A stretch of DNA of 64,000 nt from Enterovibrio calviensis DSM 14347. GTDB taxonomy: Bacteria; Pseudomonadota; Gammaproteobacteria; Enterobacterales; Vibrionaceae. Where the stretch lies: assembly GCF_000621165.1 (NCBI RefSeq), contig NZ_KK211219.1, forward strand, positions 125,727-189,726, given 5' to 3'. Under the pieces are notes generated by a model. That model was not told the origin of the DNA and did no database searches. It worked only from the letters and a program-made list of their open reading frames with translations. The translations under genes were made by a program, and so were the position numbers. This document shows, piece by piece, positions 1-64,000 of the stretch (within the stretch, counting starts at the first letter, position 1; the number at the start of each line of letters is the position of its first letter).

Positions 1-275
1 CTGAGCATTGCAGGTATCATAACGATGATTTGATCGAAATTTTCTTCGCAAAGTTCAGCTATGTGCTTTTCTACCCCCCAATTTCTTTTTCTGCGAAGTA
101 TAAGCCCGTCGATTATTTTTGCTTTAATTCTATGGTAGGTCGTAGGATATTTTTTTAAGACAATTAGATCACTTGCGTCAACATAGGTAACATCGATCTT
201 TTCATCTTTCATTCCTTGTAAGAGGGGGGTGATCAGATTTGTTCTATTGTCAGCAAGTAGAAGAACTTTAGTCAT
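1..275 (-). CDS. Partial protein of unknown function, N-terminal 91 residues
   Basis: An open frame runs from an ATG (complement of 273-275) off the left edge, so only the N-terminus is visible, beginning MTKVLLLADNRTNLITP. It has a hydrophobic strand followed by a basic stretch (LRRKRNW) near residue 70. It lies 57 bases downstream of the lipid A acyltransferase on the same strand. The context (hldD, acyltransferase) suggests a lipopolysaccharide or surface-polysaccharide gene, and the start would fit the first strand of a glycosyltransferase-like fold. No family motif is visible in the fragment, so that is only a guess. Confidence 0.6.
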   Translation of the reverse strand, partial: MTKVLLLADNRTNLITPLLQGMKDEKIDVTYVDASDLIVLKKYPTTYHRIKAKIIDGLILRRKRNWGVEKHIAELCEENFDQIIVMIPAML

Positions 276-332
276 TTTTTCACGACGTCCATTGTTGATT
301 AACTGGCTCTTTGAATGTCCGGCATTGTATGA

Positions 333-1274
333 TTAATATAACTGACTACCATCCGGTCTAGATCTCAGCAGATTCATGATCCACATATACTGGCCGGGGT
401 CAGATTCCAAAAACTGCTCAATGCGTTCGTTCATCATGCGTGCGTCTGCTTCTTCGCTGCCTGTTGGAAACGGTGCTAACGGCGGTTGAACGATCACTTC
501 AAAGTTACCGCTTTTGCGGTTGTACACAGGCATCAGAGGGACGATTTTCGCTCTACTTAGTTTTGCTAGTTTACCAAGACCTGAGAGTGTCGCTTTCTGT
601 GTGCCAAAAAGTGGCACGAACACACTGTGTTCAGGACCATGGTCTTCGTCTGGTAAGTAGTATCCTAGAAAACCTTCACGTACGGATTTGATGAATGGCT
701 TTACGCCATCAGCACGCTCGTGCGTGCGACCGCCATATTTTAAACGTTGAACGTTCATCAGCCAGTCGACCACGCGGTTCTTTTGCTTTTTCACCATAGC
801 GGCAACAGGTAAGCCACGTGATGCGAGTTGCACGGCTGGGTAGTCAATCGCCCAGCTATGAGGCACGAGCAAAATGACCTTTTCACCATTCTCAACGAGC
901 TCCGTGAGGATCTCTTCGTTGCGAAAAAGCGTACGTTTCTCGAGGTAGCGTTTGCTGCGCATCATGATGGTGGCAAAGCCAAGCATCACGCATCCTGCAT
1001 TAATATAGCTTTGTTCAAGAATGGCGAAACGCTCTTCTTCCGTTTTCTCAGGAAAACATTCTTGAAGGTTGACGACGGCACGCTTTTTCGCGCGATTGTT
1101 CATTTTAACCAGTCGTTTGGCGAGAAACTCAGCGAACTTGTCACGTAGACGAAAAGGAACAAATGCGAGGATCGCGACCAGGAACATGCCTAACCAAGTA
1201 CCCCAGTAACGAGGATGTAGGAATGCCCATTCAAATTTGGGTAAATAAGAGGTGTTGCTTGATTCTTGGCTCAT
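333..1274 (-). CDS. lpxM: Lipid A secondary acyltransferase (LpxM/MsbB type)
   Basis: Membrane-bound acyltransferase that adds a secondary acyl chain to Kdo2-lipid A at the inner membrane. The 313-residue product has one hydrophobic segment at about residues 24-41. The HX4D acyltransferase motif is H139-SWAI-D144 in VPHSWAIDYP; an Asp at the end of the motif is typical of MsbB/LpxM, while LpxL has Glu. The length matches the family. It lies 66 bases downstream of hldD, but a strong hairpin terminator separates them, so it probably has some promoter activity of its own. No clear Shine-Dalgarno precedes the ATG. Vibrios have several paralogues, including a hydroxyacyl-specific LpxN, and the acyl specificity cannot be read from sequence. 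Confidence 0.85.
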   Translation of the reverse strand: MSQESSNTSYLPKFEWAFLHPRYWGTWLGMFLVAILAFVPFRLRDKFAEFLAKRLVKMNNRAKKRAVVNLQECFPEKTEEERFAILEQSYINAGCVMLGFATIMMRSKRYLEKRTLFRNEEILTELVENGEKVILLVPHSWAIDYPAVQLASRGLPVAAMVKKQKNRVVDWLMNVQRLKYGGRTHERADGVKPFIKSVREGFLGYYLPDEDHGPEHSVFVPLFGTQKATLSGLGKLAKLSRAKIVPLMPVYNRKSGNFEVIVQPPLAPFPTGSEEADARMMNERIEQFLESDPGQYMWIMNLLRSRPDGSQLY

Positions 1275-1310
1275 AGAGTCGAAACTACAGATAAATCAGA
1301 GGTAAGACGA

Positions 1311-1332
1311 AAAACGGGCCGAGGCCCGTTTT
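1311..1332 (-). terminator. Intrinsic terminator after hldD
   Basis: Perfect inverted repeat AAAACGGGCC / GGCCCGTTTT with a 2-base centre, followed on the minus strand by a T-rich tail. It lies 8 bases beyond the hldD stop codon. Confidence 0.8.
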
Positions 1333-1340
1333 CCTGCCAA

Positions 1341-2285
1341 TTACTTGTTCAGGATTGCCATGTACTCGGCAACACCCTCAGCGACAGTTTTAAACTCTTC
1401 GCTGTAACCCGTAGCGCGAACCTTAGTGAGGTCGGCTTGGGTGAAGGCTTGGTAGCGGCCTTTCAGGTGGTCAGGGAATGGGATCTCTTCCACTTCACCT
1501 TGGTTGTGGTAAGCAATCACTGCTTCAGCCACGGCGCGGAAAGGTTCTGCGCGGCCAGTACCACAGTTGAAGATGCCAGATACGCCGTTTTCAAGGAACC
1601 AAAGGTTCATCTTGCACACGTCGCCAACGTACACGAAGTCACGTTTGAAGGTATTGCTGCCTTCGAACAGTTTCGGGTTTTGGCCTTCTTTGATTTGGTT
1701 GTTCAGGTGGAATGCCACTGACGCCATGCTGCCTTTGTGGTTTTCACGCGGGCCGTAAACGTTGAAGTAACGGAAACCCGTGATTTGCGACAGCGTTTCG
1801 CCGTGCGCTTCTGCGTCAGCCCAAATGCGTCGTACATAGTTGTCGAATTGTTGCTTCGAGTAACCATAAACATTCAGCGCGCCTTCGTACGGCTTCTCTT
1901 CAATAAAGTCGTGGTCACGGCCACCGTAGGTCGCTGCAGAAGAGGCATATAGGAACGGAATTTCACGCTCTAGACAGAAGTGCAGCAGCTCTTTTGAATA
2001 CTCGTAGTTGTTGAGCATCATGTATTTGCCGTCCCACTCAGTGGTGGCTGAACATGCGCCTTCATGGAAAATAGCTTCGATTGGGCCGAAATCATCACCC
2101 GCCATGATTTGGGTGATAAAGTCTTCTTTGTCCATGTAGTCAGCGATATCTAGATCAACCAGATTGACGAACTTGGTCCCGTCTTTTAGGTTATCAACCA
2201 CCAGAATGTCGTTGATGCCTTGGTCGTTCAGGGCTTTAACAATGTTGCTGCCAATCATGCCAGCGCCGCCAGTCACTATAATCAT
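1341..2285 (-). CDS. hldD: ADP-L-glycero-D-manno-heptose 6-epimerase
   Basis: NADP-dependent cytosolic epimerase that makes ADP-L-glycero-D-manno-heptose for the LPS inner core. The start at 2285 gives 314 residues beginning [13 protein letters not shown], the family's usual N-terminus; a longer frame upstream adds 14 unlikely residues. The Rossmann motif TGGAGMIG is at residues 5-12 and the catalytic Y140-X3-K144 pair is in YGYSK. AGGT lies a few bases before the ATG. It is divergent from the TetR-type regulator about 105 bases away and heads toward further LPS genes, as in the core-oligosaccharide locus of related bacteria. Confidence 0.97.
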
Positions 2286-2389
2286 ACTTTTACCTAATAT
2301 CTGACAATGAGAAGACCCCGCCATCACTCTTGCGGAGGCTATGGTAATATTTACTTTTCCCTTCTGGGCCTGAGGATAGCAGTTTAACC

Positions 2390-3037
2390 ATGAAAACCCG
2401 TGATCGCATTATTCATTCTGCATTGGCACTGTTTAACGAGCAGGGTGAACCAAATGTCACTACCAATCACATTGCTGCCGATCTTGGGATAAGCCCAGGA
2501 AACTTGTATTACCACTTCCGTAATAAGGAAGAGATTATACACAGTATTTTCGATCAATACGCGCTCGATCTCACGGTGGGATTTCAGCCAGAAGTCCCTG
2601 CCGAATCCGACCAGCAACGCCTGCTTGCGTATTTAGATGCCACGTTTCAGTTGATGTGGCGCTATCGCTTTTTCTACGCCAATCTGCCAGATATATTGCG
2701 ACGTGATGCAGTGTTGCAGAATAAATATCTCACTGCACAACAAAGCTTGAAAGCGAACTTGTTTACCATGTTGGGGCAATTTCGTGACACTGGTTGGTTA
2801 GATATGAAAGACGAGGCGCTAGCGTCGTTATGCAGCACACTCAAGCTTGTTGCTTCAAGCTGGATTTTCTATCAAAGCGCCCAAGCGCCGCAAGCCAAGA
2901 TAACGCCAGCCGTGATCTATCAAGGTGTGTTGCAAATACTCAATATGGTCTCGCCGATGACAACAGATAAAGGGCGAGCAGTTGTGGGTGAGTTGATTGA
3001 CCACTACCAACAGCAAATGACCGATGCTTCTGCGTGA
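2390..3037 (+). CDS. TetR/AcrR family transcriptional regulator
   Basis: 215-residue TetR-type repressor. The N-terminal helix-turn-helix spans about residues 7-50: [14 protein letters not shown], then [20 protein letters not shown], the family signature. The C-terminal ligand/dimer domain is family-variable, so its effector is unknown. It is transcribed toward kbl-tdh, about 200 bases away. Two inverted repeats in that gap could be its operator, which makes regulation of threonine degradation a reasonable hypothesis. Divergent hldD is an alternative target. Confidence 0.85.
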
Positions 3038-3118
3038 TCTCTGGCAATAAGATGTGCTAATTCGATAGACGAAACCTTCCTCATAACTCTATTATCAGCC
3101 ATTATTGTGATATGTAAT

Positions 3119-3139
3119 ACTGCATGAGTTTCATGCAGT
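3119..3139. promoter_or_regulatory. Perfect inverted repeat upstream of kbl, candidate operator
   Basis: The arms ACTGCATGA (3119-3127) and TCATGCAGT (3131-3139) are exact complements around a 3-base centre. The 21-base dyad size suits a dimeric repressor such as the TetR-type protein encoded just upstream. A second shorter dyad, ATCAGT / ACTGAT, lies at 3180-3196. No T-tract follows, so it is not a terminator. Confidence 0.45.
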
Positions 3140-3240
3140 GGACGTATCAGCTTTATCTGTGCGCGATAAATACTGTGTTATCAGTGAGCTACTGATGACA
3201 TGCCTTAAATCTGTTCCTGTTTTCCATGATGGAGTGAGCG

Positions 3241-4437
3241 ATGACTACCGCTTTTTACCAGCAAATCCGCCAACAGCTTGAAGAAGTGAAAGCTGAAGGT
3301 CTTTATAAAGATGAACGTGTCATCACTACGGCGCAGCAAGCCAAAATCGCCGTGGCATCAGGTGATGAAGTGCTGAACTTCTGTGCCAATAACTACTTAG
3401 GTCTGGCTAATCACCCTGCACTGATTGAAGCGGCGCAAAAGGGCATGGACGAGCATGGCTTTGGTATGGCATCAGTTCGCTTTATCTGCGGTACGCAAGA
3501 TGCGCACAAAGAGCTTGAGGAAAAACTCTCTACATTCCTAGGTATGGAAGACACCATTCTTTATACCTCTTGCTTTGATGCGAACACGGGTTTGTTTGAA
3601 ACCATCTTGGGCGCGGAAGATGCCATCATTTCTGATGCACTAAACCACGCATCAATCATCGATGGTGTGCGCCTTTGTAAAGCGATGCGTTTCCGCTATT
3701 CGAACAACAACATGGAAGAGCTTGAGCAGCAACTGATTGCGGCAAAAGAAGCGGGTGCACGCAACACGCTTATCGTGACTGATGGCGTATTCTCAATGGA
3801 CGGTGTGGTTGCGAATCTACCTGCGATTTGTGATTTGGCAGACAAATACGGCGCATTGGTGATGGTTGATGACTCTCACGCAGTGGGCTTCATGGGCGTG
3901 AATGGTCGTGGTACACACGAGCACCATGAGGTGATTGACCGTATCGACATCATTACCGGTACGCTAGGCAAAGCCATGGGCGGCGCATCAGGCGGTTACA
4001 CCTCGGGCAAAAAAGAAGTGATTGATTGGCTGCGCCAGCGTTCACGCCCGTACTTGTTCTCGAATTCACTGGCACCAGCCATTGTGTCTGCGTCTATCCG
4101 CGTGATTGACCTGCTAGAAGAAAGCGGCCATCTGCGTACCCAACTTTGGGACAATGCAAGCCACTTCCGTGCACGCATGAGCGAAGCAGGCTTTACGCTT
4201 TCTGGTGCTGATCATGCGATCATTCCTGTGATGCTGGGCGACGCGAAAGTGGGTGCTGAGTTTGCAGAGCGCATGATGAAAGAAGGTATTTACGTGGTTG
4301 GGTTCTCGTTCCCAGTGGTACCAAAAGGCCAAGCACGTATTCGTACACAAATGTCGGCTGCACATAGCCGCGAGCAATTAGACAAAGCTATCGATGCCTT
4401 TATCAAAGTCGGTAAAGACATGGGCTTGATTGGATAA
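3241..4437 (+). CDS. kbl: 2-amino-3-ketobutyrate CoA ligase (glycine C-acetyltransferase)
   Basis: PLP-dependent enzyme that cleaves 2-amino-3-ketobutyrate with CoA to glycine and acetyl-CoA, the second step of threonine degradation. The 398 residues equal the E. coli length, with near-continuous similarity to the recalled E. coli protein. The PLP lysine lies in [14 protein letters not shown] at about residue 244, and the VDDSHAVGF motif is present. ATGGAGTGAGCG precedes the start and supplies a GGAG ribosome site. tdh follows within a few bases, so the two are cotranscribed. Confidence 0.97.
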
Positions 4438-4444
4438 GCAGTCA

Positions 4445-5485
4445 ATGACGAACAAAATGAAAGCGCTGGCAAAACTGAAAGCGGAACCTGGCATTTGGAT
4501 GACCGAGGTTGAGCTTCCAGAAGTAGGCCATAACGATCTTCTGATCAAAATTCGTAAAACCGCGATTTGTGGCACCGATGTACACATCTACAACTGGGAC
4601 GAATGGTCACAAAAGACCATTCCTGTGCCAATGGTTGTTGGTCACGAATACGTGGGTGAAGTGGTTGCTATGGGTCAGGAAGTTCGCGGTTTCACCGTGG
4701 GCGACCGTGTTTCTGGCGAAGGTCATATTACTTGTGGTCACTGCCGCAACTGTCGTGCAGGCCGCACGCACCTGTGCCGCAACACCACGGGTGTAGGTGT
4801 GAACCGTGAAGGCGCATTTGCAGAATACCTAGTGATCCCAGCGTTCAACGCATTCAAAATCCCTGCAGATATCTCTGACGATCTTGCATCCATCTTTGAC
4901 CCATTCGGTAATGCGGTACACACTGCACTGTCGTTTGATCTTGTTGGCGAAGATGTGCTGATCACCGGTGCTGGCCCGATTGGCATCATGGCTGCAGCTG
5001 TAGCGAAACACGTGGGTGCGCGTTATGTCGTGATCACCGATGTGAACGAATACCGCCTCGACCTTGCGCGTAAGATGGGTGTTACCCGCGCGGTCAACGT
5101 GGCAGAAGAGAAGCTGGAAGATGTCATGGCTGAGCTAGGCATGAAAGAAGGCTTCGATGTGGGCCTTGAAATGTCAGGTAACCCGTCAGCGTTTAACTCT
5201 ATGCTGAAAACCATGAACCACGGTGGTCGTATTGCTCTTCTGGGTATTCCGCCATCAGACATGGGTATCGATTGGAACCAAGTGATCTTCAAAGGCTTGG
5301 TGATCAAAGGTATCTATGGCCGTGAAATGTTCGAGACATGGTACAAAATGGCAAGCTTGATCCAATCTGGTTTGGATCTAAGCCCAATCATCACGCACCA
5401 CTACAGCGTTGATGACTTCCAAGAAGGCTTCGACAAGATGTGCTCTGGCATGTCAGGTAAAGTCATCCTTGATTGGCAGAAATAA
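4445..5485 (+). CDS. tdh: L-threonine 3-dehydrogenase
   Basis: NAD-dependent zinc medium-chain dehydrogenase that oxidises L-threonine to 2-amino-3-ketobutyrate, feeding Kbl. With the start at 4445 the product is 346 residues, beginning [15 protein letters not shown] 4457 (342 residues) matches the E. coli N-terminus as well, and a TTG at 4430 overlapping kbl is less likely. The catalytic zinc Cys42 is in AICGTDVH. The structural-zinc cysteines are in [15 protein letters not shown] and the NAD motif is GAGPIGIMA. It starts 7 bases after the kbl stop and is followed by a strong terminator. Confidence 0.97.
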
Positions 5486-5507
5486 CGCCAGCTTGAACGT
5501 TTGATTA

Positions 5508-5530
5508 AACCCGCTTCGGCGGGTTTTTTT
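5508..5530. terminator. Bidirectional terminator between tdh and yibQ
   Basis: AACCCGC, loop TTCG, GCGGGTT, then a run of T on the plus strand. It separates the convergent tdh and yibQ genes. The complement also ends in a short T stretch. Confidence 0.85.
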
Positions 5531-5534
5531 ATCA

Positions 5535-6254
5535 CTACTTTTTCAGCAATGCTTGAGATATAGGGATTAAATCCACCTGCTCTTGAAGCGCAGGAAGGGC
5601 GTTTTGAAGCGTTTCGAGTGTGATAGGAAGCGGATGAGCAATCACCACCGCAATTCCACGATGATTGGCCTGCTGAATCGCGAGTTCAAGCTGCTGCAGG
5701 ATGAAATCTTCAGTTTGCAGATGATCGAGAAAAACATGACGGCGGTTGTTGGCGAGACCATGCTGTTTTGCCACTTTCTGCGCGACGGTACCCGGTGTCG
5801 TGCGGCTATCAATAAAGCCCAGCTGCTTGGTATGAAGTGTCTCCATGATCCAATGCATAGGCTCTTGGTGCTGCGTGAGCAGACTCCCCATGTGATTATT
5901 CACGGCAACGGCATGAGGGACGCGATATAGCGCTTCTTGTACGGCGTTTTGTATTTCTGCTTTTCCCATATCAAGCGTGAGTTGGTTCGGCTCTGATGGG
6001 GCGCTGGGAACGCTTTGCATCGGTAAATGCAGCAAAATCTCACGTTGTTGACTGAGTGCCGCCAGCGCCACGGCGGTATCGAACTCCGTAAAAGGGATCA
6101 CGGATATGCTGATTTCGCTGGGCAGTTTTGCGATGTCTCTCGGCATCAAATCATAGCCGAGATCATCAATAATCAGTGCGAGCTTGGGCTTGGCAACGAC
6201 ACTGGGTGCCAGAAGCAGTAAGAGTAGAGCGGTGACAGTAACAATCCTTTGCAT
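5535..6254 (-). CDS. yibQ: Divergent polysaccharide deacetylase family protein (YibQ)
   Basis: 239-residue exported protein of the divergent polysaccharide deacetylase family (former DUF610). A clear signal peptide (MQRIVTVTALLLLLLAPSVVA) ends near residue 21. The first strand, LALIIDDLGYD, carries the Asp pair characteristic of the family, and FIDSRTTPGTVAQ and VVIAHPLP are further conserved blocks. The biochemical activity is not established for this family. It starts 16 bases after envC, the usual gpmI-envC-yibQ arrangement, so a role in the periplasm or cell wall is inferred. Confidence 0.85.
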   Translation of the reverse strand: MQRIVTVTALLLLLLAPSVVAKPKLALIIDDLGYDLMPRDIAKLPSEISISVIPFTEFDTAVALAALSQQREILLHLPMQSVPSAPSEPNQLTLDMGKAEIQNAVQEALYRVPHAVAVNNHMGSLLTQHQEPMHWIMETLHTKQLGFIDSRTTPGTVAQKVAKQHGLANNRRHVFLDHLQTEDFILQQLELAIQQANHRGIAVVIAHPLPITLETLQNALPALQEQVDLIPISQALLKK

Positions 6255-6270
6255 CTGTAACCTTCCGTGT

Positions 6271-7434
6271 TTACCGGCCTAACCAGGGGCTAGGATTGGT
6301 GGCATTACCTTTACGCCGAACTTCAAAGTAAAGACCTGACGAGGCTTGACCGCCACTGTTTCCGACGAGGGCAACAGGGTCACCCGCTTTGACGGTTTCA
6401 CCGACGTTTCGAAGCAAGGCTTGATTGTAGCCATAGAAGCTCATGTCACCTTTGCCGTGGTCGATGACCACCATCAAACCGTATCCGCGTAGCCAGTTTG
6501 AGAGCACAACGGTGCCATCATGGGCTGCCTTGACTTCCGTTCCTTCTTTGGCGGAAATGACCATGCCATTCCAGCGAAGTTGACCGCTTTGCGCGCTGCC
6601 GTAGCTATGAAGCACTTTGCCTTTCACAGGCCATTGCAGTTTGCCTTTGTACTTACCCAGTCCATCCATTTTGACTTTGGCTTGTTCAGCGGCAACACGC
6701 GCCAATTCGGCAGATTTTTCCAATTCGACTTTCAGGCGTTTTTCGTTGTCTTTCAACTCGGTCAGATAGGACTTATCGCTGCTAATTTGACGTTGAATGG
6801 CATTGGCAGTTTTTTTCTGGGCGCGTTGCTCTTTTTCCAATGCGGACTTATCTGCCTGCAAGGACGCCAGCACCGTTTTTTGCTTTTCGGTTTGCTCTGT
6901 CAGTGTGTGGCGTTTTAGCTGCAATTCAGTGTCTGTTGCGGCCAATTCATTGATGGCATCGGTGCGTGCTTTAGATAGGCGTTCGGCGTAAACCGTCATG
7001 CGGTCTAATTGGTTGGTGTCTTGTCCACTCAACATCGCGTTGAGTTGATTATGTTCGCCTTGGCGATACTGGCTGTTGAGTAATTCCTTCAACAATTCCA
7101 TTTGCCCCAATTTGAGCTGCTCTAGACGTTGGCTCTCTTTATTCAATACCGCGATATCTTGTTGCAGGCTCGACAGTGTCGCGTTGGAAGTACGGATTTG
7201 CTTAGCCAAGCCGCTGATAGATTGCTCTTGTTTCTTGAGCGAGGATTGAAGGGAGTTTAGCTTTTTATTGCTGCTGCTAAGTTGCTGCTCTTGACGAGAG
7301 ATTTCATTTTTCACGCCTGAGAGTTGTTCATCGCTGGCGGTCGATAATGGCGAAATAAGCAGGCATAGCAAAGCGCCAGTGCATAAAGCACTGGCGCGCA
7401 ATGAATTCAGTAGGCGCAATTTTATTCCTAACAT
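6271..7434 (-). CDS. envC: Murein hydrolase activator EnvC (degenerate LytM protein)
   Basis: Periplasmic division factor that activates the amidases AmiA/B for septal wall splitting. The ATG at 7434 puts a standard signal peptide first (MLGIKLRLLNSLRASALC); a GTG at 7470 would add 12 polar residues. After the signal sequence comes a long coiled coil (about residues 35-255), then a C-terminal M23/LytM domain. That domain lacks the metal ligands of active peptidases: the usual HXXXD position reads RWNGMV and the HXH position reads FYGYN. This fits an activator rather than a hydrolase. It is cotranscribed with yibQ. Confidence 0.93.
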   Translation of the reverse strand: MLGIKLRLLNSLRASALCTGALLCLLISPLSTASDEQLSGVKNEISRQEQQLSSSNKKLNSLQSSLKKQEQSISGLAKQIRTSNATLSSLQQDIAVLNKESQRLEQLKLGQMELLKELLNSQYRQGEHNQLNAMLSGQDTNQLDRMTVYAERLSKARTDAINELAATDTELQLKRHTLTEQTEKQKTVLASLQADKSALEKEQRAQKKTANAIQRQISSDKSYLTELKDNEKRLKVELEKSAELARVAAEQAKVKMDGLGKYKGKLQWPVKGKVLHSYGSAQSGQLRWNGMVISAKEGTEVKAAHDGTVVLSNWLRGYGLMVVIDHGKGDMSFYGYNQALLRNVGETVKAGDPVALVGNSGGQASSGLYFEVRRKGNATNPSPWLGR

Positions 7435-7587
7435 GTGTTTCAGTATATCAATCTGGTTTGGGGTCTGCACTATTGAGAGTGTCTCAGCGTCGCAAGAACG
7501 TGAAGAAATACCGTGATTATTAGTGCTTTTAATTCAATCAGTTTGTGAAACTGACGGCGTGAACGAGAAGCTGATGATGCGCCATAA

Positions 7588-7633
7588 AAAAGCGCCGAGG
7601 AAAAGCATTTCTACTTTTGGCCTCGGCGCTTTT
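7588..7633 (-). terminator. Terminator downstream of gpmI
   Basis: The 13-base arms AAAAGCGCCGAGG (7588-7600) and CCTCGGCGCTTTT (7621-7633) are exact complements. The 20-base loop can form a further AAAAG/CTTTT stem. It lies between gpmI and envC on the minus strand and probably separates their transcription. Confidence 0.8.
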
Positions 7634-7671
7634 ACTTGCTAACTCCCTAATGGGTATTTAGCGAGATACCA

Positions 7672-9210
7672 TTACTTTTGAACGTAAAGTGGCTTGCCGG
7701 TCATGTCTGATGGGATAGACACATCAGTCAGAGACAGCATGGTTGGCGCTAGGTCAGACAGTTTGCCACCTTCAACCAACTCGATGTTTTTGCTACCTAC
7801 GTAGATTAGCGGTACTGGCAAATTGGTGTGAGCCGTGTGGATGCCGCCCGTTTCAGGGTCGATCATCATTTCTGCGTTACCGTGGTCAGCGGTGATCAGT
7901 AGTTGGCCGTCAACTTCTTTAATCGCTTCAACCACGCGAGCGATACAGCTATCAACCGCTTCACATGCTTTCACTGCCGCATCGTATACACCGGTGTGGC
8001 CAACCATGTCGCCATTCGGGTAGTTACAGATGATTTGGTCGAACTTACCGCTCTTAATTGCAGCAACCAGCTTGTCGGTCAGTTCTTCTGAGCTCATTTC
8101 TGGTTGAAGGTCGTAGGTGGCTACCTTAGGAGAAGCAACTAGCGAGCGCTCTTCGCCTTCAAATGCGTCTTCAGCGCCGCCATTGAAGAAGAAAGTCACG
8201 TGTGCATATTTCTCTGTTTCAGAAATACGTAGCTGCGTTTTACCTTCTTTTGATAGCCACTCACCCAGTGTATTCACAAGGTTGTCTGACGGGTAAGCGC
8301 AAGATGCGTCGATGTCTGACGCGTATTCAGTCAGCATCACGAAATCTGACAGCTCTGCGACTTTTGAACGGTTGAAACCGTCAAAAGTAGGCAGGAAGGT
8401 GCGAGCGATTTGACGCGCACGGTCAGCACGGAAGTTCATGAAAATCAGGCTGTCGCCGTCATTGATAGACGCAACAGGTTGACCTTCAGCGCGGATTTCA
8501 GAGGCTTTAACGAACTCATCGTTCTCTTCACGCGCGTAAGCCGCTTCAAGCGCTTCAACAGAAGAAGCGTAAGTGAAGTCACCTTTTGCTTCAGTCAGCA
8601 GGTCGTAAGCTTTTTCAACGCGATCCCAGTTGTTATCGCGGTCCATGGCGTAGTAACGACCCACGATAGACGCGGTGCGGCCTTTACCCAGTTTCGCGAA
8701 CAGTTCGTCAAAACGAGCCAGAGAGTTTTTCGCACTGCGTGGTGGTGTGTCACGGCCATCAAGGAAGCAGTGCAGGTACACGTTCTCAGCGCCACGCTGA
8801 ACCGCCAATTCTACGGCTGCAGCGATATGATCTTCGTGGCTGTGAACGCCACCTGGAGACATCAGGCCCATGATATGAACGGCTTTGTCAGCTTTAACTG
8901 CTTTGTCTACAGCGCCAGTCAGAACGGCGTTATCGAAAAACTCGCCATCAGAAATCGCTTTAGTGATACGAGTCAGGTCTTGGTAAACGATACGACCCGC
9001 GCCGATGTTGGTGTGACCAACTTCAGAGTTACCCATTTGACCGTCTGGCAAACCTACATCCATACCTGATGCAGAGATCAGCGTGCTGGTGCCCGCCATC
9101 AAACCATCAAGAACGGGAGTGTTAGCGTTAGCAATGGCGTTGTCGCTGTTATCTTCGCGATAACCCCATCCATCCAGAATAACGAGTGCCAAAGGCTTCT
9201 TAGCTGACAT
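7672..9210 (-). CDS. gpmI: Phosphoglycerate mutase, 2,3-bisphosphoglycerate-independent
   Basis: Mn-dependent cytosolic enzyme interconverting 3- and 2-phosphoglycerate in glycolysis and gluconeogenesis. The 512 residues match the family length. The phospho-accepting serine is S62 in MGNSEVGH. Metal ligands are seen in ILDGWGY (D13) and [18 protein letters not shown] lies just before the ATG. It sits upstream of envC-yibQ as in E. coli but is separated from them by a terminator. The product is a complete enzyme with no unusual features. Confidence 0.97.
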
Positions 9211-9651
9211 ACGGTGTCCTCTTTATGTCGATTTCAATGTTTAAAATAGAAAAACAATTAGCGTAACTTTACTACATTTTACTGGTTAAGCAGTAGGCAA
9301 ACTTTTTCGCTAAAATATCAACAAAATTTGTAATGCCAAGTGGTTAGCTCCCGTATCTCTTGCTCTGTATCTCGATGTTCTCACTCAAGCGATACAGCTT
9401 GATCATCAAGGGCGGGAAAATAGTTGTAGTAAGTCAACAGCTTTTGGTCGGTTGAAGCGTGAGCGACATGCTGTGCGGTTAATTGTTAATGCAATAATCA
9501 ATAAATGTGGGCGAGTGTGATTTATTTCAAGTTTTTGCGCTTTGTTAACAGTGAACAAGGGCATGGAAATCCAAGCCCATGCTGTACTTGCGAGCGCGGG
9601 AGGTTATACTCGGGGTCGATTTTTTTGCCGACATGAATGTAGAAGCGAGCT
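9211..9651. other. Intergenic region between divergent gpmI and yibN
   Basis: 441 bases with no convincing gene. It is AT-rich near gpmI and must hold the gpmI promoter and the promoter of the yibN-secB-gpsA-cysE direction. I see only a weak inverted repeat around 9560-9582 (GGGCATGG / CCAAGCCC, imperfect). Confidence 0.5.
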
Positions 9652-10092
9652 ATGCAGCAGTTAATTGAATTTGTCCAAAGTAACTTGATTTTGTCACTGG
9701 TGTGGGTAGGTCTGGTCGTTGCACTGGTGGTTTCTGTTGTCAAACAGAAAACCGCGTCGTACCGCATCGTCACGCCAAATGATGCCACTGTAATGGTTAA
9801 CCGTGAAAATGGTGTGTTTGTTGATATCCGTAGCCGTGACGAGTACCGCGCAGGCCATATTGCTGGCGCACTTCACGTTTTGGCGAAAGACATTAAAGCC
9901 GAAACTTACGGTGATATTGAAAAACATAAATCTGACCCAATCATTCTGGTATGTAAGACCGGCCAGACGGCAATTGAAAGCGCTAATCTGCTGACAAAAG
10001 CTGGGTTTGAGAATGTTAGCGTACTAAAAGATGGTCTGATTTCGTGGAACGAAGCGAATCTACCATTGGTTCGTAACAAAAAGAAAAAGTAA
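9652..10092 (+). CDS. yibN: Membrane-anchored rhodanese-like protein YibN
   Basis: 146 residues: one N-terminal transmembrane helix (about 11-29, LILSLVWVGLVVALVVSVV) followed by a single rhodanese domain. The active-site cysteine is C101 in ILVCKTGQTA and the preceding VDIRSRDEYRAGHIAGALH is the classic rhodanese entry motif. A sulfurtransferase activity is likely by family, but the substrate is unknown. It heads the conserved cluster yibN-secB-gpsA-cysE. Confidence 0.9.
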   Translation: MQQLIEFVQSNLILSLVWVGLVVALVVSVVKQKTASYRIVTPNDATVMVNRENGVFVDIRSRDEYRAGHIAGALHVLAKDIKAETYGDIEKHKSDPIILVCKTGQTAIESANLLTKAGFENVSVLKDGLISWNEANLPLVRNKKKK

Positions 10093-10191
10093 CGCTAACC
10101 GTTGAGCTATACGACAGGCAGCTCTCAAAGGCTGCCTGAATTATTTTAGAATGCGAGAACGCATTGGTTTATTTAACAAGGATTTATCAAC

Positions 10192-10659
10192 ATGGCTGAA
10201 GCAGCGACCAACCAACAAGCACAAAACTTTGCGATTCAACGTATCTTCCTGAAAGACGTGTCTTTTGAAGCGCCAAACTCTCCAGACGTGTTTCAGCAAG
10301 AGTGGAACCCTGATGTAAACCTAGATCTAGACACGCAAAGCCGTGAGCTGGGTGAAGGCGTTTACGAAGTGGTACTTCGTTTGACAGTAACCGTGAAAAA
10401 CAACGAAGAGACTGGCTTCCTGTGTGAAGTTCAACAAGGCGGTATCTTCAGCGTTGACGGTATGGAAGCACCACAACTGGCACATTGCCTAGGCGCATTC
10501 TGCCCGAACATCCTGTTCCCATACGCTCGTGAAACTATTTCAAGCTTGGTAGTGAAAGGTACGTTCCCACAACTAAACCTTGCGCCAGTTAACTTTGACG
10601 CATTGTTCATGAACTACCTGCAAAACCAAACGCAAAACACTGAAAACGCTGACGCATAA
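10192..10659 (+). CDS. secB: Protein-export chaperone SecB
   Basis: Cytosolic tetrameric chaperone that keeps preproteins unfolded and hands them to SecA. The 155 residues match the family length. Conserved blocks are [17 protein letters not shown] near the start, [11 protein letters not shown] in the middle and [13 protein letters not shown] near the acidic C-terminus that binds SecA. AAGGATTTATCAAC precedes the ATG. gpsA follows 24 bases later, so they are likely cotranscribed. Confidence 0.97.
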
Positions 10660-10683
10660 GCGTCGCGAAAAGGGTCGACACCA

Positions 10684-11715
10684 ATGACAGAAAATACCCA
10701 AGCCACTCATACGATGGCAGATGTTGCCATGACCGTATTGGGCGCAGGTTCATACGGCACCTCTCTGGCCATTTCTTTGGCGAGAAACGGCGCGAATGTC
10801 GTCCTGTGGGGGCATGAAGCGGCGCATATGGCGCAGTTGGAAATTGATCGTTCTAATGAAGCATTTCTGCCGGGTGTCGCCTTTCCAGACTCATTGATTT
10901 TAAGTGCTGACCTGCAAGAAGCGGTTCAAGCTTCACGCGATATTTTGGTCGTGGTACCGAGCCATGTATTTGGCATGGTATTGGCGCAGGTAAAACCTTT
11001 TCTTCGCGATGACCAACGAATTTGTTGGGCAACGAAAGGATTGGAGCCTGAGACGGGTCGTTTACTTCAAGATGTTGCCAAAGAACAACTCGGTGATGAT
11101 GTGCCGCTGGCGGTATTATCAGGCCCAACGTTTGCGAAAGAGCTGGCGGCAGGTATGCCAACCGCGATTTCGGTCGCGTCACCTAACGCCGAGTTTGTTG
11201 CTGATCTGCAAGAGAAGATTCACTGTAGCCGTACCTTCCGTGTTTACGGCAACAGTGATTTTGTCGGCATGCAGCTTGGTGGTGCAGTCAAAAACGTGAT
11301 CGCGATTGGCGCGGGCATGTCTGACGGCATCGGCTTTGGGGCGAATGCGCGTACCGCATTGATCACACGTGGTCTTGCTGAGTTGACGCGTTTAGGCGTG
11401 GCACTTGGCGCAGAGCGTGAAACCTTTATGGGCATGGCGGGTTTGGGCGACTTGGTACTGACTTGTACCGATAACCAATCTCGTAATCGCCGTTTTGGTT
11501 TGGCGTTAGGTAAAGGCCAAGGCGTAGATGAAGCACAAACCGAAATTGGTCAGGTCGTCGAAGGCTACCGTAACACCAAAGAAGTACGTGTATTGGCAAA
11601 ACGTGTTGGCGTGGAGATGCCGATCGTAGAGCAAATCTATCAGGTGCTGTACGAAAACAAAGATGCGCGCTTGGCTGCGCAAGATTTGTTAGCGCGCCAG
11701 AGAACATCTGAATAG
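10684..11715 (+). CDS. gpsA: Glycerol-3-phosphate dehydrogenase [NAD(P)+]
   Basis: Reduces dihydroxyacetone phosphate to sn-glycerol 3-phosphate for phospholipid synthesis. The 343 residues have the nucleotide-binding motif [12 protein letters not shown] about 19 residues in, the catalytic lysine block [13 protein letters not shown], and the substrate-binding [13 protein letters not shown]. The N-terminus before the Rossmann strand is a few residues longer than in E. coli; an internal ATG at 10714 is possible. AAGGGTCGACACCA supplies the ribosome site for the chosen start. It is followed by an intrinsic terminator. Confidence 0.96.
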
Positions 11716-11747
11716 CGATATTTAACGTATTACTATTATTGAGTCTG

Positions 11748-11778
11748 AAAAAACGCGGGAACTCTTCTCGCGTTTTTT
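11748..11778 (+). terminator. Terminator downstream of gpsA
   Basis: AAAAAACGCG and CGCGTTTTTT flank an 11-base loop that can extend the stem by GA/TC pairs. A T-tract follows on the plus strand. cysE is therefore at least partly transcribed separately. Confidence 0.8.
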
Positions 11779-11939
11779 GTTTTTGCGACGAGTGGCATGC
11801 ATTGTGAGAATCGTGGTGCCAAAGAGGCTTATCGCTGAAGGTTTCAATATTGGGTTGTTTGTATATCTATGTCACACTGACTATCTCGTGACATCATGGG
11901 AACGTCAACAAGACAAGTAGCAGGGTAAAAGGTACAAAG

Positions 11940-12782
11940 ATGCAAAGGATGTGTGGTGAAGGCCGTGATAAGAGCTGCCAGCAAGAAAAAGTCTGGAAGG
12001 CCATTAAGCGTGAAGCGAAAGAGCAAACAGAGCGTGAGCCTATGCTGGCGAGCTTTTTCCATGCCACCATCATTAAGCATGACACGTTAGCGGCCGCACT
12101 CAGTTATATTCTCGCCAACAAGCTTGCGACCCCAAGCATGCCTGCCATGGCGGTTCGTGAAGTGGTGGAAGAAGCCTATGCTGGCGACAGCAGCATTGTG
12201 GCCTCTGCAGCGTGTGATATTTGCGCGACCGTGGAGCGCGACCCCGCGATTGAGCTTTACTCAACCCCACTTTTGTATCTAAAAGGCTTCCACGCCTTGC
12301 AAGGCTTTCGTGTGGCGAATTGGCTTTGGTATCAAGGTCGTCGTGAGTTAGCGGTCTACCTGCAAAACCAAATTTCTGTGGCTTGCCAAGTGGATGTTCA
12401 CCCTGCAGCCTGCATTGGCCGAGGCATCATGTTTGACCATGCAACGGGTATCGTGATTGGTGAAACCGCCGTAGTTGAAGATGATGTTTCCATTCTTCAG
12501 GACGTCACGTTAGGTGGTACGGGTAAAGAAGGTGGCGATCGTCACCCGAAAATTCGTACTGGTGTCATGATTGGTGCGGGCGCAAAAGTGCTGGGCAATA
12601 TTGAAGTCGGTGAAGGCGCGAAAATAGCGGCGTGTTCTGTCGTTCTTATCCCTGTGCCTCCGCACACGACTGCAGCGGGCGTACCTGCCAAGATCATTGG
12701 TACACCAAGCAGCGAAACACCTTCATTCGACATGGACCAAAACATTACCAGTTCAGAGTTTATCGAAGGTGACGGTATCTAG
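11940..12782 (+). CDS. cysE: Serine O-acetyltransferase
   Basis: Acetylates L-serine with acetyl-CoA, the first step of cysteine synthesis, usually feedback-inhibited by cysteine. 280 residues: an N-terminal helical domain, then a left-handed beta-helix of hexapeptide repeats (ISVACQVDVHPAACIGRG onward). The catalytic dyad corresponds to D152 and H167 (FDHATG), and His202 is in GGDRHPKI. The C-terminus ends DGI as in E. coli. AAAGGT is about 7 bases upstream of the ATG at 11940; ATG 11949 is an alternative. Confidence 0.95.
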   Translation: MQRMCGEGRDKSCQQEKVWKAIKREAKEQTEREPMLASFFHATIIKHDTLAAALSYILANKLATPSMPAMAVREVVEEAYAGDSSIVASAACDICATVERDPAIELYSTPLLYLKGFHALQGFRVANWLWYQGRRELAVYLQNQISVACQVDVHPAACIGRGIMFDHATGIVIGETAVVEDDVSILQDVTLGGTGKEGGDRHPKIRTGVMIGAGAKVLGNIEVGEGAKIAACSVVLIPVPPHTTAAGVPAKIIGTPSSETPSFDMDQNITSSEFIEGDGI

Positions 12783-12851
12783 CCGTTTAGTTTCTGGCCT
12801 TTACTACCAAATGGTGCCAGGCACAAAGAAGACACCACGGAAACAGAATAA

Positions 12852-12879
12852 AAAAACGGAGCCCTAGGGCTCCGTTTTT
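12852..12879. terminator. Bidirectional terminator between cysE and pfkA
   Basis: AAAAACGGAGCCC and GGGCTCCGTTTTT are exact complements around TA, with A- and T-tracts on both flanks. It serves the convergent cysE and pfkA genes. Confidence 0.9.
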
Positions 12880-12897
12880 GTTTGTGCTGACTAATAA

Positions 12898-13860
12898 TCA
12901 GAACAATTTGTTCGCAACGTCGTACAGGTCCTGACGGAACGGGCGACGCATGTTTTCGATGGCATCGATGATGTCGTGGTGAACCAGCTGCTCATGCTGG
13001 ATACCTACACAACGACCGCCTTCGCCTTTGATCAATAGATCAACCGCGAATGCACCCATGCGAGAAGCAAGGATACGGTCAAATGCACGAGGCTGACCGC
13101 CACGCTGAATGTGACCCAAAATGGTAGCGCGCGTTTCACGACCGGTTTCTGCTTCGATGTACTTCGCCAACTCGTTGGTGTCAGTCATTAGCTCGGTGAT
13201 CGCGATGATTGCGTGCTTCTTGCCTTTGTAGATACCTTCTTTGATCTTAGCGATCAGGTTCTCTTTATCTAGGCCGATTTCTGGCGTAATGAAGTACTCA
13301 CAACCGCCAGCAATAGAAGCCATCAGGGTCAAATCACCACAATGGCGACCCATCACTTCAACGATAGAAATACGTTGGTGAGAAGAAGAGGTATCACGTA
13401 GACGGTCGATTGCCTCAACAACGGTATTTAGTGCCGTTAGGTAACCGATGGTGTAGTCAGTACCTGGGATATCGTTGTCAATGGTGCCTGGCAGACCGAT
13501 GCATGGGAAACCCATTTCAGTTAGCTTTTTCGCACCCATGTATGAACCGTCGCCGCCGATCACAACCAGCGCTTCGATGCCATGCATCTTCATGTTCTGG
13601 ATGGCTTGCTCACGCACTTTCTCTTCTTTAAATTCAGGGAAGCGCGCAGAACCAAGGAACGTTCCGCCTCGGTTGATCATGTCTGAAACGCTAGTGCGGT
13701 TCAGTTTTTCAATACGGTTCTGGTGAAGGCCTTGGTAGCCGTCATAAATACCGCACACTTCAATGCCTTCGCTCAATGCCGCACGCACAACACCGCGGAT
13801 GGCTGCATTCATACCCGGGGCGTCACCGCCACTGGTCAAAACACCAATTTTACTAACCAT
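12898..13860 (-). CDS. pfkA: 6-phosphofructokinase
   Basis: ATP-dependent phosphorylation of fructose 6-phosphate, the committed step of glycolysis. The 320 residues equal the E. coli PfkA length. The ATP motif is [10 protein letters not shown] (residues 101-110) and the catalytic Asp128 is in PGTIDNDI. The allosteric/sugar-phosphate residues in GRHCGDL and [12 protein letters not shown] are present. It lies next to fieF as in E. coli. A ribosome site, AGGGTAACC, precedes the ATG. Confidence 0.97.
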
Positions 13861-14122
13861 GGTTACCCTCTGACTTTGGGAATTGAAACTTCAAATCCAT
13901 TTTCACATGTTAAGACCGCGAATCTTGCACCCAGCTTTTCAATGAAAAGTCTTATCAGGTAACGCGGGTATGTCTCAGCATGCATTGACGTGCCAGTTTA
14001 TCTCGCTGACCACGTCTTTGAAACTGTAACTTTCCTACTTATGAAAGACTATTACAATTTCACTACGTTTTTTCGTTGATTAATATCACTAAGCGTTGCA
14101 AATCTTCGAGGTTTGTCGTGTA

Positions 14123-15019
14123 TTAATTTTGCTCACGAGGGATTTTTCCTACTACAGATATCGGATCTTGGTGAATTAAGATATCTGCGCCGGGGAAAGC
14201 GATCTCTAATCGGTCTTCCACTTCATCGGCAATCACGTGAGCATCGACCAGCCTCAGATCATCGTCTAGCTCGAGGTGAAGCTGAATAAAGCGGGTTGCG
14301 CCAGCCTGTCGTGTACGCAGGTCGTGAACCCCTTCCACGCCAGAAACGGTTGAAGCTAGCAGCATGATTTTCTCTTGGTCTTCCACGGGAAGTTGATGAT
14401 CAAGCAGCGACTGAACCGCTTCGTTGGCCATTTTGAATGCGCTGATAAGTATGAAAATACCAATACCAATCGCGAAGATCGCATCGGCCATTGGGAAGCC
14501 ATACCACGCCAAGCCAAGCGCCACGATGATGGCAATGTTCATGTACAAGTCTGATTGGTAGTGCAGAGAGTCTGCCGAGATAGCCTGACTGCCCGTTTGT
14601 CGCACCACCCACTTTTGGAACAACACGAGCCCTCCGGTGATCACCGTGGCAATACCACTCATGACAACGCCGGCCTCTGGGTGAAAGAGTTCTGTCGGTT
14701 TGAATAACCGCTCAACACCATTGAGCAACAAGAAACACGCAGAGCCTACAATGAAGGCCGCTTGAGCCAATGCAGCGAGAGATTCCGCTTTGCCATGACC
14801 AAATCGGTGTTCCTCGTCGGCAGGTTGCAGCGCATAACGCACCACGACAAGGTTGGTGACAGAGGCAAGTAAGTCAATCAGCGAGTCGACGAGCGACGCC
14901 AGCAAGCTGACTGAGCCGGTATACCACCAGGTTCCCAGTTTCATCAGCAAAAGGAAGGATGCAGTGATGGTTGCCGCCCATGCGGCCATCTGAACTAAAC
15001 GGGCGTATTTTTCAGTCAT
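14123..15019 (-). CDS. fieF: Cation diffusion facilitator FieF (Zn/Fe efflux)
   Basis: Inner-membrane proton-coupled exporter of divalent metals such as zinc and iron. The ATG at 15019 gives 298 residues; an in-frame TTG at 15031 is less likely. Six transmembrane helices are predicted, then a cytoplasmic metal-sensing domain. The transport-site residues fall at D45, D49, H153 and D157, identical in number to the recalled E. coli YiiP, and [16 protein letters not shown] (71-86) is the family signature. It lies between pfkA and cpxP, its usual neighbours. Confidence 0.95.
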
Positions 15020-15103
15020 GTGCACGTACAACTAAGAGTAAGTGGAGAGAGTATAACGTTTTTATTCTCAGAGTGTGCGGCTGACTGTGGCGGTGAAATG
15101 CAA

Positions 15104-15125
15104 CATGCCGGCAAGGGCCGGCATG
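15104..15125 (-). terminator. Hairpin downstream of cpxP
   Basis: CATGCCGGC and GCCGGCATG are exact complements around a 4-base loop. The T-tract on the minus strand is weak, so termination may be inefficient. It separates cpxP from fieF. Confidence 0.5.
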
Positions 15126-15162
15126 AAGGGAGGTCTCACTGTATCGCGATGGATGTCTGCGA

Positions 15163-15630
15163 TTAGTGGTGCTTTTTCATGCGCTCTTGATGGCGCTCAG
15201 CCATTTTGTCCATGTTCGCTTTCACTTCGACTTTTTGCTCTGGCGTGAGGATATTCAGCATCTCATGTTGGCGCTTCATCATCGCCACACGACGTTCAAC
15301 TTGCTGTTCCGCCATTTTTTCTGCCAATACGCGAATTTGGGATTCGTCGAAATTATCAGCGAGCAGCAGGGCTTGCATCTCTTGACGGTCAGCCATCATG
15401 CCAGCTTTCATCTCACCTTTGCCTGCTTTCATCGCGTCGCGGCTTTGCTCGCGCAGCGTTTTCATCTCTGCTTTTTGTTCGTCGGTTAAGTCGATGCCGC
15501 GCAGCAGGTGTTTACCCATCATGCCTTTGCCATCGTGATGTTTGCCACCGCCATATGCCATGGCTGACATTGAACCCATCATTAGTGGAAGTGCGATAAC
15601 AGTAGCAACAATGCGTTTAGATAATTTCAT
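15163..15630 (-). CDS. cpxP: Periplasmic CpxP/Spy-family stress protein
   Basis: 155-residue periplasmic helical protein that in E. coli inhibits the sensor CpxA and helps clear misfolded proteins. The signal peptide ends near residue 25 (SMSAMAYGG). Two LTXXQ motifs, the hallmark of the family, are in DLTDEQKAEM and ILTPEQKVEV. The protein is rich in Met, His and Lys (GGGKHHDGKGMMGKH), which might bind metal. It is divergent from cpxRA, with CpxR-type boxes between. Spy is the close alternative, but position favours CpxP. Confidence 0.9.
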   Translation of the reverse strand: MKLSKRIVATVIALPLMMGSMSAMAYGGGKHHDGKGMMGKHLLRGIDLTDEQKAEMKTLREQSRDAMKAGKGEMKAGMMADRQEMQALLLADNFDESQIRVLAEKMAEQQVERRVAMMKRQHEMLNILTPEQKVEVKANMDKMAERHQERMKKHH

Positions 15631-15746
15631 GATGTTCTCTCCGGTTTATTTCCAAGCTAGCTGCTTGGGATTTGTTATTTGGTTTGGGTGTTTCGTGTTG
15701 ATGTGTTCACTTTACTGACCCAGACGTAAACCGGTGTTCATGGAGC

Positions 15747-15771
15747 GTAAAGCAATGTAAAGGGAGGTAAA
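15747..15771. promoter_or_regulatory. Three phased GTAAA repeats, CpxR box
   Basis: GTAAA occurs at 15747, 15757 and 15767, exactly 10 bases apart, giving two overlapping copies of the CpxR consensus GTAAA-N5-GTAAA. A further GTAAA is at 15726. They lie between divergent cpxP and cpxR, where CpxR-P is known to activate both in enterobacteria. Confidence 0.8.
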
Positions 15772-15846
15772 CCTGATGTTTACTCATGGCGTCACTGACA
15801 CGATTGGCAGATACTAGAGCCAATAACATCTATGCGAGCGCGTACC

Positions 15847-16542
15847 ATGAGCAAAATCCTTCTGATTGACGATGACACTGAACTAACTGGCTTACTTAGC
15901 GACCTTTTGGAGCTTGAAGGTTATGAGGTGGATATCGCCAATAACGGTCAGCAAGGGTTAGATCAAATTAATGACAGCATTGATTTGGTGCTTTTGGACG
16001 TCATGATGCCTGTATTGAACGGGATGGAGACACTTCGTCGTTTGCGTGAAAGTTGGGAGACACCTGTGCTCATGCTGACCGCGAAAGGCGAGGAGATTGA
16101 TCGTGTTATGGGCTTGGAGCTAGGCGCGGATGATTACCTCCCTAAGCCTTTCAGTGACAGAGAGTTGCTGGCGCGAATGCGGGCGATTTTGCGTCGTACA
16201 GGTAAAAACCACGATGATAAACGCAGCGACGATGCTCAGGAGAAACTCGAGTATCAAGACATCGAGATTTTCCCCGGCAAAATGGAAGTTTATTGCCAAC
16301 AACAGTTGATCGATCTGACGGGCACAGAAACCGCGTTGCTGACCTATTTAGTGAGACAGCCCGGCTCAATCGTGGCCAAAGCGGACATCAGTTTAAATGT
16401 GCTAGGCAAACGACTGGCACCATTTGATCGCGCCATTGATATGCACATTTCTAACATTCGTAAAAAACTGCCTGAGCGTGAAGACGGGAAACCTCGCATT
16501 AAAACGTTGCGTGGCCGTGGCTATTTGCTGGTGGAGGCATAA
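15847..16542 (+). CDS. cpxR: Response regulator CpxR
   Basis: OmpR-family transcription factor for envelope stress. From the ATG at 15847 the product is 231 residues beginning MSKILLIDDD; an in-frame ATG at 15832 would add five residues. The phosphoacceptor is D51 in LVLLDVMMP, with the acidic pocket D8-D10 and the conserved Lys in LPKPF. The C-terminal winged helix ends KTLRGRGYLLVEA. Its stop overlaps the cpxA start by one base, so translation is coupled. Confidence 0.95.
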   Translation: MSKILLIDDDTELTGLLSDLLELEGYEVDIANNGQQGLDQINDSIDLVLLDVMMPVLNGMETLRRLRESWETPVLMLTAKGEEIDRVMGLELGADDYLPKPFSDRELLARMRAILRRTGKNHDDKRSDDAQEKLEYQDIEIFPGKMEVYCQQQLIDLTGTETALLTYLVRQPGSIVAKADISLNVLGKRLAPFDRAIDMHISNIRKKLPEREDGKPRIKTLRGRGYLLVEA

Positions 16543-17915
16543 TGAAGCTTCCGACCATAAAAAGCCTTTATGGCCGTATTTTTGCTATTTTTTGGCTCAC
16601 CCTCATGTTGGTGCTCATTGCTGTATTAATGGCACAGCACAGCGATCCTCGACAGCAGCATAACTTGCCTGTCAGCGCAAAAGCGGAATACGCAAAGATT
16701 GCCGAAGCCGTGTCTGCGAAAATAGCGAGCGGGCACGGTTCGTTTAAACAGAAACTGGAAAGGTTCCAGAAAAAACAGCCTGAAAGAGGGCCAATCAAAC
16801 TTTACTTCACGAATGTCGATGGAGAAATGTTTGGGCGCGGCCATCACGGCAGCAGCCGTGCGTTAAAGAACTTTGTCACGCTTGCGGATGATCCCGATGA
16901 ACCCATGCAGCGTCTTTATGGTCGTTGGATGCTAGCTGGCCCATTTACTATCGAAGATAGCAACCAGCAAGCATTGATGTACGTGGGCAAAATGTGGCGT
17001 GAAGCGCCACCGTTTTATGTTCGGATTCTGGATAGACCTTTTCAATTGTTGTTGGTCACCATGTTGGTGAGCACCCCATTATTGTTATGGCTTGCTTGGG
17101 CCGTAACGCGGCCTGCTCGTCGCTTGCAAGCTGCGGCTGAACGTGTTGCACAAGGGCGCTTTGAAACGGACCCTGATTTGGAAAAAGGACCACGAGAATT
17201 TCACCAAGCAGGTGCAAGCTTCAACCAGATGGTGACGGCGCTGAATCAAATGATCAGCGGGCAGCAGCGGTTGTTGTCTGATATTTCTCACGAGCTACGC
17301 TCGCCGCTAACGCGACTTCGTATGGCCAATGCGCTTGCGATTCGCAAACAAGGTCAAAGTGATAACCTCGCGCGCATAGATACCGAAGCTGAGCGTATGG
17401 AGAAAATGATCGCGGACTTGCTGTCGTTGTCACGTATGCAAATCAATAGCCACGCCGAGCGAGATGTTTACTCCTTATCAGAACTTTGGCAAACCTTGCT
17501 GGAAGACGCTGAATTTGAAGCAGAGCAGTGCGGCAAGCACTTAACATATGGCGACATACCCGAAGCCAATATCGAAGGGAACGGGCCATTGCTTTGCAGC
17601 GCGTTAGAAAACGTGGTTCGAAACGCCATCAAATATGCCAATCAACAAATCGATGTAACGATGTCAGTCACAGGAGCTTCATTGGAAGTGATTGTGGGTG
17701 ATGATGGAGAGGGCGTACCTGAAGAAATGCTCGATGATATATTCCGGCCTTTCTATCGTGTATCAACAGCACGAGATCGAGCGAGTGGCGGCACTGGCTT
17801 AGGGCTGGCGATCACGGACAGTGCCGTCAGGCAGCATAATGGCTCGGCGCGAGCATCAATTAATTCTAAAGGCGGACTGTCAATTAGGCTGACGTTTGCG
17901 CTTGCATTGTCATGA
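16542..17915 (+). CDS. cpxA: Envelope-stress sensor histidine kinase CpxA
   Basis: 457 residues, the same as E. coli CpxA. Transmembrane helix 1 is at about 10-30 and the periplasmic sensor domain at 31-165. Transmembrane helix 2 is at about 168-188, followed by a HAMP linker. The phosphorylated His250 is in DISHELRSPLTRL. The ATPase domain has the N box (LENVVRNAIKYA), G1 (VGDDGEGVP) and G2 (GGTGLGLAI). It phosphorylates CpxR and is probably inhibited by the divergent CpxP. I see no strong terminator after it. Confidence 0.95.
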   Translation: MKLPTIKSLYGRIFAIFWLTLMLVLIAVLMAQHSDPRQQHNLPVSAKAEYAKIAEAVSAKIASGHGSFKQKLERFQKKQPERGPIKLYFTNVDGEMFGRGHHGSSRALKNFVTLADDPDEPMQRLYGRWMLAGPFTIEDSNQQALMYVGKMWREAPPFYVRILDRPFQLLLVTMLVSTPLLLWLAWAVTRPARRLQAAAERVAQGRFETDPDLEKGPREFHQAGASFNQMVTALNQMISGQQRLLSDISHELRSPLTRLRMANALAIRKQGQSDNLARIDTEAERMEKMIADLLSLSRMQINSHAERDVYSLSELWQTLLEDAEFEAEQCGKHLTYGDIPEANIEGNGPLLCSALENVVRNAIKYANQQIDVTMSVTGASLEVIVGDDGEGVPEEMLDDIFRPFYRVSTARDRASGGTGLGLAITDSAVRQHNGSARASINSKGGLSIRLTFALALS

Positions 17916-18072
17916 GCCAGAATATCGATAAACCCTTAACAACGATAAACATTACTGATTAATGTCTCACTTTTGAAGCGAAGAGCTAATCTTATCCTTA
18001 AGCAATTCAATATTTGCAGATTAAACCTTGTGTCGCGCCCGACACTTTTGGGTCTAAAAGGAGAGATGAGCC

Positions 18073-19743
18073 ATGACTTCACCAATTACCATAAAGCAGC
18101 GATTGAACATGTTTGTTGCTTTGGTGTGCGGTATTCAAATCATAGTGAGTGCCTTTGTTTTCTATAAATTGGCTTATATCGAAAGCCATGTGCAGGGGGT
18201 AGCACACCGTGATATCCCCGTGTTAGCCGCGATCAGTCGAGCCACTGAGCACCAAGTGGAACAACGTGTTCATTACAACAAAGCCTTTCGATATGCCCTT
18301 GAAGTAGGACAAGAGCCTAACGCTGAAGCTAATTATGCCAAAGAAAAAGCCTATTTCTATGAGCTGGGTGAGAAAGTCGAAAAGGACAAAAAAGAGATTA
18401 AATCGTTACTGGCTGATGGGATAACCACTGGCACAGACGAAGAGAAAACGGCGTTTAAGGCCGCAGACAATAAGCTCAATGATGCCGTCGCATTGCACTT
18501 AAAATGGATGGGTCATGTTGCAGACGTCTTTAAAGAACTCGAAGGCAAGCATTATCACGAAGCGGAATTACTTGACGCAGTGGTGGGAGAAGAGGCTGAA
18601 ACCACCACCAAAATGGTTGATAGCTTGTTGACTGACGTCGGTAAATTCACGGAAAAAGCCGTCCTAGATATCGAAGAAAGGGCAGTGACACTAGAGATTG
18701 TCGTGATTTCTTCCGTAATAGTGGCATTGCTCGTGGCGATCATCATGTCGAAGATCATCCTTAATCGTATTTATGCGGGGCTCACGAAGGTGTCTGATGC
18801 GTTAGCTGTCCAAGCCGCAGGGGATTTCAGTCGTGTGGGGATTGTCGATGAGCCGGGCATTATTGGTGAGCTGCAGAAAAACATGGAAGGGACGCGCAAG
18901 AGTACCAATGCCATGCTGGCTAAAGTCGCCAATGAGGTCGGAGAGGCGGTGAAAATGCTGAATACTGCCGCGCAGGCTGTGAAAAGCAATTCAGACGCTC
19001 AGAGTGGAGAAATTCTTCAAGTGGCGACGGCGGTCAATGAGATGTCGGCAACCGCACAAGAAATCGCGAATAATGCGACACAAACGCAAGCGGCGACAGA
19101 GAGTGCTTCGAAGCAGTCATCCGAAAGCATGCGTATTAACCAAGAGTCGATGAAGCAAACCAACTCTTTAATTGAAAGTTTGAACCTCAGTAGTGTCGCG
19201 CTGACTGAGCTAGAGAAAAACAGCGGTAATATCACTTCAGTGCTTGATGTGATCAAAGGTATTGCAGAGCAAACTAACTTGTTGGCCCTCAACGCAGCGA
19301 TAGAAGCAGCGCGAGCGGGTGAACAAGGCCGTGGTTTTGCTGTTGTTGCAGATGAAGTGCGCAGTTTGGCCCAGCGTACACATGATTCGACGTCAGAAAT
19401 TGAAACCATGATTGCTCAGCTGAGTAGCGTGACGAAAGAAGCCGTTGATACCATGCAAAAGAGCTGTGAAATGGGTGATCAGACGCTCAAACTGTCGCAA
19501 GAGTCTTCCACATTGTTATCTCAGGCTGGCAATGCGACGTCAGAAGTGACCGACATGAATTTGCTGGTGGCCAGTGCGGCGGAAGAACAAAGTGGTGTAG
19601 TGGAAGAAATAAACATGAACGTTAACAAGATCAGTGAAATGGCAGCGCAGAGTGCCTCGGAAGTTGAACTGCTTGTTGAGGCCACATCTCGACTCAACCA
19701 AATATCGAATGATCTTCAGGCTTCTACGGGTAAAACCGCATGA
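18073..19743 (+). CDS. Methyl-accepting chemotaxis protein
   Basis: 556-residue chemoreceptor. Transmembrane helix 1 is at about 13-33 and is followed by an all-helical periplasmic domain of roughly 170 residues. Transmembrane helix 2 ([18 protein letters not shown]) lies near 205-225, with a HAMP-like linker after it. The cytoplasmic domain has the hairpin tip that contacts CheA/Che[21 protein letters not shown]. It also has the flanking methylation helices ([19 protein letters not shown]). There is no PAS or Cache signature and the ligand is unknown. AAAAGGAG gives a strong ribosome site. A hairpin (GTGTCG / CGACAC, 18030-18045) lies in its leader. It is a single gene closed by a terminator. 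Confidence 0.92.
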
Positions 19744-19793
19744 TGACCAATGTTTTCGATATACGGTGAGCAAGATAGGCGCCGTTAAACACG

Positions 19794-19820
19794 AAAAAAG
19801 CAGGCTAGCCTGCTTTTTTT
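19794..19820. terminator. Bidirectional terminator between the chemoreceptor gene and trmL
   Basis: AAAAAAGCAGGC and GCCTGCTTTTTT nearly meet at TA, with A- and T-tracts on both flanks, between convergent genes. Confidence 0.9.
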
Positions 19821-19824
19821 ACGT

Positions 19825-20319
19825 CTACAATCCGCCATCAAACCCAAGTTGGCGCCATGCTTCATAGCAAATGATCGACACCGAGTTTGATAAGTTGAGG
19901 CTTCGGCTATCGGGCATCATTGGCACCCGAATGCGATGTTCAGGCGAGAAAGCATTACGAATGTCATCTGGCAATCCGCAGGTTTCCGAACCAAACAGAA
20001 ATATATCTCCTGCTTGATACTCAACGTCAGAGTGTGGGCGACTGCCTTTGGTGGTGCAGGCGAAGATTCGACGCTCTTGAGGGGTATCTGATGGCATTTC
20101 TTCAGCAAACATCACATCGAGAAACGCTTGGTAGTTAGGGTAACGAGTGACGTTGGTGAGATCGTGGTAATCGAGCCCCGCACGGCGCAGTTTCTTCTCT
20201 TCAAAATCAAATCCAAGTGGCTCAATCAAATGAAGTTTACAGCCTGTATTAGCGGCCAAGCGGATGATATTACCCGTATTTGGAGCGATTTGAGGTTCGT
20301 GAAGGACAATGTGGAACAT
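19825..20319 (-). CDS. trmL: tRNA (cytidine/uridine-34 2'-O)-methyltransferase
   Basis: SPOUT-class methyltransferase that 2'-O-methylates the wobble base of the tRNA-Leu isoacceptors. The 164-residue product starts [18 protein letters not shown], the TrmL/YibK hallmark. The C-terminal trefoil-knot SAM site comprises [10 protein letters not shown] and [20 protein letters not shown]. In E. coli yibK is next to cysE; here it sits near tpiA. The gene stands alone between terminators. Confidence 0.95.
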
Positions 20320-20393
20320 GATGTTCAGAGACCGTGCGTTGGGGAAAAACGCAGTATACCTTGGCGGGTTAGTAGGGATAAAGCCACAAACAA

Positions 20394-20421
20394 AAAAGGA
20401 GAAGCCGTGGCTTCTCCTTTT
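20394..20421 (-). terminator. Terminator downstream of tpiA
   Basis: AAAAGGAGAAGCC and GGCTTCTCCTTTT are exact complements around GT. On the minus strand the hairpin is followed by a T run, 26 bases past the tpiA stop. Confidence 0.88.
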
Positions 20422-20446
20422 CTCGCATAAGCGTGACTAATCGAAA

Positions 20447-21217
20447 TTAGTTTTTCGCTTTTGCTGCCGCTTTAGCGATAGCTGCGAAGCTGTCAGCGAT
20501 CAATGCTGCACCGCCAACCAATGCACCATCGATGTCTGGTTGTGCGAAGTATGCTTCCGCGTTTTCAGGCTTAACAGAACCGCCGTATTGGATAACAACG
20601 TTCTTCGCCACTTCTTCGCTCTTCGCTGCAATGTGTGCGCGAATTGCTGCGTGGATGCGCTGTGCGTCGTCTGCAGTTGCTGCTTTACCTGTGCCGATAG
20701 CCCAGATTGGTTCGTACGCGATCACTGCGCCGTTCAGAGCTTCAACACCTTGGGTGTTGATCACTGCGTCAAGTTGACGTGCACATACTGCAACAGTTTC
20801 GCCTGCTTCGTTTTGTGCTTCAGACTCACCAATACAAAGAACTGGAACCAGGCCATTTTCTTTTAGGAATGCAAATTTCTTAGCAACGAACTCGTCAGAC
20901 TCTTCGTGGTATTCACGACGCTCTGAGTGACCGATGATGATGTGAGTTGCACCGAAGTCTTTCAGCATCTCTGGAGAGATGTCGCCAGTGAACGCGCCGC
21001 TTAGGTTAACGTCAACGTTCTGTGCACCCAAAATGATTTTGCTTTCCGCTTTACCTAGCAGTTGCTCTGCCAGATCCAAGTACATAACAGGTGGCGCGAT
21101 AGCAACATCAACACCTTCTACACCATTAAGTTCAGCTTCAAGACCTTTGATAAGCTCAGCTACCATTGTCTTGTTACCGTTAAGTTTCCAGTTACCCATT
21201 ACTAGTGGACGGCGCAT
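20447..21217 (-). CDS. tpiA: Triosephosphate isomerase
   Basis: Interconverts dihydroxyacetone phosphate and glyceraldehyde 3-phosphate. The ATG at 21217 gives 256 residues starting [14 protein letters not shown], with GGAG eight bases upstream; the longer frame to 21238 is not needed. Catalytic residues are visible: Lys11 in NWKLNG, the His in IIGHSERRE and the Glu in [11 protein letters not shown]. The phosphate-gripping GGSVKPEN and GALVGGA loops are present. It is monocistronic. Confidence 0.97.
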
Positions 21218-21495
21218 AGGAATTTCTCCGTAATCCAATTATCAAAATCAATTGCTGGGAACGATAGCAGCAGACCCGCTAGCATTTCCTGCTCAAAATC
21301 ATAAATGCCATCGTTTTTACGCGTTTTACGCCGAAATGTGAACCTTTGAGTAACAAATTTTCGTTATAAATTTTCGGATTGGCGTGAAATTCGGTCGATG
21401 ACAAGGTGTGATCTGAGGTCAGAATTCCTCATCACAGTAACAATCGTCGGAAATGCTGGGGTAAAGTGGCTCAATATCGTAACAAGGAGCAAGTT

Positions 21496-21843
21496 ATGCC
21501 CCATATTGTCATGGAGTACAGTGATCCGGTGTCAGAGCGGGTCAATATCGGTCAATTGCTAGAAGACTTACATCAAACGGCAATAGGCAGCGGGGAGTTT
21601 GGGGCGGCAGATGTTAAATCTCGCGCCTACGCGAGTCATGAATGGTTAGTCGGGGAAAACGACAACCAAGAAAACTTTATTCATGTGACCTTGTGGTTGC
21701 TTGATGGGCGCGATGAAAAACAGAAGCATAACCTGAGTCATGCGTTTCTTGATGTGCTCAAACAGCACGGTACGGACGTCGCCAGTTTGACCGTTGATGT
21801 GCGAGATATGGACAGACGTTGGTACGCGAAGGTTACGAAATAA
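21496..21843 (+). CDS. 5-carboxymethyl-2-hydroxymuconate isomerase family protein (tautomerase)
   Basis: 115 residues from the ATG at 21496, which AAGGAG precedes; the longer frame from 21466 is not needed. The product begins MPHIVMEYSD, so Met removal would expose the N-terminal proline that acts as the general base in the tautomerase superfamily. VKSRAYASHEW and DVRDMDRRWYAKV match the CHMI (HpaF-like) family. No homoprotocatechuate degradation genes are nearby, so the physiological substrate is doubtful. Confidence 0.8.
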   Translation: MPHIVMEYSDPVSERVNIGQLLEDLHQTAIGSGEFGAADVKSRAYASHEWLVGENDNQENFIHVTLWLLDGRDEKQKHNLSHAFLDVLKQHGTDVASLTVDVRDMDRRWYAKVTK

Positions 21844-21853
21844 CAGGTACGAG

Positions 21854-21884
21854 TAAAAAAAGGGCGGTGGCAATTAGCCACCGC
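21854..21884 (-). terminator. Terminator downstream of the DUF3135 gene
   Basis: GCGGTGGC and GCCACCGC flank a 5-base loop. On the minus strand a seven-T run follows. It may also end the convergent tautomerase gene. Confidence 0.8.
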
Positions 21885-21896
21885 GTAAAGACTGAG

Positions 21897-22235
21897 TTAT
21901 CCCTCCACGGCAACAGTTTCTCTGTCGCGCTTTGGTTGCAATGTAGTGACGGTTGCGCTTCGCTCAGTTAAAGCTGCAGGGTCATTGACGGCCGTAGCAA
22001 AACGGTCAAACTGACGCATCAGTTCTTTCATCAATAACGCATTAACATGGTTAGGGTTTTTCCCTGAACTGATCACACGATTAATGTGGCTCATTTGGGC
22101 TCGCAATTGTGGTTGCAAGCTTTCGTTTGCACTTTCGATGATCTCTTCGCTCATCTCAATTCTTAACGCTTCCAGCGCTTGCGGGTCGGATTCCGCTAAT
22201 GCTTTTAATTCATCAAATGAAGGCAGAGTTTTCAT
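21897..22235 (-). CDS. DUF3135 domain-containing protein
   Basis: 112-residue cytosolic protein starting MKTLPSFDELKALAESDP, with AAGGAG upstream of the ATG at 22235. It appears all-helical and matches my recollection of the DUF3135 family found in Vibrionaceae. The C-terminal 30 residues look unstructured and basic-acidic. There is no signal peptide or catalytic motif, and the function is unknown. It is monocistronic, with its own terminator. Confidence 0.7.
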   Translation of the reverse strand: MKTLPSFDELKALAESDPQALEALRIEMSEEIIESANESLQPQLRAQMSHINRVISSGKNPNHVNALLMKELMRQFDRFATAVNDPAALTERSATVTTLQPKRDRETVAVEG

Positions 22236-22584
22236 GGCATTACTCCTTTGACAGCGCATGACTTGCCTTTGACTATACGGTTAAAAAGTGAGCGATCAAT
22301 CACATCAATGACTCATAAATGAGACGAAGTTGTTCACAGGGTTTGGTGTGTTTTTAGTTTGATACAGGTAATTGCTTGATAGGGAGAGAAAACACGATAT
22401 GCGGTATTTCCTTGTCTCAATAAAGAGACGTTAATGTAAAAGTTGTTGATTTGGATTGCGGAGAGAAGAATGTGGGCATTTGCCTTAGTCTCGATAACTC
22501 GTGACCGTCAATGACAGCCACGTTTCAATGAGACTCTCAAGCGAGAATACCAGAGTGATGAATTACGTGAGAAAGTTCTCTCGC
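22236..22584. other. Intergenic region between the DUF3135 gene and fpr
   Basis: About 350 bases with no convincing gene. It contains several short inverted repeats (GTCTC / GAGAC at 22414-22429; CTCAT / ATGAG near 22310). Two tiny frames follow GGAG-like sequences, at 22399 (11 codons) and 22470 (14 codons), and are too short to support. No strong terminator follows fpr. Confidence 0.4.
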
Positions 22585-23328
22585 TTACCAGTATTGCTCA
22601 GTGGTGATGTGCCCAGGCTTACGGCGAAGGTGTTTTTCTAGCCCTTTGAGTTGCAGCAGTGCACGAACATCCTTCACCATTTGAGGATTGCCACACAACA
22701 TAACATGGCTTTTCTCCGGCGAGAGCGGTAAACCGACGACTCGCTCTAGCATACCATCTTCCAACGCATGGGTTATTCGCCCTGATAAGGCATCTACCGT
22801 TGGCTCTCTGCTGACAAACGGCTGGACCAAGATTTGATCACTGTGCTTTTTCTTCAGCGCATTAATTTCAGCTTGGTAGCTCAGGTCTGCGGAGAATCGT
22901 ACAGCATGGATCAGCACAACTTTCCGAAACCGCTGCCAGACTTCCGGCTCATGCAAGATAGATAGGAATGGACCTAACGCGGTGCCAGTCGAAATCATCC
23001 ACAAATGCTCACTCTCTGGAATATCATCCAAGGTGAAAAAACCCGTTGCCTCTTTGGTGATCATAACGGTGTCACCCGTTTCAAGCTCATGGAGGCGAGG
23101 AGAGAGCAGCCCATCGGCTACGCGGGTGGCATAGATTTCTAAGTACTTGCTGCTTGGTGGATTAACATAGGAGTATGCGCGCTGGATGAGCTTTCCATCG
23201 ATCTCAAGGCCCAACTTGGCAAATTGGCCTGCGGCAAATGGCGCGACGTCGGCGTCCAGCGTTAGGCTGAAAAGATCTTTATTCCAGCGTCTGTTTTCAA
23301 TGACTTCCGCTTTGATCCAAGTCGACAT
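22585..23328 (-). CDS. fpr: Ferredoxin/flavodoxin-NADP+ reductase
   Basis: FAD enzyme transferring electrons between NADPH and flavodoxin or ferredoxin. The 247-residue form starts MSTWIKAEVIENRRW at 23328, preceded by AAAGGAG. The FAD-binding motif is RAYSYVNPP, and TGTALGPFLSIL binds the pyrophosphate of NADP. The C-terminus ends KPGHITTEQYW, as in bacterial Fpr proteins. It is 40 bases downstream of a cysteine-bearing regulator on the same strand and very probably cotranscribed with it. Confidence 0.93.
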   Translation of the reverse strand: MSTWIKAEVIENRRWNKDLFSLTLDADVAPFAAGQFAKLGLEIDGKLIQRAYSYVNPPSSKYLEIYATRVADGLLSPRLHELETGDTVMITKEATGFFTLDDIPESEHLWMISTGTALGPFLSILHEPEVWQRFRKVVLIHAVRFSADLSYQAEINALKKKHSDQILVQPFVSREPTVDALSGRITHALEDGMLERVVGLPLSPEKSHVMLCGNPQMVKDVRALLQLKGLEKHLRRKPGHITTEQYW

Positions 23329-23368
23329 ACACACTCCTTTAGCAAAATAGTTATCGGGATGACGCGTG

Positions 23369-23989
23369 CTAGCTTTTGTGTTGAACGTTATAAGTGCAGC
23401 GGCGTTGTCCCTTTATGATGTGTTCGTCTCGCGTGACCTCATACTCATCACCAAGCACAGTTTGAAAGATATGCTTTTCGGATTTGCACAAGGCTGGGCA
23501 TCGCTTCGCTGCCTGACAGATAGGACAATGATTTTCGACTAGCAGGAAGCCTGTTTCGGTTTCCTGAAGCTCTGCCATATAACCTTCTTTCTCTCTAAGA
23601 TAAGCCAAGGTTTCAAGTTTAGCCTTTAAATTATGGCAATCTTTGAGCGCGTCGCGATATTGTTGCAACGTCTTTTCTTCTCGTTGCTGAATCACCTTGG
23701 TGAGCCCTGATTCACCAAACAAACTTTCCACTGACTCAATCACTGATATAGCAAGGTCGCCATGGCTGTCGGCAAATCGACGATGGCCTTCGGCAGTTAA
23801 TGACCAATGGCGAGTGGGGCGGCCCACTTTGACGCGAATATCACTAAAATCCAACAGACCATCATCTTCCATGATTTGCAGATGCTGGCGGATACCCATG
23901 GTCGTCATGCCCATTTCATCGGCCAATACGCGTGCACTGATGGCCCCTTCGCGTTTTATCTTGTGCAGGATTTTGTCGACTGTTTTCAT
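23369..23989 (-). CDS. Winged-helix regulator with C-terminal cysteine cluster (SufR-like)
   Basis: 206 residues. The N-terminal DeoR/ArsR-type winged helix spans about 1-75 (ISARVLADEMGMTTMGIRQHL, then GRPTRHWSLTAEGHRRF), a linker is predicted to be helical, and the C-terminal domain has five cysteines. These are CPIC, then RC, LC and a final RRC; spacing is CX2CX5CX3C and then X29-C. The outer pair of the first group is CX12C, as in the iron-sulfur repressor SufR, though the third SufR cysteine is not matched. Cotranscription with fpr suggests redox or Fe-S control of electron supply. The divergent emrAB pump is another possible target. Confidence 0.75.
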   Translation of the reverse strand: MKTVDKILHKIKREGAISARVLADEMGMTTMGIRQHLQIMEDDGLLDFSDIRVKVGRPTRHWSLTAEGHRRFADSHGDLAISVIESVESLFGESGLTKVIQQREEKTLQQYRDALKDCHNLKAKLETLAYLREKEGYMAELQETETGFLLVENHCPICQAAKRCPALCKSEKHIFQTVLGDEYEVTRDEHIIKGQRRCTYNVQHKS

Positions 23990-24294
23990 CGTGATCTCAT
24001 TTGTCTTCTTTACGTTCCATTATGAAGCGAGCTTGCTAAATAAAGCAATGTCTTTACTTAACAATTACAGGCGTTGTGAAGATGAGGTTGGTGGCCCATG
24101 CAGGCCAGCGTCAATGCAGAAGCCGCTTGGCGAGGGATGTCATTAAAGTGAGAAGTACTGTCACAACTTTAAAACCCGCATAAGAAACTTGATGAGTGAC
24201 GCCGTATTAGGCCGCAAAGCTTCACCCCTGTTACTAGACTCTCCCAACTTGACCTGCGCGTATAGGTCACATTATGGGTTTACTGGGAGGTTTC
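23990..24294. other. Intergenic region between the SufR-like gene and emrA
   Basis: About 305 bases between divergent genes, presumably holding both promoters. I see no gene and no strong dyad beyond GGCC-N6-GGCC near 24093. Confidence 0.4.
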
Positions 24295-25356
24295 ATGGCT
24301 GAAAAACGTGGTTTTCCTTTTCGTAACGTTTTCATTCTCGTTGGTGTTGTGGCGGTGTTAGTTGCTGCTGCGTATTTCTATGTTCGCCATCAGGAAAAAT
24401 ATCCCAGCACGGATGATGCTTATGTCCACGGTAATATCTTATACATTGCACCGCAGGTGAGTGGTCAATTGATTGAAGTGAACGTGGATGATTTTCAGCA
24501 TATTGATAAAGGGGCAGTGATTGCCCGAATAGACCCGTCTGCCTATCAAGCGCGTGTTGAACAAGCGCAAGCCGCCTATGAAAATGCCACCGCCGCCAAC
24601 AAGGCAACCAGTGATGCGATTGTTGGGGCAAGTGCCAGAATTCGAGCCGCATCAGCACAACTGCTGGATGTCGAAGCGAAATATCGACGCAATATGGCGC
24701 TGGTGGAAAAGGGATTATTGCCTAAACAAACCGGTAGTGATCTAAAAGCAGAATTGGCTGCCGCCAAAAATAATTTGGATGCGGCGCGGGCTGATATGTC
24801 GCAGTTGATCAGTGAGCAAGGGGCATCGGGCTCCGCGGCGCCTCTCGTGCGTCAAGCGGCAGCGGCATTGTCTGAAGCATCACTTAATCTTTCGTATACC
24901 TCGATTATTGCACCCACTTCAGGGACGTTAGGCGATGTAAAAGTTCGCCCCGGCAGTGTGGTAGCGCCTGGACAGGCGCTCATGCCTTTGATTGAAGATA
25001 ATTCATTTTGGGTGGAGGCCAATTACAAAGAAGATGACATTGGCCATATCGGTGCGGACATGATGGCCACCATCGTGCTGGACATGTATTCGGATACCTC
25101 TTTCAGCGGCGTGGTTGAGGCGATATCTCCGGCCAGTGGTTCCTCGTTCTCCTTGCTTCCTCCTGAAAATGCCACGGGTAACTGGGTCAAAGTACCGCAA
25201 CGCTTTCCTGTGCGCTTAAGCATTAAAACAGACGGGAATACACGACCCTTACGCGTTGGTGCGAGCGCAACTGTGACCATAGACACTTTTAGCAACGATA
25301 CGTTAAGTTCAGACACGCAAAACCCTGCTAAAGGCAATAGCGATGACAGCCAGTAG
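24295..25356 (+). CDS. HlyD/EmrA-type membrane fusion protein of an efflux pump
   Basis: 353 residues from the ATG at 24295, preceded by GGGAGG; a longer frame from 24274 is not favoured. One N-terminal membrane anchor (about 8-28) is followed by a lipoyl/biotinyl half-motif (DDAYVHGNILYIAPQVSG). Then come a coiled-coil hairpin rich in Ala, the second lipoyl half (YTSIIAPTSGTLGDVKVRPG) and a beta-barrel. It is the periplasmic adaptor for the MFS pump encoded by the overlapping next gene. Substrates are probably drugs or other toxic compounds, but cannot be specified. Confidence 0.9.
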   Translation: MAEKRGFPFRNVFILVGVVAVLVAAAYFYVRHQEKYPSTDDAYVHGNILYIAPQVSGQLIEVNVDDFQHIDKGAVIARIDPSAYQARVEQAQAAYENATAANKATSDAIVGASARIRAASAQLLDVEAKYRRNMALVEKGLLPKQTGSDLKAELAAAKNNLDAARADMSQLISEQGASGSAAPLVRQAAAALSEASLNLSYTSIIAPTSGTLGDVKVRPGSVVAPGQALMPLIEDNSFWVEANYKEDDIGHIGADMMATIVLDMYSDTSFSGVVEAISPASGSSFSLLPPENATGNWVKVPQRFPVRLSIKTDGNTRPLRVGASATVTIDTFSNDTLSSDTQNPAKGNSDDSQ

Positions 25357-26896
25357 CAGCGCCTCTTCGCCTAACGCACATGGCCCGCTGCCAGCAGGGC
25401 CAGGACGTTTAATGATCACGCTGGCAGTGATGCTCTCTGCCATCATGGTGTTACTCGACATGACGATCGCCAATGTGTCACTACCGCACATGATGGGGTC
25501 GTTAGGTGTGACCTCTGAGCAAGTGACGTGGGTGCTCACGTCTTACTCAATGGCAGAAGCGATTTTCATCCCACTGGCGAGTTATTTCAGCCTGCGCTTT
25601 GGTTCTCGGCGTTTGCTTTTGGTTTCGGTAGCTGGGTTTATGGTGATGTCGGCTGCGTGTGGGCAGGCGGACTCGCTGACGGAAATGATCGTATTTCGTA
25701 TTCTGCAAGGCGCATTTGGGGCATCGGTGATCCCGCTGTCTCAATCCATCATGATCCAAATCTATCCGCCAGAAGAACGCGGCAAGGCCATGGCATTGTT
25801 CTCGGTTGGCATATTGCTCGGTCCGATTCTTGGCCCTACCGTCGGCGGCGTGATCACCGAACACATGGATTGGCGTTGGATATTCTATGTGAATGTGCCC
25901 GTTGGCCTGTTGTGTTTGAGCTTGCTGGCAGTCTTCGTGCGTTTGGACGGACGCGACAAGACATCCGTGGATTGGCCGCTGGTGTTTGGCATGGCAATTG
26001 GTATTGGCTTGCTGCAGTTAGTGCTTGAACGTGGCAACCAAGATGGCTGGTTTAGCTCTAACACGATCTTGTTCGCCTTTATCATTAGCATGATGGCGTG
26101 GGCGTTTTTCTTGCTGCGATCGTTCAAAACCAAAGGCGATATTGCGCCCATGTGGCTGCTAAAAGACAGAAACCTGTTGCTCTCGTGCATTGTCATGACA
26201 GGTTTTTCGATGGGGATGTTTGGCATTACCCAGCTGCAACCCATGATGCTAGAACAACTGCTGAATTACCCCGTTGATACCACCGGTTTCGTGATGGCAC
26301 CGCGTGGCATTGCTTCTGCAATTGTGCTGATATCGATTTCTCGTATCATCGACCGGCTCGATCCACGAATGTTGATTGTGGTGGGCTTGGTGCTCAATGG
26401 CATTGGTAGCTTCATGATGATGAGCTACTCGCTCGACATTGATGTTTATTGGGTGCTGTTGCCGAGCATCATTCAAGGTGCGGGTATGGGGCTGGTGTTT
26501 GCGCCACTTAGCCAGCTGGCGTATGCCACGCTATCACCCAACAACACTGTGGGTGGGGCGGTGGTCTTCAACCTTTGTCGAACCTTAGGTAGCTCGTTTG
26601 GGATTTCTATCGTGAACACTTACTTTAGCCAAATTCAGCAAAAAGAATGGCATGCACTCGGCGGAGGAATCACGCCGGACAATCCTGCCGTTCAACAACT
26701 TGCTGCCTCTAAGGGCGTGGCGGTGACAGATCCGAGTTTCATCGCCTCCGTGACGCAGCTATTGCATGAGCAATCGACGTTGCTGGCGTTTGTTTACTCG
26801 TTCGGTTTTATCATGGTGTCTTACATTGTCTTGATCCCGTTGCTGGCGCTCTTTAAGCGACCCCCAGCGAAGGTAAACCCTAAGCAAGAGACATAA
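25343..26896 (+). CDS. DHA2-family drug efflux MFS transporter (EmrB type)
   Basis: 517 residues with about 14 transmembrane helices. It overlaps the adaptor gene by 14 bases, so the two are translationally coupled. Family motifs are LDMTIANVSLPHMMG in helix 1 (motif D1), FSLRFGSRRLLL between helices 2 and 3 (motif A) and GPILGPTVGGVI in helix 5 (motif C of antiporters). The pair should span the envelope with a TolC-like channel encoded elsewhere. The divergent SufR-like regulator is the nearest candidate controller. Confidence 0.92.
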   Translation: MTASSSASSPNAHGPLPAGPGRLMITLAVMLSAIMVLLDMTIANVSLPHMMGSLGVTSEQVTWVLTSYSMAEAIFIPLASYFSLRFGSRRLLLVSVAGFMVMSAACGQADSLTEMIVFRILQGAFGASVIPLSQSIMIQIYPPEERGKAMALFSVGILLGPILGPTVGGVITEHMDWRWIFYVNVPVGLLCLSLLAVFVRLDGRDKTSVDWPLVFGMAIGIGLLQLVLERGNQDGWFSSNTILFAFIISMMAWAFFLLRSFKTKGDIAPMWLLKDRNLLLSCIVMTGFSMGMFGITQLQPMMLEQLLNYPVDTTGFVMAPRGIASAIVLISISRIIDRLDPRMLIVVGLVLNGIGSFMMMSYSLDIDVYWVLLPSIIQGAGMGLVFAPLSQLAYATLSPNNTVGGAVVFNLCRTLGSSFGISIVNTYFSQIQQKEWHALGGGITPDNPAVQQLAASKGVAVTDPSFIASVTQLLHEQSTLLAFVYSFGFIMVSYIVLIPLLALFKRPPAKVNPKQET

Positions 26897-26907
26897 CGCA
26901 GGCAATA

Positions 26908-26933
26908 AAAAAGCACGCCTAGGCGTGCTTTTT
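26908..26933. terminator. Bidirectional terminator between the efflux operon and glpX
   Basis: AAAAAGCACGCCT and AGGCGTGCTTTTT form a 26-base perfect palindrome with A- and T-tracts, between convergent genes. Confidence 0.88.
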
Positions 26934-26967
26934 CAAATCATGACTCTTCCATTGTGGACGATGACAA

Positions 26968-27975
26968 TTACAGGATGATAGCTTTCACTGCATCGTCTTT
27001 ACGATCCAAATAGTGGATCGATTTAACGCGACGAATAGTACGGCACTTACCACGAATAAGCAGGGTTTCCGTGGTCGCAATGTTGCCCTTACGGGTAATG
27101 CCTTCCAGCAGGTCGCCTTTGGTGATACCGGTTGCCGAGAAAATCACGTTGTCGCTGCTTGCCATGTCAGCCATGCTCAAACAGATGTTGGTTTCGATGC
27201 CCATTTCTTTGCATCGTGCGATTTCGATCTCGCCCAAGCGACGGTTTTCTTCGTTGTCTTCTTTAACTTCGTGGCGAGGGATCAAACGGCCATTCATGTC
27301 ACCGCCCAGTGCGCGGATAACTGCAGCAGAAACCACACCTTCTGGTGCGCCGCCAATGCCGTACATCAGGTCAACTTCGTTGTCTGGCATACAGGTCAGG
27401 ATCGAGGCCGCAACATCACCATCAGGAATGGCGAACACTTTCACGCCCATTTCCTGCATTTCGCGGATGGTGTCGTCATGACGAGGTTTGGCCAGCGTCG
27501 TTACCACCAATTCATCCAACGATTTACCCAAGGCTTTGGCGACGTTGATCAGGTTGTCACGCAGTGGCAGGTCAAGATTGATCACGCCTTTGGCTTCAGG
27601 GCCGACACACAACTTTTCCATGTACATGTCAGGTGCTTTCAAGAAGCTGCCTTTCTCTGCGGCAGCGAGCACTGCCAGCGCATTGGATTGGCCCATCGCG
27701 GTCATGCGAGTGCCTTCGATTGGATCGACAGCAATATCAACGGCATCGCCGCCTAAACCGACTTTCTCACCAATGAATAGCATCGGCGCATCATCGATTT
27801 CGCCTTCACCAATAACAATTTCACCTTCGATTTCGGTTTTGTTCAGAAGAATACGCATTACTTCTACTGCTGCACCGTCTGCTGCGTTCTTGTCACCGCG
27901 GCCAAGCCACTTGTGACCCGCCAGTGCCGCGCCCTCTGTGACGCGTGAAAAAGCCATCGCTAAATCGCGTTTCAT
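26968..27975 (-). CDS. glpX: Fructose-1,6-bisphosphatase class II
   Basis: Gluconeogenic Mn-dependent phosphatase producing fructose 6-phosphate. The 335 residues from the ATG at 27975 start MKRDLAMAFSRVTEGAA. Family motifs are GEGEIDDAPMLFIGE, VDPIEGTRMTA and MYGIGGAPEGVVSAA. In E. coli glpX is the third gene of glpFKX. Here it is separated from glpK by a terminator and has its own upstream region with a LacI-family-like operator. Confidence 0.96.
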   Translation of the reverse strand: MKRDLAMAFSRVTEGAALAGHKWLGRGDKNAADGAAVEVMRILLNKTEIEGEIVIGEGEIDDAPMLFIGEKVGLGGDAVDIAVDPIEGTRMTAMGQSNALAVLAAAEKGSFLKAPDMYMEKLCVGPEAKGVINLDLPLRDNLINVAKALGKSLDELVVTTLAKPRHDDTIREMQEMGVKVFAIPDGDVAASILTCMPDNEVDLMYGIGGAPEGVVSAAVIRALGGDMNGRLIPRHEVKEDNEENRRLGEIEIARCKEMGIETNICLSMADMASSDNVIFSATGITKGDLLEGITRKGNIATTETLLIRGKCRTIRRVKSIHYLDRKDDAVKAIIL

Positions 27976-28069
27976 CCGATCTCCAGTGTCATTATTTTGT
28001 GGAATCAAAAGCCATCAGCATCGTTGTCTGATAGCGAAAAAACTCGGCGCGGATTCTACCATATGCAAA

Positions 28070-28085
28070 AAGGAAACGTTTGCGT
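28070..28085. promoter_or_regulatory. LacI-family (PurR/Cra-like) operator upstream of glpX
   Basis: AAGGAAACGTTTGCGT matches the PurR consensus ACGCAAACGTTTGCGT at 14 of 16 positions by my count, around an AAACGTTT core. It lies about 95 bases before the glpX start. Cra is the other candidate, because glpX is gluconeogenic. Confidence 0.5.
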
Positions 28086-28098
28086 TTTTGTGGCAAGA

Positions 28099-28120
28099 AA
28101 AAAGGGGCAAGCCCCTTTTT
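28099..28120 (-). terminator. Terminator downstream of glpK
   Basis: AAAAAGGGGC, AA, GCCCCTTTTT: a perfect hairpin with a T tail on the minus strand, 30 bases beyond the glpK stop. Confidence 0.85.
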
Positions 28121-28149
28121 CGATGCACAGTCAGACCATTAGCGTGAGG

Positions 28150-29655
28150 TTACTCGACTGCCCACCCTTTTGAGCACTCGACGGCTCGCTTCCAACCGCG
28201 ATGGCGACGCTCTCGTTTTCCATCGTCATTACTTGGGCTAAAGCGTCGGTCAATCTCGGCTTTGTTTTTTAGTTCATCAATGCTGCCCCAGAACCCGACA
28301 GCGAGACCTGCTAAGTAGGCCGATCCTAATGCGGTGACTTCAGTGACTTTAGGGCGATGTACTTCGGTGTTCAGCACGTCAGATTGGAATTGCATCAGGA
28401 AGTTGTTGGCAACAGCGCCCCCATCGACTTTGAGAAAATCGAGTTTGATGCCGGAATCCGCTTCCATGGCGTTTAACACGTCGAGAGATTGGTAAGCAAT
28501 GCCTTCGAGGGTGGCGCGAATAATGTGGTTGGCATTGACGCCTCGTGTGATCCCAACGATGGTGCCACGTGCGTAAGGGTCCCAATGCGGCGCACCAAGT
28601 CCAGTAAATGCAGGAACGACGTACACACCATTGCTGGTATCGACTTTGGTGGCGAAGTATTCGGAGTCTTTGGCATCTTTAATCAAGTGCATTTCGTCAC
28701 GAAGCCATTGAATCGACGCGCCGCCCATAAATACCGCCCCTTCAAGTGCATAGGCAACTTCACCTTTCGGGCCGCAGGCGAGGGTGGTCAATAGACCATT
28801 GTGAGAGGTAACTTTTTCTTTTCCGGTATTCATGAGCAAGAAGCAACCCGTGCCGTAGGTGTTCTTTGCTTGTCCTGCTTCCACGCACATTTGACCAAAC
28901 AGTGCGGCTTGTTGGTCGCCTGCAATGCCTGCAATAGGAACGCGCGTGCCGCCTTTGCCGCCGAGGTTGGCTTTGCCATAAACCTCAGAGGACGATTTGA
29001 CTTCCGGCATCATGGCGCGAGGGATCCCGAGAGCGTTGAGAAGCGTCTCGTCCCATTCGAGCGAATTGATGTTAAACAGCATGGTGCGACTGGCATTGGT
29101 GTAGTCCGTGACGTGAACCTTTCCTTGGGTCATTTTCCAAATGAGCCAGGTATCGACGGTGCCGAATAGCAGGTCGCCTTTTTCAGCCAACTCATACGAC
29201 CCCTCAACATGATCGAGGATCCATTTGATTTTTGTGCCTGAAAAATAAGGGTCGACCACTAAGCCTGTGTTCTCGCGAATGTAGTCTTCAAGACCATCAG
29301 ACTTTAACTGTTCGCAGATAGGTGCGGTGCGGCGGCACTGCCACACAATGGCGTTGTAGATGGGTTTGCCTGTATGGCGGTTCCAAACAATGGTGGTTTC
29401 ACGCTGGTTAGTGATACCGAGAGCCGCGATTTCATCTGAACGGATACCCATTTTGCCGATGGCTTCAACCAAGGTAGACATTTGTGTGGCGTAAATCTCT
29501 AGCGGATCGTGTTCAACCCAGCCTGACTGAGGATAGATTTGCGGGAATTCTCGCTGGACGACCGTGACAATATTTGCGTCGTGGTCAAGGATCACGGCTC
29601 GGGAACTGGTCGTTCCTTGATCTAACGCGACAACGTATTTTTGTTCGGTGCTCAT
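28150..29655 (-). CDS. glpK: Glycerol kinase
   Basis: ATP-dependent phosphorylation of glycerol to glycerol 3-phosphate. The 501 residues match the family. The FGGY-type N-terminus is [15 protein letters not shown] and the substrate region includes [12 protein letters not shown] and [13 protein letters not shown]. The FBP-contact loop of E. coli GlpK appears as [30 protein letters not shown] precedes the start. GlpR-like operators lie about 150-200 bases upstream. The glpF facilitator, which precedes glpK in E. coli, is absent. Confidence 0.97.
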
Positions 29656-29803
29656 GGTGCGTCCTCTGTAGTCCTTTTTAAAAGCATAGTGCGGCTTGGT
29701 TTTTACTTAACCTTTGGTTTCTGACTGGCCTCTGGTGTCTTGACCCTCATCACTTTGCTTACTTTAGTGGCGAAACAGTTTTCGTGAAGTCTATGGGTGG
29801 CAA

Positions 29804-29853
29804 AATGTGCGTTCGCTCATTGATTGCGAATTATATGGTCGAATTCGAACATT
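29804..29853. promoter_or_regulatory. Two GlpR-like operators upstream of glpK
   Basis: Site 1 is AATGTGCGTTCGCTCATT (29804-29821), a near-perfect dyad. Site 2 is TATGGTCGAATTCGAACATT (29834-29853), with a strong match to the E. coli GlpR consensus WATGTTCGWT-AWCGAACATW. A weaker dyad centred on TATTCGAATA lies at 29882-29891. They fit repression of glpK by the glycerol-3-phosphate repressor. Confidence 0.7.
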
Positions 29854-29914
29854 GTCCGTCTCATATTGCAGAGTGTATGAGTATTCGAATATGAATGGCG
29901 AAAGGTTGGCAGGA

Positions 29915-29985
29915 AAGAAAAAGGCTGACAACAGAAGTGTCAGCCCAGCCGATGTCGGCAAGTCTTGGAGTATTCCAAGAGAGAT
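29915..29985 (-). ncRNA. Candidate small RNA with three stem-loops
   Basis: Read on the minus strand, the segment folds into three adjacent stems. Stem 1 is TCTTGGA / TCCAAGA with a 4-base loop (29963-29980). Stem 2 is GCCGA / TCGGC (29948-29959). Stem 3 is GGCTGACA / TGTCAGCC with a 7-base loop (29923-29945), immediately followed by a T-tract, an intrinsic terminator. A possible promoter lies just upstream: TATTCA and TAATAA spaced by 17 bases (complement of 29993-30021). No protein gene would use this terminator. I do not recognise the RNA family. Confidence 0.4.
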
Positions 29986-30279
29986 ACGATCCTTATTAAC
30001 CTATCACGCAACGAGTGAATAGAAATTGAATTAAGTCGCATTTTTAGTCATCACAACGTTTTGGGGTAAGTCGAAGGCAAGGCGTAGGGGCGGAAAATGG
30101 CAAGAATTGATGGTTTTTTGTTCGCTTGTGATCCAAAAGTGAATTAGAAAGGTGCGACTGGCGCAATGCCCCGTTAGAATAGGTTTTCTGGGACGTGCAA
30201 GGTAGAAAAGCCTTATAGGGCAAGCCTTGACGAAGATTGCGCATTTGCGCTTAGACGTTGGAAAACATAGGTGGCCTTG

Positions 30280-30522
30280 ATGTCATTGGAAATTTTAGAG
30301 CAGCTTGAAGCCAAAGTTCAAATGGCAGTAGATACCATTTCTCTGCTTCAGATGGAACTTGAAGAACTGAAAGAACAAAACGAAACGCTTGGTCGTGAGT
30401 CAGAGGCTGTGCGTGAAAACCGTGATTCATTAGAGCAGGAAAATGCTCGCCTTCGCGCCGATCAGGACGCATGGCAGCAACGCATTCGTAGTCTGCTTGG
30501 CAAGATTGAAGAAGTAGAATAA
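30280..30522 (+). CDS. zapB: Cell division protein ZapB
   Basis: 80-residue cytosolic coiled-coil protein that works with ZapA at the Z-ring. It starts [20 protein letters not shown] and is a single heptad-rich helix to the C-terminus, closely matching the recalled E. coli protein in length and sequence. The ATG at 30280 follows AGGTGG; an in-frame GTG at 30271 is less likely. Convergent with rraA, as in E. coli. Confidence 0.95.
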
Positions 30523-30523
30523 T

Positions 30524-30550
30524 AAAACAGAGCCGATGGGCTCTGTTTTT
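30524..30550. terminator. Terminator downstream of zapB
   Basis: AAAACAGAGCC and GGCTCTGTTTT flank a 4-base loop, followed by T on the plus strand. The complement ends TTTTATTATT, so it may also serve rraA. Confidence 0.85.
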
Positions 30551-30655
30551 CTATGTGCTTATACCAGGTCTGCGTCAGATCAGGCTAGACATAGCGAGTA
30601 AGTGATTTATTGGCGCTGCAAATAGCGTCAATAGATCGTATTACCCTCTGGCAGC

Positions 30656-31153
30656 TTACTCAATATCAATGGACTCTTGAGATAAGATAACGCCTGTATT
30701 ATCCGCGTAGAGATGATCTTCAGGAATGAAGGTGACGCCGCCAAAGTTCACGGGTACATCAGATTCGCCAACTCCCATTCCAGTGTCTGAGCTTTCTGCT
30801 CCAACTGGGAATGACGCCAAAGCTTGAATGCCAATATCAATTTCATCTAGCGAGTCGACATCGCGAACACAGCCGTAAACCACTAAACCTTCCCAGCCAT
30901 TTTCTGCTGCCGTTTTAGCAATTTCAGCATCAATAAGTGCACGACGCAATGAACCGCCACCATCGATTAGCATCACACGGCCGACACCGTTTTGTTCGGC
31001 AACTTCACGGATCAGGCTGTTGTTTTCATAGCATTTTATGATGGTGATTTGACCACCAAATGAACTACGACCACCGTAAGAGCTCATCATAGGTTCCAGT
31101 ACATCAACCTGCTCCAAATATGCGTCGCATAACTCTGAGGTATTGTATTCCAT
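30656..31153 (-). CDS. rraA: Ribonuclease E activity regulator RraA
   Basis: 165-residue protein that binds and inhibits RNase E in E. coli, remodelling RNA decay. It starts [21 protein letters not shown], and [22 protein letters not shown] and [16 protein letters not shown] are hallmark blocks. Older annotations call it MenG because of its place beside menA, but the family is not a methyltransferase. It lies about 155 bases downstream of menA on the reverse strand's opposite flank, in the order hslVU, menA, rraA. Confidence 0.95.
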
Positions 31154-31308
31154 AATCAGACTTCTTCTTTGGGCTTAACGGTGCCGAAAAGGCAAATTTG
31201 TGGCAATCCGACGGATGTCAGACGCCACCCTATGCAAAAAAGTATAACGACACGGTAGGGCATTGCAATGACTGAGGACATAAATCAGTCAGCCTCTTAA
31301 AATGTGTA

Positions 31309-32214
31309 TCAATGAAGTAGGATGCCAGCCGCAAACAGCACGTTGGTTAAGAGCGCGACTTTGACCATGTCTCCCATCATTGGACGTAACGCTTCACCGT
31401 CTTGCGAGGCTGATACTGCTTTGCCATGTTCGATGGCGAGCGGTAGCGACATCATGAATAGCCATCCAGTGAAGCCGGTGTGTTCTAGCAGCGCAAATAA
31501 GGCAAAACAACAGTAAGCCGTGACCAAGATAACGAGGTGATAGTTTCGTCCCCAATCCGCGCCCATGCGGACCACCAAGGTGTACTTTCCACAGGCTTGG
31601 TCGTTATCAATGTCTCGAAGGTTGTTGATGTTAAGAACGCCGACTGCGAGCAGACCACAGGCGGTGGCGGGTAACAGCACAGCGGAATCCAAGATGCCCG
31701 CTTGCAGGTAGTAGGTGCCAGCCACGCCTAGCCAACCGAAGAATATCAACACGGAAAGATCGCCTAACCCTTGATAGCCATAGGGCTTGTTGCCCACGGT
31801 GTAGCAAATGGCGGCGAGAATCGCGAGCGCACCGAGTCCGATAAAACTGACAATATCGGTGGCATTGTCAAATGCGCTGAGTACTAAAGACGCGCCCACA
31901 GCCATGATCAGGCACACATTCAATGCCATGGCATTTTTCATGGTCTTCGGCGTCACTAGACCTTGTTGCATAGCGCGTTTAGGGCCAAGACGATCATCGT
32001 TATCTGTGCCTTTTACTGCGTCGCCATAATCGTTAGCGAGGTTAGATAAGATCTGCAAAAGCAGGGCAGTGATGAGCGCGAGTACCGTGAGTAATGCGGA
32101 AAAATGTCCGGTCTTTGCGGCGACGGCGCTTCCGCACAATATGCATGCGATAGCCAACGGCAAGGTTTTGGGGCGAGCGGCATCAAGCCAAGTTTTGAGT
32201 GTGGATGAGGACAT
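31309..32214 (-). CDS. menA: 1,4-dihydroxy-2-naphthoate polyprenyltransferase
   Basis: UbiA-family inner-membrane enzyme that attaches the isoprenoid tail in menaquinone synthesis. The 301-residue form starts MSSSTLKTWLDAARPKTLPL at 32214; a TTG two codons upstream is less likely. The prenyl-diphosphate Asp motifs are LANDYGDAVKGTDNDDR and INNLRDIDNDQACGK. About eight transmembrane helices are predicted. It presumably supports anaerobic respiration. Confidence 0.96.
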   Translation of the reverse strand: MSSSTLKTWLDAARPKTLPLAIACILCGSAVAAKTGHFSALLTVLALITALLLQILSNLANDYGDAVKGTDNDDRLGPKRAMQQGLVTPKTMKNAMALNVCLIMAVGASLVLSAFDNATDIVSFIGLGALAILAAICYTVGNKPYGYQGLGDLSVLIFFGWLGVAGTYYLQAGILDSAVLLPATACGLLAVGVLNINNLRDIDNDQACGKYTLVVRMGADWGRNYHLVILVTAYCCFALFALLEHTGFTGWLFMMSLPLAIEHGKAVSASQDGEALRPMMGDMVKVALLTNVLFAAGILLH

Positions 32215-32361
32215 AACCAAAAAAAGCGTGTGTGATAACTGGCCTCATTATTGGTTTTTTTACTTCGTGGGGCAATGAAAGCGCAGGATTTACTGAATTT
32301 GATGGCTCAATCACACCAATAAATCATAAACAGTGCAATACAAGGCCGGTGAAAAGGCAAT

Positions 32362-32387
32362 AAAAAAGGGGTAGCCAAGGCCACCCC
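32362..32387 (-). terminator. Terminator downstream of hslU
   Basis: GGGGTAGCC and GGCCACCCC pair with one mismatch around AA. On the minus strand the hairpin is followed by six T, 22 bases after the hslU stop. Confidence 0.75.
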
Positions 32388-32408
32388 ATTTTGACTGATT
32401 CTGTAAAA

Positions 32409-33743
32409 TTACAGAATGAAGCGGCTGAGATCTTCGTCGTCAACCAACTCTTCTAGGCAGTTACGCACGTATTCTGAGTTGATCTCAACGGATTCGCCGC
32501 CACGCTCACTCGCGTCAAATGACACTTCATCCACCAAACGCTCCATCACAGTGTGTAGACGACGTGCACCGATGTTTTCGGTACGCTCGTTCACACGCCA
32601 TGCGGCGTTAGCGATTTCTTCAATGCCATCTGGCGTGAAGGTCAGGTTCAACTGCTCGGTACCCATCAGCGCTGAGTATTGCTCAGTCAACGATGCGTTA
32701 GGCTCAACGAGGATACGTTGGAAATCAGACGCTGATAGCGCTTCCAGTTCAACACGGATCGGTAGACGACCTTGCAGTTCTGGGATCAAATCAGACGGGC
32801 TTGCCACTTGGAAAGCACCTGATGCGATGAACAAGATATGGTCAGTACGTACCATGCCATGTTTGGTAGAAACGGTACTGCCTTCAACCAATGGAAGTAA
32901 GTCGCGCTGAACACCTTCACGAGATACGTCTGGGCCTGAGCTTTCGCCACGCTTACAGATTTTGTCGATTTCATCGATGAAGACGATGCCGTTGTTCTCA
33001 ACCATGTGGATGGCTTGGTCTTTCAATTCTTCTTGATTGACCAGCTTTGCAGCTTCTTCTTCCGTCACGGCTTTCAACGCGTCTTTAAGCTTCATTTTGC
33101 GCTTTTTAGACGTGTTACCACCACCGAGGTTTTGGAACATGCCCTGCAATTGATTGGTCATTTCTTCCATGCCCGGAGGGGCCATGATTTCCATGCTCAT
33201 TTGCGGAGCGGCAACATCGATTTCTATTTCTTTGTCGTCTAGCTTGCCTTCACGGATCTTCTTACGGAAGCTTTGACGTGTGTTCGAATCGGGTTTTGGT
33301 TCTTCAGACTGTCCCCATGCATCGCGTGGTGGCGGCAGTAGGACATCCAGAATGCGCTCTTCAGCCAATTCTTCAGCGCGGAATTTTACTTTTTCCACGG
33401 CTTGCTGGTGGGTCATTTTCACCGCGACGTCAGTCAGGTCACGGATAATGGTTTCCACTTCTTTACCCACGTAGCCCACTTCGGTGAACTTGGTGGCTTC
33501 GACTTTGATGAACGGTGCATTCGCCAATTTGGCGAGACGACGTGCGATCTCGGTTTTACCAACACCGGTAGGACCGATCATCAGGATGTTCTTTGGTGTC
33601 ACTTCTGCACGTAGATCTTCATCCAACTGCATGCGACGCCAGCGGTTACGAAGCGCAATCGCAACGGCACGTTTAGCTTTGGTTTGACCGATAATGTGAC
33701 GGTCTAGTTCAGACACGATTTCGCGTGGGGTCATTTCAGACAT
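32409..33743 (-). CDS. hslU: ATP-dependent protease ATPase subunit HslU
   Basis: AAA+ unfoldase that feeds substrates into the HslV peptidase. From the ATG at 33743 it is 444 residues, one more than E. coli, starting [20 protein letters not shown]; the frame extends upstream into hslV but that is unlikely to be used. Walker A is GPTGVGKT (57-64) and Walker B is [11 protein letters not shown], with an I-domain between. The C-terminus ends DEDLSRFIL, the tail that docks into HslV. It starts 13 bases after hslV. The operon is normally a heat-shock unit. Confidence 0.97.
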
Positions 33744-33756
33744 GCTGGGATCCTGC

Positions 33757-34281
33757 TTAGTAATCAAGTTCTTCGATGGTGTGGTGCTGGTTGGTGAAGA
33801 CACAGATGTCGCCAGCGATGGTCAGAGATTTCACGGCGATTTCGCGTGCATCTAACTCAGTGTTTTCAAGCAATGCAATGGCTGCTGCCTGTGCAAAGTT
33901 ACCGCCTGAGCCGATGGCGATCATGTCGTGCTCTGGCTGAACCACATCACCGTTACCGGTAATGATCAGAGACGCGGTTTCATCAGCAACACACAGCAGT
34001 GCTTCTAGCTTGCGCAGTGCACGGTCAGAACGCCAATCTTTAGCGAGCTCTACCGCGGCTTTGGTCAAATGACCTTGGTGCATTTCCAGCTTACGCTCGA
34101 AACGCTCGAATAGGGTGAAGGCATCAGCGGTGCCGCCAGCGAAACCAGCCAACACTTTATTGTTGTACAGGCGGCGAACTTTGCGGGCATTGCCTTTCAT
34201 TACGGTATTACCCAGTGACACCTGGCCATCACCGGCGATTACTACTTTGCCGTTGCGGCGAACAGAAACGATAGTCGTCAC
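33757..34281 (-). CDS. hslV: ATP-dependent protease peptidase subunit HslV
   Basis: Proteasome-like threonine peptidase of the HslUV complex. The 174-residue product starts [20 protein letters not shown]; removal of Met exposes the catalytic Thr. The conserved lysine is in [20 protein letters not shown]. Its order before hslU and after ftsN is that of E. coli. AAGAGGTTCTTCCGTG precedes the start, giving a ribosome site. Confidence 0.97.
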
Positions 34282-34363
34282 GGAAGAACCTCTTCTTTGC
34301 TCTCTGGCTTATAGCCAGTATGGGTTGTTAAGCAGGAGGTGGGGATGAGAAAAGATAAATTCA

Positions 34364-34397
34364 AGGGCAAAGAGAACGAGAACTCGGTCTTTGCCCT
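34364..34397 (-). terminator. Hairpin between ftsN and hslV
   Basis: The 10-base arms AGGGCAAAGA and TCTTTGCCCT are exact complements around a 14-base loop containing GAG/CTC. The T-tract is modest on either strand. It lies just after the ftsN stop. Confidence 0.6.
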
Positions 34398-34416
34398 GAT
34401 TTTATATTGTGGCGGA

Positions 34417-34992
34417 TTAGTTCCAGTACCAGATGGCGCAAGGCTCTATGCCTGCACGGCGTAAAAGGTTGCGGTCGCGCTCGGCTTCTCGCTTCAAAGG
34501 ATACGGTCCCATGACAACGCGATACCAAATCCCTTTTTCACCTTGGCTGGTTTTGATGTGACTTTCCAAGCCTTGAAAAGCAATCATAGCTTTACGTTCG
34601 TCAGCTTGGCTGGCACTGCGATAAGCACCACATTGCATTAGGTACGGGCGGCTGGAGAGCTCTTGCTCGTTGGCTTCAACCTGCACTTCTTTATTTTCCA
34701 GCTCTTCAATATAGCTCCACTGTTCCTCAGGTTTAGGAGGAATGAATTTTTCCTCTTTCTTCTGCGGTTTGGAAGGTTTACTGACAGGTTTGGTCACTGA
34801 TTTCTCAGTGTCAGGTTGGGCAGGCGGTTCGCTAGTGGTAAGAAAATAGAGACCATAGCCAAAGCTCGCCACCAAGACTAACGCAATCAGCGCCCATTTA
34901 AGCGGGAAGCCAGATTTTGGAGGCGGTTTTTTGCTGTTTCTGGTGGGTTTACGCGGTGCTTTTCCGCGTTTGACATAATCTCGGGTTGCCAC
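34417..34992 (-). CDS. ftsN: Cell division protein FtsN
   Basis: Bitopic membrane protein that triggers septal peptidoglycan synthesis. The 191 residues comprise a basic cytoplasmic tail (TRDYVKRGKAPRKP), one transmembrane helix at about 31-50 and a Pro/Lys/Glu-rich linker. The C-terminal SPOR domain lies at about 113-190 (PYLMQCGAYRSASQADERKA). It is much shorter than the 319-residue E. coli protein because the linker is compressed. The place between cytR and hslV supports the assignment. Confidence 0.93.
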   Translation of the reverse strand: MATRDYVKRGKAPRKPTRNSKKPPPKSGFPLKWALIALVLVASFGYGLYFLTTSEPPAQPDTEKSVTKPVSKPSKPQKKEEKFIPPKPEEQWSYIEELENKEVQVEANEQELSSRPYLMQCGAYRSASQADERKAMIAFQGLESHIKTSQGEKGIWYRVVMGPYPLKREAERDRNLLRRAGIEPCAIWYWN

Positions 34993-35073
34993 TGATTCGG
35001 ATATCTTTTTCTGCGAGTTGAAGCTATATGGTACTGGCTTGCTCGAAAGCGCGCCAGTACCTAGCTTATCAGT

Positions 35074-36078
35074 TTAGCGAGATGGTGGTGCCACACTCTC
35101 TCTGATCACCAATTGTGCGTCGAGCAAGCGTGAACCCGCTTGAACATCATTACCTTTCAGTATCTTCAGTAGCATAAGCATGGCCTGACGACCAATATCA
35201 TAGCGAGGCTGAGAAACCGTGGTCAGTGCTGGGTCGCAATACTCGGCGAACTGGATGTCATCGAAGCCGACGATGGAGATGTCGTGCGGAACACGAAAGC
35301 CCAAACGTTTCGCTTGCTGAAGCGCGCCAATTGCCATGACATCAGAGTGACAGAATACGGCGGTTGGCGGAGTCGGCAGCGACAACAAGGTTGTCATAGC
35401 ACGAGCGCCTGCGGCAAAGGTGAAATCCCCTGCAACGGTATAGGCCGGATTGACTGTCACGCCACCACGACGAAGTGCCTGTTGGTAGCCTTGAACGCGA
35501 AATTGCGTTAATGCTGCATTCGGATCCCCTGTGATCTGCGCGATCTGCTTGTGTCCTACCTGAGTAAGGTAGTTCACCGCTTCAAACGCAGCGGTTAGGT
35601 TATCGATGTGCACCGTTGGCAGTTCGAGTTCTGGAGCATATTCACAAGCCATCACAAGAGGAGGCAGGTTCTTTTGCTCGGGCTTGCTGACATCGAATGG
35701 GAGATCAGTACCTAAAAGGAGCATGCCGTCAGCTTGTTTCGTGAAGACTAAGTTTACAAATGAGCTTTCACGGCTCGCTTGTTGTCCACTATCACCAAGA
35801 AGTACTAAATAGCCGTGCTCCATGGCTGCTTCTTCGATACCACGAATGATCTCTGTAAAGTAGGGATCACAAATATCGGGAACGATCACCACAATGGTTT
35901 TTGACTCATTGCGACGAAGATTTCTTGCGAGCGAGTTAGGGCTGTACCCTGATTCCATCACCGCCTGCTCGACTTTTTTGCGGGTCGACGCTGATACCTT
36001 CTCCGGGTTCATCAACGCACGCGATACTGTCGCCGTAGAGACGCCAGCCAGATGGGCAACATCCTTCATTGTCGCCAT
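35074..36078 (-). CDS. cytR: LacI-family transcriptional regulator CytR
   Basis: Cytidine-responsive repressor of nucleoside uptake and catabolism; in V. cholerae CytR also affects competence and biofilm genes. From the ATG at 36078 it is 334 residues starting MATMKDVAHLAGVSTATVSR, the LacI-type helix-turn-helix, with GAGG upstream. The periplasmic-binding-like domain follows (IVVIVPDICDPYFTEIIRGI; SIVGFDDIQFAEYCDP). Located between priA and ftsN as in E. coli. Confidence 0.95.
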   Translation of the reverse strand: MATMKDVAHLAGVSTATVSRALMNPEKVSASTRKKVEQAVMESGYSPNSLARNLRRNESKTIVVIVPDICDPYFTEIIRGIEEAAMEHGYLVLLGDSGQQASRESSFVNLVFTKQADGMLLLGTDLPFDVSKPEQKNLPPLVMACEYAPELELPTVHIDNLTAAFEAVNYLTQVGHKQIAQITGDPNAALTQFRVQGYQQALRRGGVTVNPAYTVAGDFTFAAGARAMTTLLSLPTPPTAVFCHSDVMAIGALQQAKRLGFRVPHDISIVGFDDIQFAEYCDPALTTVSQPRYDIGRQAMLMLLKILKGNDVQAGSRLLDAQLVIRESVAPPSR

Positions 36079-36256
36079 AGTGCTTTTCCTCTTGCTCGTA
36101 ATGTATGGCAATGCTTCCCGATTAGGGACCTTCAGCAATAAGACTTTTTGTTAACAGCTCATATCTTAATCTGATGGCGATGTATTAAACATGGTCATGT
36201 TAACAGTTATTACAAGAATACTGTGATCTTAGTCGGTTTAAGGGAATGAAACTTGT

Positions 36257-38452
36257 TCAGCTCATATCTTGAGGCTCGATATCTAAAGACCAACGTACCT
36301 TTTTTGACAGGGGAAGCTGACGAATGGCAGACAATGCAACTGACAATCTTTGTTGCAAAATCCGACGATTAGGTGCTTGAAAAATCAATTGCCAGCGATA
36401 GCGACCAGCACGACGAGGAAGTGGTGCGGGAGCTGGCCCCATGGCTGCGCATTCGTCGTTTGGTATTGGCGAGGCGTCAAGTATGGTTCTGACTTGCTGT
36501 AGAAATTGCTCTACATGTTCATTTTGGTTGGCTTCTGCACGAAACAATGCGAAGAAGCTGTAAGGGGGCAAGTTGGCCTGTTGTCGCTCAGTCAGTGCTT
36601 CGGTGGCAAAGCTGTCATACCCTTTGTTAATAAGGGATTGCAGTAAAGCATGTTCTGGGTGGTGTGTTTGCAGTAGGACAAAACCAGGCTTGCTAGCACG
36701 TCCTGCACGTCCAGCCACTTGCACAAAAAGTTGGGCTAGGCGTTCTGGCGCGCGAAAGTCATTGCTGAACAAGGCGCTGTCAACATCCACCAGTGCCACG
36801 AGGGTGACATCAGGGAAATGGTGCCCTTTGGCAAGCATCTGTGTGCCAATCAGGATTTGATATTCTTTGTTATGAATAGCCTCAAGGTAGGCTTCTAACG
36901 AGCCTTTGCGGCGCGTGTTATCACGGTCAATCCGGATGGTTTTGAACTCAGGAAACAGTGTTTCGAGTTGCGCTTCCAATTGCTCAGTGCCGACACCGAC
37001 GCTGATTAATTGTGTTGAGCCACAGCCGCCGCATTGATGTGGGATAGGGCGTTGCGTGCCGCAATGGTGACAACGCAGTTCGTGGCTTTGTTGGTGTAAG
37101 GTGTAATAGGCGTCGCAGCGTTTGCATTCCGCCAGCCAGCCACACTCATGGCACATCAGTGCTGGTGCGTAGCCGCGACGATTTAAAAACAACATCACCT
37201 GATTGCCTTCAGACAAGTGCTTTCGCATCTCGGCAATTAAAGGTGCAGATAGCCCCGCTTCTAAATACAGCCCACGAATATCGAGCACGCCATGTTTCGC
37301 TTTGATGGCGTTACCCGCGCGTTTGGATAACGTCAGATGGTGATATTTTCCAGTCTTGGCGTTATGAAGGCTTTCTAAACATGGTGTGGCGGAACCCAGT
37401 AAAACAGGCACGTTCTCTTCATGTGCACGCATTACTGCAAGATCGCGGGCGTGGTATCGGAAAGAGTCCTGCTGTTTATAGGAGGCATCATGTTCTTCAT
37501 CGACAATAATAATGCCGAGCGATTTAAACGGAGCGAACAACGCTGAGCGTGTACCAATGATAATGGCCGCTTCATTGTCTCTGGCGGCTAGCCATGCATT
37601 CAAGCGCTCGGTGTCGTTTAGCGCGGAGTGCATGACTTCAACGGGCACGTTAAAACGGCGCTTAAACCGATTAATGGTTTGGGGGGTTAAGCCGATTTCA
37701 GGCACCAAAATCAGGGCTTGCTGACCACGCGCCAGTACCGGTTCCAGTGCATTAAGATACACTTCGGTTTTGCCGGAACCCGTGACCCCTTCAATCAAAT
37801 AACAACCGAATTCTTGGCTCGCGTTAATCGTCGCAACCGTCATGGCTTGCTCATGATTCAAGGTGGGTTTGTCTTCAACGATGCGATAGTCCGTGGTCCA
37901 AGGCTTGGGGCGCACGTTCTGAACGGCTTCAATCCATCCTTTCTCTTCCACACCTTTAATGACAGTGGCACTAAGGTCGCTTTCCAATAAATCACTATGC
38001 GCCATGGAGCCTTGGCGAAGCATAGTAATCACTCGCGCTTGTTTTGGCGCGCGGCTTAATGCGGTGAGCGGATGGTTCTGTCCCGACTCAGTGAGTTGCC
38101 ACACACGCTCGCGTTCTCGCTGCGCAGGTTTACCTTTTCTTAAGCTGCCCGGCATCACCGTCGCCAGTGCATCGCCTAAAGGGTATTGGTAGTAGCGACT
38201 CGCCCAGTTTAATACCTTATATAAAGAAGAAGGCCAAAGCGGCGCGTCGTCGAGAACAGCATTAACGGGCTTGAGTTGTGTGAGCGGGAAGTCTGATTGG
38301 TCGGTCAGTGCCGTCACGATACCGATTTTGAATTGCTTACCAAATGGCACGCGAACTCGTCCACCGACCACTGGCATGTCATTGCCAATCAGATAATCAA
38401 AGGTCTTATGAAGAGGGACGGGCAATGCCACTTGAGCGATGGTTGGGATCAT
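36257..38452 (-). CDS. priA: Primosomal protein N' (replication restart helicase PriA)
   Basis: 3'-to-5' superfamily 2 helicase that reloads the replisome at collapsed forks. The 731 residues match the family. The N-terminal 3'-DNA-binding domain is followed by Walker A GVTGSGKTEVY and the DEEH box IIVDEEHDASYKQQD. A zinc-binding insert with cysteine pairs (CHEC, CKRC, CHHC, CGGC) and helicase motifs V-VI (QVAGRAGRASKPG) complete it. Divergent from rpmE, as in E. coli. Confidence 0.97.
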   Translation of the reverse strand: MIPTIAQVALPVPLHKTFDYLIGNDMPVVGGRVRVPFGKQFKIGIVTALTDQSDFPLTQLKPVNAVLDDAPLWPSSLYKVLNWASRYYQYPLGDALATVMPGSLRKGKPAQRERERVWQLTESGQNHPLTALSRAPKQARVITMLRQGSMAHSDLLESDLSATVIKGVEEKGWIEAVQNVRPKPWTTDYRIVEDKPTLNHEQAMTVATINASQEFGCYLIEGVTGSGKTEVYLNALEPVLARGQQALILVPEIGLTPQTINRFKRRFNVPVEVMHSALNDTERLNAWLAARDNEAAIIIGTRSALFAPFKSLGIIIVDEEHDASYKQQDSFRYHARDLAVMRAHEENVPVLLGSATPCLESLHNAKTGKYHHLTLSKRAGNAIKAKHGVLDIRGLYLEAGLSAPLIAEMRKHLSEGNQVMLFLNRRGYAPALMCHECGWLAECKRCDAYYTLHQQSHELRCHHCGTQRPIPHQCGGCGSTQLISVGVGTEQLEAQLETLFPEFKTIRIDRDNTRRKGSLEAYLEAIHNKEYQILIGTQMLAKGHHFPDVTLVALVDVDSALFSNDFRAPERLAQLFVQVAGRAGRASKPGFVLLQTHHPEHALLQSLINKGYDSFATEALTERQQANLPPYSFFALFRAEANQNEHVEQFLQQVRTILDASPIPNDECAAMGPAPAPLPRRAGRYRWQLIFQAPNRRILQQRLSVALSAIRQLPLSKKVRWSLDIEPQDMS

Positions 38453-38713
38453 GAGGTCCTAGCGTCTAGGTGGTTGAGACAAGTCATCGCGACAGTGTAC
38501 CTATGGTAAAGAAGTGCGCAAAGCCTGCAATGCGTTTTCTTTTGCGCGGCGCAACCAAAGGGCTTGGCGGGAGTCAATAAATGAATTGAACAAAAAAGTT
38601 GCTATCACAGGTCTCCTTGATTAGAATTTCGCGCCTTACAAATTTTTGTCAACGACGTGTGGTGCCCGATAGGCTCGGGAGAGCGACACGGCCTTATATT
38701 AGAGGTTATCCCT

Positions 38714-38926
38714 ATGAAAGCTGGTATCCATCCAGAGTACAAAGCAGTAACAGCAAAATGTTCTTGCGGCAACACTTTTGAATTCAACACAACTATGGGT
38801 AAAGACATTAACCTAGACGTGTGTGACAAATGCCACCCATTCTACACTGGTAAGCAACGTGTTGTTGACACTGGCGGCCGTGTTGATCGCTTCAACAAGC
38901 GTTTCGGTGCGTTGTCTAGCAAGTAA
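38714..38926 (+). CDS. rpmE: Ribosomal protein bL31 (zinc-binding form)
   Basis: 70-residue large-subunit protein bridging the ribosomal subunits. The start at 38714 gives [20 protein letters not shown]. The four zinc ligands C16, C18, C37 and C40 are all present, so this is the zinc-dependent paralogue; a zinc-free copy induced by zinc starvation may exist elsewhere. GGTTATCCCT precedes the ATG, with no stronger ribosome site. Followed by a strong terminator. Confidence 0.97.
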
Positions 38927-38941
38927 TATTGCAGATTTCGA

Positions 38942-38977
38942 AAAAAAAGGGAGGTGCGAAAGCACCTCCCTTTTTTT
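38942..38977 (+). terminator. Terminator downstream of rpmE
   Basis: GGGAGGTGC, loop GAAA, GCACCTCCC, with seven A before and seven T after. A textbook hairpin. Confidence 0.93.
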
Positions 38978-39214
38978 ATGCTTGAATTTGCATATACGAC
39001 CTGTCACATAAATCAGTAAAGATACTAATGAAGAATAACCGTGGTTTGGGGTGGTTCTCACATTCTCACTGCGTTAACATTTTATGATTATATTTAGGGT
39101 AAGGATGTTCTCACCCTTAACTTGTTACGCATTGATCTGCTCGCTTGCGAGATCGTTAACGTGGCAAGGTTTTAAACTAACCAATAACGATGAATAAAAT
39201 CAGGAAATAACAAC

Positions 39215-40465
39215 ATGTCTGAAGACAAACGCCAACAGGCACTGGATTATCACGCCTATCCAGTGCCAGGCAAAATCTCGGTAGAAGTGACCAAGCCTGC
39301 TGATACCGTGGAAGATTTAGCGTTGGCGTACAGCCCAGGTGTGGCCGAACCCGTTCGTGAAATCGCACAAGATGCTGATAACGTTTATAAATATACCGCA
39401 AAAGGCAATATGGTTGCGGTTATCTCTAACGGCACCGCTATTCTTGGTTTGGGTAACTTAGGCCCGCTAGCCTCTAAACCTGTTATGGAAGGTAAAGCCC
39501 TTCTGTTCAAACGTTTTGCTGGTCTAGATTCGATTGATATCGAAGTCAAACACCGCACAATCGAAGAATTTGTCGACACAGTAGCGAATATCTCTGACAC
39601 ATTCGGTGGCATCAACCTTGAAGATATCAAAGCACCGGATTGTTTTGAGATCGAAAAGCAATTGATTGAGCGCTGTAATGTCCCTGTTTTCCACGACGAT
39701 CAACACGGCACTGCGATTGTCACGGCGGCAGGTATGCTGAACGCGTTGGAACTGCAAGGCAAAAACATCGAAGACGCCGTCGTTGTCTGTTTAGGTGCGG
39801 GTGCTGCGGCCGTTGCGTGTATGGAACTGCTGATCAAATGTGGCGCACAGCGTGAAAAGATCTACATGCTTGACCGCAAAGGCGTGATCCACACGCGCCG
39901 TGATGACATCAATGAATACAAGCAGCTGTTTGCCAACAACACGGACAAACGCACATTGGAAGATGTGATCGAAGGTGCAGACATTTTCTTGGGTGTTTCT
40001 GGCCCAGATTTGTTGCCAGCAGATGCGCTTAAGTTGATGGCAGATAAACCTATCGTGTTTGCTTGCTCAAACCCAGATCCAGAAATCAAACCTGAACTAG
40101 CACACCAAGTGCGTGATGATTTGATCATGGGAACGGGTCGTTCTGATTACCCGAACCAAGTAAACAATGTGCTTTGCTTCCCGTTCATCTTCCGTGGCGC
40201 ACTCGACGTACGTGCAAGCCGCATCAATGATGAAATGAAGTTAGCGGCGGTTGAAGCCATTCGTTCACTGGCGAAAGAGCCAGTTCCAGCGGAAGTGTTA
40301 AAAGCGGCCCGTGTTGATGCGCTCAGCTTTGGTATTGATTACATCATTCCTAAACCGATGGACCCACGTCTATTGCCTCGCGTAGCAAAAGCTGTTGCCG
40401 TTGCTGCGGTAGAGTCAGGGGTTGCACGAATTGAAATGCCAGAAAACTATATGGAAGACAAATAA
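39215..40465 (+). CDS. Malic enzyme (malate dehydrogenase, oxaloacetate-decarboxylating)
   Basis: Converts malate to pyruvate and CO2 with NAD(P)+ reduction. The 416-residue product has the short architecture, with no C-terminal phosphotransacetylase-like domain as in E. coli MaeB. Motifs are [13 protein letters not shown], the metal-binding block [16 protein letters not shown] and the nucleotide site [17 protein letters not shown]. It is monocistronic, between rpmE and metJ. Cofactor preference is not certain from sequence. Confidence 0.93.
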
Positions 40466-40596
40466 CGGCTGGAAGATAAATTACAGCTGACAGATAGGTA
40501 ACAGCACGAAACACGGAAGATATGTCGCGGTTTCGGAGGCGCTTCATTCTTCTGTCGTACCTTGAAAGGAAAATAGTACTGTTTTTCTTCTGACGA

Positions 40597-40626
40597 AAAA
40601 AAACCAGCTAATTGGCTGGTTTTTTT
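40597..40626. terminator. Bidirectional terminator between the malic enzyme gene and metJ
   Basis: AACCAGC and GCTGGTT around a 6-base loop, with seven or more A and T on the two flanks, between convergent genes. Confidence 0.88.
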
Positions 40627-40653
40627 CATTACTCTGTCATTACGACGACGAAA

Positions 40654-40971
40654 TCAATACTCTTCGTCGTTAAACTCGATACCTAACTCTTTCATGATGC
40701 GTTTCACTTCGGCAGGCACGCTATCCGCTTTATCTTTGCGAATGTCGTCATCCGTTGGAAGCGGTTGGCCTGTGTAGGCATGCAAAAACGCTTCACACAG
40801 CAATTCACTGTTGGTGGCATGACGTAAATTATTGACCTGTCGACGCGTACGCTCATCTGTCAGGATTTTAAGCACTTTCAGTGGGATAGAGACGGTGATC
40901 TTCTTTACTTGTTCTTTCTTTTTACCGTGCTCGGCGTAAGGGTTAATATATTCGCCATTCCACTCTGCCAT
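40654..40971 (-). CDS. metJ: Methionine repressor MetJ
   Basis: Ribbon-helix-helix repressor that uses S-adenosylmethionine as corepressor. From the ATG at 40971 it has 105 residues, identical in length to E. coli MetJ, starting [18 protein letters not shown]. The DNA-contacting strand is [12 protein letters not shown], and [19 protein letters not shown] is the conserved helix pair. AGAAGGTGCACG supplies a ribosome site. Divergent from metBL with met boxes in between, so it is expected to be autoregulated. Confidence 0.97.
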
Positions 40972-41078
40972 CGTGCACCTTCTAAGCAGTTTCATTGATA
41001 AATCGCTGTCAACACCGGAAGCATGATGCCCAGGTTGGATGAATTTCGAATTTTAGCGATATTAACCGCTACATGTAA

Positions 41079-41110
41079 AGACATATAGACGTCCAGAAGT
41101 ATTGACGTCT
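41079..41110. promoter_or_regulatory. Four tandem met boxes (MetJ operator) between metJ and metB
   Basis: Four contiguous 8-base units resemble the MetJ consensus AGACGTCT: AGACATAT, AGACGTCC, AGAAGTAT and TGACGTCT. They lie 70-100 bases before metB and about 110 before metJ. The arrangement should control both directions. Confidence 0.85.
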
Positions 41111-41179
41111 TGATTCTGAGTGGTTAAGGTTGACGCTATCTGCTCGTATTATGATCGCATTTTGACAGGGAAAGACACC

Positions 41180-42343
41180 ATGAGCGACAAGAAGTCAGCC
41201 ACGATTGCCGTACGCACTGGCATTACCACAGATTCTCAGCACAATGCTGTGGTTCCTCCTATTTACCTTTCTACCAACTATGAATTCCCTGAGTTTGGCG
41301 AAGTGCCAACTTATGACTATGCGCGTGGTGGTAACCCAACTCGTAACCTTTTAGAGACGGCGCTTACCGAGCTTGAAAACGGCGCTGGTGCCGTGGTGAC
41401 AAACTGTGGCATGTCTGCCATCAATCTGCTGCTTTCTTTGGTTGGGCCGGATGACCTGATTGTTGCCCCGCATGATTGCTATGGCGGTACTTACCGTTTG
41501 TTTGATTCCCGTGCACGCAAAGGTGCGTTTAAGATTGAGTTTGTTGATCAATCTGATGAAGCCGCATTGGCATCAGCGTTGGCAAAAAATCCTAAACTGG
41601 TTTGGATTGAAACGCCATCAAACCCGCTATTGCGCGTTGTCGACATCGAAGCGATTAGCCAACAAGCCCATGCTGTGGGTGCGTGGGTTGGGGTGGATAA
41701 CACATTCTTATCTCCTGTATTGCAGAAGCCGTTGAATCTCGGTGCAGATTTCGTTGTTCACTCGACGACGAAATTCATCAACGGCCATTCTGATACCGTC
41801 GGTGGTGTGGTGGTTGCTAAAGAGCAAGCCTTAGCTGATGAGCTTAAATGGTGGGGTAACTGTATCGGCGCGACGGGTAACGCGTTTGATAGTTACATGA
41901 CGTTACGAGGCCTACGCACCTTGAGTGCGAGAATGCGCCAGCACGAAGAGAACAGCGCAGAAGTCTTAGCGTTCTTGCAGACAGAGCCGTTGGTGCGTGT
42001 TATTTACCATCCGGCGCTGCCAGACCATCCAGGCCATGACATTGCCAAGAAGCAGCAAAAAGGCTTCGGTGGCATGCTGAGTTTTGAGCTTGAAGGGGAT
42101 GAAAACGCGTTGAAGCAGTTCCTTAAAGCACTAGAACTGTTTTCACTGGCCGAATCCCTTGGTGGGGTGGAAAGCTTAGTCACACATCCAGGCTCAATGA
42201 CACATCGTGCCATGTCTGATGAGGCGCAAGCAGAAGCAGGTATTGCTGCAACCCTCTTGCGTTTATCTATCGGTCTGGAGGATCATACGGATTTGGTCGC
42301 TGACCTGAAACAAGCATTCGATAAAGTGAGAGAGAATCAGTAA
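41180..42343 (+). CDS. metB: Cystathionine gamma-synthase
   Basis: PLP enzyme condensing cysteine with O-succinylhomoserine to form cystathionine in methionine synthesis. The ATG at 41180 gives 387 residues starting MSDKKSATIAVRTGI; an earlier ATG at 41120 would run back toward the operator and is unlikely. The PLP lysine is K198 in VVHSTTKFINGHSD. SNPLLRVVDI and LGGVESLVTHPGSMTH are family signatures. Its TAA overlaps the metL ATG, so translation is coupled. Confidence 0.97.
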   Translation: MSDKKSATIAVRTGITTDSQHNAVVPPIYLSTNYEFPEFGEVPTYDYARGGNPTRNLLETALTELENGAGAVVTNCGMSAINLLLSLVGPDDLIVAPHDCYGGTYRLFDSRARKGAFKIEFVDQSDEAALASALAKNPKLVWIETPSNPLLRVVDIEAISQQAHAVGAWVGVDNTFLSPVLQKPLNLGADFVVHSTTKFINGHSDTVGGVVVAKEQALADELKWWGNCIGATGNAFDSYMTLRGLRTLSARMRQHEENSAEVLAFLQTEPLVRVIYHPALPDHPGHDIAKKQQKGFGGMLSFELEGDENALKQFLKALELFSLAESLGGVESLVTHPGSMTHRAMSDEAQAEAGIAATLLRLSIGLEDHTDLVADLKQAFDKVRENQ

Positions 42344-44787
42344 TGAGCGCGGTTGAAGTCGTATCCCCTCAGCAGTCGCCGTCCCGCCAATTGCATAAAT
42401 TTGGTGGAAGCAGCCTTGCCGACCCAGACTGTTTTCGCCGAGTGGCGAGAATTCTGGCGCAATATAGTGGTGCGACAGACATTATTGTCGTTTCAGCCGC
42501 CGGTAAAACCACCAATCGCCTTATCGAATGGCTAGGATTGTTGGATAAAGATGGACGCTTGGCACACGAAACCCTGCAAAGCTTGCGTAAGTATCAGCAA
42601 GATTTGATCGAAAACCTGATTGAAGGCGAGATCAAGCAGTCCTTGGTTGATGCCTTGTATGAGGATTTCAGCAGGATGGCGCAGGCCGCCGAAAACCCAC
42701 TGAACATCGCTCAGCGTTCATGGGCGCAAGGGTTTGGTGAAGTGTGGTCAGCGCGTTTGTTGTCTGCGTTATTAACGCAACAAGAGATGCCTGCTGTGAA
42801 GCTTGATTCACGCAGCTTCTTGCGTGCAGAGCGCTCGGTTCAACCGGAAGTGGATCGCGCCAGCTCTTGGCCATTGCTCAAAGAACAGCTGGTACAACAC
42901 ACCCAGCGTCGCATCGTGATCACTGGGTTTATGGCGCAAAACACATCGGGCGAAACTGTGCTGCTAGGACGCAATGGCTCTGACTATTCCGCCACCATTA
43001 TTGGTGCACTTGCCGATGTCAGCCGTGTGACGATTTGGAGTGATGTAGCAGGGGTTTACAGTGCCGACCCTCGTCTTGTTGATGACGCTTGCCTTTTGCC
43101 GCTATTACGCCTTGATGAAGCGGCAGAGCTTGCTCGTCTGGCTGCGCCCGTATTGCATACGCGTACCTTACAACCGGTAGCGCAAAGCTGCATCGACCTG
43201 AATTTACGTTGTAGCTACGACCCTGAATCCGGCTCGACCCGTATTGAACGTGTATTAGCATCGGGACGCGGCGCCAAAATTATCACCTCGCTTAATGACG
43301 TGTGTTTACTGCAACTTGATGTGCCGCGTGGGCATGATTTTCAGGTGGCGCGACGTGACATCGAGCGATTGCTCACACGCAATCAAATTCAACCACTGGC
43401 ATTGTCTGCCAGTGCCGATCAATATCGTATTCAATTGGCTTACACTGCTGAAGTCGTTAACAGTGTGCTTGAGCAACTGCAAGATGCAGGCATCCCTGCG
43501 GATATTCGATTGCGTGAAGGCTTTAGCCTTGTGGCGGCAGTAGGTGCTGGCGTCACGGCGAACCCAGTTCATTGCCACGGTTTCTATCAGCAACTGCGTG
43601 GTCAGCCGATTGAGTTTATCAGCGAATCAAGCAGTGGCCTGAGCATTGCCGCACTGCTGCGCAAAACCAACACGTCCTCATTAGTTGCAGACATTCATTG
43701 TGCCTTGTTCCAAGCACAGCGTCGCATTGGTCTGGTGTTGCTCGGTAAAGGCAACATTGGTAGTCGCTGGTTGTCCCTATTCAGTGAACAAAAAAGTGCA
43801 CTAGAAAAACGCCATGGCATGAACTTTGAGCTGATTTCAGTTCAAGACAGCCACCATCAATGGGTCGATTTTTCGGGTATTGATGCTGATGCGGTGATGG
43901 AACACTTTAGTGAGCGGGCAACGCCTTACGAAGCGGCGGACTGGATACAGAACTTGCTTAACCATCCTTACGACGACATTGTCGTGCTGGATGTGACGGC
44001 GAGCGCACCACTGGCGGGTCAGTATCCCGATCTGGCAGAACATGGTTATCACCTGATTTCAGCCAACAAAGTGGCGGGTTCTGCTAGCGGCGAGCATTAT
44101 CACCAAGTACAAGATGCGTTTGCTAAGACAGGTCGCTACTGGCTTTACAATGCCACGGTAGGTGCTGGCTTGCCGGTTAACCATACGGTGCGAGATTTGC
44201 GCGAAAGTGGCGATCAGATTCTCGCCTTGTCAGGCATCTTCTCTGGCACCCTATCTTGGCTTTTCCAGCAATTTAATGGCGATGTCAAATTTAGTGAGCT
44301 GCTTGAGCAAGCGTGGCAACAAGGGTTAACGGAACCCGATCCGCGTGAAGATCTCAGCGGTGCGGATGTCATGCGTAAGCTGGTGATACTGGCGCGCGAG
44401 TCTGGTCTGGATGTAGAGCCAGAACAGGTGCAAGTGCAATCCTTGGTGCCAGAGGCCATAGCGTCATTGTCTCTCGATGGCTTCCTTGATCAAAGTGCCT
44501 TACTTGATGAAGCGCTGGAAGACTGGTTAGAGCAAGCTAAAGCGGAAAATGGTGTGCTGCGTTACGTTGCTCGTTTAACACGGAATGGAAAAGCGCGCGT
44601 CGGCTTAGAAGTGGTGTCTGATGAGCATCCACTGGCGAACTTGCTTCCTTGTGACAATATCTTCGCTGTTGAAAGCCAATGGTATCGTGAAAACCCCCTA
44701 GTGATACGCGGGCCCGGTGCGGGAAGGGATGTTACTGCGGGTGCGTTATTGTCGGATTTGAATCGCATCGCATCCTTGCTCAAATAA
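42343..44787 (+). CDS. metL: Bifunctional aspartokinase II / homoserine dehydrogenase II
   Basis: 814-residue fusion giving the first and third steps from aspartate toward methionine. The N-terminal aspartokinase (about 1-450) starts at HKFGGSSLADPDCFRR and has VLLGRNGSDYSAT. The homoserine dehydrogenase begins near 460 with RIGLVLLGKGNIGSRWL and includes NATVGAGLPVNHTVRDL. E. coli MetL is about the same length and is methionine-repressed rather than feedback-inhibited. Operon metBL, closed by a terminator. Confidence 0.96.
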   Translation: MSAVEVVSPQQSPSRQLHKFGGSSLADPDCFRRVARILAQYSGATDIIVVSAAGKTTNRLIEWLGLLDKDGRLAHETLQSLRKYQQDLIENLIEGEIKQSLVDALYEDFSRMAQAAENPLNIAQRSWAQGFGEVWSARLLSALLTQQEMPAVKLDSRSFLRAERSVQPEVDRASSWPLLKEQLVQHTQRRIVITGFMAQNTSGETVLLGRNGSDYSATIIGALADVSRVTIWSDVAGVYSADPRLVDDACLLPLLRLDEAAELARLAAPVLHTRTLQPVAQSCIDLNLRCSYDPESGSTRIERVLASGRGAKIITSLNDVCLLQLDVPRGHDFQVARRDIERLLTRNQIQPLALSASADQYRIQLAYTAEVVNSVLEQLQDAGIPADIRLREGFSLVAAVGAGVTANPVHCHGFYQQLRGQPIEFISESSSGLSIAALLRKTNTSSLVADIHCALFQAQRRIGLVLLGKGNIGSRWLSLFSEQKSALEKRHGMNFELISVQDSHHQWVDFSGIDADAVMEHFSERATPYEAADWIQNLLNHPYDDIVVLDVTASAPLAGQYPDLAEHGYHLISANKVAGSASGEHYHQVQDAFAKTGRYWLYNATVGAGLPVNHTVRDLRESGDQILALSGIFSGTLSWLFQQFNGDVKFSELLEQAWQQGLTEPDPREDLSGADVMRKLVILARESGLDVEPEQVQVQSLVPEAIASLSLDGFLDQSALLDEALEDWLEQAKAENGVLRYVARLTRNGKARVGLEVVSDEHPLANLLPCDNIFAVESQWYRENPLVIRGPGAGRDVTAGALLSDLNRIASLLK

Positions 44788-44802
44788 CAAGAAAAGCGAG
44801 AC

Positions 44803-44834
44803 AAAAAAGCGGAGGGTTAACCTCTGCTTTTTTT
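44803..44834 (+). terminator. Terminator downstream of metL
   Basis: GCGGAGG and CCTCTGC (one G-T pair) around a 5-base loop, with A run before and seven T after. Confidence 0.85.
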
Positions 44835-44914
44835 ATGTGAGTATGATGCATATTGATCATGAATAAATTTCACGATAAGCAAGTTGACATTGAGTTGCTC
44901 GCAATTCAATATCT

Positions 44915-44938
44915 AGACATATAGACGGCTAAACGGAT
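44915..44938. promoter_or_regulatory. Tandem met boxes upstream of metF
   Basis: Three contiguous 8-mers: AGACATAT, AGACGGCT and AAACGGAT. The first 13 bases (AGACATATAGACG) are identical to the metJ-metB operator. They lie about 50 bases before metF, fitting MetJ control. Confidence 0.75.
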
Positions 44939-44979
44939 GTCGTCATTAAGGATTTATCGGTGAACTTACACCGAAGTAG

Positions 44980-45879
<900 letters not shown>

Positions 45880-45916
45880 TGGTGCGGCGAGCCTAGTGTC
45901 GCTAAGAAGAACAAAC

Positions 45917-45944
45917 AAAAGCCGTCGCAACTGCGACGGCTTTT
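45917..45944. terminator. Bidirectional terminator between metF and aphA
   Basis: AAAAGCCGTCGCA and TGCGACGGCTTTT are exact complements around AC, between convergent genes. Confidence 0.92.
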
Positions 45945-45971
45945 ATCTTTCAGCAGCGTAAAGCCCTTCAC

Positions 45972-46547
45972 TTAGCGAGAGGCAACAGCTCTTTGATGCG
46001 ATGTTGCCACTTCCATTGCTGATAGCTCAAGAAGCACTTCATCTGCCCATGTTAACCATGCTTCTTTACGTAAAATATTGCGACGCAATGTTAAACGTTC
46101 CAAACGGCTTTCTGTCGTCAGCAAGGATGAATCTGAATACTTGCTACGTTCTAGATCACGGTATTGGCTGAGCTGCATACGAGATTCATCAATCAAGGCA
46201 TGCATGTGTTCAATCATGGGTGTCGGTTCGAAGATGCTACAGGTGAGGAGCTTAGCGGAGACTTCGTCGCGATCAGTCGGGTGTTTTGCAGGAAGCAAAA
46301 ACCACTCATAGAGACTTTGTCTGCCAATCTCGGTGATGGTGTAGACTTTTCTATCTGGTTTTCCATCTTGTGGTTCTAGCCGACAACTTACTGCACCCAT
46401 ATCGGCGAGTTTGTTGAGTTCACGGTAAACCTGCTGATGGCTGGCTTTCCAGAAGTGGCCGATGGCGTGAGAAAACTCTTTGGTTATATCGTAACCAGTT
46501 GCGTCACGATGGTTTAACACCGTGAGAATTACATGCGGTAATGACAT
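45972..46547 (-). CDS. aphA: PadR-family quorum-sensing regulator AphA
   Basis: 191-residue winged-helix protein. AphA is the low-cell-density master regulator of vibrios and, in V. cholerae, activates tcpPH with AphB. The N-terminus MSLPHVILTVLNHRDATGYD and the block FWKASHQQVYRELNKLADMG closely match the recalled V. cholerae protein. The helical C-terminal half diverges but keeps RLERLTLRRN and WADEVL. It is about 12 residues longer than the V. cholerae protein (tail ATSHQRAVASR). Its place beside ppc is the place of V. cholerae aphA as I recall it. Confidence 0.85.
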   Translation of the reverse strand: MSLPHVILTVLNHRDATGYDITKEFSHAIGHFWKASHQQVYRELNKLADMGAVSCRLEPQDGKPDRKVYTITEIGRQSLYEWFLLPAKHPTDRDEVSAKLLTCSIFEPTPMIEHMHALIDESRMQLSQYRDLERSKYSDSSLLTTESRLERLTLRRNILRKEAWLTWADEVLLELSAMEVATSHQRAVASR

Positions 46548-46794
46548 CTCTTCTATCCAAAATCATAAAAGGCGATCCTTAGCCCTGGGATGTCGCTCTA
46601 TGGCGAATTTTTATTTCCGCAACACGGGTGGATCGATTCGTTAGTAATGGTCTCGTCTATCACCAAGCCAACATAAGTGCCCCTAAAGTTACGAGGTAAA
46701 AAAGGCAATAGATCAAGGCATTAAAACGGTTAATTTTACGTCGGTGTTGTGTCGTGCTCAGAGTGCTAGTTATCCTCGTCACATTCACCGAAAC

Positions 46795-46816
46795 ATATTA
46801 ATAACATTATCAATCC
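46795..46816. promoter_or_regulatory. LuxR/HapR-type binding site upstream of aphA
   Basis: The segment (ATATTAATAACATTATCAAT, then CC) matches the Vibrio LuxR/HapR consensus TTATTGATAAATTTATCAAT(AA) at 16 of 22 positions by my alignment. It keeps the two half-sites ATTNATAA and TTATCAAT. HapR/LuxR repression of aphA at high cell density is established in vibrios. The site is about 250 bases from the start codon. Confidence 0.5.
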
Positions 46817-46849
46817 GACGACAATCGAAAATGACTTTTAGAAAAAGAA

Positions 46850-46873
46850 AAAGGCTGCAACTTGGCAGCCTTT
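46850..46873 (-). terminator. Terminator downstream of ppc
   Basis: AAAGGCTGC and GCAGCCTTT around a 6-base loop. The minus strand continues TTTTCTTTTTC. Confidence 0.82.
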
Positions 46874-46897
46874 CTTATTTTTGATTCGCTTTCTCAC

Positions 46898-49528
46898 TTA
46901 TCCGGTGTTGCGCATACCTGCAGCGATACCCGCGATGGTCACCATCAAAGCTTCATCAAGCTCGACGCTTTCATCGTCACAGGCGCGTGTTCGACTGAGC
47001 AGTTCCGCTTGAAGCATGTTAAGCGGCTCAACGTAGATATTACGCAAGCGGATGGCTTCTGCACCCCATGGGTTTTGCTCCATGAGGTGATCACTGTTCT
47101 CGACCATTAGTACGGCTTTGATGTCTTGTGCCAGACGGGCACGAAGTTGTTCACCCAGAGGCCAAAGCGCTTCATCAACCAACTTCTCATCATAGTATTG
47201 AGAAATCGACGGACTGGTCTTGGTGAACACCATTTCTAGCATGCCGAGGCGGGTAGAGAAAAACGGCCATTCACGACACATCTCTTCCAACTGCTTCAAG
47301 TGACCATTGTCGATGGAGTATTGAATTGCTTGTCCCGCACCCAACCAAGCTGGAAGTAGCAAACGGTTCTGGCTCCATGCAAAGATCCATGGAATCGCTC
47401 GTAGGCTTTCTACGCCGCCATTCGGGTTACGTTTGGCAGGTCGTGAACCCAGTGGCAATTTGCCAAGCTCTAATTCAGGTGTGGTCGAGCGGAAGTATGG
47501 GACGAAATCTTTACTGCCACGCACCACATCGCGGTACGCTTCGCAAGACACATCACTCAATGCCTCCATCAGATCACGCCACTCTTGTTTCGGCTCTGGT
47601 GGTGGTAGCAAATTCGCTTCTAGGATAGCGCTGGCGTAAAGGTTAAGGCTGTTGGTTGCGACGTCTGGTAGACCGAGCTTGAAGCGGATCATCTCACCTT
47701 GCTCTGTCACACGTAAGCCGCCTTTTAGGCTGCGTGGTGGCTGAGAAAGTAGGGCTGCGTGTGCAGGTGCACCGCCACGACCAATCGAGCCGCCACGACC
47801 GTGGAACAAGACCAAGTCTACGCCGGATTTTTCACACAGGGTGACGAGTGATTCCATCGCCTTGTATTGTGCCCAACCCGCCGCCATGACACCTGCATCT
47901 TTGGCTGAGTCGGAATAGCCAATCATGACCATCTGGAAGTTTTGGATGAAGCCGCGATACCAATCGATATTCAGCAGCTGGCTGATCACCAATTCAGCGT
48001 TGTTCAAATCTTCGAGGGTTTCGAACAGCGGGCACACGTCCATTCTAAACGGACAACCTGCTTCTTTAAGAAGTAGGTGAACGGCGAGTACATCAGAAGC
48101 CGTACGCGCCATGGAGATAACGTAAGCACCTAATGCTTCTCGTGGCTGCTGTGCGACGATTCGGCAAGTATCCAGTACTTCTTGAACATCATCAGACGGC
48201 TCCCAATCACGAGGCAGGAGAGGGCGCTTGGAGCTCAATTCACGGATCAAGAACGCTTGTTTGTCTTGCTCACTCCATTGGCTGTAGTCACCCATGCCAA
48301 GGCAACGAGTGATTTCAGACAAAGCATCGGCATGACGGGTGCTTTCTTGGCGAATGTCGAGCTTGATGAGGTTGACGCCGAAGCAGCGAATACGACGCAA
48401 GGTGTCGAGCAGCAAGCCGTCAGCAATGATGCCCATGCCGCAATCGTGCAGCGATTGGTAGCACGCATGTAGTGGGGTCCACAGCTGATCGACATGAGTC
48501 AGGATATCTTTCTCATCAATGTGCTGACCTTTGATCTTTGCATCAAGGTAATCGAGCGTATTGGTGAGTGTTTTACGAAGAGATTTCAAAATCGCACGGT
48601 ACGGTTCGTGCTCATCGCCCGCCATGGCGCGAACAACATCGTTACAACGCGTCATCGACAGCTCGCTGACCAGTTCTTGAATATCACCAAGATAAAGGTC
48701 GGCGGCTTTCCAGCGTGAAAGCAACAGGACTTCGTGTGTCACTTCTGCTGTTACGAATGGGTTGCCGTCACGGTCTCCACCCATCCAGCTTGAGATTTGA
48801 ATTGGCGCAGCATCAACAGGTAGGCGCTTGCCGAGATGACCTTTGAGTTTCTGATCAAACTGGCGTAAGAATTCAGGAACTGCTTGCCACAAGCTGTTCT
48901 CGATGACCGCATAGCCCCATTTCGCTTCGTCTAGCGGTGTAGGGCGTTGCTGGCGGATAACGTCTGAATGCCATGCTTGTGCAATCAATTGTTCTAAACG
49001 TAACTCGGCTTTACCACGCTCAGTGCTGGACAGATCGTTCAGCTCTAGCTGCGATAAGCATTTGTTGATTTGAACGAGCTTATGAATTGTGGTGCGACGT
49101 GCGATTTCAGTCGGGTGCGCGGTCAAGACCAGCTCTATCTTCAGATCATCAACGGCTTTTTCGGCATCGTTGCTGGAGACATCATTGCCTTTAAGGCGTT
49201 GAAAGAGGTCGTCTAATGCATCTGGGCTGCAGATCAGCTCTTCGCAATTGCGAGAGATAGAGTGATATTGTTCAGCGATATTGGTGAGGTTAAGGAACTG
49301 GCTAAACGCTCGCGCGACTGGCAGCAATTGGTCGTTAGGCAGACTTTGAAGTACGTCAATGAGCTTGGCGTGGTCATCTTTATTGCCTGCGGATGCAGAT
49401 TTTGAGAGCTTGCGAATCTCTTCTACCTTGGCCAACAATTCATCACCATGCGCACCCTTGATGGTGTTACCCAACAAGTGTCCTAGCATGCTGACGTTGC
49501 TTTTTAACGCGTCATACTTGTCATTCAT
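46898..49528 (-). CDS. ppc: Phosphoenolpyruvate carboxylase
   Basis: Anaplerotic enzyme forming oxaloacetate from phosphoenolpyruvate and bicarbonate. The 876 residues are typical for vibrios. Catalytic H138 is in [14 protein letters not shown], and the second signature [12 protein letters not shown] and the loop [10 protein letters not shown] are present. The C-terminus ends [10 protein letters not shown], as required for allosteric aspartate binding and activity. Divergent from argCBGH, with aphA downstream on the same strand but beyond a terminator. Confidence 0.98.
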
Positions 49529-49760
49529 AAGTCATCCATTTCGTAACTTTGTTACATCCAAATTGCAATCTTAATGGCTCAATCTAGCCAATGAGTGCCC
49601 CTAAGGTCAATCTTATACGTATCGAAATTGATACTTTTTCCTTCACACCCCTTTGCTCATGGGGTGTGCGGGCATGTGTAACAAAATTACATTGAATGAA
49701 GGGCTCATCGCGTATGTGCGAGCGACTAATAAACTTGGTGCTTTTATTTTATGTATACTG

Positions 49761-49789
49761 TTGACATTAGTCACTTATCACGCTAAAAA
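49761..49789 (+). promoter_or_regulatory. Sigma-70 promoter of the arg operon
   Basis: TTGACA (49761-49766) and TAAAAA (49784-49789) with a 17-base spacer. The predicted transcription start near 49796 falls inside the first ARG box, which suits repression by ArgR. The leader before argC would be about 200 bases. Confidence 0.6.
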
Positions 49790-49827
49790 GCACATATAAA
49801 TTCATTTTAAATGAATAAACAATTATA
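49789..49827. promoter_or_regulatory. Pair of ARG boxes (ArgR operator)
   Basis: Two 18-base boxes, 49789-49806 and 49810-49827, are separated by exactly 3 bases, the spacing of ArgR hexamer sites in E. coli. Each matches WNTGAATWWWWATTCANW at 15 of 18 positions by my count. Box 1 keeps the ATTCA half and box 2 the TGAAT half. Confidence 0.75.
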
Positions 49828-49862
49828 AAGCTCATTGGATGTAGCGAAAGGTACGATACGAA

Positions 49863-49910
49863 ATGGATAAGTTCTCAACCCCCCTTCTCCAGCGACGACG
49901 CCGACGTTAA
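49863..49910 (+). CDS. Candidate arginine leader peptide of the arg operon
   Basis: A 15-codon frame, MDKFSTPLLQRRRRR, ends in five consecutive arginine codons (CGA, CGA, CGC, CGA, CGT) directly before TAA. AAAGG lies 11 bases upstream of the ATG. It falls within the predicted argC leader transcript, after the ARG boxes and 87 bases before argC. Arg codons lie in one arm of an RNA stem that competes with a downstream hairpin (see the attenuator feature). This is the layout of an amino-acid leader peptide whose stalled ribosome reports low charged tRNA. I do not recall a described arginine leader here. The peptide might instead act as an arginine-sensing arrest peptide. Confidence 0.6.
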   Translation: MDKFSTPLLQRRRRR

Positions 49911-49969
49911 TTAAAGACGTTGGGCGCGTGTGCCCCTCCCACAGCTGAGCGAGCTGATTGTTTCATCAG
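49893..49969 (+). promoter_or_regulatory. Candidate attenuator hairpins in the argC leader
   Basis: Stem A: CGCCGACGT (49899-49907, within the Arg codons) pairs with ACGTTGGGCG (49917-49926), nine pairs with one bulged G. Stem B, mutually exclusive with it: GGGC (49922-49925) pairs with GCCC (49932-49935). Then CAGCT / AGCTG (49942-49956) and CTGAT / ATCAG (49954-49969) are alternatives to each other. No strong T-tract follows any of them, so intrinsic termination is not proven. Rho-dependent termination or control of argC translation is possible. Confidence 0.4.
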
Positions 49970-49997
49970 TCATGACTAGACAGTTAAACGGATTTTT

Positions 49998-51005
49998 ATG
50001 TTAAAGACAGTGATCGTCGGTGCCAGCGGTTATACCGGTGCCGAGCTAACCAAAATGGTTCACCTACACCCTCAACTTGAATTGAACGGCCTCTATGTGT
50101 CTGAAAACAGTGCAGATGCCGGCAAGCCAATCAGCGACCTTCACGGTACATTAAAAGGCTTGATTGATATGCCTTTGTCGCCGCTAAGCGATGTCGACAG
50201 TGTGGCGAAAACCGCGGATGTGGTGTTGTTGGCAACCGCGCATGAAGTGAGCCATGACATTGCACCTGCCTTTCTTGCGCAAGGATGTAGGGTTTTCGAT
50301 TTATCTGGGGCGTTTCGTGTTCAATCAGACAGCTTTTACACAACCTTTTATGGGTTCGAACATCAACACTCTGATTGGCTAGATAAAGCGGTTTATGGTT
50401 TAGCCGAGTGGAACCACGAAGCGATTGCGAACGCAGATTTAGTTGCGGTGCCTGGGTGTTACCCTACCGCCGCGCAACTTGCACTTAAACCTTTGATTGA
50501 TAATGGGCTGTTGAACTTAGAACAGTGGCCAGTTATCAACGCCGTGAGCGGTGCATCGGGCGCAGGACGTAAAGCATCCATGGCGAACAGCTTTTGCGAA
50601 GTCAGCCTTCATGCTTACGGTATATTCAGTCACCGTCACCAGCCTGAAATCTCAACCCATCTTGGTTGTGATGTTATCTTCACGCCGCATCTTGGCAATT
50701 TCAAACGCGGAATTCTCGCAACCATGACAGCAAAGCTTGCCGATGGTGTGACAGAATCCGCAGTGTCTTCAGCACTCGAGTCAGCTTATCAAGATATGCC
50801 ATTGGTGCGCCCATTGGGAGCCAACCAAAGTGCCAAGCTGCAATCGGTCCAAAATACGGGCTTTTGTGACATTGGCTGGTCGGTGAATGGTCAGCATGTG
50901 ATCCTGACTTCTGCCATTGATAACTTGCTAAAAGGCGCGGCAAGCCAAGCCATGCAGTGCATAAACATTCGTTTTGGTTTTGCGCCTTTAACGGCGATTG
51001 TGTAG
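49998..51005 (+). CDS. argC: N-acetyl-gamma-glutamyl-phosphate reductase
   Basis: NADPH-dependent third step of arginine synthesis. The 335 residues start [17 protein letters not shown], the Rossmann motif. The catalytic cysteine is C154 in [13 protein letters not shown]. The start has almost no Shine-Dalgarno (ACGGATTTTT), which may matter for leader-dependent control. First gene of argCBGH(A); argB follows 10 bases later. Confidence 0.96.
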
Positions 51006-51015
51006 GAGATTCACA

Positions 51016-51795
51016 ATGAGTTTACGTCCTCTTGTCGTGAAATTAGGTGGTGCAGCACTGTCTTGTGCTGAAACATTAGAGAAACTGTTCGACGCGATTG
51101 CAGCTTATAAAGCATCGGCCCATCGTGACATCGTGATTGTTCACGGTGGTGGTTATCTAGTCGATGACCTGATGAAGGCATTGAACCTAAAGGTCGAGAA
51201 GAAACAAGGCTTACGTGTGACGCCGAGCGACCAAATCAATGTGGTCGCAGGTGCGCTTGCGGGTACAGCGAACAAGTTGCTGCAAGGACAAGCGGTAAGA
51301 AGCGGCATTAATTCTGTCGGCTTGAGTTTGGCCGATGGTGGCTTGTGCCAAATGACGCAAATGGACCCAGAGTTGGGCCATGTTGGAAAAGCTGCGCCCG
51401 GTGACTCTGCGCTGTTACAAGCCATTTTGGCGACAGGTTGTGTGCCTATCATTAGCTCAATCGGTATTGATGCCGAGGGTGAGTTGATGAATGTGAATGC
51501 CGATCAAGCGGCAGTTGCCGTGGCTGCGGCACTCGATGCTGAATTGGTACTGCTTTCGGACGTGAGCGGTGTGCTAAATGGTAAAGGCAAGCTAATGCCT
51601 GCACTGGATGCAAAATTGGCGGATGAATTGATTGAAAGCGGCGTGATCACTGACGGCATGATAGTCAAAGTGAAAGCGGCGTTTGAAGCGGCAACGGCGT
51701 TGGGTCGTCCAATTGAAGTGGCGAGCTGGCGTTATCCCGAAAAGTTGGCTGACTTGTTCAGCGGCGGCAATATCGGTACCCGTTTCACTGTTTAA
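51016..51795 (+). CDS. argB: Acetylglutamate kinase
   Basis: Phosphorylates N-acetylglutamate, the second step of arginine synthesis. From the ATG at 51016, preceded by TAGGAG, it is 259 residues starting [17 protein letters not shown]; the open frame extends back into argC. Amino-acid-kinase motifs are [24 protein letters not shown] and [17 protein letters not shown]. It is the short type, lacking the N-terminal helix found in arginine-inhibited kinases, which suggests no direct feedback inhibition. Confidence 0.96.
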
Positions 51796-51867
51796 CTGAA
51801 TTTATAATTTACTAATGTCATTCACCGCCTGTACTGACCGTCAGAGCGGTAACAAGGAGAAGTTACT

Positions 51868-53079
51868 ATGAGCACTATTAAGAAGGTTGTACTTGCGTAT
51901 TCTGGCGGTCTCGACACGTCGGCGATCATTCCATGGTTGAAAGAAAACTATGACTGTGAAGTTATCGCGTTTGTTGCGGATGTAGGCCAGGGTGAAGAAG
52001 AGCTGGTTGGCATCGAAGAGAAAGCAATCGCGTCAGGTGCATCAGCGTGTTACATCGCTGACCTGAAAGAAGAAATGGTTGCTGACTACATCTACCCAAG
52101 TTTGAAAACGGGTGCAGTGTACGAAGGTAAATACCTGCTAGGTACGTCAATGGCGCGTCCAATCATTGCAAAAGCGCAAGTTGAGTGCGCATTGGAAGTG
52201 GGTGCGGATGCACTGTGTCATGGTTGTACGGGTAAAGGTAACGATCAGGTTCGTTTTGAAAGTGCTTTTGCAGCACTAGCACCGCACCTGAAAGTGATTG
52301 CGCCTTGGCGTGAATGGGATCTGCGTAGCCGTGAAGCGCTGCTGGATTACCTTGCAGAGCGCAATATCCCTTGTACCGCGAGTCTTGAAAAAATCTATAG
52401 CCGTGATGCAAACGCATGGCACATCTCGACAGAAGGTGGCGTACTAGAAGATACGTGGAACCAGCCAAATGATCTTTGTTGGGTATGGACAGTTGATCCA
52501 GAGCAAGCACCAGACCAAGCCGAAACCGTTTCTCTGCTCGTCGAGAAAGGTGAAGTGGTTGCGGTTGATGGCCAAGCCATGTCGCCATACCAAGTGCTGA
52601 CAACCTTGAACGAAAAAGGCGCTCGCCACGGTGTAGGCCGTATCGATATCGTTGAAAACCGTTTGGTGGGCATGAAGTCTCGCGGTTGTTATGAAACGCC
52701 GGGTGGCACCATCATGATGGAAGCACTGCGTGGTGTTGAGCAACTGGTACTGGACAAAGATTGCTTCGAGTTCCGTGAAGAGTTGGGCTTGAAAGCGTCT
52801 CACCTGATTTATGATGGTCGTTGGTTTACACCACTTTGTGAGTCGATTTTGGCAGCATCAGATAAGCTGGCAGAACCTGTAACAGGCGAAGTTGTGGTGA
52901 AACTGTACAAAGGACAGGCTACAGTAGTGCAAAAGCGCTCGATCAATAGCTTGTATTCAGAAGAATTTGCGACGTTTGGTGAAGATGATGTTTACGATCA
53001 CAGCCATGCTGGTGGCTTCATCCGTCTCTACTCTCTATCAAGCCGTATCCGTGCGCTAAACGAAAAAAAACAAAAATAG
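51868..53079 (+). CDS. argG: Argininosuccinate synthase
   Basis: Condenses citrulline and aspartate using ATP. The 403 residues belong to the type I family. The PP-loop is [16 protein letters not shown] at the N-terminus, and [13 protein letters not shown] and [13 protein letters not shown] are conserved substrate-binding blocks. AAGGAGAAGTTACT gives a strong ribosome site. In E. coli argG lies apart from argCBH; here it is within the operon. Confidence 0.97.
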
Positions 53080-53117
53080 ATAGCTGGAAGCAATAAAGAG
53101 TTTAAGGAGAAGTAACT

Positions 53118-54995
53118 ATGGCGTTATGGGGCGGAAGGTTTAGTCAGGCAGCCGACACACGTTTTAAGCAGTTTAATGATTCGTTGCGTTTTGACTATCG
53201 CCTCGCAGAGCAGGACATCGTGGGTTCTATCGCTTGGTCTAAAGCGTTGCGCTCTGTCGGTGTTCTGACAGAGCAGGAGCAACAGCGTTTAGAGCTAGCG
53301 CTCAACGAAATCAAGCTGGCTGTGATGGAAGATCCAGAACAGATCCTGCGCTCTGATGCCGAAGATATTCATAGCTGGGTCGAGCAGCAGTTGATTGCCA
53401 AAGTCGGCGACTTGGGTAAAAAGCTGCACACGGGTCGTTCGCGTAACGATCAGGTGGCCACCGATCTTAAGCTATGGTGTCGTCAGCAAGGTCAGCAGCT
53501 TCTCCTTGCTCTTGATAAGCTACAAAACCAAATGGTTCAGGTAGCAGCAGTCAATCAAAGCACGGTATTACCCGGTTATACACACTTGCAACGCGCCCAA
53601 CCGGTGACGTTTGCGCATTGGTGTCTAGCCTATGTAGAAATGTTTGAGCGCGATTACTCTCGTTTGAGCGATGCCCTCAACCGCCTCGATACCTGCCCAT
53701 TGGGTTCAGGTGCCTTAGCGGGAACGGCTTACCCTATTGACCGTGAAGCGCTGGCACACAGCCTGGGCTTTCGTCGCGCAACCCGCAATAGCTTAGATTC
53801 CGTGTCTGACCGTGACCACGTGATGGAACTGATGTCCGTGGCGACCGTTTCTATGCTTCACTTGTCGCGTATGGCGGAAGACCTGATTTTCTATAACTCC
53901 GGTGAATCTAACTTCATTGAGTTGGCTGATACAGTCACTTCAGGTTCATCCCTGATGCCACAAAAGAAAAACCCCGATGCCCTTGAGCTGATTCGTGGTA
54001 AGACAGGTCGTGTGTACGGCGCAATGTCAGCCATGATGATGACGGTAAAAGCGTTGCCGTTGGCTTACAACAAGGACATGCAGGAAGATAAAGAAGGCTT
54101 ATTTGACGCGCTGGACACGTGGTTCGACTGCATCGAAATGGCAGCTTTGTGTTTTGATGGCATCAAAATCAACAAAGAGCGTACGTTGGAAGCGGCCATG
54201 CAAGGTTACTCCAACGCCACAGAACTTGCTGACTACTTGGTTGCTAAAGGTATTCCTTTCCGTGAGGCGCACCATATCGTGGGTGTTGCTGTGGTGGCGG
54301 CCATTGAGAAAGGCTGCGCATTGGAAGAGTTGAGTCTCGAAGAGATGAAGCAATTCTCCACGGTTATTGACGAAGATGTTTACCCCATTCTGACCATCGA
54401 ATCTTGCCTAGAAAAACGCAGTGCCTTAGGCGGCGTTGCACCGACGCAAGTTGAGTATGCGATCAGCCAAGCTGAGAAACGTCTTGATAAGCGCTATTCA
54501 CCGCGCGTGAAGGTACGCGGAGCAAGGTTGACTGACCTTGATGCGATCGAAGGTATGGTGGTGTACTGGGCAGGTCTCGGTGAGAACTTGCCGCGTGAAC
54601 GTAATGAGTTAGTACGCGATATTGGCTCTTTCTCTGTGGCAGAGCACCAAGGGGAAGTAACGGGTTGTGCGTCGCTTTATGTCTATGACTCTGGCCTTGC
54701 TGAAGTGCGCTCTTTGGGCGTGGAAGCGGGTTGGCAGAACCAAGGCCAAGGCAGCGCCATCGTTCAACATTTGCTGAAAAAAGCGAAGAGCATGGCTATA
54801 AAGAAAGTGTTTGTGCTGACACGTGTTCCAGAGTTTTTCATGGGGCAGGGCTTTATCCCAACATCAAAATCCTTGTTGCCTGAGAAGGTGATGAAAGATT
54901 GTGAACGTTGTCCTCGCTTGCACGCATGTGATGAAGTTGCGCTCGAGTTTACTTTCGACCAAGACCGTCTTATCGCCAAAGCCAATGTGGCATAG
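53118..54995 (+). CDS. argH: Argininosuccinate lyase fused to N-acetylglutamate synthase-like domain
   Basis: 625-residue fusion. Residues 1-455 are argininosuccinate lyase: [13 protein letters not shown] start, [17 protein letters not shown], and the signature [18 protein letters not shown], which holds the catalytic serine loop. Residues about 465-625 form a GNAT domain ([40 protein letters not shown] is its acetyl-CoA loop). This 'ArgH(A)' arrangement is known in Vibrio and Moritella and supplies N-acetylglutamate synthase without a separate argA. AAGGAGAAG precedes the start. Last gene of the operon. Confidence 0.95.
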
Positions 54996-55012
54996 TGCGA
55001 GCTGACAGTGCG

Positions 55013-55038
55013 AACGTAAAGTAAGAACGTAAAGTAAG
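55013..55038. repeat. Tandem 13-base repeat after argH
   Basis: AACGTAAAGTAAG occurs twice in direct succession (55013-55025, 55026-55038), with a third partial AACG following. It lies between the argH stop and its terminator; probably a slippage duplication. Confidence 0.8.
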
Positions 55039-55055
55039 AACGGGTCATAAGATTT

Positions 55056-55081
55056 AAAAAACCGGCTGAGGCCGGTTTTTT
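55056..55081. terminator. Terminator downstream of argH
   Basis: ACCGGC, loop TGAG, GCCGGT with six A before and seven T after. Probably bidirectional, with the convergent DUF3624 gene. Confidence 0.9.
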
Positions 55082-55105
55082 TGTGTTTTTTATTTCGCTA
55101 TTTCG

Positions 55106-55354
55106 CTATTTAGTGTCGGGTTCACCTTTGCGAAAAGGCATGAGGATCAGGTGCAATGAGAGCAAGATGGCACTGGCTCCAGCGGCAAATAATAGGGTGA
55201 TCGACTCAATGGATTTAGGCGTGTCGCTAAACCATATTAGCCAAATGGGCCAAAGCACTAAATTCATTACAGCAAGTTGGATCATGCAGCGCTTGCAGCG
55301 CCCCAGTTTGGCGCGCAGTGAAAGTGATGCATCCTGACAAAATCGGCAGCTCAT
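55106..55354 (-). CDS. Small membrane protein with two CXXC motifs (DUF3624 family)
   Basis: 82 residues. Two CXXC pairs near the N-terminus (C3/C6 and C20/C23) could bind one metal ion, probably zinc. They precede two predicted transmembrane helices, about 26-43 and 51-73. The C-terminus is short and basic. It matches my recollection of the DUF3624 family in Vibrionaceae. Function unknown; the position next to redox genes is suggestive only. Confidence 0.75.
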   Translation of the reverse strand: MSCRFCQDASLSLRAKLGRCKRCMIQLAVMNLVLWPIWLIWFSDTPKSIESITLLFAAGASAILLSLHLILMPFRKGEPDTK

Positions 55355-55489
55355 GAATTCAGTCGGTTAGGGGTTAGATGCTTGAAGCGTACAAACAAAA
55401 AAGCCCTCCGTAAAGAAGGGCAAATCACAAACCCAATCTAATTAAGAAAGGGTTGGTGTGAACGTGCATTTACGCACTTTAGGGGAAAC

Positions 55490-56941
55490 TTAACAGCCAG
55501 GACCGCAGTCCAGACAGTGTTTAACCATTTCAGGGCCAAGGTGCAGTTTTGCATTTAAGTCACGCAGTGCCGTACGCACGCCTTCTTCAATCACTGGGTG
55601 GTAGAAAGGCATATCTAGCATTTGCGAAATGGTCATTTGGTTTTGGTGTGCCCAAGCAAGCAAGTGAGCCAAGTGTTCTGCGTTCGGACCCATCATTTCA
55701 GCGCCAAGGAAACGCCCTGTTCCTTGCTCGCCATACACGTTAAGCACGCCTTTGTTTCTTAGCATGACTCGTGAACGACCTTGCCCTTCGAAAGACACTG
55801 TACCGGTTTCAAAACAGCCGCAGGTTCCTAAACGCGTGGTGATTTCTTTGTATGTTTCACCGACCATTGCGATTTGTGGATCTGAGAACACGGCGGAAAT
55901 CTTACTGCGGCGCAGTCCCGCTCGAATGTCTGGTGAACGTCCTGCGTTATCACCTGCAATTCGGCCTTGGTCTGCGGCTTCGTGCAGCAGCGGAAGCTGA
56001 TTGCTTGCATCACCAGCAATGAAAATTGAAGGCACGCTGGTTTGCATGGTGTAGTGATCCGCGATAGGAACACCGCGAGCATCAAGTTCCATACCGGTGT
56101 TTTCGACATCGAGCTTGTCGACATTCGGGCGACGACCTGTTGCTGCTAACACATAGTCAACTTCCATGTGTTGCTGCTCGCCTTGTTTGTCGAGATAGCG
56201 GATGTGGACTTTTTCACCTTCACGCACCATCTCTTCAACCTTGGCATCGGCATCGAGATAAAACTCTTCATTGAAGGCTTTGTCTGCATACGCCATCACC
56301 GTTGGGTCAGTCAGCGGGCCAACCTGACCACCGACACCAAATACTTTCACCTTCACACCAAGACGATGTAGGGCTTGGCCTATCTCCAAACCAATCACGC
56401 CAGGGCCAAAGACTGCCACAGACTCCGGTAAGTCATCCCAATCGAATACGTCATCATTGATGATCAAACGGTCACCAAGATCGTTCCATGGGGCAGGCCA
56501 CGTTGGACGAGAGCCTGTCGCGATGACCACGCGTTTAGCTTCGATGCGAGTGTGGTCATCAACCATGAGTGTGTTGTTATCAATGAACTTGGCGTAGCCT
56601 GCGATTTTATCGTCGGCAGGGATTTCATCGACACCTTCTAGAACGAAGCCTACAAAGCGGTCACGTTCACGTTTAACGCGGTCCATGACTTCGCGACCGT
56701 CGATCTTGATTTCACCTTGAGGATACACACCGAACCCCGGTGCTTTCTCGATATTGTGAACAGCTTCAGCAGCGGCGATGAGCAGTTTTGATGGCATACA
56801 GCCAACGCGAGCACATGTGGTGCCGTAAGGGCCACCTTCAATCATGACGACGTTGTCAGTGTGTGCTTTTGCAGCGCGGTAAGCGCCTAGTCCTGCGGTA
56901 CCACCGCCAATAACTGCTACATCAACATTCAAGGTTTTCAT
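55490..56941 (-). CDS. Pyridine nucleotide-disulfide oxidoreductase (dihydrolipoyl dehydrogenase-like)
   Basis: 483-residue FAD flavoprotein. FAD motif VIGGGTAGLGAYRAA; redox-active disulfide C43/C48 in TTCARVGCMPSKLL; NAD motif VFGPGVIGLEIGQAL; second FAD motif SIFIAGDASNQLPLLHEA; C-terminal His-Glu region MPFYHPVIEEGVRTALRDL. The final residues carry C476, C479 and C483 (KHCLDCGPGC), an unusual tail that could relay electrons outward. No 2-oxoacid dehydrogenase genes are near. It lies beyond prx-grx on the same strand, next to oxyR, so a role in peroxide defence is inferred. Confidence 0.85.
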   Translation of the reverse strand: MKTLNVDVAVIGGGTAGLGAYRAAKAHTDNVVMIEGGPYGTTCARVGCMPSKLLIAAAEAVHNIEKAPGFGVYPQGEIKIDGREVMDRVKRERDRFVGFVLEGVDEIPADDKIAGYAKFIDNNTLMVDDHTRIEAKRVVIATGSRPTWPAPWNDLGDRLIINDDVFDWDDLPESVAVFGPGVIGLEIGQALHRLGVKVKVFGVGGQVGPLTDPTVMAYADKAFNEEFYLDADAKVEEMVREGEKVHIRYLDKQGEQQHMEVDYVLAATGRRPNVDKLDVENTGMELDARGVPIADHYTMQTSVPSIFIAGDASNQLPLLHEAADQGRIAGDNAGRSPDIRAGLRRSKISAVFSDPQIAMVGETYKEITTRLGTCGCFETGTVSFEGQGRSRVMLRNKGVLNVYGEQGTGRFLGAEMMGPNAEHLAHLLAWAHQNQMTISQMLDMPFYHPVIEEGVRTALRDLNAKLHLGPEMVKHCLDCGPGC

Positions 56942-57014
56942 TATTCTTCTCCAGATGAAACGACGTCCAGACGGCGCGATAAATCGAGTTCGTGTATTGG
57001 GCTTCGGATATAGA

Positions 57015-57036
57015 GAGGGCAGCCAATGCTGCCCTC
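57015..57036 (-). terminator. Hairpin between prx-grx and the disulfide reductase gene
   Basis: GAGGGCAGC and GCTGCCCTC are exact complements around a 4-base loop. The minus-strand tail is TCTATATC, not a good T-tract, so it may only partly terminate, allowing graded readthrough. Confidence 0.5.
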
Positions 57037-57056
57037 AAGATGGTTAAGTGTTGAGA

Positions 57057-57788
57057 TTAAGCGAAGTACGCTTCAAGCTCTTCACTACCACCAATGTGCT
57101 TACCGCCGATGAAGACTTGCGGTACCGTTGCGCGGCCGCTGATAGCACGAAGGCTGACGGTGGTGGCATCTTGACCCAGTACAATTTCTTCGAACTGTAG
57201 CTTGTTATCGATCAGTTGTTGTTTTGCTTTCGCACAGAACGGACAACCTGGTTTGCTGAATACCGTAATTGATTCTTGCAGCTTATGATTTGGAGCAATG
57301 TGGCCTAGCATAGTGTCAGCATCAGAGACTTTGAATGGGTCACCTGGCTCGTTTGGCTCGATGAACATTTTCTCTACTACGCCGTCTTTCACCAGCATGC
57401 TGTAACGCCATGAGCGCTCGCCAAATCCGATATCATCTTTCGCTACTGCCATACCCATGCCGCGAGTGAATTCTGCGTTGCCGTCTGGGATGAAAGTAAT
57501 GTTTTCTGCTTCTTGATCCGCTTTCCAAGCGTTCATCACGAAGGTGTCATTCACTGATACACACAGAATGTCATCAACGCCGTGCTCTTTGAATACTGAG
57601 TGCAGCTCGTTATAGCGTGGCAAGTGAGTTGATGAACACGTTGGTGTAAATGCGCCTGGTAGGCTGAAGACCACGACTGTTTTACCTGCAAACAGTTCAT
57701 CCGTTGTTACGTTAACCCATGCATCGCCTTGGCGAGTTGGGAAAGTAACGTTTGGGATATTTTGACCTTCTTTATTAATTAGTTCCAT
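57057..57788 (-). CDS. Peroxiredoxin-glutaredoxin fusion (hybrid Prx5)
   Basis: 243-residue peroxidase. The N-terminal Prx5 domain (about 1-160) has peroxidatic C51 in [16 protein letters not shown], and the C-terminal glutaredoxin domain (about 172-243) has C182-PF-C185. By analogy with the Haemophilus hybrid enzyme it reduces peroxides with glutathione. Divergent from oxyR with an OxyR-like site between, so peroxide induction is expected. A ribosome site, AGGGGTACACC, precedes the start. Confidence 0.95.
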
Positions 57789-57874
57789 GGTGTACCCCTT
57801 AAAATAAATTTTGTTTTTCAGTTCTTTAGTCCGGTGTTCCCGGTTGATGTGTTTATATTACGTCGATAAGGGTA

Positions 57875-57922
57875 GATAGTTCTAATTGATTAGGTTTATC
57901 ATTTTAATAAGTGAAATCTATC
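57875..57922. promoter_or_regulatory. OxyR-like binding region between prx-grx and oxyR
   Basis: Elements spaced by seven bases begin ATAG-N7-TGAT-N7-ATCA, resembling the OxyR motif ATAG-N7-CTAT-N7-ATAG-N7-CTAT. GATAG and CTATC bound the region. The match is partial, but the divergent promoter position is right. Confidence 0.4.
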
Positions 57923-57936
57923 AAAAGGTGTGTGAA

Positions 57937-58845
57937 GTGAATATTCGAGACCTCGAATACCTGGTGGCATTGTCAGAGCATCAGCATTTTCGTAAGGCTG
58001 CTGAAGCTTGCTTTGTGAGTCAGCCAACGTTGAGTGGGCAGATACGCAAACTCGAAGATGAGCTTGGCGTGGTATTGCTTGAGCGCACCAGTCGTAAGGT
58101 CCTTTTCACGGATGCGGGGATGCAACTGGTTCGTCAAGCGCAGAAGGTGCTCATGGAAGTGAAAGTGCTGGAAGAAATGGCCAGCCAGCAAGGGGAGGAG
58201 ATGTCCGGTCCGTTGCATGTTGGGTTCATTCCCACCATTGGCCCTTACCTCTTGCCGCATATTGTCCCCGCGATTAAGCAGGCATTTCCTGAGTTAGAGC
58301 TGTTCCTGCATGAAGCGCAAACTCATCAGCTGGTTCAACAGCTTGATGAAGGTAAACTCGATTGCATCATTGTGGCATCAGTGAAAGAGACGGAGCATTT
58401 CAAAGAGATCCCGCTTTATCTTGAGCCTATGCTGTTGGCTGTGCCTGAAAGTCACCGCTGGGCGAATGAAACAGAAATTGGCATGCCTGAGTTACACGGG
58501 GAAAATCTATTGATGCTGGCTGACGGTCATTGTCTGCGTGATCAGGCGATGGGATTTTGCTTCGCGGCAGGTGCAAAAGAAGATACACGTTTTAGAGCGA
58601 CGAGCTTAGAAACCCTGCGCAATATGGTTGCGGCGGAAACGGGCATAACTTTGTTGCCAAAACTGTCAGTGCCTAAGAGCATGCGTCGAGACGGAGTGGT
58701 GTACATCAATGCTGTTGACCCAGAGCCACAACGATTGGTAACGCTTGATTACCGTCCTGGATCGCCGCTGCGAGCGCGCTATGAAAAGCTTGCCGTCATC
58801 ATTGCTTCTGCACTGAAAGACGTTTGTCATCCAGTGAAAAACTAA
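57937..58845 (+). CDS. oxyR: Hydrogen peroxide-responsive LysR regulator OxyR
   Basis: 302 residues from the GTG at 57937, giving the canonical MNIRDLEYLVALSEHQHF start; AAAAGG lies 8 bases upstream. The longer ATG frame from 57886 would cross the regulatory region. The LysR helix-turn-helix is HFRKAAEACFVSQPTLSGQI. The peroxide-sensing cysteines fall at C199 and C208 in GHCLRDQAMGFC, the same positions as in E. coli OxyR. It probably controls the divergent prx-grx gene. Confidence 0.96.
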   Translation: MNIRDLEYLVALSEHQHFRKAAEACFVSQPTLSGQIRKLEDELGVVLLERTSRKVLFTDAGMQLVRQAQKVLMEVKVLEEMASQQGEEMSGPLHVGFIPTIGPYLLPHIVPAIKQAFPELELFLHEAQTHQLVQQLDEGKLDCIIVASVKETEHFKEIPLYLEPMLLAVPESHRWANETEIGMPELHGENLLMLADGHCLRDQAMGFCFAAGAKEDTRFRATSLETLRNMVAAETGITLLPKLSVPKSMRRDGVVYINAVDPEPQRLVTLDYRPGSPLRARYEKLAVIIASALKDVCHPVKN

Positions 58846-58957
58846 CGCATTCGGTTAACGGCTTAGAATGTGAATACGTTTCGCGAATAGCCAGTTGAAA
58901 CAGCTAACTTAAAGCAACCAGGTTCAAGCAACAGTTTCACGCAACTAAGTTCAAACA

Positions 58958-58985
58958 ATAAAGGCGCCCGCGGGGGCGCCTTTAT
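58958..58985. terminator. Bidirectional terminator between oxyR and mrcA
   Basis: ATAAAGGCGCCC and GGGCGCCTTTAT are exact complements around GCGG, between convergent genes. Confidence 0.85.
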
Positions 58986-59028
58986 ATTATGTGAGTTGCA
59001 TTGGGTATCTAACGTCATCACTTACGTG

Positions 59029-61545
59029 TTAGAAAAGCTCTTCACCATCGGATTCGTAGATGTTGCCGCCGTTAGAGGCCGCGGCGGAGACGTATTCTGT
59101 CGGTTCGCTGCCTTTCTCAAAGTACTCAAACATTGCACTGGCATCGTTTTTACGCGTAAGCAGGCCAGTATCGCGGTCGATGCGTACTTTAACGATGTTA
59201 GACGGCAGCACTTTACGTTGGGCAGGGACATCCACCAAGGCATCAACCATAAAGTCTATCCATGCAGGTTGAGACGTTTTTGCGCCAGCTTCCGCGCCAG
59301 ACGTTTGGGTGTTGTCCAAGTTGGCATTGCGTGACGTACGGCCAAGGTTACGAGAGTGGTCATCAAAACCTACCCATACTGTGGCGACTAAGCCCGGAGC
59401 GAAACCTGTGTACCAAGCATCTTTAGAGTCATTGGTCGTACCGGTTTTACCGCCGATATCACGTCGGTTTAGCGGCTTCTGCGCTCGCCAGCCTGTGCCA
59501 TTCCAACCTGTACCTTGACGCCAATCACCGCCACCCCAAATGTTGGCTTCCAGCATCTCTCTGACTAAGAATGCATTTTGTTCGCTCAGCACTTTCGGCG
59601 CATATTCTGGTTCATTCACCATGTCAGCGGTTTGCTCGAGCAGGTTCTCTTCTTCTAGCAAATTGTCGGAGTCACGTTTGTTGGCTTGTTGCGATTCACA
59701 GCTCTCACGACAGATAGTCTGAGGTGTTGCTGTGTATTCTAATTCACCAAATGCATCTTCGACTTTGACAATGTAAAACGGCTTGAGGTAGTAACCCCCA
59801 TTGGCAAACACACCAAAACCTTGGGCCATCTCCATTGGCGTTAAGCTGCCTGCGCCCAATGCCAACGCTTCTGCACGAGGAAGATCGCCGCGCTTAAATC
59901 CAAAGCGAGTGAGGAAGTCGATGGTTTCATCGAGGCCAACACGACGAAGCACGCGCACAGCCATGACGTTTTTGGATTGCGCCAGACCAATGCGAGAGCG
60001 CGTTGGTCCATCGTAAGTGGGTGGCGAGTTCTTTGGTCGCCATGCAACACCTTGGCTCGAATCCCAGCGGTTGATTGGTGCGTCATTCACCAAGGTAGCT
60101 AAAGTCATGCCTTGATCCAGCGCAGCTGAATAGATGAACGGTTTGATGCTCGACCCGACCTGACGGATTGATTGCGTCGCTCGATTGAACTTGCTGTGCA
60201 CAAAGTTAAATCCGCCCACTAACGCTTTGACTGCGCCATTTTCAGGAGAGATAGCAACCATGGCGGTGTTGGCGTCCGGCACTTGGCTCAAATGCCAAGC
60301 GTCATCGATACTTTGTACCCATATTTGCTCACCGACACTCAAGATATCTGCTGTTTGCTTTGGCGCAGAGCCTTGGCGGTTGTCGGTAATGTAGCGACGT
60401 GCCCACTTCATGCCATCCCAAGGTAGCGTGACAGTTTCACCACCTTGAAGCTCAACGTTTGCGGTTTTGTCTTCAACCTTGGTAACCACCGCTGGCTTTA
60501 GGTCGCCATAGCTCGGTTGTTTTCTTAGGTGAGCAATGATTTCTTCGCTGCTCCAAGGCTGCGCATTGTCGGACCAAAGAGTGGCCACTGCACCACGGTA
60601 ACCATGACGTTGGTCATAGGCGAGTAAGTTGCTGACAGTGGCATGTTGCGCAGACTCTTGAAGGCGAGAGTCGACGGTGGTGTAAACCTTCATGCCTGAC
60701 TCGTAAACACCTTCCCCGTATTTTTCGACAGCCCAAGCACGCGCCAATTCCGCCACGTAAGGGGCGTTCAATTCAATTTCGGCACCGTGATAGCGAGCAA
60801 CGAGAGGCTCGTTGCGTGCTTGTTCGTATTCTGAACGCGTGACATAGCCCTCATCCAACATGCGTTTGAGAACCACATTTCTGCGATTGGTTGCGCGTTC
60901 GATGGAGTAAATAGGGTTCATGGTTGACGGGGCTTTTGGCATGCCCGCTAACGTCGCGAGTTCACTGAGTGTTAGATCGTTCAAATCTTTACCAAAGTAA
61001 ACGCGTGCGGCAGCGCCAAATCCGTATGAGCGATAACCTAAGAAAATCTTGTTGGCGTACAGCGCCATGATTTCTTCTTTGGTTAGCAGTTGCTCAATGT
61101 GAATGGCAATGAAAATCTCTTTAATTTTACGCATGATTTTCTTCTCGTTGGACAAGAAGAAGTTACGCGCTAGCTGCTGAGTGATGGTACTCGCACCTTG
61201 TTTTGCCGAACCGGACATCGCAACCACGATGGCAGCTCGGGTGATCCCGATGGGGTCGATCCCTGGATGTTCGTAAAAACGACTATCTTCGGTTGCGATT
61301 AATGCATCAATTAAGTCTTGAGGCAGCTGATCATAGGTGACCGGAATGCGACGTTTCTCGCCAAATTGGGAGATCAGTTTGCCATCTGAGCTGAATACCT
61401 GCATCGGCGTTTGCAGCTCCACATCTTTTAGAGTGGCAACGTCTGGCAATTCAGGTTTTACGTAAACATAAAACCCAAAAATTGTACCCACTCCAAGTAA
61501 TATGCAAACTATTGCAAGTATGAGCAGTCGCTTAATGAACTTCAC
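59029..61545 (-). CDS. mrcA: Penicillin-binding protein 1A
   Basis: Class A bifunctional peptidoglycan synthase anchored in the inner membrane. In order, the 838 residues hold a transmembrane helix (about 6-28) and a GT51 glycosyltransferase domain with catalytic Glu in ALIATEDSRFYEHPGID and QGASTITQQLARN. An OB-like insert and the transpeptidase domain follow, with SXXK in GSSIKPFIYSAAL, SKN in LAQSKNVMAV and KTG in GGKTGTTNDSKDAW. Divergent from pilM, as in Pseudomonas and vibrios. Confidence 0.97.
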   Translation of the reverse strand: MKFIKRLLILAIVCILLGVGTIFGFYVYVKPELPDVATLKDVELQTPMQVFSSDGKLISQFGEKRRIPVTYDQLPQDLIDALIATEDSRFYEHPGIDPIGITRAAIVVAMSGSAKQGASTITQQLARNFFLSNEKKIMRKIKEIFIAIHIEQLLTKEEIMALYANKIFLGYRSYGFGAAARVYFGKDLNDLTLSELATLAGMPKAPSTMNPIYSIERATNRRNVVLKRMLDEGYVTRSEYEQARNEPLVARYHGAEIELNAPYVAELARAWAVEKYGEGVYESGMKVYTTVDSRLQESAQHATVSNLLAYDQRHGYRGAVATLWSDNAQPWSSEEIIAHLRKQPSYGDLKPAVVTKVEDKTANVELQGGETVTLPWDGMKWARRYITDNRQGSAPKQTADILSVGEQIWVQSIDDAWHLSQVPDANTAMVAISPENGAVKALVGGFNFVHSKFNRATQSIRQVGSSIKPFIYSAALDQGMTLATLVNDAPINRWDSSQGVAWRPKNSPPTYDGPTRSRIGLAQSKNVMAVRVLRRVGLDETIDFLTRFGFKRGDLPRAEALALGAGSLTPMEMAQGFGVFANGGYYLKPFYIVKVEDAFGELEYTATPQTICRESCESQQANKRDSDNLLEEENLLEQTADMVNEPEYAPKVLSEQNAFLVREMLEANIWGGGDWRQGTGWNGTGWRAQKPLNRRDIGGKTGTTNDSKDAWYTGFAPGLVATVWVGFDDHSRNLGRTSRNANLDNTQTSGAEAGAKTSQPAWIDFMVDALVDVPAQRKVLPSNIVKVRIDRDTGLLTRKNDASAMFEYFEKGSEPTEYVSAAASNGGNIYESDGEELF

Positions 61546-61692
61546 TTGATATTTCCCGTCACGTTTTTTGTCGAGCCGTCTGATTGATTAATGTGGGTAG
61601 TATAAAGACAACTGAACAAAAAATAACGGATCTGCAAAGAGAACTTTCAAAAAAGTTACTTGATGCTGACTTTTAAGAAGGTAGCACGGTAA

Positions 61693-62625
61693 ATGTTTGG
61701 TGTAACAACGACGGTAGGCATTGATATTGGCACAAACACAGTGCGAGCGGCTTTACTTCAGCAAGGTAATCAATCGGTCACGTTGAAAACGTTGCTGGTT
61801 GCTCCTTATGACGCAGACACCCTCGATTCCGTATTAAAAAGTGTAAAAAAACGTATTGCTAAGGCGTGCTCACTGCCATGGCACTGGCCAAAACATCAGA
61901 TCATGGGTGTGCCGCAAAGTAGCATTGCTGTGAAGCGATTCCCTGTACTAAAAGACGCTCCTGAACATGAGCAGTTTGTTCAAGTAGGCTTGCAGCTCTC
62001 TGAAAGCCTAGGGTTGCCATTTGACGAGCTTCTTTATGATTACCATACACTGGCCGACAAAAGCGCAACGGAAGTGTATGCCTGTCGAAAATCCATGTTG
62101 AATGACACCTTAGCGGGACTGGCTCAGGCTGGGTTCTCGTTGTCTGTGATCGAGCTTCATACTCAGGCGTTGACGCGCTTATATCGAGAGCAATCAGACA
62201 TTCAGCTTGTGCCTGGGATAGGGTTATTGGTGGATGTTGGCCTTGAGCGATTACAGATTTGTATGGGTGGAGAGCAATCAGGCCCGTTCTATCGTGAACT
62301 GCCAGCGCCTATGTTGACTCAATCCAGCCAGCCTTCGACAGATCGACATATGTATACCGAGCAACTCGCCGATATCATTAAGCGTCATTATCAACTCGCG
62401 GCAACCCAGCTTTCTGGCGCTGAAGTCTCGCACGTTTGGCTGTCGGGCGAGTGTGCAAAGCATGTCGATATCTTGCAGCTTGAATCTCTCTTATCTTGGC
62501 CAACACAAGCCTTAAACCCACTGCGTGGCTTGACGTATTCGCCGGATCTCATTGAAACACTCAATGAGCCTGTGAGCGCATGGTCTACAGCGATTGGTCT
62601 CGCCTTGCGAGGAGTGAACCAATGA
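61693..62625 (+). CDS. pilM: Type IV pilus assembly protein PilM
   Basis: Cytoplasmic actin-like component of the pilus alignment complex. The 310 residues begin MFGVTTTVGIDIGTNTVRAAL, the phosphate-1 strand of an actin/FtsA-type ATPase, and LLVDVGLERLQICMGG is the second phosphate loop. Weakly conserved compared with other pil genes. It overlaps pilN by four bases (ATGA), so translation is coupled. The operon serves the competence/chitin-regulated pilus in vibrios. Confidence 0.92.
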   Translation: MFGVTTTVGIDIGTNTVRAALLQQGNQSVTLKTLLVAPYDADTLDSVLKSVKKRIAKACSLPWHWPKHQIMGVPQSSIAVKRFPVLKDAPEHEQFVQVGLQLSESLGLPFDELLYDYHTLADKSATEVYACRKSMLNDTLAGLAQAGFSLSVIELHTQALTRLYREQSDIQLVPGIGLLVDVGLERLQICMGGEQSGPFYRELPAPMLTQSSQPSTDRHMYTEQLADIIKRHYQLAATQLSGAEVSHVWLSGECAKHVDILQLESLLSWPTQALNPLRGLTYSPDLIETLNEPVSAWSTAIGLALRGVNQ

Positions 62626-63209
62626 TGGTCAGTATTAACCTTCTTCCGTGGCGAGAGATTAATAGACAGGCTATACGTCGGCAGTTTTTTCAAAAAGTGG
62701 CGATGTTACTCATTTTGCTGATTGCACTCACTGGTTTGGGGCGCTGGATGATGAGCCAACAACTTGAGGCACAAGAGGCCCGCAATGCACGCTTGCAAAC
62801 TGAGATAGACAGTTTGAATACAACCTTACGTGCGTTTGCTAAACGAGAAGTTGAGCGAGACACGTTACAACGGCGCTTAACGCTAGTGAATGCGCTACAA
62901 AAACAGCGAAATAACGCGACATTGCTGTTTAACCTTTTACCTCAAATCACCCCCGATGGTGTGGTGCTCGACAAGGTCTCTATGACGTCGGGGAAAGTGA
63001 ATATTGAAGGACGAAGCCGCTCAAATGCGCAATTGGCGACGCTGCTAGCGTTACTAGAGGCCGATCCAGCCGCTAATCAGGTTCAAATTCATTCCATAAT
63101 TAGTGATTCATCACGAGCAACCTTTGTTGAAAAGCGATTTAAGGCAACCTTTGAGTTGGTGGGTTACGTGATCCCTAACTTACCTAAGGAGAACACGGAT
63201 GGCCGCTGA
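62622..63209 (+). CDS. pilN: Type IV pilus inner-membrane protein PilN
   Basis: 195 residues starting MMVSINLLPWREINRQA; the conserved INLLPWR is the PilM-binding tail. One transmembrane helix follows at about 24-44 (VAMLLILLIALTGLGRW), then a periplasmic coiled coil and a ferredoxin-like domain. AGGAG lies eight bases upstream of the ATG at 62622; the open frame extends further back within pilM but the conserved N-terminus fixes the start. Overlaps pilO by 11 bases. Confidence 0.95.
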   Translation: MMVSINLLPWREINRQAIRRQFFQKVAMLLILLIALTGLGRWMMSQQLEAQEARNARLQTEIDSLNTTLRAFAKREVERDTLQRRLTLVNALQKQRNNATLLFNLLPQITPDGVVLDKVSMTSGKVNIEGRSRSNAQLATLLALLEADPAANQVQIHSIISDSSRATFVEKRFKATFELVGYVIPNLPKENTDGR

Positions 63210-63792
63210 TTGGCGTGATTGGGATATCGATGAAATCCCCGAATGGCCCGCAGTGGCGCAAAATCTGTTGCTTGGCGTTATGGCCTTAGCGTTGCTAGGG
63301 GCGGCGATGTTTTTTGTTGTGTTGCCGGTGCAAGACGATATTGACATGGCAAAACAAGAGGAAACGCTGCTTCGAACTCAGTTTCGAATCAAAGCCGAAC
63401 AAGTAGCGGCATTGCCGGATGTGGAAGAGCAAATGGTTGAGTTACAACGCTACTATGCGCGTTTAACACAGCAGCTTCCAGCCGAAGATGAACTCGCTCT
63501 TTTGCTTGCGGGAATTAATGATACAGGTCTGCAATATGGCTTGAGCTTTGAACGTCTTAATTGGCGTGGTGGCAAACGCATGGGTTGGCTGTATCAAATT
63601 CCGCTAGAGATCGAATTGAAGGGCGACTATCGAAATGTTGGCCAATTCTCTGCAGCGTTAGCGCGATTGCCGCGGATTGTCGCGCTTCAAGACTTCTCTA
63701 TATCAAGTGAAGGCAAGCAAGATAATCTGAGATTTACCGTCACGGCGCATACCTATCGATATGAAAACGCGAATAAGGGAGTGGCGCAATGA
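63199..63792 (+). CDS. pilO: Type IV pilus inner-membrane protein PilO
   Basis: 197 residues. Cytoplasmic N-terminus ADWRDWDIDEIPEWPAVAQN, one transmembrane helix at about 22-44, a coiled coil and a ferredoxin-like periplasmic domain (YQIPLEIELKGDYRNVGQFSAAL). Forms heterodimers with PilN in the alignment complex. TAAGGAG gives a strong ribosome site inside the end of pilN. Its stop overlaps the pilP start. Confidence 0.95.
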   Translation: MAADWRDWDIDEIPEWPAVAQNLLLGVMALALLGAAMFFVVLPVQDDIDMAKQEETLLRTQFRIKAEQVAALPDVEEQMVELQRYYARLTQQLPAEDELALLLAGINDTGLQYGLSFERLNWRGGKRMGWLYQIPLEIELKGDYRNVGQFSAALARLPRIVALQDFSISSEGKQDNLRFTVTAHTYRYENANKGVAQ

Positions 63793-64000
63793 AATATCCC
63801 TTTGCACTGATTGCTCTCGCCGTGCTGACAGGCTGTGAGAAAAACGATGCCTCGCAAGAGCTAGAACGTTTTATCGTGCAGACTTACTCCGCCGCAGAAG
63901 TGACTGCAACGCCGCTGCCGCCAGAGCCAATTTATGCGGCATTGCCATTTAGCCCTGCGGTTGATACCGATCCATTTGTTTTGCCGGTGGCGGAGCAAGA
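63789..64000 (+). CDS. pilP: Type IV pilus lipoprotein PilP, N-terminal part
   Basis: Runs off the right edge after about 70 codons. Starts MKYPFALIALAVLTGCEKND, with the lipobox LTGC giving a lipidated Cys after residue 15. A proline-rich linker (TPLPPEPIYAALPF) follows, as in PilP, which connects PilNO to the PilQ secretin. pilQ should follow beyond the window. The ATG overlaps the pilO stop. Confidence 0.92.
   Translation, partial: MKYPFALIALAVLTGCEKNDASQELERFIVQTYSAAEVTATPLPPEPIYAALPFSPAVDTDPFVLPVAEQ

Follow-up and report, generated by a model that had tools for sequence, protein, structure and literature searches.

Arginine codons upstream of argCBGH

The window, by which we mean the whole stretch of 64,000 nucleotides analysed here, carries an argCBGH operon (Table 1), with ppc upstream on the opposite strand. 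The last gene of the operon (53118-54995) is a fusion of argH and an acetyltransferase. Ahead of argC lies a short open reading frame (ORF), which the original prediction had described as a 15-codon frame with five Arg codons, three of them CGA, 87 bases from argC. Translation of 49863-49910 confirms the frame. The Arg codons read CGA CGA CGC CGA CGT and are followed by TAA, and the argC start at 49998 agrees with a distance of 87 nt from the leader stop. As in a classical attenuator, a short ORF with a start, a stop and a plausible ribosome site precedes the operon, and it contains a run of end-product codons, five Arg in the window and an Arg pair in relatives.

A sigma-70 promoter and ARG boxes had also been proposed, and plausible matches to both are in place. 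However, a consensus promoter scan did not return the TTGACA/TAAAAA pair, and we therefore grade this promoter as weak. The tandem ArgR-box-like sites each differ from the ArgR-box consensus at 3 positions, and matches of equal quality occur at chance frequency in the window (10 observed, 9.8 expected). Only their tandem placement at the promoter counts toward ArgR, and it is suggestive.

Table 1. Coordinates of the argCBGH operon and of the features read upstream of it
Feature	Position	Strand	Basis
Plausible sigma-70-like promoter, TTGACA 49761-49766 and TAAAAA 49784-49789	49761..49789	+	Sequence reading, weak
Two ArgR-box-like sites in tandem (49789-49806, then 49810-49827), spaced by 3 bp	49789..49827	+	Consensus scan, 3 mismatches each
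Possible Shine-Dalgarno AAAGG, 11 nt 5' of leader start	49847..49851	+	Sequence reading, putative
Leader ORF, MDKFSTPLLQRRRRR then stop	49863..49910	+	Translation; kept ahead of argC in relatives
CGA-CGA dicodon, conserved sensor core	49893..49898	+	Comparison with relatives
Stem 1:2, Arg codons as 5' arm, CGCCGACGT 49899-49907 with ACGTTGGGCG 49917-49926, one bulged base	49899..49926	+	Sequence reading
Stem 2:3, GGGC 49922-49925 with GCCC 49932-49935, exclusive with 1:2	49922..49935	+	Sequence reading
GCCCCTCCCACAGC, locally rich in C, where Rho might load	49932..49945	+	Composition
Hairpin C, CAGCT-GAGCG-AGCTG	49942..49956	+	Consensus hairpin scan, consensus fold
argC, N-acetyl-gamma-glutamyl-phosphate reductase, first operon gene	49998..51005	+	TIGR01850, 385.8 bits against a cut-off of 233.6
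argB, acetylglutamate kinase, start tentative (51019-51792 scanned)	50998..51795	+	TIGR00761
argG, argininosuccinate synthase	51868..53079	+	TIGR00032
argH with C-terminal N-acetyltransferase domain	53118..54995	+	NF008964 full length; acetyltransferase models at about residues 464-610

Conservation of the leader in Vibrionaceae

Among 80 named loci, 62 are from Vibrionaceae, and 45 of these 62 have an Arg-codon leader with CGACGA ahead of argC, the Arg codons being terminal or nearly so. The leader is present in all ten Enterovibrio/Grimontia loci, where the peptide ends in RRRRR, in both Veronia loci (RRRR and RRCR) and in 31 of 31 Photobacterium loci, where the tail is RRR and the start is usually MNQA or similar. 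Two further loci, with the titles Vibrio sp. Of7-15 (RRRRI) and Aliivibrio sp. (RRRQV), have a leader each. The other 17 named loci, titled Vibrio or Aliivibrio, have no leader ahead of argC, which suggests from these comparisons that it was lost within Vibrionaceae. By eye, these leaderless regions (for example L035, L037 and L055) are AT-rich and contain promoter-like and ArgR-box-like stretches.

Genomes examined by handle extend this picture. All eight genomes of genus g9 carry the leader, with CGA CGA CGC TAG, and further tails are LRRC (G004), LRR (G011), RRRLS (G013) and LRRR (G060, CGA CGA CGT). An RNA model of the Photobacterium type, R1, matched 52 of 52 genomes of genus g7, once each, as well as G003, G008 and G011, and in the subset compared with argC positions the matches lie directly upstream of argC. 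R1 missed genus g1, of the Enterovibrio type, as well as g9, and a lack of R1 matches is therefore no evidence that the leader is absent. Two R1 matches in genus g12 (G176, G242) were rejected as leaders; they span 26 model positions. A second model, R2, returned in the genome of the window the argC site and one match at chance level (E 1.5). At two loci (G013 C19:52390-53391 and G043 C4:54205-55207) the argC match is split in several pieces while the leader is intact, which could be sequencing error or real decay.

CGA-CGA is fixed and reaches beyond Vibrionaceae

To count leaders irrespective of codon, we collected ORFs that start with ATG, span 6-35 codons, have RR among their final eight residues and end 55-200 nt before argC. 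Such ORFs occur in 57 of 88 Vibrionaceae regions and in 24 of the 81 taken from elsewhere in the order; the 31 Vibrionaceae regions lacking one are mostly Vibrio and Aliivibrio. The Arg-Arg dicodon is CGACGA in 57 of 58 Vibrionaceae ORFs and in 22 of 24 ORFs of the other order regions. On the reverse strand, the same search gave five and three RR-tailed ORFs, and none of these eight uses CGACGA. The count omits the window itself (the near-identical L002 is included), L145 and L148, which duplicate L027 and L051, and the distant ArgC-like L165 and L166. No RR-tailed leader was found in the 18 named Enterobacterales loci (L064-L081).

For the wider order, 148 genomes were searched and 81 upstream regions outside Vibrionaceae were analysed, with 20 regions (L264-L283) excluded. 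CGACGA lies within 180 nt of argC in 27 of the 81, whereas each of ten other hexamers does so in 0-4; three regions have CGACGA in the far 180 nt. All 27 sites are in frame within an ATG-started ORF, against 19.3% of positions. Three more distant sites are not counted among the 27: L184 (a leader-like ORF with CGACGA at -337), L219 (-400) and L248 (-304). The near sites fall in eight families (f2 2/2, f6 6/6, f7 5/8, f11 1/2, f13 2/2, f16 3/3, f17 5/6 and f25 3/6), and none was found within 180 nt in f3 (0/9), f5 (0/1), f9 (0/2), f10 (0/4), f12 (0/5), f15 (0/3), f19 (0/7), f21 (0/6), f23 (0/1), f26 (0/1) or f27 (0/7). A class-level draw gave 0 of 29 regions with CGACGA within 180 nt of argC and four carrying it farther up (-200 to -402); in four of the 29, contig ends displaced the upstream stretch, and one locus, L284, is itself from the order.

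Across 55 of these genomes, each of five invariant Arg columns in ArgC draws on 3-6 codons; the most frequent one accounts for 36-62%, and CGA for 0-4 of 55. The short frames L162 and L170 are left out of this comparison. Because its 57 leaders were preselected by the CGACGA string, the codon-blind count is the unbiased one. Among window ORFs of at least 250 aa, CGA makes up 74 of 737 Arg codons, and none of 40 Arg-Arg pairs is CGACGA. After CGA-CGA, the third codon in the 57 leaders is CGC in 53, TGC in two, CGT in one and a stop in one. With the pair fixed and the third codon freer, the conserved unit is the CGA-CGA pair. Before other genes, CGACGA was absent in 20 mostly leader-bearing genomes, with 0 of 21 regions for OTCase (the fragmentary G016 OTCase, L327, excluded) and 0 of 20 for carA. 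The carA region of the window's own genome (L354) has one RR-tailed ORF, coded AGACGC.

The leader is thus not a chance ORF. It reaches beyond Vibrionaceae, and the finding is wider than first proposed. Conserved Arg-codon runs in relatives had been named as a check on the original prediction. Arg-codon leaders are indeed conserved, but the run varies from two to five codons and its core is CGA-CGA. We take the reader of CGA in these genomes to be an inosine tRNA-Arg. In the Salmonella his leader, strong de-attenuation is seen with Arg pairs that include CGA, a codon reported to be decoded poorly by the tRNA for CGU/C/A (excerpts of PMC4046918).

Competing stems around the leader stop

Two mutually exclusive stems had been drawn for this RNA, the first with Arg codons as its 5' arm, and both are found in the window (Table 1). 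The window leader fold as a whole is unremarkable (z = -1.1, with 23 of 200 shuffles as good). Among Enterovibrio, Grimontia and Veronia, the core helix of stem 1:2 is paired in 96.2% of cells over 13 sequences; one pair shows a two-sided change, in two sequences, a count reached by 140 of 500 shuffles. Stem 2:3 in the same genera likewise has a single pair changed on both sides, which does not exceed shuffles, and in L002, the nearest relative of the window, it is no stronger than shuffles (-7.0 versus -7.6, 12 shuffles). Hairpin C is invariant across 13 sequences, and because it never varies the alignment is neutral on its pairing.

Leaders of the Photobacterium type form stem 1:2 from other material, the codons after ATG (AACCAAGCGA) pairing with TCGCTTGGT after the stop. 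In 24 such leaders 98.1% of cells are paired, compared with 20-40% when the arms are slid. Two pairs have two-sided changes, which 17 of 500 shuffles reach, and the covariation score exceeds that of all 500 shuffles, although related sequences can exceed shuffles without structure. The consensus fold of the full Photobacterium-type alignment consists mainly of 1:2, and differences in loop length misalign 2:3 and hairpin C. Five leaders of the P. phosphoreum clade have stem 2:3 and no convincing 1:2, with no leader pairing better than shuffles. Of 35 leaders tested, 13 pair with their post-stop RNA better than shuffles do (p ≤0.05). By eye, codons near the leader start in two f13 loci (L197 and L202; AAGACTAA in L202) pair with post-stop TTAGTCTT, which parallels the Photobacterium MNQA stem.

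Covarying stems had been a further check on the original prediction. The Photobacterium-type 1:2 keeps its pairing through two-sided changes; the single such change in the core of the Arg-arm 1:2 does not go beyond shuffles. The stem with Arg codons as an arm holds in Enterovibrio/Grimontia and less clearly in Veronia, whereas Photobacterium leaders use the beginning of the ORF as the pairing arm.

We modelled a ribosome on the leader in two ways. When its footprint was masked, the window went from 0.75/0.00 for 1:2/2:3 in the ribosome-free fold to 0.01/0.60 with the mask at Arg1. The same mask brought 2:3 to 0.97 in both L005 and L008, with 1:2 falling to 0.01 in L005 (from 0.70/0.01) and to 0.00 in L008 (from 0.46/0.41). 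No switch was seen in L006, where 2:3 is already folded without a ribosome (0.83), and in the Veronia leader L012 the mask at Arg1 lowers 2:3 from 0.70 to 0.38. When pairing across the ribosome was forbidden instead, 2:3 exceeded 0.5 at Arg1 in 53 of 58 leaders, but the window reached only 0.30. A ribosome at the stop also allowed 2:3 to form in 32 of 58. In Photobacterium, masking the Arg codons still permits 1:2, while a ribosome at the stop favours 2:3; for most of these leaders the two calculations disagree on the fold favoured with the ribosome at the Arg codons.

Candidate output elements

No convincing intrinsic terminator with a U-tract precedes argC in the window. The absence of a clear T-tract, as originally described, holds, and the one match from the consensus scan is at 49942-49956, a 5-pair stem with the tail ATTGTTTCAT. 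Rfam covariance models run over 49000-50400 gave 0 matches up to E=1, with no T-box or other described RNA family. Positions 49927-49946 contain 10 C and 4 G. The whole gap has no such excess (C 0.253, G 0.267), and the C excess in the window is thus only local.

Over the last 100 to 12 nt before argC, 54 of the 57 Vibrionaceae regions with a leader are richer in C than in G (means.289 and.190), compared with 13 of the 31 that lack one (.130 and.128). The leader-bearing exceptions are L049 and the nearest relatives of the window, L002 and L003. The excess in leader-bearing regions is compatible with Rho-dependent termination, for which the window itself is a poor example. Because of the composition of the gap in the window, we hold the attenuator reading with lower confidence.

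In family f17 (L218, L224, L226, L260 and L261), the Arg codons form the 5' arm of a hairpin in five of five leaders, with energies of -11.7 to -20.8 kcal/mol. The tails are U-rich in four (for example UCUUUUC or GCUUUUUU) and weak in L260. Since the CGA codons are part of the 5' arm, a stalled ribosome would block this hairpin directly, and the predicted sign is the expected one, a ribosome stalled on the Arg codons preventing the hairpin. In family f7, three of five leaders have very stable hairpins with U runs behind them: L230 (-28.8 kcal/mol) and L232 (-33.1 kcal/mol) with UUUUUUU, and L238 (-30.0 kcal/mol) with AUUUUU. These three resemble textbook intrinsic attenuators, here for arginine. 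The other two, L245 and L246, have no stable U-tailed hairpin, and no output element was identified in leaders of f2, f6, f11, f13, f16 or f25. Only these f17 and f7 hairpins are counted as terminators; a broader U-tail scan proved too permissive, since it scores each scanned segment as a whole.

Discussion

The reading that best accounts for these observations is that the ribosome mediates attenuation of argCBGH in response to charged tRNA-Arg, the CGA-CGA sensor being fixed and the outputs interchangeable. From sequence comparison we give it a probability of about 0.72. The original reading of an arginine leader and attenuator is supported, Arg-codon leaders being kept before argC and CGA-CGA being fixed. 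It is close to certain that the leader is a conserved functional element, and it is likely to sense arginine supply. Support for the output step in the lineage of the window is only moderate.

We infer ribosome stalling, with ArgR as a second layer and Rho at the output, as follows. The leader would be translated while it is being transcribed. When charged tRNA-Arg is short, the ribosome would stall on the poorly decoded CGA codons. In the lineage of the window, the stalled ribosome would cover the Arg codons that make up the 5' arm of 1:2, and 2:3 could then form, hiding the start of the C-rich stretch, and transcription would continue into argC. When arginine is plentiful, the ribosome would finish and leave, 1:2 would form with the C-rich RNA exposed, and transcription would end before argC, with Rho as the likeliest means, although we rate Rho itself slightly below even odds. 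At least two further families couple this sensor to U-tailed hairpins resembling intrinsic terminators.

Another way to read the leader is that it sets translation initiation of argC or stability of the mRNA, and not transcription, as in Salmonella speF. The window, with neither a U-tract nor an overall C excess, leaves room for this, and a hairpin shortly after the stop is common in argC leaders too. The excerpted text of PMC6386406 describes orf34, the speF leader, as relying on consecutive Arg codons, a post-stop hairpin, Rho and RNase G. However, no helix covers the argC start in two consensus folds, and f17 and f7 pair the same sensor with U-tailed hairpins, which are expected to act on transcription. 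We consider an effect on translation or stability unlikely, while giving it some weight.

It could also be the nascent peptide that matters, an Arg-rich C-terminus blocking the ribosome on free arginine or another ligand independently of tRNA charging. Arg residues do stand directly before the stop in many leaders. Yet conservation extends beyond the amino acids to the identity of the codons, the residues preceding the Arg pair differ among families, and in some families the pair is at the start (MRRHNHCFL) or several codons 5' of the stop, all of which makes such an arrest very unlikely. We give still less credence to the idea that a protein or small RNA binds CGACGA, with the ORF incidental; the hexamer is invariant at the nucleotide level, but the sequence flanking it changes among families and it sits in frame at all 27 order sites. 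That the leader has no regulatory function and ArgR alone controls argC is barely credible, given conservation over genera and families with controls, for all that ArgR-box-like sites lie at the promoter and 31 of 88 Vibrionaceae regions have no leader.

Attenuation by charged tRNA-Arg would place the argC leader beside several known systems. The his, trp, leu, thr and phe attenuators consist of a short ORF rich in cognate codons followed by competing RNA stems. The argC leader likewise puts a cognate-codon ORF before a biosynthetic operon, with competing stems after the ORF. It differs in that the cognate amino acid is arginine and the codons are fixed as CGA-CGA, in that the Arg run is sometimes only two codons, and in that the window has no intrinsic terminator.

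The nearest counterpart among the reports listed is Salmonella speF orf34, which is comparable in sensing arginine through consecutive Arg codons and in its post-stop hairpin, and Rho is involved there; its Arg codons govern how the mRNA folds and decays by RNase G (PMC6386406, in excerpt). The same excerpts describe a polyamine gene and a conserved DUF2618 peptide, whereas the argC leader serves a biosynthetic operon and conserves a codon pair. The speF codons are AGG and CGG, and a swap to CGACGA or to frequent codons kept regulation. The leader in the window is not of this type, since the gene downstream is argC and the peptide has no HIRRT*HIMM core as given in that partial text. In Pseudomonas aeruginosa, carA has a leader peptide with possible pyrimidine-linked attenuation (cited in PMC4997734, in excerpt). 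It too precedes a gene of the arginine/pyrimidine pathway, but as far as the excerpt goes attenuation there is tied to pyrimidines and the gene is another one, and our 20 genomes have no CGACGA before carA.

In the Rho-dependent leaders of Salmonella mgtA and mgtCBR, translation of a leader ORF reportedly decides whether transcription continues. Leader translation would govern transcription at argC in a like manner, with the differences that the mgt leaders respond to other signals and serve no arginine operon.

To our knowledge, arginine biosynthesis in gammaproteobacteria has been described as ArgR repression without attenuation. Among the matches listed from open-access full texts, a scope that takes in few subscription journals, no arginine leader or attenuator before argC was found. 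The main text of PMC2965389 contains neither 'argC' nor 'arginine', and the excerpts of PMC8632094 and PMC2659441 describe no argC leader.

A more speculative idea, which we hold as possible but doubtful, is that CGA-CGA is an old, order-wide sensor of the decoding capacity of inosine-34 tRNA-Arg (its charging, perhaps its A-to-I modification) and not of arginine generally, with outputs swapped among an intrinsic terminator, an Arg-codon terminator and Rho. With an arginine leader conserved in Vibrionaceae and in eight further families of the order, arginine synthesis would come under a second layer of control, based on tRNA, that has seemingly gone unnoticed. Such leaders would also offer a natural example of codon identity, and not that of the amino acid alone, being held fixed, and would make the choice of sensor codon by bacteria directly testable.
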